Source: a virus
DNA length: 33,219 bases
Virus record (IMG/VR): IMGVR_UViG_3300046533_000211
Coordinates: 1 to 33,219 of that record
Strand: one strand, 5' to 3'
Part shown: positions 1-33,219 of the stretch, in pieces
How positions within the stretch are numbered: the first letter of the stretch is position 1
How the letters are laid out: every line of letters begins with the position of its first letter
Made by a program: the position numbers and the translations under genes
The notes under the pieces: generated by a model
The model's input: the letters and a program-made list of their open reading frames with translations, nothing else
Databases searched by the model: none
Told to the model about the DNA's origin: nothing

Positions 1-411
1 CACCACCCCCACACACCACCCCCATGCCCACCCCTGCCTGCCCTACCTAGCAGGCACCCACTCTGGCATTACCCCCATCACCACCCACCCATGGGCGCAC
101 ACACCCCCCCCTCGCATACCACAGGGCCGCGCATGCACACAGGGGCGCAGCTACCTCGGGGGTGGTCACACACAGCCACCCCATGCACAGGGCCGCTTGC
201 TCACACAGGGCCACTCACACACACAGGGCCGGTCACACACAGGGCCTGGCCCTCCCCAAGTGGACGCATGTCGCATGCTGGCCGAGGTAGGGCTGGTCCT
301 CCACAGGGTGCGCCACCTTGATCCACCTCTCCACGCCAACCATGCTGCACCACACGGCCATCACGGCGAGTCTGCCCACACACAGCCTGCGCTGTCCTTA
401 CGCTTGGCCCC
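1..411. repeat. C-rich non-coding stretch with CACAGGG repeats
   Basis: No convincing gene is seen here. The + strand is very rich in C and A. The heptamer CACAGGG, usually followed by CC, occurs at about 120, 138, 186, 204, 222, 238 and 302; several steps are 16 or 18 bases. One forward frame is open from position 1 to 321, but its translation is only His/Pro/Thr/Gly low complexity and the last copies fall in another frame, so I treat it as non-coding. It lies just upstream of a tail gene that has no clear Shine-Dalgarno sequence. It could be a protein-binding array, a slipped repeat, or the 3' end of a degenerate tail gene. Confidence 0.5.
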
Positions 412-1377
412 ATGACCGCACCAGTGGGTAGCCCGCTCACGTTCTTCCCTGTCAGTGGGCACTGGTACGCCGCTGCTGACCCGGCCATATCCGGGCACAG
501 TAACCAGCCCGAGGTGCAGCCGATGAACGGGCTGGTGCTATTCACGCCCCGGCTGAAGGTCGGTCAGGTCATGTGGGTGGACGACTTCCTGGTCACGGCG
601 GCATATGACTCGCTGCAGACCATCACGATCATCAACAACCCGAACTCGGGGCTGTGGAAGGTCAATCTGCTGGGCACCTGGACCACCGATCTGCCCTGGA
701 ACATCTCGAATACGGCGCTCCAGACGGCCCTGCTGACGGCTGCGGGCGCAGCTGCGGGCGACCTCACCGTGGTCACCGGGCTGAACCCGCAGAGCTACGA
801 CGTGCAGTTCGCCAATGGCCTTGGTGGGCAAGACATTCCAGTGATGGTCGTAGACCCCGGCACCCTGATGAACGCCCTCGGGCAGACCTGCGCGGTGAGC
901 GTGGCCCCCACCGATCTGGGCACCCCTGAGATCGTGGCCAAGACCGCAATCGCGATTCCGCCGCTGCAGGCCCGGATCTGGTTCGGCGAGCTGAGCACCA
1001 TCGACTACGAGGACACCCCCGGCTTCCAGCTGGTCGCGAATACCGGCCATTTCGGCGAGGTGGACCAGGGGCCACCGTTCAACACCGACCCCGATCTGGG
1101 GCTGGAATATCAGGAGCTGATCTACGACGTGACGTTCAGTTCGGTGACGTACAACGGCAAGTCACGCGAGCTGGCCCCGTGGGCGTTCGTGGCCCCGCCC
1201 GACAACCGGGAGATCTGCCTGACCGATCCCGATCTGGCCCGGTATCCGTGGGTGCGCCCGCTGGATGATGTCTGGACACCGCCGTACACCGGCCCCACGC
1301 TGGTGGGCGGCACGAACTGGCGGGAGCGGGCAGCCGCTGAGCGTGACAGCATGCGACCGAAGCGGAGGACGGCATGA
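412..1377 (+). CDS. Minor tail protein (tail-tip/fibre type)
   Basis: 321 residues. Seen: a VLFTPRL segment near residue 42, a middle part (about 80-165) rich in aromatic and small residues with a LPWNISNTALQTALL stretch followed by YDVQF, then a C-terminal part with ARIWFGELSTID, LIYDVTFSSV and FAFVAPP-like segments (WAFVAPP here). Known: the outer parts resemble actinophage minor tail proteins, and the middle resembles a beta-sandwich repeat often found in phage tail proteins. Inferred: a baseplate or fibre component with an inserted beta domain. It is the first gene of the rightward block and overlaps the next gene by ATGA. No good ribosome site precedes the ATG, so the start is uncertain; GTG at 424 is an alternative. 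Confidence 0.65.
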   Translation: MTAPVGSPLTFFPVSGHWYAAADPAISGHSNQPEVQPMNGLVLFTPRLKVGQVMWVDDFLVTAAYDSLQTITIINNPNSGLWKVNLLGTWTTDLPWNISNTALQTALLTAAGAAAGDLTVVTGLNPQSYDVQFANGLGGQDIPVMVVDPGTLMNALGQTCAVSVAPTDLGTPEIVAKTAIAIPPLQARIWFGELSTIDYEDTPGFQLVANTGHFGEVDQGPPFNTDPDLGLEYQELIYDVTFSSVTYNGKSRELAPWAFVAPPDNREICLTDPDLARYPWVRPLDDVWTPPYTGPTLVGGTNWRERAAAERDSMRPKRRTA

Positions 1378-1601
1378 GCAGCATCGAGGTATCGCAGACC
1401 AAGCTGGACGCCGTGGTGCGCGAGTGCCCGGTGACCGAGAAGGAGATGGCCCTGGTCGAGGCCGAATGGCTGGGCCACCTGGAGGTGGCGGGCGTCGGGG
1501 CAGGCACCGACACGCCAGAGGGCCGGATGAGGGTGACGTTCTCCGACGAGAGCGAGCTGCTGATGAGCAAGGCCCAGTTCGAGGCCATCAAGGCGCTGTG
1601 A
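1374..1601 (+). CDS. Small acidic protein, function unknown
   Basis: 75 residues, rich in Glu and Asp, with no cysteine pair, signal peptide or membrane segment beyond a single Cys near residue 18. It contains an EMALVEAEWLGHLE helix and an ARMRVTF-like beta strand (GRMRVTF). The start overlaps the tail gene by ATGA and the stop shares one base with the HNH gene start, so it is translated within the tail/lysis operon. I do not recognise the family. Confidence 0.7.
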   Translation: MSSIEVSQTKLDAVVRECPVTEKEMALVEAEWLGHLEVAGVGAGTDTPEGRMRVTFSDESELLMSKAQFEAIKAL

Positions 1602-1987
1602 TGACCGCTGACGTGTACGAGGACACCCCTGAGTCGGCCCCGCCTGTCCACACGCCTGGGCAGCTGCTGTCAGCCGAGATCCGGCGCATCCGCTCCTCGC
1701 ACCAGTACCTGAGCGCAGTGGCCCGGTTCAGGAAGGAGTGCGCGTCACACCGCAACCAGGACGGGACCTACGGGGCGCATTGCTGGCTCGACGATCAGCC
1801 GATCGACTATCGGCTCAAGGGACCTCACCCGTTGTCGTTCAGCCTGGACCACGCCATCCCGCTCCGTGAGCGCGCTGACCTCATCCTCGATCCGGGCAAT
1901 TTCCGGCCTTCTCACCTGGACTGCAACTGTCGGCGCGGGACCGACGAGCCTGCCCTCGATCTGGGCGAACCCTCGGAGGTGTGGTGA
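1601..1987 (+). CDS. HNH endonuclease
   Basis: 128 residues. The C-terminal half holds an HNH-type arrangement: LDHAIPLRERADL (the His after Asp is the expected catalytic residue), then DPGNF (the Asn) and PSHLDCN (the last His before Cys), with CNCRRG at the end. Known: HNH proteins of this size in phages nick or cut DNA, often as packaging-associated nucleases, and normally lie near terminase genes; here it sits between tail and lysis genes, which is less usual. The start is fixed by TGATG overlap with the preceding gene. The role in this phage is inferred only. Confidence 0.8.
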   Translation: MTADVYEDTPESAPPVHTPGQLLSAEIRRIRSSHQYLSAVARFRKECASHRNQDGTYGAHCWLDDQPIDYRLKGPHPLSFSLDHAIPLRERADLILDPGNFRPSHLDCNCRRGTDEPALDLGEPSEVW

Positions 1988-1988
1988 C

Positions 1989-2180
1989 ATGCTGACCGTG
2001 ACCATCCTGGGTCGGGAGATCATCGCGATCAAGTGGACGCAGAACAGGCCCGCAGAGGCCGTCGTTGCGGCTCCTGCCGACCCAGCCGCCAATGGCAGTG
2101 GGCTGGGTGGGACATTCGAGCGCGGGGCAGCAGCGGCCTCGCTGCCCAGGTTCGGGTTCAAGGTCTGGGGCGACGAATGA
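1989..2180 (+). CDS. Small protein, function unknown
   Basis: 63 residues beginning with a beta-like MLTVTILGREIIAIKW segment followed by an Ala/Gly/Pro-rich linker. It starts one base after the HNH stop codon and overlaps the next gene by ATGA, so it belongs to the same operon. Family not recognised; a small virion-associated or assembly protein is possible from context only. Confidence 0.65.
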   Translation: MLTVTILGREIIAIKWTQNRPAEAVVAAPADPAANGSGLGGTFERGAAAASLPRFGFKVWGDE

Positions 2181-2650
2181 GGTGGGGACGGGTCGGTCAG
2201 GTTCACGCCAGTGCGCCCTACGTGATCGAGCCAGCCAGTGAGAACTACGGTGTGGTGCGCTACCGATTGACCGGCCCAGGCGGGCTGGATGAGCTGTCGC
2301 GCAGTGTCCACAGGCTCAAGGAGATGGCCGAGGCCCATCAGCGCCGCCTGGTGGCCGAGGCCCAGGAGCAGCGGCAGCGTAAGGCCGAGCAGCAGAAGCA
2401 GCTCACGGCCATGGAGCGCCACCTGGCCGAGGTCCGAGATCGTGCCGAGGGTGTCCTGACGAAGCCAGCGGAGTCACACCCGGACTGGACAGGGCTGACC
2501 CAGGCCGAAATCGAGGATCGCATCCGGCAGGAAGCGACCGAGCTGTTCGCCCAGCGGCAGCAGCAGGCCAGGCAGGCAGCAGATGACACCCCCCAGCGCC
2601 AGCGTGAGATCATCGCGCGGGCCGAAGCCGCCCTGGCGGACACGGAATAG
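2177..2650 (+). CDS. Coiled-coil protein, function unknown
   Basis: 157 residues. After a short N-terminal beta-like part (about 1-35), residues about 45-110 and 120-155 are strongly charged and Gln/Glu/Arg-rich (RQRKAEQQKQL, RQQQARQAADD), typical of long alpha-helical coiled coil. No enzyme motif is seen. The start overlaps the previous stop by ATGA. From position it is likely a tail- or lysis-block structural or assembly protein. Confidence 0.7.
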   Translation: MRWGRVGQVHASAPYVIEPASENYGVVRYRLTGPGGLDELSRSVHRLKEMAEAHQRRLVAEAQEQRQRKAEQQKQLTAMERHLAEVRDRAEGVLTKPAESHPDWTGLTQAEIEDRIRQEATELFAQRQQQARQAADDTPQRQREIIARAEAALADTE

Positions 2651-2660
2651 GAGAAGCACG

Positions 2661-2948
2661 GTGGAGCTACGCAACGCATGGTTCAACGAGGATCAGTCCG
2701 AGCTGCGGGTCGACGGCCAGCTGCTGGGCCAGCCGGGTGACGACACCGATGTGGTCGAGCTGGCCACCATCGAGCTGGACGCCACGGTTGGCTCAGACGC
2801 CTTCGAGATCAACGACTCGGGTGACATGATCGCCACCGTGGGCGGGACCAACTACGCGGTCTTCCTGTGCCAGGTGAGACAGCCCGATGGCCGTCTTGAC
2901 GACAAGCTCGTTTTCATCGGCGTCCGTACCTCGGTCGCACCCGGATAG
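2661..2948 (+). CDS. Small protein, function unknown
   Basis: 95 residues from GTG with GAGAAG 5-10 bases upstream. Acidic, beta-rich composition (DTDVVELATIELDAT, YAVFLCQV). No recognisable motif. Part of the rightward tail-to-lysis operon, between the coiled-coil protein and a 56-residue protein. Confidence 0.65.
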   Translation: MELRNAWFNEDQSELRVDGQLLGQPGDDTDVVELATIELDATVGSDAFEINDSGDMIATVGGTNYAVFLCQVRQPDGRLDDKLVFIGVRTSVAPG

Positions 2949-2959
2949 GAAGGTTCAAC

Positions 2960-3130
2960 ATGGCAACCAAGGACGCAGTCGAGGCCCAGGCCAACACAGC
3001 CGCGACCCCGCTGACGACACCCTGCACGGTGCTCCAGCTGCGCCAGTGGCTGAAGGACGTGGACTCGATCCGACCGGGCACCAACACGGCCCAGGTGACA
3101 GCCAGCGCCAGCTCGATCAGCGTCGCGTGA
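2960..3130 (+). CDS. Small protein, function unknown
   Basis: 56 residues, start ATG preceded by AGGAAGG. Ala/Thr-rich N-terminus, an LRQWLKDV helix in the middle and a Ser-rich end. Its stop overlaps the GTG of the peptidase gene (GTGA), so the two are probably translationally coupled. Function unknown. Confidence 0.65.
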   Translation: MATKDAVEAQANTAATPLTTPCTVLQLRQWLKDVDSIRPGTNTAQVTASASSISVA

Positions 3131-3567
3131 CGCGGTTCTACCCGCTCACCGACGGCGCACAGATCACCAGTCCATTCGGCCCCCGCAGTGGCGGGTTCCA
3201 CTCCGGGTGCGACTTCGGCTTCGAGGGCGGCTCAGCAGACAGGCCGGTGTACGCCTGCGCTGGTGGCACCGTGCAGTTCGCAGGAGCGGCGCAGGGCTAC
3301 GGCGGGCCTGACCCTGCAGGCTGGCTGGTGATCGACCACCCGGCCAGCCACGGTGGCGGGTGCACCGAGTACGGCCACATCGTCCGAGAGGTCAGCTCAG
3401 GTGATTGGGTCGAGGCAGGGCAGCGCATCGCCCATGTCAACCCGGATCAGGGCACGAATGGCGGCACCGCACCGCACCTGCATTTATCCGTCATGCCGAG
3501 TGGGTATGACTCCAGTGCCAAGATCGACCCGATTCCATGGCTCACAGGTGCGGAGGTCCCATCATGA
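3127..3567 (+). CDS. M23-type metallopeptidase (lysis or virion endopeptidase)
   Basis: 146 residues. Seen: the LytM/M23 signature, HSGCDFG (His25 and Asp29 as zinc ligands), YGHI (His84) and HLHLS (His117 and His119). This is nearly the whole domain with no added wall-binding module. Known: M23 enzymes cut peptide bridges in peptidoglycan. In phages they act as endolysin parts or as virion-associated lysins. The DUF6131 membrane protein follows immediately with ATGA overlap, which supports a lysis role. No amidase or muramidase is in the window, so this may be one part of a split lysis system. Confidence 0.88.
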   Translation: MTRFYPLTDGAQITSPFGPRSGGFHSGCDFGFEGGSADRPVYACAGGTVQFAGAAQGYGGPDPAGWLVIDHPASHGGGCTEYGHIVREVSSGDWVEAGQRIAHVNPDQGTNGGTAPHLHLSVMPSGYDSSAKIDPIPWLTGAEVPS

Positions 3568-3719
3568 TCATTCTCGGCTTGGTGCTGTTCCTGATCGGCC
3601 TGCTGACCGGCATCGGCATCCTGGAGACGATTGGCATCGTGCTGATGGTCGTCGGCATCATCCTGTTCGTCCTGGGCAGAACAGGCCGCTCAGTGGGCGG
3701 CAGGGCGCACTGGTACTGA
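3564..3719 (+). CDS. DUF6131 two-helix membrane protein, holin candidate
   Basis: 51 residues: two hydrophobic segments (about 1-17 and 21-41) joined by a short Gly/Glu turn, then a basic tail ending RAHWY. It matches the pattern of the DUF6131 family common in actinobacteria and their phages. It overlaps the peptidase gene by ATGA and is the last gene before the terminator, which fits a holin, but the family function is not established and holin is an inference from topology and position. Confidence 0.75.
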   Translation: MIILGLVLFLIGLLTGIGILETIGIVLMVVGIILFVLGRTGRSVGGRAHWY

Positions 3720-3726
3720 CGCAAGA

Positions 3727-3754
3727 CAGCCCCCCAGATCTCTCCGGGGGGCTG
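3727..3754. terminator. Bidirectional terminator between convergent blocks
   Basis: Nine-base perfect arms CAGCCCCCC and GGGGGGCTG around a 10-base loop, in the 49-base gap between the rightward lysis gene and the leftward DUF6011 gene. No long T run follows on either strand, as is common in actinobacteria. Confidence 0.8.
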
Positions 3755-3768
3755 CTCTGTGCAGGTGG

Positions 3769-4653
3769 TCAGAACCGCTCGTTGGCCTGCTTCCAGGCGA
3801 ACTTGGCTTCCTCGGCAGCACGCTCCTGCTCAGCCTCGCGCTTGGCGAACTCGTTCTTCCACTCAGCCCAGTCGCGGTTGGCCAGCTCGGCCTCGGCCTG
3901 ATTGTCATCAGCGATGTCCAGGTCACGCACCTGGACATAGGCCTGGGCCACAGGAGCGGGAGCAGCGGCCTTGCCCGCCTTGATGGCAGCCAGTTGCTCG
4001 GCCACCTGGGGATCGAGCGCGGCAGCCTTGCGGGCCGCCTTGTACTCATCGCCACCCAGGATGGCAGGGCCACACTTGGTGCCCAGCCCGATCTTCTTCG
4101 AAATCGGATCCTCCAGGCCACGTGAGCACTGCGCACACACCTGGGTGCGGATGCCGAACTCGGCGATCTGCTCAGGGGTCATCCGCATCTCGGCGGTCAG
4201 CTTGAAGATCATGCCCTTGGCCCACTCCCAGCCATGGGCGGTGACCATCTTGGCCACGAAGCGGCCCGGATTGCGCTTGGACTCGACCACGCGGTACACG
4301 GAACCATCCGTGAAGCGGTAGATGCCCTCAGTGGAAACACTGGGGGCCTCAGCCCTGGCCTGGGCCTGGGCAGGAGCACCACCCTTGCGGTTGGCGAAGG
4401 GCTGCTTGAACAGCCACGTGATCCACTTGCTGGCCTGGTCACCGGTCATACCGGCAGCGGTCATCTCAGCGATCTTGGCAACAACATCCTCGGCGATGAT
4501 CTTCTGGAGGTCACCAGAGACACAACGCTCGATGGTGGCCATCTGCTTAAGGCTGGCAGGCCTGGCCTGGCGGGCAGGGCGATCCTGGCCACCGTTGTAG
4601 CGGTTGGTGCGGGGGTAAGAGGTGCGGTAGCGGTCGGTGCGCTCGTAGCTCAT
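3769..4653 (-). CDS. DUF6011-containing protein
   Basis: 294 residues. Seen: a Tyr/Arg/Thr-rich N-terminus, a Trp-containing segment (WITWLFKQPF) near 85, a beta-rich middle (YRFTDGSVYRVVESKRNPGR), then CAQCSRGLEDPISKKIGLGTKC around 185-206, which is the DUF6011 cysteine pattern (CxxC, then xL-dP-S-x-GiG-xxC). The C-terminus is an Ala/Glu-rich coiled coil. Known: DUF6011 proteins are common in actinophages and may bind zinc or nucleic acid; function is unproven. It is the last gene of the leftward region and has its own leader module at 4672-4725. Confidence 0.75.
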   Translation of the reverse strand: MSYERTDRYRTSYPRTNRYNGGQDRPARQARPASLKQMATIERCVSGDLQKIIAEDVVAKIAEMTAAGMTGDQASKWITWLFKQPFANRKGGAPAQAQARAEAPSVSTEGIYRFTDGSVYRVVESKRNPGRFVAKMVTAHGWEWAKGMIFKLTAEMRMTPEQIAEFGIRTQVCAQCSRGLEDPISKKIGLGTKCGPAILGGDEYKAARKAAALDPQVAEQLAAIKAGKAAAPAPVAQAYVQVRDLDIADDNQAEAELANRDWAEWKNEFAKREAEQERAAEEAKFAWKQANERF

Positions 4654-4671
4654 GGGAACTCCTTGGTTTCA

Positions 4672-4725
4672 GACCTGGCCTGGTGCCTGGTCGTGCCACC
4701 AATATAACACAGCGCACTAGCAATT
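4672..4725 (-). promoter_or_regulatory. Leader module 1: box, -10 and 5' hairpin
   Basis: Read on the - strand: AATTGCTA box (4718-4725), -10-like TATATT (4701-4706), hairpin GACC-A-GGC, loop ACCAG, GCC-A-GGTC (4672-4692; A opposite A inside the stem), then AAGGAG before the DUF6011 start. The predicted transcript start is about 4694, so the message begins with the hairpin. Confidence 0.7.
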
Positions 4726-4728
4726 ATT

Positions 4729-4748
4729 CCTGTGGCGCTGGTCACAGG
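4729..4748. promoter_or_regulatory. Inverted repeat CCTGTG/CACAGG beside module 1
   Basis: Six-base arms with an 8-base spacer, just upstream of the AATTGCTA box. The same arrangement (CTGTGA...TCACAG, then AATAATTGCTA) recurs beside module 15 at 24324-24341. It could be a terminator for the gene upstream or a second operator. Confidence 0.45.
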
Positions 4749-4754
4749 GCGGGA

Positions 4755-4931
4755 TCATGGCTTCGGGCCGACCTGGGCATACTCCTTCGCTATCCGCTGC
4801 AGCATGTCCACCACCCAGTCCATCTTCTGGTTCGTCTGCAAACGGATCGTGCCGTCCGGGTAGACCAGGACCGTCAGAACGGTGTCCTCGGTGTCGATGA
4901 CCTCGACCTTGCGGCCATCCAGGCTGGCCAC
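4755..4931 (-). CDS. Small protein, function unknown
   Basis: 58 residues from GTG overlapping the upstream TAG by one base. A beta-hairpin-like N-terminal half (KVEVIDTEDTVLTVLVY) is followed by an amphipathic helix (MDWVVDMLQRIAKEY). Codon third positions are mostly G or C, as in neighbours, and AGGAGC lies just upstream. Family not recognised. Confidence 0.65.
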   Translation of the reverse strand: MASLDGRKVEVIDTEDTVLTVLVYPDGTIRLQTNQKMDWVVDMLQRIAKEYAQVGPKP

Positions 4932-5179
4932 TACTTGCTCCTCAGCAGCTTGCGGGTCGCATCCAGCTCAGCGTCACACGCCGAACACTTGTATTCCACG
5001 ATGATCATCAGGCCACGGTCATCGCGCTTGGCCCGCACGTTCTTCTCTAGCCAGTCGAACGGATGCAAGCAGGGCATCTCCAGGGGCGGGGCCGGATTGC
5101 CAGGATCGGGGTTGCGCCGTTGCTCCATCATCTCCAGGAACTCGGCGTAGCTCATCCCCCGGTGGTACTCACGCGCCAT
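4931..5179 (-). CDS. Small cysteine-containing protein, possible zinc binding
   Basis: 82 residues. Contains CLHPFDWLEKN in the middle and CSAC near residue 68, so three cysteines and a His could form a zinc site. The start chosen (ATG at 5179) lies within the end of the upstream gene, with GGAGGGCGG ahead of it; ATG further in (MSYAEF) is an alternative. Function unknown. Confidence 0.65.
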   Translation of the reverse strand: MAREYHRGMSYAEFLEMMEQRRNPDPGNPAPPLEMPCLHPFDWLEKNVRAKRDDRGLMIIVEYKCSACDAELDATRKLLRSK

Positions 5180-5459
5180 GGTCACCGCCCTCCTTGCCGC
5201 CGCCATACCCTGCCTCGCGCAGGAAACGCTGAGCCGTCATCAGGGGATCGACCACCCCGGTGTAGGCACAGCACTTGGCACACCAGCCCATCTCGATGTC
5301 GTTGGGGTTGTACGAGGTCATCGAGCAGACCGGGCAGGTGATCGAGGGCGGGTCGGTGTAGCGGGGCGGCTTGCCCATCGGGCACCCGCTCTGGCGTCCA
5401 TCCCAGCACCACTCGCGCGGTGTGGGCTTCTGGCAACCAGGACACAGCTTGATGGTCAT
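5169..5459 (-). CDS. Double zinc-ribbon protein
   Basis: 96 residues. Cysteine groups: CPGC near the N-terminus, CWDGRQSGC, then CPVCSMTSYNPNDIEMGWC and CAKCC. The CPVCxMTSYNPND pattern is widespread in small actinobacterial and phage proteins of unknown role. Likely binds zinc; partner unknown. Start ATG overlaps the upstream stop by ATGA. Confidence 0.75.
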   Translation of the reverse strand: MTIKLCPGCQKPTPREWCWDGRQSGCPMGKPPRYTDPPSITCPVCSMTSYNPNDIEMGWCAKCCAYTGVVDPLMTAQRFLREAGYGGGKEGGDHGA

Positions 5460-5650
5460 GCGCCCCCCGATGCCACCGAGGACCACTGGGCCAGTCCCGC
5501 AGCGAAGGCGCAGATGATCTGGCCCTGATGATCCCGGCTGATGTCCTCCCAGGCCACGTCCGCACGCTTCCCGTTGCGGAGCGACTCGTAGACGGCCTTC
5601 CCGGCAGCCCTCATTCGGTCGCTGCCGAGTTCATCTTCCTGTCGAGCCAT
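5456..5650 (-). CDS. Small helical protein, function unknown
   Basis: 64 residues with a good ribosome site (AAGGAG, 8 bases before ATG at 5650), although the ORF overlaps the upstream gene by 40 bases. A second ATG at 5614 would give an ATGA junction. The sequence has MRAAGKAVYESLRNG and a QIICAFAAGLAQW helix. Family not recognised. Confidence 0.6.
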   Translation of the reverse strand: MARQEDELGSDRMRAAGKAVYESLRNGKRADVAWEDISRDHQGQIICAFAAGLAQWSSVASGGA

Positions 5651-5745
5651 CCTCGAACTCCTTCCTCGTCATCGTGCGCTTGGCCCTCACGGATCTCGGC
5701 CCGCCAGCGTTCCCTGTCCTCTGCGGTCCAGCCGGTGAGCTTCAT
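5611..5745 (-). CDS. Very small charged protein, function unknown
   Basis: 44 residues, Glu/Asp/Arg-rich (WTAEDRERWRAEIREG). ATGA overlap with the upstream zinc protein gene and a 40-base overlap with the downstream one. The tight junction and GC-rich third positions support coding; no function can be given. Confidence 0.55.
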   Translation of the reverse strand: MKLTGWTAEDRERWRAEIREGQAHDDEEGVRGWLDRKMNSAATE

Positions 5746-6077
5746 TTCGGGCACCTCGTATGCGTGCGCGGTTTGCCGTTCATCAGGATCGTGAGCATCT
5801 TGCCGCAGCGTGGGCAGGGTGAGTGACCCCGGCGATGGGCGTGCTGCCAGGAACGCACATGGTCCACGTCGTAGCCGGTGGCCCCGCAGATCTTGCAACG
5901 GATCTTCCCGGTCCGCGACCCTGGCAGTGGCTCGAATACCTCCGATACCCAGTAGGCGTCACCACCGATCTCGACACAGGCCCACTGCTCGCCACAATCC
6001 AGGCAGGTCCACCGGTCGCCGTCCACGGCCTCACTCGGGGGTTCACACCAGCCCAGACCCAGCCTGCGGACGCTCAT
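5742..6077 (-). CDS. Zinc-finger-like protein
   Basis: 111 residues with CLDCGEQW, CKICGATGYDVDHVRSWQH and CPRCGK...RCPK cysteine pairs, suggesting two to three zinc sites. TGATG overlap with the upstream gene selects ATG at 6077. Likely nucleic-acid or protein binding; no enzyme motif is visible. Confidence 0.7.
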   Translation of the reverse strand: MSVRRLGLGWCEPPSEAVDGDRWTCLDCGEQWACVEIGGDAYWVSEVFEPLPGSRTGKIRCKICGATGYDVDHVRSWQHAHRRGHSPCPRCGKMLTILMNGKPRTHTRCPK

Positions 6078-6376
6078 CAGCCACACCCCGGCAGGGCATC
6101 GCGCACAGCCTGCCCGGTCTGCCAGATGGACTGGCGTCCGTCGCCCTGGTGGAGCCGCTCAGCGATCTCCCCAGGTGACTCCCCGAGGGCGAGCTGGGTG
6201 CAGATGACCCCGTTGAGATCAGGCTGGTCGATGGAGCTGTCCACCCCACCGTTGCCGTACACGTCGGCGTGGGCCTGGCCCTGGCCCAGCGTGAAGCCGA
6301 GGGCGATCCCGCATGCCCAGATGACCATCAGCGTGAACCACAGCAGCCAGCCATGGACGGTGACTCGCTTCCTCAT
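6077..6376 (-). CDS. Exported DUF732-like small protein
   Basis: 99 residues. A basic start (MRKR) and a hydrophobic segment (WLLWFTLMVIWACGIALGF) ending at QAHA indicate a signal peptide or anchor. The mature part has DLNGVICTQLALGESPGEIAERL and ends ALPGC, resembling the DUF732 pattern of mycobacterial exported proteins (paired Cys, G-x-S-P). AAGGAGG precedes the ATG, which overlaps the upstream stop. Function unknown. Confidence 0.65.
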   Translation of the reverse strand: MRKRVTVHGWLLWFTLMVIWACGIALGFTLGQGQAHADVYGNGGVDSSIDQPDLNGVICTQLALGESPGEIAERLHQGDGRQSIWQTGQAVRDALPGCG

Positions 6377-6630
6377 GTGCCCTCCTTCGCGGCCCGTTTC
6401 ACAGCAGCCTGTTCCTCGAATATCTTCTGGCTCGGGCTGACAATCTCGCGCTGGGGCGCGGTGATGAAAGGCCGAGCGCTGATGCCGGGGTCGGCGTAGT
6501 AGGTGTGCTGGTGCTCCTCCAGCACCTCGACCCAACATGTCAGCCGTAGCAGGATCTGGAGCACCCGACTGGTGTCCGCGTTCGCCAACGCCTCGATGAT
6601 CTCCTCACGGATGGACTCGATCTCGCTCAC
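6373..6630 (-). CDS. Small helical protein, function unknown
   Basis: 85 residues from GTG (GTGA overlap with the SWIM gene). The N-terminal half is helical (EIESIREEIIEAL, VLQILLRLTCWVEVLEEHQ); the C-terminal half contains a QKIFEEQAAVKRAAKEG helix. No recognised family. Confidence 0.6.
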   Translation of the reverse strand: MSEIESIREEIIEALANADTSRVLQILLRLTCWVEVLEEHQHTYYADPGISARPFITAPQREIVSPSQKIFEEQAAVKRAAKEGT

Positions 6631-6995
6631 AGGTCCAGCACCCGATCTGCCGTCATGCGGACATTGACCGGCTTCGGGCCATCGAGGTCCAAGTAGGCCG
6701 TGCGGGCCGAGGCCAGCATCGCCAGCACTCCTGCATCGAGGGCCTTGGCCGGGATGGGCAGAGCGGCCAGGCGGCTCAGGATGTCCGTCAGGTGCTTGCA
6801 CTTGCGATGGTGAATCCAGCCTGGACATGAGCAGCACCACTGCCCATTGGCACGCCGCTGCGACACCAGGTAGAACGACGACGACGAGGTCGACTTCACG
6901 GTGAAGCGGTTGGTGTAGTCCCGGTTGTCGGGCTTAAGGCTGGAGCCGATCTGCTGAGCGATCAGCTCTACCTGTGCCCTGCTTTCGTGGGCCAT
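6627..6995 (-). CDS. SWIM zinc-finger protein
   Basis: 122 residues. Seen: WCCSCPGWIHHRKCKHL at about 65-82, which matches the SWIM pattern CxCx(n)CxH. It is preceded by a beta-rich stretch (FTVKSTSSSSFYLVSQ) and followed by a helical tail. Known: SWIM domains bind DNA or protein, and actinophages carry many short SWIM proteins. ATG at 6995 has AAGGAG upstream, and the gene follows a leader hairpin at 7015-7033. Inferred role: nucleic-acid binding early protein. Confidence 0.78.
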   Translation of the reverse strand: MAHESRAQVELIAQQIGSSLKPDNRDYTNRFTVKSTSSSSFYLVSQRRANGQWCCSCPGWIHHRKCKHLTDILSRLAALPIPAKALDAGVLAMLASARTAYLDLDGPKPVNVRMTADRVLDL

Positions 6996-7014
6996 TCGTA
7001 CTCCTTCGGTTAGT

Positions 7015-7033
7015 GACCGGCCTGGTGCCGATC
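7015..7033 (-). promoter_or_regulatory. Leader hairpin 2 (no clear box)
   Basis: On the - strand: GATCGGC, loop ACCAG, GCCGGTC, a seven-pair stem with one G-U, followed by AAGGAG and the SWIM gene. A GTCAATT sequence lies at 7042-7048 where the -10 would fall, but no AATTGCTA box or good -10 is seen. Confidence 0.55.
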
Positions 7034-7095
7034 CTGGTCTGAATTGACCACCGGCACACAGGGACCGGGCGGGCGTCCCTGTGGCCGAGTTCCAC

Positions 7096-7437
7096 TCATC
7101 CCTTCGGATGCCACGTCCTGCCACCATCGTGGCTGTGGGTGCCTGCGGCGACCACCTTGCGGTCGACCTGCACTCCAGCGATCTGCTCAGCGCGCTGGAT
7201 GGCCATCCGGGTGGCGGCAGAACCCCTGATCCGCAGCGTCCGATAGATGCACGCATCCGTCATCCGCTTCCGGTCGTCATCGCTGATCCCGATGAAGGTG
7301 ATGGCACCCTGCGGGCCGACCTTCACCTGGACCTTGCGGGCCGCGATGAGCTTGTCCACAGCGGTCACCGCCTTCTTGACCTCCTCGACCCGCTGGGTCA
7401 GCGTCTGGTCGGGCATCCGCATCGTGTCGCATGGCAT
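7096..7437 (-). CDS. Unknown protein with DNA-binding-like composition
   Basis: 113 residues. A helical N-terminal part (QRVEEVKKAVTAVDKLIAARK) is followed by a beta segment (VQVKVGPQGAITFIGI) and a basic helix. AAGGAGGT seven bases before the ATG sets the start. It follows the 326-residue coiled protein with three bases between, so both are probably on the module 3 transcript. Not recognised. Confidence 0.65.
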   Translation of the reverse strand: MPCDTMRMPDQTLTQRVEEVKKAVTAVDKLIAARKVQVKVGPQGAITFIGISDDDRKRMTDACIYRTLRIRGSAATRMAIQRAEQIAGVQVDRKVVAAGTHSHDGGRTWHPKG

Positions 7438-7439
7438 GA

Positions 7440-8420
7440 TCAGACCTCCTTCTCGTTCTCGATGTTCTGGATGGCTGCCTCAAGCTCGGCCACCACCACT
7501 GGGTTGTCGGCGTTCTTCTCGATGTCGGCCCTGATCTGTGCGATGGCCGCGCCGCTGTCGTCACCCATGCCGGGTGCCGTCTCTGTGATCTCATCCCAGC
7601 CTTCGGGCAGCGGCGCTGAGTCGTCCATCTCCAGCTCTGGCGTGGCAGGCCCGCCGTACTGGATGTTCTCGTACATCGACTCGGTCAAGTCCAGGCCCCG
7701 CACATCCACGTCAGGAGTGCCGATGGCGACCTCGTCCTCAATGTCCAGGAAGGACACGCGGGCCTTGTCGATCTGCTCGATGGCCACCTTGTCGATCTCG
7801 ATACCGACCTGCTCGCCTGCCTTCGCCATCTTGGTGGCAGAGGAGCGGGCCACCTTCACGGCTTCCTCCAGGCGCTCGCGCGCTGCGGGGGACAGCATCT
7901 CGCCGATCTGCTTGGCCTTGGCGGCAGCGTCACGGACCTGCTTGACATCCAGGTTCGCCAAGCCCTGTTGCATGTCCTCCATGAGGTCCCGCAGCTCGGC
8001 GCTGATGGCCCGAACAGCTTCCACGTCATCCTGGGCAATGCGCCCGAAGATCACGTTGACGGAGAGTCGCGTCAGCCGCGCCTGCTCGTTGAACCTCTGA
8101 GCCAGTGCACGGGCCTCAGCGATGGCAGCGATCAACTCGGGTGCCCGGTCCTCTGGGCAGAGCTGGCCGAACGCCGACTGGGCGCACACGGTCTTGATCA
8201 TCGAGCGGGCCTTGCTGCGGGTCTTGATGGCAGCCTCATGCTCCTCGGGGTCAATGATGATCCGGGTCGTCTCCCAGCGGGCCACTTCCTCGCCTGCCTC
8301 ATTGATGTGGGTGCCCTCGATCTCACGGGTCCCGTAGCTGATGTTCCCCTTCACGCTGGTGGTTACTGCCACCAGAAGGCCCGGACGGAGCGTCTGGATG
8401 GGGGTGGTGATGGTTGACAT
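7440..8420 (-). CDS. Coiled protein next to AAA+ ATPase, function unknown
   Basis: 326 residues. An N-terminal beta-rich part (about 1-65: LLVAVTTSVKGNISYGTREIEG) is followed by helices to about 215 (KTRSKARSMIKTVCAQSAF, FNEQARLTRLSVNVIFGRIA, long Ala/Glu coiled coil) and an acidic C-terminus. No catalytic motif. It lies next to the AAA+ gene in the same direction, and phages often pair AAA+ ATPases with a coiled or VWA-type partner; a substrate adaptor is a reasonable inference, not shown. It has its own leader module 3. Confidence 0.65.
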   Translation of the reverse strand: MSTITTPIQTLRPGLLVAVTTSVKGNISYGTREIEGTHINEAGEEVARWETTRIIIDPEEHEAAIKTRSKARSMIKTVCAQSAFGQLCPEDRAPELIAAIAEARALAQRFNEQARLTRLSVNVIFGRIAQDDVEAVRAISAELRDLMEDMQQGLANLDVKQVRDAAAKAKQIGEMLSPAARERLEEAVKVARSSATKMAKAGEQVGIEIDKVAIEQIDKARVSFLDIEDEVAIGTPDVDVRGLDLTESMYENIQYGGPATPELEMDDSAPLPEGWDEITETAPGMGDDSGAAIAQIRADIEKNADNPVVVAELEAAIQNIENEKEV

Positions 8421-8445
8421 GATCTGGTGCTTTCCTCTCGGTTGT

Positions 8446-8501
8446 GACCGGCCTGGTGCCAGTCCTGTTGTCGAATATAGCCTACCGGGGTAGCAATTGA
8501 C
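8446..8501 (-). promoter_or_regulatory. Leader module 3: box, -10 and 5' hairpin
   Basis: On the - strand: TTGTCAATTGCTA box, -10-like TATATT (8474-8479) and hairpin GACTGGC, loop ACCAG, GCCGGTC (8446-8464, one G-U pair). The predicted start is about 8467. Drives 7440-8420. Confidence 0.72.
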
Positions 8502-8518
8502 AAGCTACCCCGGTAGGC
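8480..8518. promoter_or_regulatory. Perfect 15-bp inverted repeat over module 3 box
   Basis: Arms of 15 bases at 8480-8494 and 8504-8518 with a 9-base spacer (AATTGACAA on +). One arm lies between the box and the -10 of module 3; the other abuts the end of the AAA+ gene. It could form a terminator hairpin for the AAA+ message or be a dyad operator, or both. Confidence 0.75.
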
Positions 8519-8525
8519 CGGGTTC

Positions 8526-10118
8526 CTACAGATCCAGCTTGCGGGCTGGGCTGTCGGCCTCGACTGCCTTGGCGGCAGCCTGGGGGCTGGTGGCAGGACG
8601 GGCACGGCCTGCCCACTCCTTGCGGAGCCGGTCGATCTTCTCGGCAGCTGTCTTGGCCAGCGGCACGATGGTCTTGGCTATCCGCAGGATGTCATCCGTG
8701 GTGACCTCGCGGGCATCATCCGCAAAGGAGGTGAACATCGCCTCGGGCACCAGGGCAGCCAGCTCGGCACCCGTGAAGGTATCGGTTGCGTCTGCAATGG
8801 CAGGCAGGTCGATGCCGATGGTGTCGGCGTCCCGCCCGTTGGCCTTCAGTGCTGCAGCCATGACGGCCTCGCGCTCGTCGTGAGTGGGCACGTCGACCCA
8901 CCAGATCTCGTCGAACCTCCCCTTCCTCATCAGCTCCGGGGGCAGCTTGCTGGCGTCGTTCGCCGTGGCAATCACGAACGCGGAACCTTGGCGGTCCTGC
9001 ATCCAGGACAGGATGGCACCCAGTGCGTCGGCAGACACACCACCATCGCCCTGTTCACCCGTGGAACCGGCGAGCGCCTTCTCGATCTCATCCAGCCAGA
9101 CCACGCAGCGACCAATCGCCTCGATCACGCTGAGCGCCTTGCGGAGGTTGCCCTCGCTCTCGCCCACGTACTTGGACTTGAGCGCACCCAGGTCCAGCCG
9201 GATCAGCGGGACGTTCCACTCAGCCGCAAGGGCCTTGGCGCTGTAGGACTTGCCACAGCCTGGGACACCGATGACCATCGTGCCCTTGGGAGCCTGCAGG
9301 CCATAGGCCCGAGCAGCGGGGCTGAAGGCCAGCGACCGGCTGACGAGCCAGGCCTTGTAATCGGGCATGCCGCCCACGATGGACAGGCCACCGGCTGGCG
9401 GGTCGATCCACTCCAGGACACCCTCGCGGGCGATCACACGCTTCTTCTCGCTGGCGATGGTGGCCGGGTCGATCTTGCGGAGCTGGACCAGTGAGCGCGC
9501 GAAGCAGGCTTGCGCTTCCTCACCACTCAGGCCCACGGCTGCGTCGATGGCAGCATCCCGCTGGCCGTTGACTGCCGTCCTCTGCAGCTCCTCGGGCAGG
9601 GATGACACGGTGGCGTCCAGCAGGGCCGCGATCTCCTCACGGTCAGGCAGCGGCCACTCGATCACGGTTGCGTGACCAGCCAGCTCAGCGGGAATGTCGC
9701 CACTGGGGCTGATCACGATCACAGCCTGGGCGTTCTCACGGGCCTGGCCAGGAAGCCAGCGGGCCAGGTTGCGCAGGCGACGCAGTGTCATGGCGCTTGT
9801 CGGACCACTCAGCCACACTGGCAGGTCGCGCATGATCCACACGCCACGCTCACCACTGGTGTCCTTGATGATGTCCAGCGCGCCATCGGGATCGCCCACA
9901 CCCTGGTCTGTGGTCCTGCCGCTGATGCTGGCCACACCTTGGGCAATGTCCCAGGTCCTGGCCAGGTAGCCCGCTGAGGCAGCAGCCTCGAACAGGTACT
10001 TCTCGACCCGCGCTTCCTCGCGACTTACCACCCAGAGGAGTGGGTTGCGGGCACGCAGGAGGGCAGCCACATCAGCGGCAACGGTCTGCGAACGGGTTAC
10101 ATCTGCTTTCACGCTCAT
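8526..10118 (-). CDS. Ycf46-like AAA+ ATPase
   Basis: 530 residues. Residues 1-235 form a degenerate RecA-like domain (NPLLWVVSREEARVEKYLFEAA, AVIVISPSGDIPAEL). Residues 245-500 are a full AAA+ domain: Walker A GVPGCGKS (284-291), Walker B VVWLDEIEK (339-347), sensor 1 IATANDASKLPPEL (383-396) and RKGRFDE (398-404) with the arginine-finger region. Known: this two-domain layout is that of Ycf46-type proteins, distant from FtsH and CDC48; Ycf46 has been tied to photosynthetic regulation in cyanobacteria, and the role in phages is unknown. GGAGA precedes the ATG, and leader module 4 lies upstream. Inferred: a remodeller acting on a host or phage complex. Confidence 0.85.
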   Translation of the reverse strand: MSVKADVTRSQTVAADVAALLRARNPLLWVVSREEARVEKYLFEAAASAGYLARTWDIAQGVASISGRTTDQGVGDPDGALDIIKDTSGERGVWIMRDLPVWLSGPTSAMTLRRLRNLARWLPGQARENAQAVIVISPSGDIPAELAGHATVIEWPLPDREEIAALLDATVSSLPEELQRTAVNGQRDAAIDAAVGLSGEEAQACFARSLVQLRKIDPATIASEKKRVIAREGVLEWIDPPAGGLSIVGGMPDYKAWLVSRSLAFSPAARAYGLQAPKGTMVIGVPGCGKSYSAKALAAEWNVPLIRLDLGALKSKYVGESEGNLRKALSVIEAIGRCVVWLDEIEKALAGSTGEQGDGGVSADALGAILSWMQDRQGSAFVIATANDASKLPPELMRKGRFDEIWWVDVPTHDEREAVMAAALKANGRDADTIGIDLPAIADATDTFTGAELAALVPEAMFTSFADDAREVTTDDILRIAKTIVPLAKTAAEKIDRLRKEWAGRARPATSPQAAAKAVEADSPARKLDL

Positions 10119-10136
10119 GAGATCTCCATCTGTCTT

Positions 10137-10190
10137 GACCAGGCCTGGTGCCTGATCTCCTGTCGAGGATATGTTACCCCGCTAGCAATT
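10137..10190 (-). promoter_or_regulatory. Leader module 4: box, -10 and 5' hairpin
   Basis: On the - strand: GCAATTGCTA box (10183-10190 core), -10-like TATCCT (10166-10171), hairpin GATCAGGC, loop ACCAG, GCCTGGTC (10137-10157; eight pairs, one G-U). Drives the AAA+ gene. A rightward gene starts 50 bases away on the other strand. Confidence 0.75.
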
Positions 10191-10240
10191 GCAAGCTCAC
10201 TGAGCGATTGCCTGCACAGAGTTGAGGGTATCCACCGGGT

Positions 10241-10483
10241 ATGACAACTCAGGACCGCAAGCAGGATCGCAACCAGTTCGATGGCGATGCAGCCAATTTC
10301 GCCAACACCGCCCGTGCCCAGCTCAGTGCGTTCATCGACAACCTGGAGCAGATGGTCAGCAAGGGCCGAGATCTCCTGGTGGACATGGACGCGCGACTGG
10401 AGGACTTCGATGGCGGGAGCCGTCGCCTCACGGAGACGGAGACGGAGAAGCGGGAGAAGGTGCGTGCCGGAACTCGTTCTTGA
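10241..10483 (+). CDS. Small acidic helical protein on opposite strand
   Basis: 80 residues, helical and charged (FANTARAQLSAFIDNLEQMV, DLLVDMDARLEDF), ending in a Glu/Thr/Lys repeat. A -10-like TATCCA at 10229-10234 lies six bases before the ATG, so the message may be leaderless; there is no Shine-Dalgarno sequence. Its 3' end overlaps the HTH gene on the other strand by 56 bases. GC-rich third positions support coding. Function unknown. Confidence 0.6.
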   Translation: MTTQDRKQDRNQFDGDAANFANTARAQLSAFIDNLEQMVSKGRDLLVDMDARLEDFDGGSRRLTETETEKREKVRAGTRS

Positions 10484-10694
10484 TCTGGAACAGCCGCGCT
10501 GAACTCAGGCCCGTGACACCCATCAGCTGGCCCGAGGTGATGCCGTAGCGCATGGCCTCACGGATGAGTCCTCGCAGCTCCAGCTCGGCATCGAGGGCCT
10601 CCTGGCGCTTCTTGTCCAGCCGCACCGAGGCCTTGGAGATCGCGGCCATCCGGGCCACAGCCCACTCGGAAGTGTTGCGTTTGCGGTTACCCAT
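10428..10694 (-). CDS. Small HTH DNA-binding protein
   Basis: 88 residues. A basic start (MGNRKRN), a helix RLDKKRQEALDAELELRGLIREAM, then GITSGQLMGVTGLSSARLFQIKNEF, which reads as a helix-turn-helix, and a Pro/Ser tail. An open frame extends upstream to about 10814, so a longer product from a GTG or TTG is possible; AGGAAGG lies 11 bases before the chosen ATG. A dyad at 10741-10756 could be its own operator. The last 56 bases overlap the convergent gene at 10241-10483. Confidence 0.6.
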   Translation of the reverse strand: MGNRKRNTSEWAVARMAAISKASVRLDKKRQEALDAELELRGLIREAMRYGITSGQLMGVTGLSSARLFQIKNEFRHAPSPASPSPSP

Positions 10695-10740
10695 CGGTTT
10701 GCTGGCCTTCCTGGTGGCGGGAACCACCGCTGGAGGGTGA

Positions 10741-10756
10741 ACGTAAAAACATACGT
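10741..10756. promoter_or_regulatory. Candidate operator dyad ACGTA-N6-TACGT
   Basis: Five-base arms around AAAACA in an AT-rich patch, the only one in the 170-base gap upstream of the HTH gene. The rest of 10695-10864 shows no gene, only a short GCTAC/GTAGC hairpin near 10849. Confidence 0.4.
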
Positions 10757-10864
10757 TGACCTGGCGAAACGGCGAGTTTAAGAGGGGTGGTGTGGTGGTG
10801 CCCACGAAGGACAAAAGCCGCTCTCGGGGCCGCTGAGGGCCGGCAATCGCTACCTGGGTAGCTA

Positions 10865-10984
10865 TTAACGATCATTAGCTACATCCTCGTCGGGCGCGTC
10901 CCCGAGGTCCTCGATCAGGCCGAGGGCGAGCAGCAGGCTGACCACCCGAAGGCGCAGCCAGTGCAGGCCTTCAGCGATGGTCAT
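10865..10984 (-). CDS. Very small protein, function unknown
   Basis: 39 residues: an amphipathic, Leu-rich helix (GLHWLRLRVVSLLLALGLIE) and an acidic tail. The ATG overlaps the upstream stop by ATGA. It is the last gene of the leftward run that starts at 13102. Short, but the junction and GC-rich third positions support it. Confidence 0.5.
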   Translation of the reverse strand: MTIAEGLHWLRLRVVSLLLALGLIEDLGDAPDEDVANDR

Positions 10985-11217
10985 GTCTCGCCAGTCGCCG
11001 TATGGCTCGGGGCTGTATCCCGGCATGGCTCCTCTATCTCGTAGACGACCCCCCTGGCGACCTCCCCGTGCAGCAGGCCCTCATGCTCACCGCAGCGCCA
11101 CCAACGGTTGCCGTTGGAGTCAATGACCGCCGAGGTGGCGGGCTGGCGGCAGCGGGCGTTTCCGCCCATGCCGAAACTGCACTCCTTGAACATGTCAGTG
11201 ATCCTCACCATCGTCAT
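10981..11217 (-). CDS. Small cysteine-rich protein, zinc-binding candidate
   Basis: 78 residues. Cys/His positions: CSFGMGGNARC, then WWRCGEHEGLLHGE and a later Cys. The CGxH element and N-terminal Cys pair could bind one zinc. ATGA overlaps with both neighbours. Known look-alikes are small actinophage proteins of unknown role. Confidence 0.65.
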   Translation of the reverse strand: MTMVRITDMFKECSFGMGGNARCRQPATSAVIDSNGNRWWRCGEHEGLLHGEVARGVVYEIEEPCRDTAPSHTATGET

Positions 11218-11357
11218 GAGCGGCCCATCCCCGCCCAGTCATCGAAGCTGCGATCCAGACCGGAGTAGTTCAACGGCTCCTCTGCCGCATCCTCCTTCAC
11301 GCCAAGGGTGGCCTTGCGCTCCTCGCGGTCCTGCCCGCACACGATGCAGGTGCTCAC
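11214..11357 (-). CDS. Very small CxxC protein
   Basis: 47 residues from GTG (GTGA overlap). CIVCGQDREERK near the start is a CxxC knuckle; the rest is acidic with a Trp near the end. Function unknown. Confidence 0.6.
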   Translation of the reverse strand: MSTCIVCGQDREERKATLGVKEDAAEEPLNYSGLDRSFDDWAGMGRS

Positions 11358-11680
11358 TTGATCACCTCCCCCGGCAGCACGTTCTCGGGCGTGCTCACGC
11401 TGATGCTGAAGGCAGTGAACGGGCGGTTCGGCCTGCCGTCCGGGCGCACCGGGTTCCGTGGGTCCACAGAGCGCCACAGCTCGAACGCTTCCGTGGAGGT
11501 GTAGCGGGTGGCCTCATCGAGGTTGGGTGTGGTGCGCAGGTGGGCCATCATCACCTGGCCGGTGAGCGGCTCCCTTCCGTCACGTGACGGATCGAACTCG
11601 ACCACATACTGCCCGTCGAACCCAGTCACCCCGCCATTGATCAGCCCGACCACCTGGATGACCACCTCAGTGCTGTCCAT
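11354..11680 (-). CDS. Conserved-looking protein, function unknown
   Basis: 108 residues. Beta-rich first half (VIQVVGLINGGVTGFDGQYVVEFDP), then LDEATRYTSTEAFELWRSVDP and PFTAFSISV. GAGGAGGAG precedes ATG at 11680, which overlaps the alpha-CTD gene end by 14 bases. The segment mentioning Asp/Pro/Gly turns resembles small actinophage proteins, but I cannot name the family. Confidence 0.6.
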   Translation of the reverse strand: MDSTEVVIQVVGLINGGVTGFDGQYVVEFDPSRDGREPLTGQVMMAHLRTTPNLDEATRYTSTEAFELWRSVDPRNPVRPDGRPNRPFTAFSISVSTPENVLPGEVIK

Positions 11681-12104
11681 CGTTCTCCTCCTCGTTGGCA
11701 GGCTCGGCCAGCCGCGCCAGCGACTGGGCACGGGCGATCTGGCCCATGATCTCGATCAGGCCCAGCATCTCCACCGGGGCCAGTTCATGCTGTGAGATCA
11801 CCCCGGAGCCATCGCCGTTCACGGTCACCTGGAGCAGGCCGAAGCGGTACACCGTGACATGCTCCACGTCGATCCTGCTGGGGCCGATCACGTCGGGCTG
11901 CACAGGCCTCAGCCGCAGCCCGTGGCGCTCCAGCCCCTCCTTGACGGAGTCCAGGTCCTTCTGGCTGAAGCCACGGAAGCTGAGCAGGTCCATCTCGGTC
12001 ATCGCGGTCAGGGCATCCACGCTGCAGACGCCCTCGCGCTTGAGGATGTTGAACGCCCGCACCGTGAGGTCCAGGTCCTCGATCTGGAGCGGCACAATGG
12101 TCAT
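11667..12104 (-). CDS. RNA polymerase alpha C-terminal-domain-like protein
   Basis: 145 residues. Residues about 8-65 match the RNA polymerase alpha CTD (two helix-hairpin-helix motifs): IEDLDLTVRAFNILKREG, then VDALTAMTEMDLL and GFSQKDLDSVKEGLERHGL. Aligned by eye to E. coli alpha, the DNA-contacting Arg265, Asn268 and Lys298 are kept (Arg16, Asn19, Lys49); Gly296 is Ser. The rest (75-145) is a beta segment and a helical acidic tail, with no alpha N-terminal domain. Known: the alpha CTD binds UP-element DNA, sigma and activators. Inferred: a phage factor that mimics or competes with host alpha. ATGA overlap sets the start. Confidence 0.8.
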   Translation of the reverse strand: MTIVPLQIEDLDLTVRAFNILKREGVCSVDALTAMTEMDLLSFRGFSQKDLDSVKEGLERHGLRLRPVQPDVIGPSRIDVEHVTVYRFGLLQVTVNGDGSGVISQHELAPVEMLGLIEIMGQIARAQSLARLAEPANEEENDGQH

Positions 12105-12817
12105 CGGGCTAGCGCCTTCCATCGGTCCAGCATCTCCTGCCAGTCGGCCTTCCATCGGGCCAGCGTCCCCTTCCACTCCGCGACCTGCCAGCTGACCTCG
12201 TCCTTGCCTTCCCCTGCGTCACTGAGTTCATTGAGCACATCGAGCAGGTTGGTCATGTCACCAATCACATTGGTGTCCTCGATGTTTGGCGGCTCAGGCA
12301 GCTTGGCCTCGGCCATGATGGCGCGTCGGAAGATCTTGTTCGCCAGCACCCGCAGGATGGCGTGGTCCTCTAGGAAGTCCTGCTGTTCGGCATCGGGCAG
12401 CGGCTCAGCGATCACCACGAGCTGAGCCTTGTCGGTGCTGAAGGTGTACACGCCCTGCGGCCCCTCCTCCTGGGGGTGGCAGTATTCGCAGTCCTCCTCT
12501 GCTCCGGGGTGCATGACGTGGACCTTGCCGCCGTCCGGGCCGGTGAAGGTCAGACTGTCCTCATCGACCGGCTGATGAGTGGCATGCGTGGCAGCCTGAG
12601 CTGGCGGCAACACGTCACCGCCCCATGTCTCCACCTCGACGGCCCTGCGCTCAGGGGTGCGCTCGATGTACTGCGCCGGGGTCACGATGGCGATGCCGCT
12701 GGTCATCTCGGGGTCGATCTCCGGGTGGGTGAACCCACCGTCGTAGCCCTCCATGTCACCATCCGGGTCGTCACCCAGGTCGACGTGCTCCACGTCAAGG
12801 GGTTCATCCTTGGTCAC
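12101..12817 (-). CDS. Acidic protein with CxxC knuckle, function unknown
   Basis: 238 residues from GTG (GTGA overlap). The acidic N-terminus (LDVEHVDLGDDPDGDMEGY) leads to a beta part with VHVMHPGAEEDCEYCHPQ, a possible CxxC/His zinc site near 110, then LVVIAEPLPDAEQQDFLEDHAILRVL and a long C-terminal helix with repeated Trp-Lys (VAEWKGTLARWKADWQEML). No enzyme motif. It directly precedes the alpha-CTD-like gene; a functional link is possible but unproven. Confidence 0.65.
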   Translation of the reverse strand: MTKDEPLDVEHVDLGDDPDGDMEGYDGGFTHPEIDPEMTSGIAIVTPAQYIERTPERRAVEVETWGGDVLPPAQAATHATHQPVDEDSLTFTGPDGGKVHVMHPGAEEDCEYCHPQEEGPQGVYTFSTDKAQLVVIAEPLPDAEQQDFLEDHAILRVLANKIFRRAIMAEAKLPEPPNIEDTNVIGDMTNLLDVLNELSDAGEGKDEVSWQVAEWKGTLARWKADWQEMLDRWKALAR

Positions 12818-12996
12818 GTCTGCTCCTCCTTCGCAGCCTTCCTGGCTGCCTTGACCTGTGCGTGCAGCTCAGCCCTGGATAGGTGGCGGTTGCATGCACA
12901 GGTGATCGGAAATCGTTTGAAGCGGGTGGCGTAGCCACACACCGGGCACGGGGTGGTCAGCTCCTTGCTGTCGTTACCCCGGACGCTGGTCGTCAC
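12814..12996 (-). CDS. Small zinc-ribbon protein
   Basis: 60 residues from GTG, preceded by GGAGGAG. CPVCGYATRFKRFPITCACNRH gives two Cys pairs and a His, a compact zinc ribbon, followed by a basic helix. Probably nucleic-acid binding. Confidence 0.68.
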   Translation of the reverse strand: MTTSVRGNDSKELTTPCPVCGYATRFKRFPITCACNRHLSRAELHAQVKAARKAAKEEQT

Positions 12997-13102
12997 GGTT
13001 CTCCTCCTTGGTTGGTTCCTGGCCCCACAGGATGCGGCGCAGCCTGGATGGCGGGGCGGGCTTACGATGCCGACCCACGTAGGTGTTGGCGTGGTTGCTC
13101 AT
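12974..13102 (-). CDS. Very small basic protein
   Basis: 42 residues, Arg/Pro-rich (YVGRHRKPAPPSRLRRILWG). GAAAGGA lies close to the ATG. It overlaps the zinc-ribbon gene by 23 bases and follows the 13121-13160 inverted repeat. Function unknown. Confidence 0.5.
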   Translation of the reverse strand: MSNHANTYVGRHRKPAPPSRLRRILWGQEPTKEENRDDQRPG

Positions 13103-13120
13103 GGTTCCTTTCGGGTGGTT

Positions 13121-13160
13121 GGGTGGGTGCCCAGGAATCGTGATGTCCGGGCACCCACCC
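13121..13160. terminator. 12-bp inverted repeat, terminator or leader hairpin
   Basis: Perfect arms at 13121-13132 and 13149-13160 with a 16-base loop, between the secreted-protein gene and the 42-residue gene. There is no T run. It may end the upstream message or serve as a 5' hairpin of the next, as it sits 18 bases before the start codon. Confidence 0.6.
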
Positions 13161-13185
13161 GGTGACTAGCTAGCGCCGCAGCAGG

Positions 13186-13521
13186 TCAGTTCGACCCGTT
13201 GTGGTTGTAGGGCTTGTGGTGATGCACCACGACCGTTGTGTTGCTGGTGTTGAACGAGCCAGCGCCGGTGTTGATCAGGTTGTTCGAGAAGTTGCCGTTG
13301 CCGACGTTCAGCGTCAACGAGTTGCCCGAGAACAAGGACACGTGGTTCCCGTTCACCGTGCCGATCTGGTTGATCGTCTTGGTGATGTTCTGGACAGGAT
13401 GCCCATTGCCCCACTGCGGACCATCGCTCGGTGAGGCCAAGGCCGACCCGGCACCACCAACGGCCATTGCCGTCATGCCGAGGCCGAGCACGGACCCTGC
13501 CACCATCTTGCGTACCTGCAT
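13186..13521 (-). CDS. Secreted Asn/Gly-rich protein
   Basis: 111 residues. The signal peptide (MQVRKMVAGSVLGLGMTAMA, cut likely after ALA) is followed by an Asn-rich mature part with short alternating repeats (NQIGTVNGN, SGNSLTLNVGNGNFSNN, NTGAGSFNTSN) and a His cluster (HHHK) near the end. The pattern suggests a beta-roll or amyloid-like fold in the cell envelope. ATG at 13521 has AAAGGA six bases upstream; ATG at 13527 is too close. It follows leader hairpin 6. Function unknown; exported phage proteins can alter the host surface. Confidence 0.7.
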   Translation of the reverse strand: MQVRKMVAGSVLGLGMTAMAVGGAGSALASPSDGPQWGNGHPVQNITKTINQIGTVNGNHVSLFSGNSLTLNVGNGNFSNNLINTGAGSFNTSNTTVVVHHHKPYNHNGSN

Positions 13522-13541
13522 ACTCATTCCTTTCGTTGACC

Positions 13542-13559
13542 CCTGGCCCAGTGCCCGAG
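13542..13559 (-). promoter_or_regulatory. Leader hairpin 6 (no box)
   Basis: On the - strand: GGC, loop ACTGG, GCC, with imperfect flanking pairs, 20 bases before the secreted-protein start. No AATTGCTA box or -10 is seen; an imperfect-loop dyad CCGGGA/TCCCGG lies at 13566-13580, right after the upstream stop. Confidence 0.45.
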
Positions 13560-13580
13560 GTCCTGCCGGGACTGTCCCGG

Positions 13581-13976
13581 TCAGGTCTGTGTGCGGCGTA
13601 GAGCCGCGAGCAGTCTCAGCCCCTCCGGGCTGTACCGCTGCTGTTCGTAGCTGATCTCCCACCGATTCAGGGCCTCGCGCACCAGCCGCTGGGCGATGCC
13701 ACGCCTCTGGCGCTTCGGGTGGACCCAGACGTTGATGTTCCCGGCCTGCTCCAGATCCGAGGTCGTCGGGTAGTGGTTGAGGATGCCGGTCAGGTCACCA
13801 TGCCGATCCCGCATGAGCAGGCAGTCGACAGGCTCACCGGGTGGCGCATCGTGCTCATTGGCATAGTGGCGCTCGTAGCTGATCCCCGGCTGGCCCTTGG
13901 CCGCATACTGGCACGCCTGCGACTCCCAGGTGTAGACCAGGCCCCAGACCATCTCAGGCTCCCATGTATCGCTCAC
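13581..13976 (-). CDS. GNAT-like acetyltransferase
   Basis: 131 residues from GTG. INVWVHPKRQRRGIAQRLVREAL at about 78-101 matches GNAT motif A (the acetyl-CoA loop Q/R-x-x-G-x-G/A), preceded by strands with GILNHYPT. Slightly short for the family but complete enough. The substrate is unknown; phage GNATs may modify host proteins or DNA-linked bases. GTGA overlap with the upstream gene. Confidence 0.72.
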   Translation of the reverse strand: MSDTWEPEMVWGLVYTWESQACQYAAKGQPGISYERHYANEHDAPPGEPVDCLLMRDRHGDLTGILNHYPTTSDLEQAGNINVWVHPKRQRRGIAQRLVREALNRWEISYEQQRYSPEGLRLLAALRRTQT

Positions 13977-14182
13977 GCTGCGATCACCCCCGATGGCGGG
14001 AGCGGACCATGCTCACGACGCCAGGCAGCAGCAAACGCAAAGCCTGCGTTCATGCCCGCCACATCGAAGCCCAGGCCGTTCTCGGCAATGTGGGCATCCA
14101 TGGCAGCCTGGAACGCCACCACCTCAGGCAGGGCTTCCCAGGCCGCGACCAGCTGGGCCTGCTCATGCAGGGACTGCTTCAT
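13973..14182 (-). CDS. Small helical protein, function unknown
   Basis: 69 residues, Ala-rich helices (QAQLVAAWEALPEVVAFQAAM, NAGFAFAAAWRREHG). Either ATG at 14182 (TGATG) or GTG at 14185 (GTGA) may start it; GGAAGG lies upstream. Not recognised. Confidence 0.6.
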   Translation of the reverse strand: MKQSLHEQAQLVAAWEALPEVVAFQAAMDAHIAENGLGFDVAGMNAGFAFAAAWRREHGPLPPSGVIAA

Positions 14183-14394
14183 CACGCCGCCCTTCCCCAG
14201 TGCTCACCGCAGTTGACATTCCGACCGCCACAGCAGAACCGAGCCGACTCGGCCCAATCATGCTCAGCCTGCTCGTCGGCCTCAAGGATCTCGCCCACGA
14301 AGTCAACGTCATGCTCGGTCACGGACTCAGGGTTATCGGCCAGTGGCCAGCCCGCCTGCTCCTCCAGGCACAGCACCTCGATCACTCTGATCAT
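14182..14394 (-). CDS. Small acidic protein with Cys/His end
   Basis: 70 residues. An acidic middle (SVTEHDVDFVGEILEADEQAEHDW) and a C-terminal CCGGRNVNCGEHW that could hold zinc. ATGA overlap with the upstream gene and GGAGA upstream. Function unknown. Confidence 0.6.
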   Translation of the reverse strand: MIRVIEVLCLEEQAGWPLADNPESVTEHDVDFVGEILEADEQAEHDWAESARFCCGGRNVNCGEHWGRAA

Positions 14395-14546
14395 CGGGCC
14401 GTCTCCCTCGGGACAACATGGCCACAGGTGGCCAGGACAGCATGGACCTTGCCCATGATCTCCACGACCCGGCGGTCCATATGGCACTGCGGACAGTGGG
14501 CGACAAGCGCCAGCTTGCGGGCAGCGTTGGGGCGAGATACTCGCAT
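14391..14546 (-). CDS. Very small CxxCH protein
   Basis: 51 residues: basic N-terminus, CPQCH near residue 18 and TCGH near residue 41, a likely zinc knuckle. GAGGAGGG precedes the ATG, and leader module 7 lies upstream. First gene of its transcript. Confidence 0.62.
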   Translation of the reverse strand: MRVSRPNAARKLALVAHCPQCHMDRRVVEIMGKVHAVLATCGHVVPRETAR

Positions 14547-14568
14547 GATTCCCTCCTCAGGGACCAGT

Positions 14569-14619
14569 GCTCGGCCTGGTGCCGAACTGAGATCATTAAA
14601 CCATACCGGAATAGCAATT
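14569..14619 (-). promoter_or_regulatory. Leader module 7: box, -10 and 5' hairpin
   Basis: On the - strand: TAGCAATTGCTA (a 12-base palindrome), -10-like TTTAAT (14595-14600), hairpin GTTCGGC, loop ACCAG, GCCGAGC (14569-14587, one G-U pair). Predicted start about 14588. The upstream gene ends at the TAG just before the box. Confidence 0.75.
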
Positions 14620-14620
14620 G

Positions 14621-14917
14621 CTAGTCAGGCCAACGACCCAGCAGGCAGTCGCCGCACTTGGCTTCCTCACCAGTGAGCCGCCAGACGCGCCCGCACGGCT
14701 CATGCCTGACCAGGATGCCCGCCATGTATCCACGGGGTTGCTCGTACTCATCGTGGTCGTACATCGTCTCGCCCAGCTTGATGGGTTCCGGGGTGGTGTG
14801 GTCAATGGCGTCCCAGTCCACAGTCCAGCCTGGTGGCGGCTTGCCCAGGAACCCATTGGCGAACCACAGCTCGGGTTCGGCGTGGAAGTCGCACTCGTTG
14901 TCTTGGCGCGCGCTCAC
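14621..14917 (-). CDS. Unknown protein with CxxC knuckle
   Basis: 98 residues from GTG. Trp/Pro-rich first half (ELWFANGFLGKPPPGWTVDWD), then HEPCGRVWRL and KCGDCLL, three cysteines and a His that may bind zinc. Its TAG stop abuts module 7. Function unknown. Confidence 0.62.
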   Translation of the reverse strand: MSARQDNECDFHAEPELWFANGFLGKPPPGWTVDWDAIDHTTPEPIKLGETMYDHDEYEQPRGYMAGILVRHEPCGRVWRLTGEEAKCGDCLLGRWPD

Positions 14918-15132
14918 TCCAGCACCTCGGCCAGGGTGAACCTGGCCAACCGCAGCGGCTGGCCCGTCGCATCCGCGTGCATGCGGGCCAGGCCCTCCAG
15001 GCGACGGATGAGCAGCAGGTCCCGATGGATCAGCGGCGCGTGCTCACCGACGCCTGGGATCAGCGCCCCGACCATGCTCCACTGGCCATCCGGCTCCTGG
15101 ACCTGCCAGGCGTACAAAGTGTCACCGTCCAT
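14914..15132 (-). CDS. Small protein, function unknown
   Basis: 72 residues. A beta start (LYAWQVQEPDGQWSMVGALI) is followed by helices (LIHRDLLLIRRLEGLARMH, RLARFTLAEVLE). GTGA and 11-base overlaps with its neighbours. Not recognised. Confidence 0.62.
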   Translation of the reverse strand: MDGDTLYAWQVQEPDGQWSMVGALIPGVGEHAPLIHRDLLLIRRLEGLARMHADATGQPLRLARFTLAEVLE

Positions 15133-15307
15133 CAGTGCTTCCTCTCGGGTGGGATGTCATGTGCCACCTGCCGCAGCAGCATCGGTACGGCTGGTGGAAC
15201 CGCGTGTACGTCGCGACAATGAAGCCTCTGAGCGCCTCACCACGTGAGCGATAAGCGCGCTTCCAGGGCGTCGGGCAGGGCTTAAGCGGCGTCGGTGCCC
15301 GGCTCAC
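15122..15307 (-). CDS. Small CxCGRWH zinc-like protein
   Basis: 61 residues from GTG. The basic N-terminus carries a Tyr/Arg/Ala helix and a C-terminal YRCCCGRWHMTSHP; the Y-x-C-x-C-G-x-W-H-x-T-S pattern occurs in many small actinophage proteins. GTGA overlap with the upstream gene. Function unknown. Confidence 0.65.
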   Translation of the reverse strand: MSRAPTPLKPCPTPWKRAYRSRGEALRGFIVATYTRFHQPYRCCCGRWHMTSHPRGSTDGR

Positions 15308-15468
15308 CAGTCCACCTCCAGCTGATCAGGGCTGTAGTAGCTCGGGCGGTCCCGGCAGTCCCACAGGACTCCGATGGTGATGGTGCCCTTCGCAAGCACC
15401 TTCACCACGGACCCCTCGCTGGTGCGACCACACAGCCGCACCCGGTCGCCAAACTCTGGTGACCTCAT
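15304..15468 (-). CDS. Small beta-rich protein downstream of Ku
   Basis: 54 residues predicted as a small barrel: GDRVRLCGRTSEGSVVKVL, then TITIGVLWD and YYSPDQLE. The shape resembles SH3-like or KOW-type domains. ATGA overlap with the Ku gene, so it is translated with Ku. Confidence 0.58.
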   Translation of the reverse strand: MRSPEFGDRVRLCGRTSEGSVVKVLAKGTITIGVLWDCRDRPSYYSPDQLEVDW

Positions 15469-16277
15469 GCCGCCTTGCCCTTCACGCTGGCTTCGAGCTT
15501 GGCCAGCAGGTCTGACACGTCAGACGGGGCCACGTCATCGGCCTCGGTGATGTCCAGCTCCACACCTTCAGCCTTGGCCTCGATGAGGCTGGTGAGCCGG
15601 TTCGTGTAGGTGTCCACGTGGGCGTCCTTGTCGAACTTGCCCACCATGCTGGCCACCAGCTTCTCGGCCATGTCCAGTTCGGCGGCACTGTACTCAGCAC
15701 CCAGGCCGGGGACAGTGGCCTCACGGACCTCATCGGCCCAGCGCAGGGTGTGCAGGACCAGAACGCCCTCCACGACCCGGATGGCAGCGATGTGGGTCTT
15801 GGCCCTCATGGTGAACTCGGCAATCGCCACCAGCCCGCTGGACGCCATTGCGTTGGCAAGCAGGGCATACGCCTTGGAGGGCCGCACGGTTTTCTCGCTG
15901 CCGACCTTCCCACCACCCAGGTAGTAGCTGTCCTCGAACATGATGGGGTCGATCTCGGACTGGTCCACGAACTGCAGGATCTCGATCTGCTTCCCACGCT
16001 CGCCCTCCAGCTGGGCCAGATCATCCTCGGTGATGGTGACCAGGCTGCCGCCCACCTCAATGCCCTTGACGATGTCGCCGTAGGCCACATCCTCGCCGCA
16101 TTCCTTGCAGACGCGCTTGAGTGAGATGCCGCCCATGCAGGTCGGGCCGAGTGACCCTGGCCGAGCATGGTGCTGGTGGAAGCTGACATCGTGGTTATCG
16201 GTCGCCTTATAGAGGGCGACTGGGAACTGGACCAGCCCGAAGCCGAGCTGCCCCGTCCAGGTGCTGCGCATTGCCAT
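15465..16277 (-). CDS. ku: Ku protein (non-homologous end joining)
   Basis: 270 residues covering the bacterial Ku core: STWTGQLGFGLVQFPVALYKAT at the start, KRVCKECGEDVAYGDIVKG near 55-72, DPIMFEDSYYLGGG and a helical C-terminus. Known: Ku homodimers encircle DNA ends and recruit ligase D; mycobacteriophages Omega and Corndog encode Ku, which can act with the host ligase to circularise their genomes. No ligase is in this window, so host LigD is the expected partner. AAAGGA lies six bases before the ATG. It has its own leader module 8, so it may be expressed early. Confidence 0.93.
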   Translation of the reverse strand: MAMRSTWTGQLGFGLVQFPVALYKATDNHDVSFHQHHARPGSLGPTCMGGISLKRVCKECGEDVAYGDIVKGIEVGGSLVTITEDDLAQLEGERGKQIEILQFVDQSEIDPIMFEDSYYLGGGKVGSEKTVRPSKAYALLANAMASSGLVAIAEFTMRAKTHIAAIRVVEGVLVLHTLRWADEVREATVPGLGAEYSAAELDMAEKLVASMVGKFDKDAHVDTYTNRLTSLIEAKAEGVELDITEADDVAPSDVSDLLAKLEASVKGKAA

Positions 16278-16295
16278 GATGATTCCTTTCGATCG

Positions 16296-16344
16296 GGGCT
16301 GGCCTGGTGCCTGCCCTCCTGGTCATTAAAGCACAGCGGGCTAG
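16296..16344 (-). promoter_or_regulatory. Leader module 8 (Ku operon)
   Basis: On the - strand: GGCAATTGCTAGCC box, -10-like TTTAAT (16325-16330), hairpin GGGC-A-GGC, loop ACCAG, GCC-A-GCCC (16296-16316). Predicted start about 16318. Confidence 0.72.
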
Positions 16345-16372
16345 CAATTGCCAGCCCACTGCGGGTGATTCG

Positions 16373-16822
16373 TCAGGCGCAATCGCCTGCGTGCTGGGTG
16401 AAGCAGCGCGAGCAGGTGGAGGGCCAGCGCGGCTCCTCTGCCTTGCCCTGACCGAGCGTGCGGAGCTGCCTGGTCCCTACGGGTGAGGTCACGGAGATCT
16501 CGCGGTTGATCTTGGCCAGCTCGGACAGGTGGGCCATGACCGCCCCACGCAGCCCCGGTGACATGTGCCCGGAAGCGAGCAGGTGCCGCAGCGCCAGCGC
16601 CACGTTGCGGGCATGATCTGGCCCGGTGGGCACCCGGCCCTGGAGCACATGCGCCCACTCGTTACGGCGCGCTCTCACGTTGCTCTCGGTGGTGTCTCCC
16701 AGCTCAGCGATCTCCGCATAGGTGAAGCCTGCATCGAGCGCCTGGAGGATCTCGGACAGCCGCAGGTTCGAGCAGTTACGTCCGAGCGTTTCCAGCTCAG
16801 CGGCCTGTGTGGGTGTGTACAT
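16373..16822 (-). CDS. HTH protein with C-terminal zinc knuckle
   Basis: 149 residues. An N-terminal HTH (RLSEILQALDAGFTYAEIAE, then TESNVRARRNEW as recognition helix), a helical middle (NVALALRHLLASG) and a C-terminal CSRCFTQHAGDC, a possible zinc knuckle. Likely a DNA-binding regulator. GGAG lies nine bases before the ATG; leader module 9 precedes it. Confidence 0.68.
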   Translation of the reverse strand: MYTPTQAAELETLGRNCSNLRLSEILQALDAGFTYAEIAELGDTTESNVRARRNEWAHVLQGRVPTGPDHARNVALALRHLLASGHMSPGLRGAVMAHLSELAKINREISVTSPVGTRQLRTLGQGKAEEPRWPSTCSRCFTQHAGDCA

Positions 16823-16847
16823 GCGTGACGACTCCAATCGTTGTGGT

Positions 16848-16899
16848 CTGGCCTGGTGCCAGTTCCTGTGAATCAGGATAGCACACCCCACTAGCAATT
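16848..16899 (-). promoter_or_regulatory. Leader module 9: box, -10 and 5' hairpin
   Basis: On the - strand: TTAATTGCTA box, -10-like TATCCT (16875-16880), hairpin CTGGC, loop ACCAG, GCCAG (16848-16862). The box directly follows the terminator at 16903-16932. Confidence 0.72.
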
Positions 16900-16902
16900 A
16901 AA

Positions 16903-16932
16903 GAGGCCCCCCGGAGTTAACCGGGGGGCCTC
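16903..16932 (-). terminator. Strong intrinsic terminator
   Basis: Perfect 12-base arms around a 6-base loop, followed on the - strand by TTTAATT. It ends the message of the 54-residue gene at 16949-17113 directly before module 9. Confidence 0.85.
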
Positions 16933-16948
16933 AGTGGGGCTGCTCCTC

Positions 16949-17113
16949 TCACATGTAATAGGCATTGTTCTCTGGGTCAGTGCCTGCGCCCTGGACCTCC
17001 ACATAGGCAGCGGGGAGGAAGTCATTCCAGCCAGCTGCTGCGTCGCGCTCGGCGAGGGCTTGGGCGCGAGCGGCCTTGGCCTCGGGGCTGAAGCTCGGGA
17101 TCTTGCGTGACAT
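16949..17113 (-). CDS. Very small helical protein
   Basis: 54 residues: Ser/Lys start, an Ala-rich helix (PEAKAARAQALAERDAAAGW) and a Tyr/Asn end. CAGGAGC precedes the ATG. It is a single-gene unit between leader module 10 and a strong terminator, which suggests separately controlled expression. Function unknown. Confidence 0.6.
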   Translation of the reverse strand: MSRKIPSFSPEAKAARAQALAERDAAAGWNDFLPAAYVEVQGAGTDPENNAYYM

Positions 17114-17132
17114 GTCTGCTCCTGGGGGTTCT

Positions 17133-17187
17133 GGGCTGGCCCTGTGCCTGCCCGATACCTAATTAAAACACAGTCGGGTAGGCATTG
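17133..17187 (-). promoter_or_regulatory. Leader module 10 (variant box)
   Basis: On the - strand: variant box CAATGCCTA, -10-like TTTAAT (17162-17167), hairpin GGGC-A-GGC, loop ACAGG, GCC-A-GCCC (17133-17153). Confidence 0.65.
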
Positions 17188-17193
17188 CAAGGC

Positions 17194-17340
17194 TCACGTA
17201 GCGGCTTCTGCTGCTGCTGCGTGCATGCAGCGGAAGCACAGGTCGAAGCCTCGGTACGAGGCCAGTGGCCAGCGCTCGTCGCACTGCGGGCAGTGCTTCC
17301 ACGGGAACGGCCCAAGGTGGCCCAGCCTGGTGTCAGGCAT
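17194..17340 (-). CDS. Very small zinc-ribbon protein
   Basis: 48 residues: CPQCDERWPLASYRGFDLCFRC is a compact CxxC-x15-CxxC ribbon, followed by an Ala-rich tail. Overlaps the upstream gene by eight bases. Likely zinc-binding. Confidence 0.65.
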   Translation of the reverse strand: MPDTRLGHLGPFPWKHCPQCDERWPLASYRGFDLCFRCMHAAAAEAAT

Positions 17341-17545
17341 CAGGCGTCCCCAGGTCAAACTCCTCCTCATACATCGGATAGAACTGGCTGAACGGCTCAG
17401 GCTGGCCCTCACTCACACCCACCAGGAACATGGCCAGCAGGCCGGTCAGGTAACCGGCATGGACAGGACTGGGGGCAGCTGCAATGGCCGCGTCGAACTT
17501 GCGGATCTGCTTCTCGACGTTCATGTCGGGCTGAATATTCTTCAC
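17333..17545 (-). CDS. Small helical protein, function unknown
   Basis: 70 residues from GTG eight bases after AAAGG. A helix (MNVEKQIRKFDAAIAAA) and a hydrophobic stretch (GYLTGLLAMFLVGVSEG) that could be a short membrane or core helix. First gene after leader module 11. Confidence 0.6.
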   Translation of the reverse strand: MKNIQPDMNVEKQIRKFDAAIAAAPSPVHAGYLTGLLAMFLVGVSEGQPEPFSQFYPMYEEEFDLGTPDA

Positions 17546-17564
17546 ATCAGCACCCTTTCGTTGG

Positions 17565-17617
17565 GCCTGGCCTGGTGCCAGACTGTCACCCATTAAAGCA
17601 CACCCCGCTAGCAATTG
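17565..17617 (-). promoter_or_regulatory. Leader module 11: box, -10 and 5' hairpin
   Basis: On the - strand: TCAATTGCTAGC box directly after the upstream TAG, -10-like TTTAAT (17592-17597), hairpin GTCTGGC, loop ACCAG, GCCAGGC (17565-17583, one G-U pair), then GAAAGG. Confidence 0.75.
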
Positions 17618-17618
17618 A

Positions 17619-18086
17619 CTAGTCGGGCCAGACGCCCAGCCGCCAGGTGTCGTCGTCACCGAAGGTGTGGACGGGGTGGATCGTCACATCGGTCAGCTTC
17701 CAGACCGCACTCCAGCTCTCGACGCCCCAGTGCTCGTAGCGCATGGTCAGCCCCGGCATCGCCAGCTCGATGACCTCGTAGGGGTCGTTGGTCGGCCATT
17801 CCCTGTGGGCCTGATCCGGGGACATGTTCATCGTCCACTGGCCCACGTCGAGGTCCAGCAGGATGGCCTGGGCGCGTATCTCACTCGGCCTGACGCACTC
17901 GCCGTATCGGATGCGCTGGGTCAGCTCGGTCCCAGCAGCACCCGGCCACATGATCTGGGAACCCCAGACGACCAACGGGTGCAGGTGGCGGTCGAGGAAC
18001 CAGAGCCGAGGTCGGCGCGGTGGCGATCCCTGGAATGTATAGCCGACGAACTGCTCGTTGCTCAGCCCTGCTGGCAGCTCGGACAT
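17619..18086 (-). CDS. Unknown protein, Trp-rich
   Basis: 155 residues. Beta- and Trp-rich (RPRLWFLDRHLHPLVVWGSQ, VGQWTMNM, MRYEHWGVESWSAVW). GGGAGG precedes the ATG. No catalytic motif. The stop abuts the box of module 11. Family not recognised. Confidence 0.62.
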   Translation of the reverse strand: MSELPAGLSNEQFVGYTFQGSPPRRPRLWFLDRHLHPLVVWGSQIMWPGAAGTELTQRIRYGECVRPSEIRAQAILLDLDVGQWTMNMSPDQAHREWPTNDPYEVIELAMPGLTMRYEHWGVESWSAVWKLTDVTIHPVHTFGDDDTWRLGVWPD

Positions 18087-18319
18087 ACCGGCCTCCCGTG
18101 GTCCACGATCTTCCATTGGCGTGCTTCCAGCTCCAGGACAAGCATCGCCTGGGCGTCCTGGGAGGACTCGATCACCAGATCGGACACCAGGGCCATCGGC
18201 AGCATCCCCTTGCACACCGAGCAGATGATCGCGCAGGCCCTGGTGTTGGGTTCCGTGATATTCCACCGGAAGCAGAAGGCCTGCATCGCCGAAGGGCAGT
18301 CCGCGAACATCATGATCAC
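18062..18319 (-). CDS. Small CxxC/CxxC protein
   Basis: 85 residues from GTG (GTGA overlap, GGAGG eight bases before). CSVCKG in the middle and CPSC at the end form a split zinc ribbon; the part between is beta/helical. It overlaps the downstream gene by 25 bases. Function unknown. Confidence 0.6.
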   Translation of the reverse strand: MIMMFADCPSAMQAFCFRWNITEPNTRACAIICSVCKGMLPMALVSDLVIESSQDAQAMLVLELEARQWKIVDHGRPVCPSCQQG

Positions 18320-18507
18320 CGGACGGTCCTCCAGACCCAGGACCAGCACCGCATCCCGTGGCGGGCACGGATACCGATGGGCCTGTTGTCGACGTACCTG
18401 CGGTTGAACCGGAGGGAAGTCTCCGGGGCATCGTCCTTGCTGGCGGCGTAGCTCATGAACCGCATGCGCCGGATGACTGGCAGGCGACGGCGCAGCTGCT
18501 CCTTCAC
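18316..18507 (-). CDS. Small basic protein
   Basis: 63 residues, very Arg-rich (QLRRRLPVIRRMRF), from GTG overlapping the upstream stop by GTGA. The tight junctions on both sides support coding. It may bind nucleic acid; not recognised. Confidence 0.55.
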   Translation of the reverse strand: MKEQLRRRLPVIRRMRFMSYAASKDDAPETSLRFNRRYVDNRPIGIRARHGMRCWSWVWRTVR

Positions 18508-18698
18508 AGCAGCACCAGGCAGCCCGGATGGACAGCCAGCCTGGTGTCGGCATCCACGTCGTCACGCTGCCGAACTTCCAGCCAGAACTCCCCGGCCTTG
18601 ATGGGCTGGTGGCAGCCGACGCAGAGCAGCCACCCGTACATCCCTCGCGCTGGCGCTGGTGGCGCAACATGCTCGTCGAGCGGTTGGTTCATGGTCAC
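18504..18698 (-). CDS. Small CxxC protein
   Basis: 64 residues. WLLCVGCHQPIKAGEFWLEV followed by VHPGC gives three Cys and two His, a likely zinc ribbon. Start GTG at 18698 (GTGA) or ATG at 18692; GGAGG is just upstream. Confidence 0.62.
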   Translation of the reverse strand: MTMNQPLDEHVAPPAPARGMYGWLLCVGCHQPIKAGEFWLEVRQRDDVDADTRLAVHPGCLVLL

Positions 18699-18868
18699 CG
18701 TTCCTCCTCGAACGCCTTGACTATTTGCGTGCCAACATGATTGGGCCATGGCGATTCCAGCGGCCAGTGCTTGCAGTCCGGGTTCGTACACGACCCGTTG
18801 CCGTCCGACTCATGCTTGGCGATGACATCGATCATCTTCTGGATGTCGGCCCCCGAGCTGAACCTCAT
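18695..18868 (-). CDS. Very small Cys/His protein
   Basis: 57 residues (59 if ATG at 18874 is used). Contains CTNPDCKHWP, a Cys pair plus His. ATGA and GTGA junctions to both neighbours. Function unknown. Confidence 0.58.
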   Translation of the reverse strand: MRFSSGADIQKMIDVIAKHESDGNGSCTNPDCKHWPLESPWPNHVGTQIVKAFEEER

Positions 18869-19032
18869 AGGCATCGCCTGGGCAGCACGGCGCTGACCTC
18901 ACACCCGGGGTAGTGCTCATGGTGGGTCATCAGGGCATCGATGGAGTCGGCAGCCACCACCAGCCGGGTATGGTGTCGGGTGCCGTCACGGGACATCACC
19001 GTGTAGTGGTCGTGTTCCTCGAACTGGTTCAT
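18865..19032 (-). CDS. Very small His-rich protein
   Basis: 55 residues; beta start (HYTVMSRDGTRHHTRLVVAA), a helix with THHEHYPGCE, and a basic end. ATGA overlap with the upstream gene. Function unknown. Confidence 0.58.
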   Translation of the reverse strand: MNQFEEHDHYTVMSRDGTRHHTRLVVAADSIDALMTHHEHYPGCEVSAVLPRRCL

Positions 19033-19211
19033 CGGTCATCCTCAGGGATCTTGCGCTTGCCCACTGCCTTGCGGGCAGCGATGTGCCGGTCGTGGCGGGC
19101 CAACTGGGCCGGGAGGTCATCCAGCGCCTTGCGCGCTGCGCGCACCTTGGGGTCCTTCCGCTCCAGCTCATCCAGTTCCCGCTCCAGCCCCAACCAGGGC
19201 ACGTTGCTCAT
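19029..19211 (-). CDS. Small coiled-coil protein
   Basis: 60 residues, one long charged helix (ELDELERKDPKVRAARKALD, then LARHDRHIAARKAVGKRK). ATGA and TGATG junctions. Function unknown. Confidence 0.6.
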   Translation of the reverse strand: MSNVPWLGLERELDELERKDPKVRAARKALDDLPAQLARHDRHIAARKAVGKRKIPEDDR

Positions 19212-19636
19212 CAGATGCTCCCGAATCGTCCGAAGTCAGGCAGCACAGGCTTACCGTCAGCTCTGCCCCAGAGGTGCAACACGTTCTCCCTCAGGTTGAT
19301 GTGCTCAGCAGTCGGAACGAACACCTGGTACGCATGCCCCTCCTCGAACACCGCGCGGTGTAACAGCTTCAGATCCGCATAGGTCGGCATCGTGCCCATC
19401 GCTCCACTGATGCTGGCGTGTATCCAGTCACAGCCGAAGTCACCATCGAGGTCCAGGTCGGCGGGCCACCATGACGCCACCACACGACGGCCATCGCGGG
19501 CATCGAACATCCAGGCCTCACCGAAGGGCATCGGTGGACTCCACACCTTGCGATCCAGCCGTGCCCGGATCTTCAGCGCATCGAGCCTGGCACGGCATGC
19601 CTCGATCTCACCTGGGGCCGGTTCCCTCATCCTCAT
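19211..19636 (-). CDS. Conserved actinophage protein (DUF7694-like)
   Basis: 141 residues. Features: RRVVASWWPADLDLDGDFG, CDWIHASIS, PTYADLKLLHRAVF and YQVFVPTAEHINLRENVLHLW. The order DWIHAS, Y-x-DLK-x-LH, QVFVP, HxN, LHLWG is that of a widespread actinophage protein of unknown function; I recall it as DUF7694 but could not check. ATGA overlap sets the start. Confidence 0.7.
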   Translation of the reverse strand: MRMREPAPGEIEACRARLDALKIRARLDRKVWSPPMPFGEAWMFDARDGRRVVASWWPADLDLDGDFGCDWIHASISGAMGTMPTYADLKLLHRAVFEEGHAYQVFVPTAEHINLRENVLHLWGRADGKPVLPDFGRFGSI

Positions 19637-20016
19637 CGTTCGTTCGCCATCCTCACCTGGTCGGCCACGTACTCGCGGCAGTGGGCCAGGCCCTCCTCGT
19701 CAGGCAGGTCAGGCGACTCGATCCCCAGCCGCTCATTCGCCCACTCGAACCAGCCATCGGCCAATGCGGGCATCGGGACGTTGCGCCAGCTGACCGGACC
19801 AATGATGTTGGTCGCAGCCTGGATACGCTCGCCCAGCCCCGCGCACCGCCCGCTCCAGGTGCCACCCTCGTCCCAGCGCTTGTTCGGGACACCCAGCCAG
19901 GTGCCGTCGAGATAGCTCCGGTACGCGTCGATCAGCTGGCCCCACAGGTAGATCAGCTCGTCACTCACGAAGGTGGAGATCTCCTCCATTAGAGCGGGAA
20001 GTTCCCGGTCGGCCAT
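19633..20016 (-). CDS. Unknown protein
   Basis: 127 residues, Trp-rich and helical (MEEISTFVSDELIYLWGQLI, DEGGTWSGRCAGLGERI, GWFEWANERLG). TGATG overlap with the upstream gene. Some stretches resemble small actinophage proteins, but no family can be assigned. Confidence 0.6.
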   Translation of the reverse strand: MADRELPALMEEISTFVSDELIYLWGQLIDAYRSYLDGTWLGVPNKRWDEGGTWSGRCAGLGERIQAATNIIGPVSWRNVPMPALADGWFEWANERLGIESPDLPDEEGLAHCREYVADQVRMANER

Positions 20017-20189
20017 CACACGGCTCCCTTCGGGGCGGGTCGCAGGTTGAAGATGTTGAACTCGGGCTTGGTGGCTAGCTCGACGTGGTCGGCACAGACC
20101 GCATAGCCTCGGATCACGGTGAGGTGCGGCACCCGCTTGCCGGTCAGGATGAAGCAGACGCAGCACGCGCAGAAGTTCTGGCGGCTCAT
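20016..20189 (-). CDS. Very small Cys-rich protein
   Basis: 57 residues: CACCVCFI near the start and YAVCADH further on provide four Cys and a His for zinc. GAGGAGGG lies before the ATG, which overlaps the upstream stop. Confidence 0.62.
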   Translation of the reverse strand: MSRQNFCACCVCFILTGKRVPHLTVIRGYAVCADHVELATKPEFNIFNLRPAPKGAV

Positions 20190-20890
20190 GGCCCCTCCTC
20201 GTCCAGGTCCAGCACCCGAGGGTCGGCGTAGACCTTGGGCTTGCGCTCCCACACGGTGATGTCATCGTGCAGGCCCCACCACTGGATCGGGGTGTGCGAC
20301 GCGACCTCGGTCCATTCCTCAGTCAGCAGCTCATGGAAGTCCTTGTCGCCCGTGCAGCCGCCCTCGCCCTCACCGATGTAGATCACCCGGTCGCCCTTGA
20401 ACTCACGCAGGGTGCGCCACGCTGACGGCTCGGAGTACGGGGGCCAGGACAGGAACAGCACCCGGTCGGGGTACTTGTCCACGGTCACCTCTGCGTAGCC
20501 CTGGTTGACCGGCACCCAGAGCGCGCAGTCCTTGTGCCAGACGTTGGCCCCTGGTGCAGCGTCATAGCTCGCCACATCGACGCCCAGCTGCTTCAGCACG
20601 TAGCCCCAGTAACCACTGCCCGCCATCGGATCCAGCAGTGACATCCGCGAGTAGGCCGCGACGAACTGCACCGAGCCAGGGTCCGTGACCGACCAGGCAT
20701 AGCGGCACACGTATTCGTGCCGGTCGAGGTAGTCCTCCTTGAACCCCGACTCGGTCAGGTTCGGTCCGAGCCGGTACCGCGCGATGCACGGCCCCTCCCA
20801 GGGGAACTCGCCCCGACTCACCTTCGTCCGCACATCGTCCCAGTACGGGTTATGGATGGGGATGGGAAACGAACGCAGCAGCTCAGTCAC
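20186..20890 (-). CDS. SAM-dependent methyltransferase-like protein
   Basis: 234 residues from GTG. MSLLDPMAGSGYWGYVL near 90 resembles motif I of class I methyltransferases (D-P-x-A-G-x-G), followed by ASYDA as a motif II acid. VLFLSWPPYSEPS near 150 sits where the catalytic (D/N/S)PPY motif of DNA amino-methyltransferases would be, but with Trp at the first position. GDRVIYIGEGEGG follows. Substrate unknown: DNA, RNA or a small molecule. The start overlaps the upstream gene by eight bases. Confidence 0.7.
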   Translation of the reverse strand: MTELLRSFPIPIHNPYWDDVRTKVSRGEFPWEGPCIARYRLGPNLTESGFKEDYLDRHEYVCRYAWSVTDPGSVQFVAAYSRMSLLDPMAGSGYWGYVLKQLGVDVASYDAAPGANVWHKDCALWVPVNQGYAEVTVDKYPDRVLFLSWPPYSEPSAWRTLREFKGDRVIYIGEGEGGCTGDKDFHELLTEEWTEVASHTPIQWWGLHDDITVWERKPKVYADPRVLDLDEEGP

Positions 20891-21119
20891 CGCGCTCCTT
20901 CTCTGCAGCAAGCACGGCCCCGATGAGGGCATCGCCCTGCTGGACAACGAGCATCAACTCACGCTCCATGTGACGGAACCGGGTGCCTGGCATGGCCAGG
21001 TTGAGCCGGTCAGCATGACGGGCCAGCACCCCGAAGTCGGCGGCGAGGTCCTCCAGGGTGGCCCTGATCCCCGCCAGGTTCTCGCGTGCGCTCTCGCCAG
21101 TCTCAGTGCAGGCACTCAT
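20883..21119 (-). CDS. Small helical protein, function unknown
   Basis: 78 residues, long helices (ARENLAGIRATLEDLAADFG, MERELMLVVQQGDALIGAVL). ATGA overlap with the upstream membrane protein. Not recognised. Confidence 0.6.
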   Translation of the reverse strand: MSACTETGESARENLAGIRATLEDLAADFGVLARHADRLNLAMPGTRFRHMERELMLVVQQGDALIGAVLAAEKERGD

Positions 21120-21253
21120 CGCTTCGGCATCCTGCGGCTGGCGACAACGACCTTGACCACGACCAGGGCCATGCACCACAGCATCACGAACACAGCTACC
21201 AGAGCGGCCAGCCAGAGCACGACCTGCGTCATCGTGTTGGAGATCATCATCAT
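21116..21253 (-). CDS. Small membrane protein
   Basis: 45 residues with one strong membrane segment (about 10-35: VVLWLAALVAVFVMLWCM then ALVVVKVVV) and a basic tail. ATGA overlap with the upstream gene. It could be a membrane anchor or a superinfection or lysis accessory; nothing specific is visible. Confidence 0.65.
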   Translation of the reverse strand: MMMISNTMTQVVLWLAALVAVFVMLWCMALVVVKVVVASRRMPKR

Positions 21254-21933
21254 CGGGGTGGGAACGGCAGGACACTGACACCGGTCATCACGCCAGCCTT
21301 GGGCGTGGGCGTCCTGGAGAAGGTGCGGGCCACCTTGACGAACTGCTCGATCAGGTTCCCCGAGATCCCCTCCTTCCAGCCCTCCTGCACAATCTCGCGC
21401 AGCTCCAGGGGCATCTCGCGGGCGATCTCCAGGCCCAGCTGGATCGCATTCCCGAAGCGTCCCCGCATGGCCTCGGGCTGGGGCCACTCCGTCCACTCGC
21501 CCAGCGTCGGGGGCTTGTCGGGGTAGCGGGCCAGTGGGGCACTGACCATCACGGCACGCTCCCCATCGGCACACATCAGCACGATGTTCTCGGTGCGGTC
21601 GGGCTGCTCCCGCACGGGTGTCTGCATGGTGGCGGTCTTGAGATCGACACCACGTGCCTCTGCTTCCTCGAACGGAATGTCCACCATCCAGGCAGTGGTG
21701 ACTATCACGACCTCGCTGGCGAGTGAGACAGCCAGCGTGGCGGTCATCCACAGCGAGCCTTCGTCCTTGGTGTCGTCGTCGTCCATCACCTGGCCGAGTG
21801 GCATCACCCCCAGGCCCCGTGGCCCTGTGAACAGCATCAGAGGCATGATGTCGGCGTCCGGGGCTTCCAGCTCCTCGCAGCACTCGCGCGACTTGGACTT
21901 GGCGTGCTCGATCAACTCGATCAACTCGCTCAC
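21250..21933 (-). CDS. Unknown protein, first gene of a large leftward unit
   Basis: 227 residues from GTG preceded by GGAGG. Acidic N-terminus (ELIEHAKSKSRECCEELEAP), a beta-rich middle with LWMTATLAVSLASEVVIVTT and ERAVMVSAPLARY, and a helical part (FGNAIQLGLEIAREM). It resembles house-keeping-type phage proteins without assigned role. Leader module 12 precedes it. Confidence 0.65.
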   Translation of the reverse strand: MSELIELIEHAKSKSRECCEELEAPDADIMPLMLFTGPRGLGVMPLGQVMDDDDTKDEGSLWMTATLAVSLASEVVIVTTAWMVDIPFEEAEARGVDLKTATMQTPVREQPDRTENIVLMCADGERAVMVSAPLARYPDKPPTLGEWTEWPQPEAMRGRFGNAIQLGLEIAREMPLELREIVQEGWKEGISGNLIEQFVKVARTFSRTPTPKAGVMTGVSVLPFPPR

Positions 21934-21954
21934 GTGATATTCCTCCCGTTGTCC

Positions 21955-22007
21955 GACCGGCCCGATGCCAGGTCTGGAGTCTAACTATAGCTAGCGCGGT
22001 AGCATCT
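21955..22007 (-). promoter_or_regulatory. Leader module 12 (variant box)
   Basis: On the - strand: variant box AGATGCTA, -10-like TATAGT (21984-21989), hairpin core GGC, loop ATCGG, GCC (21959-21969) with further, less perfect pairing. Confidence 0.65.
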
Positions 22008-22023
22008 GACCACCGCTCCAGTC

Positions 22024-22239
22024 TCACACTGGTTCGTGCGGTTTGAAACCGAAATACAGTCGTGGCTGGTGGGTGAACTCCAGCGTGCCCACCACGCCAT
22101 CGGACTTGCGCCTGACGGCCACGTAGGGCGCACCGAAGCCCATCACCTCGAAGTCCTTCTGGAGCTGCTCGGTGTCCCAGGTCTGGCCCTCGGGCTGGTT
22201 GCCCGTGCCGTAGTCCTTGATGTGGATGTCGTCGCTCAT
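22024..22239 (-). CDS. Small protein, function unknown
   Basis: 71 residues; a helical/beta mix with TEQLQKDFEVMGFGAPYVAV and a C-terminal YFGFKPHE. ATGA overlap with the WhiB-AP2 gene. A DNA-binding or adaptor role cannot be judged. Confidence 0.62.
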   Translation of the reverse strand: MSDDIHIKDYGTGNQPEGQTWDTEQLQKDFEVMGFGAPYVAVRRKSDGVVGTLEFTHQPRLYFGFKPHEPV

Positions 22240-22667
22240 GCCATCACCTTCCGACGCACCGGGCTGGTGCCCAGCTCTTGATGCAACGTCAGGGCCTTGG
22301 CCTCGGCCCGTTCCTTGTCAGTGTGCGTGCCGCCGTAGCGCCTCTTGTCACGGGTGCAGATGACGACCTGCCAGCGCGAGCGCCAGCGGTTCCAGGTCAC
22401 ACCCTTCACGTCGCTGACCTTCCCGCGCCCCGGCACTGGGCGCACCTTCTCGGCCTCTGGCGGCGGCAGCGGATGGCCCTCCAGCAGGGCCTTGCGCTCG
22501 TCCTCGGTCTTGCCACCCCAGATCCCGAACTCGATCCCGTGCTCCAGCGCATGATCACCGCAGGCCTGCTGGATCGGACATCGCCCACAGATCGCCTTGG
22601 CCTTCTCGATGGCATCCTTGGTGCCGATGAACCACAGCTCGGGGTCCTCCCCGAAGCAGGCGGTCAT
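22236..22667 (-). CDS. WhiB-like Fe-S regulator fused to AP2-like domain
   Basis: 143 residues. Residues 1-55: WhiB domain with C4, C27, C30, C36 (C-x22-C-x2-C-x5-C), the Trp-containing N-terminus and the GIWGG turn (48-52). Residues about 90-135: GVTWNRWRSRWQVVI, then RRYGGTHTDKERAEAKALTL, matching the AP2 (ERF/integrase-type) DNA-binding fold. Known: WhiB proteins hold a 4Fe-4S cluster and act with sigma A; phage WhiB (as in TM4) can down-regulate host whiB2 and affect superinfection. A WhiB with an AP2 arm is unusual. ATGA overlap sets the start. Likely a redox- or sigma-linked transcription factor with its own DNA reader. Confidence 0.82.
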   Translation of the reverse strand: MTACFGEDPELWFIGTKDAIEKAKAICGRCPIQQACGDHALEHGIEFGIWGGKTEDERKALLEGHPLPPPEAEKVRPVPGRGKVSDVKGVTWNRWRSRWQVVICTRDKRRYGGTHTDKERAEAKALTLHQELGTSPVRRKVMA

Positions 22668-22876
22668 GGTGCCATCACCTGCAACGGGTTGGTCCCCGGC
22701 ACGTACTCGCCTGGGACGAGCTGGTGGCTGGGCTGGCTGTTGCCTGCCATGGCACACAGCCACACGTCGATCACGGTCGTGGGCTTGGCATTGCAGTCGG
22801 GGCCTGTCTGGGCCTGGGCCGGGGCTGCCAGACCCAGCGCAAGGGCCGCCATTCCGGCAAGGATCAGCCGCTTCAT
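22664..22876 (-). CDS. Small secreted protein
   Basis: 70 residues: signal peptide (MKRLILAGMAALALGLAAPA, cut after QAQA or AQA), then a short mature part with two Cys (DCNAKPTTVIDVWLC). ATGA overlaps both neighbours. Function unknown; likely envelope or exported. Confidence 0.68.
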   Translation of the reverse strand: MKRLILAGMAALALGLAAPAQAQTGPDCNAKPTTVIDVWLCAMAGNSQPSHQLVPGEYVPGTNPLQVMAP

Positions 22877-23433
22877 GAGACAAGCAGGTTGTAGATGCGG
22901 CGCTCGGTGGCTGTGGCAGAGCCGCACTCCGTGGCCTGGAAGCTGACAGCGATGGCCTCACCGGGGTTGATGACCCCATTTTCGAAGGCATAGCCGTGCA
23001 GGTCAGTGCCGACCTGGCCAGCAGCGACGGCTCGGGTCAGCACCTGGCGGGCATACGCCCCGTTGCGCTGGTCGATGACATGGGCCACCTCATGGATCGC
23101 CACGGCCTGGATGCCGCCACAGCCACCCGGCTGATAGCCAGCTGCAATATCGTCCTCGACGCTGGCGTTGAACTGATCCGGGGACAGGTTCGCATAGGGC
23201 AGGTTGAGTGTGATCACCCCGTACTGAGTCCCGGCGACAATGCTGTCATCGCCCAGGTTGGCGACACTGACCTGGATCGGGCTGAGGCCCCATCTGTCGG
23301 CCTCAGCGTTCACCGCCGCAACGAACTGCGCCACGGTGTCCTGGTCGGCTGCCGCCTGGGCTGTGGGTGTCAGCACCTGCCCAGACAGGCCAACCGCGAG
23401 GGCCGTGAGGCCCCCCACAATCAGCTTCCTCAA
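22873..23433 (-). CDS. Secreted HExxH metalloprotease-like protein
   Basis: 186 residues from TTG, six bases after AAAGGA. Signal peptide (RKLIVGGLTALAVGLSG, cut near TAQA-AAD). Mature part: AVAIHEVAHVID with HEVAH at 114-118, the zinc-protease signature, and an acidic NPGEAIAVSF downstream that could provide the third ligand. Exported phage metalloproteases are rare outside lysis genes. It is followed in the operon by a small secreted protein and the WhiB-AP2 gene. Substrate unknown; cell-wall or surface processing or superinfection control are possible. Confidence 0.72.
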   Translation of the reverse strand: MRKLIVGGLTALAVGLSGQVLTPTAQAAADQDTVAQFVAAVNAEADRWGLSPIQVSVANLGDDSIVAGTQYGVITLNLPYANLSPDQFNASVEDDIAAGYQPGGCGGIQAVAIHEVAHVIDQRNGAYARQVLTRAVAAGQVGTDLHGYAFENGVINPGEAIAVSFQATECGSATATERRIYNLLVS

Positions 23434-23456
23434 TGTGATTCCTTTCGCTGGACTCT

Positions 23457-23467
23457 GGCCGGTTGCC
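23457..23467 (-). promoter_or_regulatory. Leader hairpin 13 (no box)
   Basis: On the - strand: GGC, loop AACCG, GCC core with TGG/CCA flanks, 24 bases before the protease start. No box or -10 upstream. Confidence 0.42.
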
Positions 23468-23525
23468 ATGAGTAGCCCTTCGCGCCAGGACCCGAAGGCC
23501 CTGGCACTCAGGCAGCTCACGTGTG

Positions 23526-23861
23526 TCAGACTGCGTTGCCGTTGGAATCAAAGCCCAGGTAAACCTGGGTCGCGCAGTTCACCAGCACGTTGGCATCAAT
23601 CACACCGACTGACGCATCCGTGTTGTTGTAGACCCAGTTGCGCTCCTGGAGCGCATTGCGGAACCCCGAGGAGATGTGGCCTGCGATCTGACGGCCATGC
23701 TCGCCAAGGGCCTCATCACCATCGGATGAGTAGAGGCTGCTCGACGCATGGACACAGTGGGCGTACTGCATTTCCAGCGTGCCTGCATTAGCCTGGCCAG
23801 CGCCCAGCAGGGCGGCAGCAGTTGCAGCAGCAGCGCAGCCGCCGATAACGATCTTCTTCAT
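23526..23861 (-). CDS. Secreted small protein
   Basis: 111 residues. Signal peptide (MKKIVIGGCAAAATAAALLG, cut near ANA-G). Mature part has two Cys (YAHCVHASSSL and VNCATQVYLG) that may form a disulfide, and a helix-rich middle. AAAGGA nine bases before the ATG. The shape resembles mycobacterial DUF732-type exported proteins, weakly. It follows leader hairpin 14. Confidence 0.65.
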   Translation of the reverse strand: MKKIVIGGCAAAATAAALLGAGQANAGTLEMQYAHCVHASSSLYSSDGDEALGEHGRQIAGHISSGFRNALQERNWVYNNTDASVGVIDANVLVNCATQVYLGFDSNGNAV

Positions 23862-23882
23862 GGTGGTGCTTCCTTTCGTATG

Positions 23883-23903
23883 GACCTGGCCTAGTGCCAG
23901 ATC
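23883..23903 (-). promoter_or_regulatory. Leader hairpin 14 (no box)
   Basis: On the - strand: GATCTGGC, loop ACTAG, GCCAGGTC, eight pairs with one G-U, one of the most stable copies, 22 bases before the secreted-protein start. No AATTGCTA box; a tRNA-like element lies directly upstream. Confidence 0.55.
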
Positions 23904-23907
23904 TCGC

Positions 23908-23951
23908 CGCCTGTCCGGGGGTCGAACCCGGAATGTTCTCCATGTCAGGCG
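23908..23951 (-). other. tRNA T-arm plus acceptor-like fragment
   Basis: On the - strand: CGCCTG, 14 bases, CCGGG, loop TTCGACC, CCCGG, one base, CAGGCG. The T-arm is perfect (5-bp stem, TTCGANY loop) and the 6-bp acceptor-like pairing starts right after it, as in a tRNA, but the D-arm and anticodon arm are missing. No CCA follows. It may be a deletion relic of a tRNA gene or a minihelix. The surrounding 238-base gap (23862-24099) has no gene and holds leader hairpins 14 and 20 in tandem. Confidence 0.45.
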
Positions 23952-24005
23952 TCCCTGTGTGTCAGGGTGTCCTCCTCTCAATTCAGTTGTGCTGGATGGC
24001 AATCA

Positions 24006-24016
24006 GGCCCGGTGCC
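24006..24016 (-). promoter_or_regulatory. Orphan leader hairpin 20
   Basis: On the - strand: GGC, loop ACCGG, GCC core with two more pairs outside. It is followed by GAGAGGAGG but no start codon with a usable ORF, so its gene may have been lost. Confidence 0.45.
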
Positions 24017-24099
24017 GGTCACACGGGGGCGGGCTTTCGGTTCCCTCCGTGATGGCTGCAGACTCACATGGCGGCTCCTGTCTGGCTGGGGTGGTGGGG

Positions 24100-24249
24100 T
24101 CAGATCCTGGGCAGCGCAATGCCATTGGGGTAAGCGACCTGGGTCAGCTCATGGATGCGGTCCTGGACCTCAGCCGGAACTACGTCCCAAGGCTTGTACT
24201 GAGCAAGGGTCTGCTCGATCTCGCGCTTCGCGGCAGCCTTGGTGATCAT
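24100..24249 (-). CDS. Very small helical protein
   Basis: 49 residues with a helical start (ITKAAAKREIEQTLAQY), a VVPAEVQDRIHEL helix and an Ile/Pro end. AAGGAG precedes the ATG. Single-gene unit behind leader module 15. Function unknown. Confidence 0.6.
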   Translation of the reverse strand: MITKAAAKREIEQTLAQYKPWDVVPAEVQDRIHELTQVAYPNGIALPRI

Positions 24250-24267
24250 GGTGTCTCCTTCGGTTTG

Positions 24268-24320
24268 GCCTGGCCTCTTGCCTGGCTCCTGACTAATATA
24301 GCATAGCGGGGTAGCAATTA
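24268..24320 (-). promoter_or_regulatory. Leader module 15: box, -10 and 5' hairpin
   Basis: On the - strand: TAATTGCTA box, -10-like TATATT (24295-24300), hairpin with core GGC, loop AAGAG, GCC and A-A plus outer pairs, then AAGGAG. The loop differs from the common ACCAG while pairing of the core is kept. Confidence 0.7.
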
Positions 24321-24323
24321 TTC

Positions 24324-24341
24324 CTGTGATCCGGGTCACAG
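24324..24341. promoter_or_regulatory. Inverted repeat CTGTGA/TCACAG beside module 15
   Basis: Six-base arms and a 6-base spacer; the TGA in the second arm is the stop codon of the upstream gene. Same position relative to the box as the repeat at 4729-4748. Confidence 0.45.
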
Positions 24342-24506
24342 CTCCCGGTATCGTGGCGGGTCGTAGTCATAGCTGGTGATCAGCACGTTGCCAGCCTCGG
24401 TGAGGTAGGCCCGTGCGAAGGTCGGGTCGAATGAGCTGTCATCGACCATCACAGCCGCATCCTGGTCACAGGTCTGCAGCACAGCGATCAGCTCCTTGAC
24501 GGTCAT
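24336..24506 (-). CDS. Very small acidic protein
   Basis: 56 residues: helix (TVKELIAVLQTCDQDAAV), then acidic/beta stretch. AAGGAGGT precedes the ATG; ATGA overlap with the upstream gene; its stop lies inside the inverted repeat. Function unknown; resembles small phage proteins of the VKELI-type. Confidence 0.6.
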   Translation of the reverse strand: MTVKELIAVLQTCDQDAAVMVDDSSFDPTFARAYLTEAGNVLITSYDYDPPRYREL

Positions 24507-24727
24507 CGGTTCACCTCCTTCCCCAGGTTGGGCGTCCAGACATAGCCGTCGTTGTCGTGGACAACGGAGGCGAACAGGTTGCCGGTGGACTGGAAGCTGA
24601 CCCACTGGCGGGCCTGCTCACGTGGCTGGAAGCCATTGGTCCTCAGCCATGCCTCAGCCACCTCCACGGACCCGAAGGGCCGTCCAGCGGCTGGGCCTTG
24701 GGTGTCATAGACCTTGACGCTGCTCAT
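24503..24727 (-). CDS. Small protein, function unknown
   Basis: 74 residues; beta/helix mix with SVEVAEAWLRTNGFQPREQ and a VVHDNDGYVWTPNL end. TGATG overlap with the upstream gene. Family not recognised. Confidence 0.6.
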   Translation of the reverse strand: MSSVKVYDTQGPAAGRPFGSVEVAEAWLRTNGFQPREQARQWVSFQSTGNLFASVVHDNDGYVWTPNLGKEVNR

Positions 24728-25107
24728 CACCAGCACTCGCCCTCGGCATGGACACAGAAGCACTTGGGGCACATGGCCGCACGCACTGCGGCACGCTCCT
24801 GGGCTGCCTCGCGGGCATCCTTCTTGGCCTTGATGCGGGCATTGACCCTGGTAGCGATCACATTGTGCTTAGCGATCAGCTTGGCCTCAGCCTGCTTGTC
24901 GGCATCAGTCATGGAGAGGAAGCCCAGGCCCAGGATCAGCCTGCAGACCTCGTCCTGCTGGCCTGGAAGAAGGGGGGCCAGCTCCTGCATGTCCTCAGCA
25001 ATGCGCTGCTCGACCACGCCCAGCGGGCGGGCCTTGACAGCTGCATAGAGGGCCTTGAGGTCAGCGGCAACCTGGTTAAGCTCTGCGCGCTCCTGGGGCG
25101 TGGTCAT
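24727..25107 (-). CDS. Helical protein with C-terminal zinc knuckle
   Basis: 126 residues. Long charged helices (NQVAADLKALYAAVKARPLG, ADKQAEAKLIAKHNVIATRV, AKKDAREAAQERAAVRAAM), then CPKCFCVHAEGEC, a compact zinc knuckle. CAGGAG precedes the ATG. First gene after leader module 16. Possible nucleic-acid binding. Confidence 0.65.
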   Translation of the reverse strand: MTTPQERAELNQVAADLKALYAAVKARPLGVVEQRIAEDMQELAPLLPGQQDEVCRLILGLGFLSMTDADKQAEAKLIAKHNVIATRVNARIKAKKDAREAAQERAAVRAAMCPKCFCVHAEGECW

Positions 25108-25122
25108 CTTGACTCCTGTTCT

Positions 25123-25180
25123 GATCGGCCTGGTGCCGGTCTGGTGAGACAGTACCACAGTGCCTAGTCAGGTAACAATT
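25123..25180 (-). promoter_or_regulatory. Leader module 16 (shared divergent region)
   Basis: On the - strand: box TAATTGTTA, weak -10-like TACTGT (25149-25154), hairpin GACCGGC, loop ACCAG, GCCGATC (25123-25141, one mismatch). The + strand gene at 25209 starts just beyond, with its own -10-like TATCCT at 25198-25203. Confidence 0.6.
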
Positions 25181-25208
25181 AAACTTGCGCCTGGCGGTAT
25201 CCTGGGCT

Positions 25209-25484
25209 GTGTCTGCCCAGGTGAGCTATAGCACCGTGCACGCGCGGCTCTCGAAGCTGCGCGGGCCAGCTCGGGCGTACCGCTGTGCCTGCGGTCGGCG
25301 GGCGCGACACTGGAGCTACGCGCGGGACTGCCCCGATGAGTACTTCAGCCCCTCTGGGCCGTACTGCCAGCACCCCGGCCATTACGCTCCCCAGTGCGGA
25401 CGCTGCCACAAACGCCACGATCTGGAGGGCCGGATGCGGGATCGGAAGCTGCGGCGCAAGCCTGGCCAGTTGTTGCTGTTCTAG
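25209..25484 (+). CDS. Zinc/HNH-like protein on opposite strand
   Basis: 91 residues from GTG at 25209 (GTG at 25221 possible). SYSTVHARLSKLRGPA, then CACG, HWSYARDCPDE, HYAPQCGRCHKRHDL: the Y-x-x-V-H...C-x-C...W-x-Y...Y-x-x-x-C-x-x-C-H layout is a frequent actinobacterial phage protein with zinc/HNH-like fold. TATCCT five bases before the first GTG suggests a leaderless message. Its TAG overlaps the stop of the convergent gene (CTAG). Likely nucleic-acid binding or a nuclease. Confidence 0.65.
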   Translation: MSAQVSYSTVHARLSKLRGPARAYRCACGRRARHWSYARDCPDEYFSPSGPYCQHPGHYAPQCGRCHKRHDLEGRMRDRKLRRKPGQLLLF

Positions 25485-25978
25485 CAGAGCGTCCCAGCGC
25501 TGGCCGGGTGCCCAGGTGGCGGGTTCACCTCCACAGGCACCGTCCCCGAGGATGGCGTCAGAGCGATCTGGCAGGCCAGCACGGCACTCCTGGGCCGACC
25601 CATTCCACCAGCCCACACGTCGATGTGGTTCCCACCGCAGGCAGCGCAGGAGTCCTCCACGATCAGGTACTTCGCCAGGTACGGCAGGTAGAGCCGGGTG
25701 CCGGGGGGCCACCGCCCACCGGCCACCGTCGTCGGGTTGTCGTAGGTGCCCACTCCCCCAGCCTCGGAGTGGCGCGGGGCTGGGCCGGGGTAGCGGATGC
25801 GGGCGCTGTACGGCGGGTCGTTGTCGGGGTAGCCGTAGAAGGTCAGCGTGACACTGGCCGTGCTGTCTGCCGATGCCCTACAGGCCAGCTTCTCGCCGAG
25901 TCCCGTGAAGATCAGGACGATGATGATCATCCCCACCACGAACCAGGCCGTCAGGTTGATCTTCTGCCACACGGTCAT
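25481..25978 (-). CDS. Membrane-anchored double-psi barrel (3D/RlpA-like) protein
   Basis: 165 residues. N-terminal membrane anchor (INLTAWFVVGMIIIVLIFTG), then a beta domain with LTFYGYPDNDPPY, YLPYLAKYLIVEDSCAACGG and HIDVWAGG. The YLPYL-x-KY-x-IVEDxCxxC...DVW pattern is that of small 3D or double-psi beta-barrel secreted domains, which occur in cell-wall lytic or sugar-binding proteins. It is translated directly after the polysaccharide synthase gene (TGATG), suggesting joint action at the envelope. Convergent with the + gene ending at 25484. Confidence 0.68.
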   Translation of the reverse strand: MTVWQKINLTAWFVVGMIIIVLIFTGLGEKLACRASADSTASVTLTFYGYPDNDPPYSARIRYPGPAPRHSEAGGVGTYDNPTTVAGGRWPPGTRLYLPYLAKYLIVEDSCAACGGNHIDVWAGGMGRPRSAVLACQIALTPSSGTVPVEVNPPPGHPASAGTLC

Positions 25979-28392
25979 CACCGGCCTGCGATGGCCACGG
26001 TGTTCAGCCGTTCCAGCTTGTCCCAGGAGAACTCGGCACCCTTGAGCACCCGGTACAGGCAGGCGTAGAGCAGGTACACGCGCATCAGCTCATAGATCGG
26101 TCGATAGAGCGGGACCACCAGCAGATGCACCAGACTCTCCTTCGCAATCGCCACGGCGGTGATGGCGATGATCGTGTGCATGACGAGCACCACCAGCGCG
26201 AACGCGACGATTGGATGCCAATCCCCCTGCGCCGCCGTGATGCCTGCCACCACCAGCAGGATGGGAAGAAATAGCAGGTTCATCAGGAGCTGAGCCACCG
26301 AGTACGGCATGGTGACCATGCCGAGCACACCGTAGCTGGGCCGGAACAGCATCGCCTTGTTCTTCCACATCACCTGGAAGTTGCCGAACATCCAGCGCTT
26401 GCGCTGCTTGAGTAGCGGGACCACGGTCTCGGGTGCCTCGGTGTCGCAGATCGCGTGGTTCTCATGCAGCACCGCATAGCCCAGCCGCTGGAACGTCATG
26501 GCCGCGTCGGCATCCTCGGCCAGGGTGTCCTCACTGAACCCACCGATTCGCTCCAGGGCGACCCGTCTCCAGGCCGAGCAGGCACCCGGCACGATGCCCA
26601 CCGCACCGACCATCATCTCGGCCATGCGGATGATGCAGATGCCGTTGAGGTACTCCAGCGACTGCCAGGCGGTGAGGATGTTGTTGCGGTTGCCCACCTT
26701 GACGTGACCGGCCACCGCGCCCACGATCTTGCCCCCGTGCACACCCGTGATGAAGTGGCGGGCCAGCTTGCGGATGGTGTCCTTGCGGAACAGGGTGTCG
26801 GCGTCCATGGTCATGATCACGCTGCTGCGTGGGTCCGCATGCCTGACGGCATTGTTCAGGGCCGTCGACTTCCCGGCGTTGCGCTGGTCCACCACCTTCA
26901 GCTGGGGCCAGTCGTAGGCCTGCAGAAGTGACAGCGTGTCATCCTTCGAGCCATCGTTGACCGCAATGACCTCGAAGCGGTTCGCTGGGTAGTCACTCTC
27001 GCGCAGCATGTCCAGCGTGCGCGTGATGACCTTCTCCTCGTTATAGGCAGCCAGGCACACACTGACGAAGGGCAGCTCATCCTCCGGGGTATCCGGCCAG
27101 GCCTTCCTGCGCTGCCGCCACTCGTTGATCACCGACAGGATCAGGTAGAGGCCGGTCAGGATGAGCATCGACCCCACACCGAACCAGAACACCGCCGTGA
27201 GCGCCTTCCGTGGGAGCACGTGAACGGTCTGAATGAAGAACAGCGTGGCCCGGTCGGAGAACGATGGCGTGACGTGCCGGGGCAGGTCTCGCTGAGGCAG
27301 GATGTAGCCCGCCGTGGCGAACTTGTAGCCCTGCGCCTTGGCCTCATGGATCAGCTTCTCCAGCATCGCCACCGTCCCGGCGCGGCTCCTCCCACCGGCA
27401 TCGTGCATGATCACGACGTGCCCGTTGCCATCGAGCTGTGGGACAGGCACCTCCCGGCCCTGAGCATCGAACTCCCAGTCATGGCTGTCGGTGTCGAAGA
27501 GGACCTGGAGGTAGCCGAGCTGCTGCGACTCCAGCTGGGCCAGGCTGTTGACCTCCGGTTGCCCGGTGGGGATGCGGAAGATCGGCGAGGCATAGCCAGC
27601 CACGGCCCGCAGCACACGGTCGGTCAGGTTGATCTCCTGCTGGTTCTGGAAGTCAGAGTGGGCGTCGAACGTCTCGGGGTGCGTCATGGTGTGGTTGCCC
27701 ACCATGTGGCCCTCTCGGATCATCCGCTGGACCAGCTCGGGGTGGTTGGCCACGTTCTGCCCCACCACGAAGAACGTCGCAGGGACATGCTCGCGGGCCA
27801 GCACATCGAGGACCTCCCTGGTCCACACCGGGTCCGGGCCGTCATCGAAGGTCAGGATTAGGGTGCGACCAGGGACCGAGCCGTAGCGGTCCACCGCAAA
27901 GGCATTGCTTCCGATGGTCTGGACCTCGTAGTCGTTGGCGTTCCTGATGAACTCACCAGTGACCGCATCGACCAGCCTGACCGGGGGCGGGGGTGGTGGG
28001 GCGGGCGGCTCAGGCATCACCATGTCAGGCACGCCGTCACCATCGAGGTCATCAGGAATGCCGTCACCGTCGTAGTCGGGTGCCGGGATCGGCTGCAGCA
28101 GAGCAGGATCAGGCCCAGGTGGCGCGCCGCTGCCGGTGTGCTCACGCTCCACCCGTACCAGCCGAGTGAAGATGCCATGATCCTGATCGCCGACCAGTGG
28201 GAGATTGTCATGCTCACCCAGCGTGCGGCGTGCCCAGCCCTCATCGGAGTGGGCACCCCGCACCGGGGAGAACACAGAGGGCAGCAGGATGGCCCCGGCC
28301 CCTCCGATCAGCAGCAGCAGCAGGAACACACTGAGCGCCACCCGAGGTAGCCGCTTCCCGCTCTTGTCGTAGAAGATGGGCGGGCCGCTCAT
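25978..28392 (-). CDS. Polysaccharide deacetylase fused to GT2 glycosyltransferase
   Basis: 804 residues. One membrane anchor (17-37); calcium-binding-type repeats DYDGDGIPDDLDGDG (106-120) in a Pro-rich linker; NodB deacetylase with TFDDGPDP (181-188), HTMTH (234-238), FRIPTG (272-277), DSHDWEF (302-308) and IMHDAGG (328-334); membrane helix near 400-420; GT2 domain with AAYNEE (448-453), DGSKDD (480-485), DAD (530-532), EDAD (626-629) and QRKRW (663-667); membrane helices 695-750. Known: bacterial fusions of this type make and deacetylate chitin- or poly-GlcNAc-like polymers (PgaC/NodC-like synthases). It is complete, with all key residues present. In a phage it could alter the host surface. 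Overlaps the next gene by TAATG. Confidence 0.9.
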   Translation of the reverse strand: MSGPPIFYDKSGKRLPRVALSVFLLLLLIGGAGAILLPSVFSPVRGAHSDEGWARRTLGEHDNLPLVGDQDHGIFTRLVRVEREHTGSGAPPGPDPALLQPIPAPDYDGDGIPDDLDGDGVPDMVMPEPPAPPPPPPVRLVDAVTGEFIRNANDYEVQTIGSNAFAVDRYGSVPGRTLILTFDDGPDPVWTREVLDVLAREHVPATFFVVGQNVANHPELVQRMIREGHMVGNHTMTHPETFDAHSDFQNQQEINLTDRVLRAVAGYASPIFRIPTGQPEVNSLAQLESQQLGYLQVLFDTDSHDWEFDAQGREVPVPQLDGNGHVVIMHDAGGRSRAGTVAMLEKLIHEAKAQGYKFATAGYILPQRDLPRHVTPSFSDRATLFFIQTVHVLPRKALTAVFWFGVGSMLILTGLYLILSVINEWRQRRKAWPDTPEDELPFVSVCLAAYNEEKVITRTLDMLRESDYPANRFEVIAVNDGSKDDTLSLLQAYDWPQLKVVDQRNAGKSTALNNAVRHADPRSSVIMTMDADTLFRKDTIRKLARHFITGVHGGKIVGAVAGHVKVGNRNNILTAWQSLEYLNGICIIRMAEMMVGAVGIVPGACSAWRRVALERIGGFSEDTLAEDADAAMTFQRLGYAVLHENHAICDTEAPETVVPLLKQRKRWMFGNFQVMWKNKAMLFRPSYGVLGMVTMPYSVAQLLMNLLFLPILLVVAGITAAQGDWHPIVAFALVVLVMHTIIAITAVAIAKESLVHLLVVPLYRPIYELMRVYLLYACLYRVLKGAEFSWDKLERLNTVAIAGR

Positions 28393-28676
28393 TAGTCGGC
28401 ACCATTCCAGCTCGCGGTGTCCTCATCGAACGCACCGACCGTCCAGACGGGTGGGGTGCCATCGGTGGCGAAGACATTCCACCAGCCATGCCCATTGGAC
28501 ATGATCAGGTGGGCCTCGTAGCCCTCCTCGATAGCTATCGTATTGCCGGTGATCACTGCCGCGAACCCGGCCTGTTCCAGTGCGCGCTGTGCTGCCCCGA
28601 TCTGGGGTATGGCGGCAATGGTCTTGGCCACCAGCTCAGCGGTGACGACGGACGATAGCATGTTTGCTTCAGACAT
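28392..28676 (-). CDS. Small protein upstream of the polysaccharide synthase
   Basis: 94 residues: helical start (LSSVVTAELVAKTIAAIPQI, AAQRALEQAGF), then beta (AAVITGNTIAIEEGYEAHLI) and a Trp-rich end. AAGGAAG precedes the ATG. TAATG overlap with the synthase, which it probably precedes on the module 17 message. Not recognised. Confidence 0.62.
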   Translation of the reverse strand: MSEANMLSSVVTAELVAKTIAAIPQIGAAQRALEQAGFAAVITGNTIAIEEGYEAHLIMSNGHGWWNVFATDGTPPVWTVGAFDEDTASWNGAD

Positions 28677-28699
28677 GTGTGTGTGCTTCCTTAGCTAAT

Positions 28700-28760
28700 T
28701 GGGCGGCCCTTTGCCGACCAAGTCATAGCATAGCTCATAATGTCTAGTCGGGTTACAGTC
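28700..28760 (-). promoter_or_regulatory. Leader module 17 (divergent region)
   Basis: On the - strand: variant box with TTGACTGTAACC, -10-like TATGCT (28727-28732), hairpin core GGC, loop AAAGG, GCC (28705-28715). The + strand offers CATAAT at 28736-28741 as -10 for the gene at 28767, so the region is probably bidirectional. Confidence 0.55.
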
Positions 28761-28766
28761 AAACCC

Positions 28767-29036
28767 GTGGAGCACTGGAAGGAAACCGTCAGGTATCGGG
28801 GCTACGAGGTCAGCGACCACTACCGGGTCCGGTCCCGCAACCGCATCGTGAAGGGCAGGAGCGGCTCCAGCCGATTCATCAAGGGCAGGGTGCTCGTCCC
28901 TGTTCTGAGACACGGACATCCCTGCGTGAACCTGTGGCGTGGGAATCATGTCGTCCGGGTACGGGTGGACCATCTGGTGGCCGAGGCGTTCGGCCTGTCT
29001 GTGCAAGATCCCCTGCGACGGAAGCTGATGAGATGA
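28767..29036 (+). CDS. NUMOD4-like protein
   Basis: 89 residues from GTG (ATG at 28740 possible). VEHWKETVRYRGYEVSDHYRVRS resembles NUMOD4 (W-x-x-I...Y-x-V-S-x-x-G-x-V-x-S); then HGHPCVNLWRG and VRVDHLVAEAF, the usual continuation of HNH homing endonucleases, but the HNH catalytic part itself is missing. So it is either a stand-alone DNA-binding remnant of a homing endonuclease or a domesticated DNA-binding protein. Rightward gene inside a leftward region; overlaps the next by ATGA. Confidence 0.68.
   Translation: MEHWKETVRYRGYEVSDHYRVRSRNRIVKGRSGSSRFIKGRVLVPVLRHGHPCVNLWRGNHVVRVRVDHLVAEAFGLSVQDPLRRKLMR

Positions 29037-33219: not shown

Follow-up and report, generated by a model that had tools for sequence, protein, structure and literature searches.

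The stretch of DNA analyzed here (33,219 nucleotides, hereafter the window) makes up the first third of a virus record of 97,219 bp. On its minus strand, positions 11667-12104 form an open frame of 145 codons followed by a stop codon, which encodes a small protein (hereafter the query) harboring a C-terminal domain of the RNA polymerase alpha subunit (alphaCTD) (Table 1). The plus-strand translation of this interval does not encode the alphaCTD protein. According to the gene calls, the gene sits within a long leftward series of small genes, and it overlaps both of its neighbors, as in a coupled operon: its ATG shares an ATGA (12101-12104) with the stop codon of the upstream gene, and its end runs into the downstream gene. 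A GGAAGG read by eye is located at 12115-12120, 10 nt ahead of the ATG. Longer starts are available, namely, a GTG at 12122 (151 aa), which was the choice of the gene caller, and position 12176, where the longest frame begins (169 aa); the ATG at 12104 was preferred over both. The coding score of the gene in a simple gene caller was 69.6.

Table 1. Features of the alphaCTD gene and its neighbors (positions in the window; residue numbers refer to the 145-aa protein)
Feature	Position	Strand	Remarks
Free-standing alphaCTD gene	11667..12104	minus	145 aa; ATG at 12104, TGA at 11667-11669
Upstream gene	12101..12817	minus	238 aa; no family match; shares ATGA with the start of the alphaCTD gene
Downstream gene	11354..11680	minus	108 aa; no family match; 14-nt overlap with the end of the alphaCTD gene
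alphaCTD domain, residues 6-66	11907..12089	minus	Pfam match (residues 6-59), solved-structure search, predicted fold
Residues 8-12 (I-E-D-L-D)	12069..12083	minus	E. coli 257-261, sigma region 4 contact; both acids kept
Residues 44-54 (RGFSQKDLDSV)	11943..11975	minus	E. coli 293-303, latter half of the DNA-binding determinant; N294, G296, S299, and E302 replaced, K298 kept
C-terminal domain, residues 75-133	11706..11882	minus	Predicted short strands, then one long helix; relatives not found

Several other features were seen around the gene. A 33-nt tandem pair, 82% alike, lies at 12114-12179, in the 3' end of the upstream gene and just ahead of the alphaCTD start. Strong inverted repeats without a clear T run are found between operon genes at 13121-13160 and 8480-8518 and are possible processing or regulatory hairpins. 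Two operator-like palindromes, at 10740-10757 (AACGTAAAAACATACGTT) and 10859-10881 (TAGCTATTAACGATCATTAGCTA), are located near a small helix-turn-helix gene (10428-10727); each occurs once in the window, and no tie to the alphaCTD protein was found. Promoter and terminator scans gave results at chance level. A search of IMG/VR with the upstream gene matched 14 stretches, none of which was confirmed as a relative.

Residues 6 to 59 of the query matched Pfam PF03118 (RNA_pol_A_CTD) with 55.1 bits (E 6.4e-15; gathering cut-off, 23.8 bits), a match far beyond chance, and when the entire record of 97,219 bp was searched in six frames, the alphaCTD gene was the sole PF03118 match (56.6 bits). In a sequence search of the PDB, the closest solved chains were mycobacterial RpoA (E 1.4e-14 to 3.6e-14), among them 5tw1, which is M. 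smegmatis by title; further matches came from Streptomyces (7vpd, 4e-12), Bacillus (3gfk, about 1e-10), Thermus (1doq, 4.5e-8), and E. coli (1lb2, 6e-6). The mycobacterial alphaCTD and the query share 52% identity over 73 aligned residues. AlphaFold2 modeled residues 11 to 60 with a pLDDT of 92 to 96 (29 sequences). Searching this model with Foldseek returned 18 PDB matches at E ≤0.001, all titled alphaCTD or RNA polymerase complex entries (1z3e_B, E 5.5e-5), and VIA-align superimposed it on the E. coli alphaCTD (8y5l_A2) with a Z of 12.0 over 65 aligned residues (rmsd 1.4). The N-terminal domains of Dmc1/RAD51 ranked lower (Z about 8.4). We also considered an origin from a generic helix-hairpin-helix (PF14520 HHH_5), which was ruled out by its score (14.7 bits against a cut-off of 27) and by the fold matches.

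NCBIfam RpoA models aligned to the query through their C-terminal 60 to 70 positions only, with a best score of 56.9 bits against a whole-protein cut-off of 434. With 145 aa, or 169 at most, the protein lacks the alpha N-terminal domain and is not a member of the RpoA family. Family match and predicted fold together establish that the phage protein carries a bona fide alphaCTD, free-standing and phage encoded: it has a single alphaCTD and no alpha N-terminal domain, and it belongs to a phage with structural genes. A first-pass annotation of this DNA had recognized a free-standing alphaCTD without an N-terminal domain at 11667-12104, and had proposed to weigh it by structure prediction and comparison with mycobacterial RpoA against other helix-hairpin-helix families. 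This identification is borne out by the PF03118 match, the predicted fold, and the length of the protein, and what we add to it is the minus strand.

That annotation had also called the C-terminal part new, which holds in the sense that Pfam, PHROG, PDB, fold, and tblastn searches found no relatives. Indeed, the best Pfam match had an E value of 0.11, PHROG and the PDB sequence search returned no match, tblastn against phages gave nothing better than E 1, and no paralogue was found among the predicted proteins of the phage. The predicted structure of this domain is of low confidence (pLDDT 71 to 75 over residues 81 to 130 in the full model; mean 67 when modeled alone from a single sequence), and fold searches with it reached at best E 1.0 and a VIA Z of 3.3. 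The likeness of its strands-plus-helix layout to PC4-like coactivators (6ycs_A, Z 2.1) is far too weak to claim.

By sequence, the record is that of an actinophage of 97 kb with relatives among the mycobacteriophages. Its terminase shares 54.5% identity with the terminases of Mycobacterium phages Typha and Hilltopfarm, and its AAA ATPase (8526-10118) is about 53% identical to those of Firecracker (Corndogvirus) and Catdawg. The host would probably be a relative of Mycobacterium. At the DNA level, megablast of positions 8501-33219 against phage records gave no match. The same phage harbors a Ku-like gene (15465-16277), an 804-aa protein (25978-28392, minus strand) that combines polysaccharide deacetylase and family 2 glycosyltransferase domains, and a WhiB-like gene (22236-22667, minus strand; PF02467, E 3e-20). 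The C-terminal part of the WhiB-like protein resembles the DNA-binding end of HNH endonucleases (best PHROG HNH match, E 8e-8) and gave an AP2 match under the AP2 cut-off (E 0.0022), and this protein may carry its own DNA reader.

The alphaCTD gene is rare among related phages. Through the terminase or the ATPase we found 68 IMG/VR loci and searched the records of 50 of them, many of which are fragments. PF03118 was found in none of the 50, while the same family was detected in 9 of 14 control genomes; the query protein itself was likewise found in 0/50, in a search that ran without a positive control. The region around the ATPase of Firecracker contains no annotated alphaCTD, most genes there being annotated as hypothetical. 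Searches with the whole protein, whose reach is close relatives only, matched 4 stretches in IMG/VR and 47 in GTDB genomes, none of which was confirmed.

Searching with an alignment of the query and the mycobacterial alphaCTD matched 92 IMG/VR stretches, which gave 16 loci, and at least 595 genome stretches, which gave at least 589 relatives; we retained the top 80 of these. A broader alignment, of actinophage alphaCTDs, proved too variable to be searched with. The best 80 of the at least 589 relatives are 40 to 59% identical to the query over the aligned stretch (top, 59% over 61 aa), and in 80/80 the match begins at or after residue 200 of an RpoA-length frame, so none of these 80 is a free-standing alphaCTD. 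In a 63-column tree, the query was placed among actinobacterial RpoA with weak support and flagged long branches, in a clade that also contains Salmonella and Acinetobacter RpoA and with an actinobacterial set picked by similarity to the query. The PDB scores, which fall from mycobacterial to E. coli RpoA, agree with this placement. We infer that the alphaCTD was derived from a host actinobacterial rpoA.

We also searched 151 Mycobacteriaceae genomes. PF03118 matched in all 151, and at least 8 of them had a second match, which in seven of eight cases lay in open frames of 751 to 1,515 aa and in the remaining one in a 73-aa frame, under the cut-off. Among the matches listed, none in the 151 genomes was a small free-standing alphaCTD above the cut-off. 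As for the large proteins, the PglW of Mycobacteriaceae locus L203 has its PF03118 match after the kinase part, and those of L200, L201, and L202 show, by eye, an alphaCTD-like domain followed by a sigma-region-4-like helix-turn-helix. PADLOC gave only a weak MzaA match for L200 (0.003) and L202 (1e-6).

We then compared the residues of the query with the eight-residue DNA-binding determinant of the E. coli alphaCTD, which we take to be positions 265, 268, 269, 294, 296, 298, 299, and 302. In this order, the query reads R-N-I-G-S-K-D-S, that is, three residues kept and five changed (C269I, N294G, G296S, S299D, and E302S in E. coli numbering). Residue 299 presumably faces the DNA, and the query has an aspartate there. 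The complete set of eight, which we used to define an UP-element binder, is not present in the query. It is intact in 30/30 distinct actinobacterial RpoA domains, which were picked by similarity to the query. PMC5101437 places R265, N294, and K298 in the determinant, and PMC5511352 does so for R265 and N294, which are bridged to DNA by water. The first-pass annotation had stressed that the DNA-contacting Arg, Asn, and Lys are kept. This is correct for the counterparts of R265, N268, and K298 (R16, N19, and K49), but it was incomplete, as the five other determinant residues are replaced. Its suggestion of binding to UP-like DNA loses ground: because C269, N294, G296, S299, and E302 are all replaced, UP-element binding is predicted to be poor, and because R265, N268, and K298 remain, some DNA binding may persist. 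The changes are only suggestively concentrated in the determinant, with 5/8 determinant positions changed versus 10/37 other near-invariant positions (Fisher p 0.068).

The protein-contacting side of the domain has a different record. The acidic pair 259/261 is kept in the query as D10 and D12, as expected by sequence of a sigma-contacting alphaCTD, and Thr-Glu-x-Asp is kept at 285-288, which we take to be the activator-facing surface. In PMC5511352, acids 259/261 are described as contacting sigma region 4 and as conserved in M. smegmatis (D253/D255).

To place the query among phage proteins of this kind, we collected other phage-borne alphaCTDs. Such domains were found in Bacillus phage Goe8, Ruegeria phage V16, Microbacterium phages Mazun, Morrill, Atraxi, and TrippleS, Mycobacterium phages Zenteno07 and Mithril, and Rhodococcus phage Finch. 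Goe8, V16, Mazun, Atraxi, and Zenteno07 score above the Pfam cut-off, and Finch, with 22.9 bits, falls just below it (23.8). The genes of Finch, Mithril, and Zenteno07 are annotated as "hypothetical protein" in GenBank. The phage collection also gave short unannotated records (Listeria, Enterococcus, Staphylococcus, Salmonella, and "Bacteriophage sp."), of which L181 was counted. An alphaCTD protein is also mentioned for Erythrobacter phage vB_EliS-L02 in PMC9127768. Most of the other phage-borne proteins carry the alphaCTD at the C terminus; in V16, Finch, and viral loci L020 and L023 it is at or near the N terminus, as in the query, and the partners there are different and longer. Five full-length rpoA genes (L176, L177, L178, L179, and L180, the last a 316-aa RpoA) were excluded as phage alphaCTDs. 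Phage-collection records OR846589, OR844994, CAKLQH020000003, AFYI01000003, and MT835508 hold full-length rpoA and are probably host contamination or bacterial contigs.

Several viral proteins from the IMG/VR loci (L013, L014, L018, L021, L025, and L027) appear by eye to be fusions of sigma-70 region 4 and an alphaCTD, which was confirmed by Pfam for L014 only. In the host, region 4 and the alphaCTD contact one another at the boundary between the -35 element and the UP element. The N-terminal parts of Zenteno07 gp68 (L182) and Mithril gp57 (L185) look winged-helix-like by eye; in Pfam, that of Mithril gave a marginal LexA-type match (E 0.057) and that of Zenteno07 none.

Across the collection, the state of the determinant differs. 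Out of eight positions, 3 are changed in Mazun, 4 in Morrill, 4 in Atraxi, 3 in Zenteno07, 5 in Mithril, and 5 in Finch, versus 0 to 2 in 16 other phage-borne alphaCTDs. The residue comparisons excluded L017 and L022, which duplicate L016 and L020, and L026, whose frame is too short. With Mazun, Morrill, Zenteno07, Mithril, and Finch as the actinophage group (Atraxi was omitted, its determinant being identical to that of Morrill), the difference from the 16 others, with kinship ignored, gave a Mann-Whitney p of 0.00032 without the query and 0.00013 with it; L180 was omitted from this test, L181 was counted, and L023 was counted among the 16 others. L023, whose alphaCTD lies on a contig of 67% GC and groups with actinobacterial RpoA, has only 1/8 positions changed.

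The actinophage alphaCTDs have also diverged elsewhere. Besides the query, they have 21 to 28 of the 37 other near-invariant positions changed, and V16 has diverged at 27/37, about as much as Mithril and Finch (28/37). In Mazun, 3/8 determinant positions versus 21/37 others are changed (Fisher p 0.92), and in Morrill 4/8 versus 23/37 (Fisher p 0.85). Since neither shows an excess in the determinant, the distinguishing mark of these actinophage domains is a loss of protection of the determinant, which the other phage alphaCTDs retain. The actinophage contrast may therefore reflect lost protection of the DNA face together with general divergence, and not a targeted stripping.

Based on the residues, we tentatively favor, at somewhat less than even confidence, that in the query an alphaCTD of host origin has been put to use in docking to proteins rather than in binding UP elements. 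The phage would use the alphaCTD of an actinobacterial rpoA as a protein in its own right, joined to a new C-terminal domain and presenting the surface that touches sigma region 4 and activators while its grip on A/T-rich promoter DNA would be weakened. Such a protein could dock on region 4 of sigma-A or capture activators that bind the alphaCTD. As an adaptor, the alphaCTD would bring the C-terminal domain to the polymerase at phage promoters; as a decoy, the protein would compete with the host alphaCTD and thereby lower activated host transcription. Either is compatible with our data, and we cannot choose between the two. The kept acids at 259/261 and the Thr-Glu-x-Asp at 285-288 favor tethering of sigma or activators, or blocking of host alpha, as a putative role. 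A point against docking is that some actinophage alphaCTDs lack the sigma-contact acids, positions 259/261 being T/R in Zenteno07 and T/G in Mithril. No close homologues of the query were found by which constraint on any surface could be gauged.

The protein could instead bind DNA through its helix-hairpin-helix domain, at UP-like sites of phage or host, alone or as a dimer formed by the C-terminal domain, and act as an ordinary regulator or DNA-bending protein. The kept counterparts of R265, N268, and K298 and the predicted intact fold are what one would expect of such a binder, and the alphaCTD proteins of Mazun, Morrill, Atraxi, and TrippleS are indeed annotated as DNA binding. We nevertheless consider this unlikely, given the replacement of N294, G296, S299, and E302, with an aspartate at 299, and the absence from the 33-kb window of any 25-base stretch at ≤28% GC. 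Thermus offers a relevant case. Its alphaCTD determinant reads R-H-S-G-G-R-S-E, with a glycine at 294 as in the query, and, as reported in PMC5511352, Thermus RNA polymerase, which lacks some determinant residues, shows no UP-element response. Gly294 thus occurs in an UP-unresponsive polymerase, although one that also lacks N268 and C269.

Two further explanations appear less probable still. The gene might be a decaying passenger, a piece of host rpoA captured by chance and now drifting, whose residue changes would be meaningless. Its absence from the 50 related phage records is as expected of a recent neutral capture, but the frame is intact, coupled through ATGA, and well scored as coding, the fold is predicted with high confidence, the protein has a further 75 aa of its own, and 40 to 50% divergence from host RpoA has accumulated without a stop; we regard such decay as improbable. 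The remaining explanation is that the protein serves in counter-defense, as a decoy for host alphaCTD-like proteins such as the BREX kinase PglW or the large proteins with alphaCTD and sigma-region-4-like domains. The second PF03118 matches in Mycobacteriaceae, seven of eight in large frames, would be candidate targets, and PADLOC identifies one of these frames, L203, as PglW (E 3e-252), but nothing indicates that these host domains have a partner that a free alphaCTD would titrate away, and the alphaCTD protein itself has no PADLOC match. This makes a counter-defense role very improbable.

Returning to docking, the wider collection raises a broader, rather doubtful generalization, namely, that actinophages repeatedly took an alphaCTD, lost its grip on DNA, and kept the domain, blind to DNA, for docking, in fusion with phage-specific domains, as an adaptor or decoy for sigma-A region 4 and activators. 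If true, transcription takeover by subunit mimicry would form a class undescribed in the literature searched, and a small set of genes now annotated as hypothetical or DNA binding would become likely takeover factors. To our knowledge, how host RNA polymerase is redirected is poorly known for most actinophages. A phage protein that copies one well-understood surface of alpha and loses another would provide a direct test of which alphaCTD contacts are important in mycobacteria, and the query might serve as a natural reagent for telling contact with sigma or activators apart from the binding of UP elements. In the literature searched by title and abstract opening, with subscription papers mostly outside, we found no functional study of a phage-encoded alphaCTD, and the word "phage" is absent from the main text of a 2026 review on the alpha subunit (PMC13374769). 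A different phage attack on alpha is described in PMC7552054, in which Rac of phiKMV-like phages leads to cleavage of alpha.

Among known systems, the query is related to the alphaCTD of mycobacterial and actinobacterial RpoA (PDB 5TW1 and 5VI8), with which it shares sequence, predicted fold, the sigma-contact acids, and R265/N268/K298. Unlike RpoA, it lacks the alpha N-terminal domain, carries the alphaCTD at the N terminus instead of the C terminus, has an extra C-terminal domain, and has C269, N294, G296, S299, and E302 replaced. The Thermus alphaCTD (1DOQ) resembles it in the glycine at 294 and the reduced determinant, but is part of a full RpoA and differs in which residues are affected: N268 and C269 are changed and K298 is an arginine, while G296, S299, and E302 are kept. 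Among phage proteins, Mithril gp57 and Zenteno07 gp68 (Bclasvirinae; identified as alphaCTDs by domain name and by Pfam match, respectively) are like the query small, with one alphaCTD, a reduced determinant, and a glycine at 294. They are only 22 to 27% identical to it, however, carry the alphaCTD C-terminally after an unrelated N-terminal part, and have lost the sigma-contact acids. Mazun gp26, Morrill gp24, and Atraxi gp24, annotated "DNA binding protein," also have a single alphaCTD in about 140 aa and 3 to 4 of 8 determinant positions changed, but here the alphaCTD is C-terminal behind a different 70-aa part, and identity to the query is 25 to 27% for Mazun and Atraxi. The viral fusions such as L014 equally harbor a phage-borne alphaCTD, but in L014 it is joined to sigma-70 region 4 (PF04545), and its determinant is intact (0/8 changed). 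Since phage alphaCTD proteins have already been annotated elsewhere, the kind is known, and the query is a variant of it.
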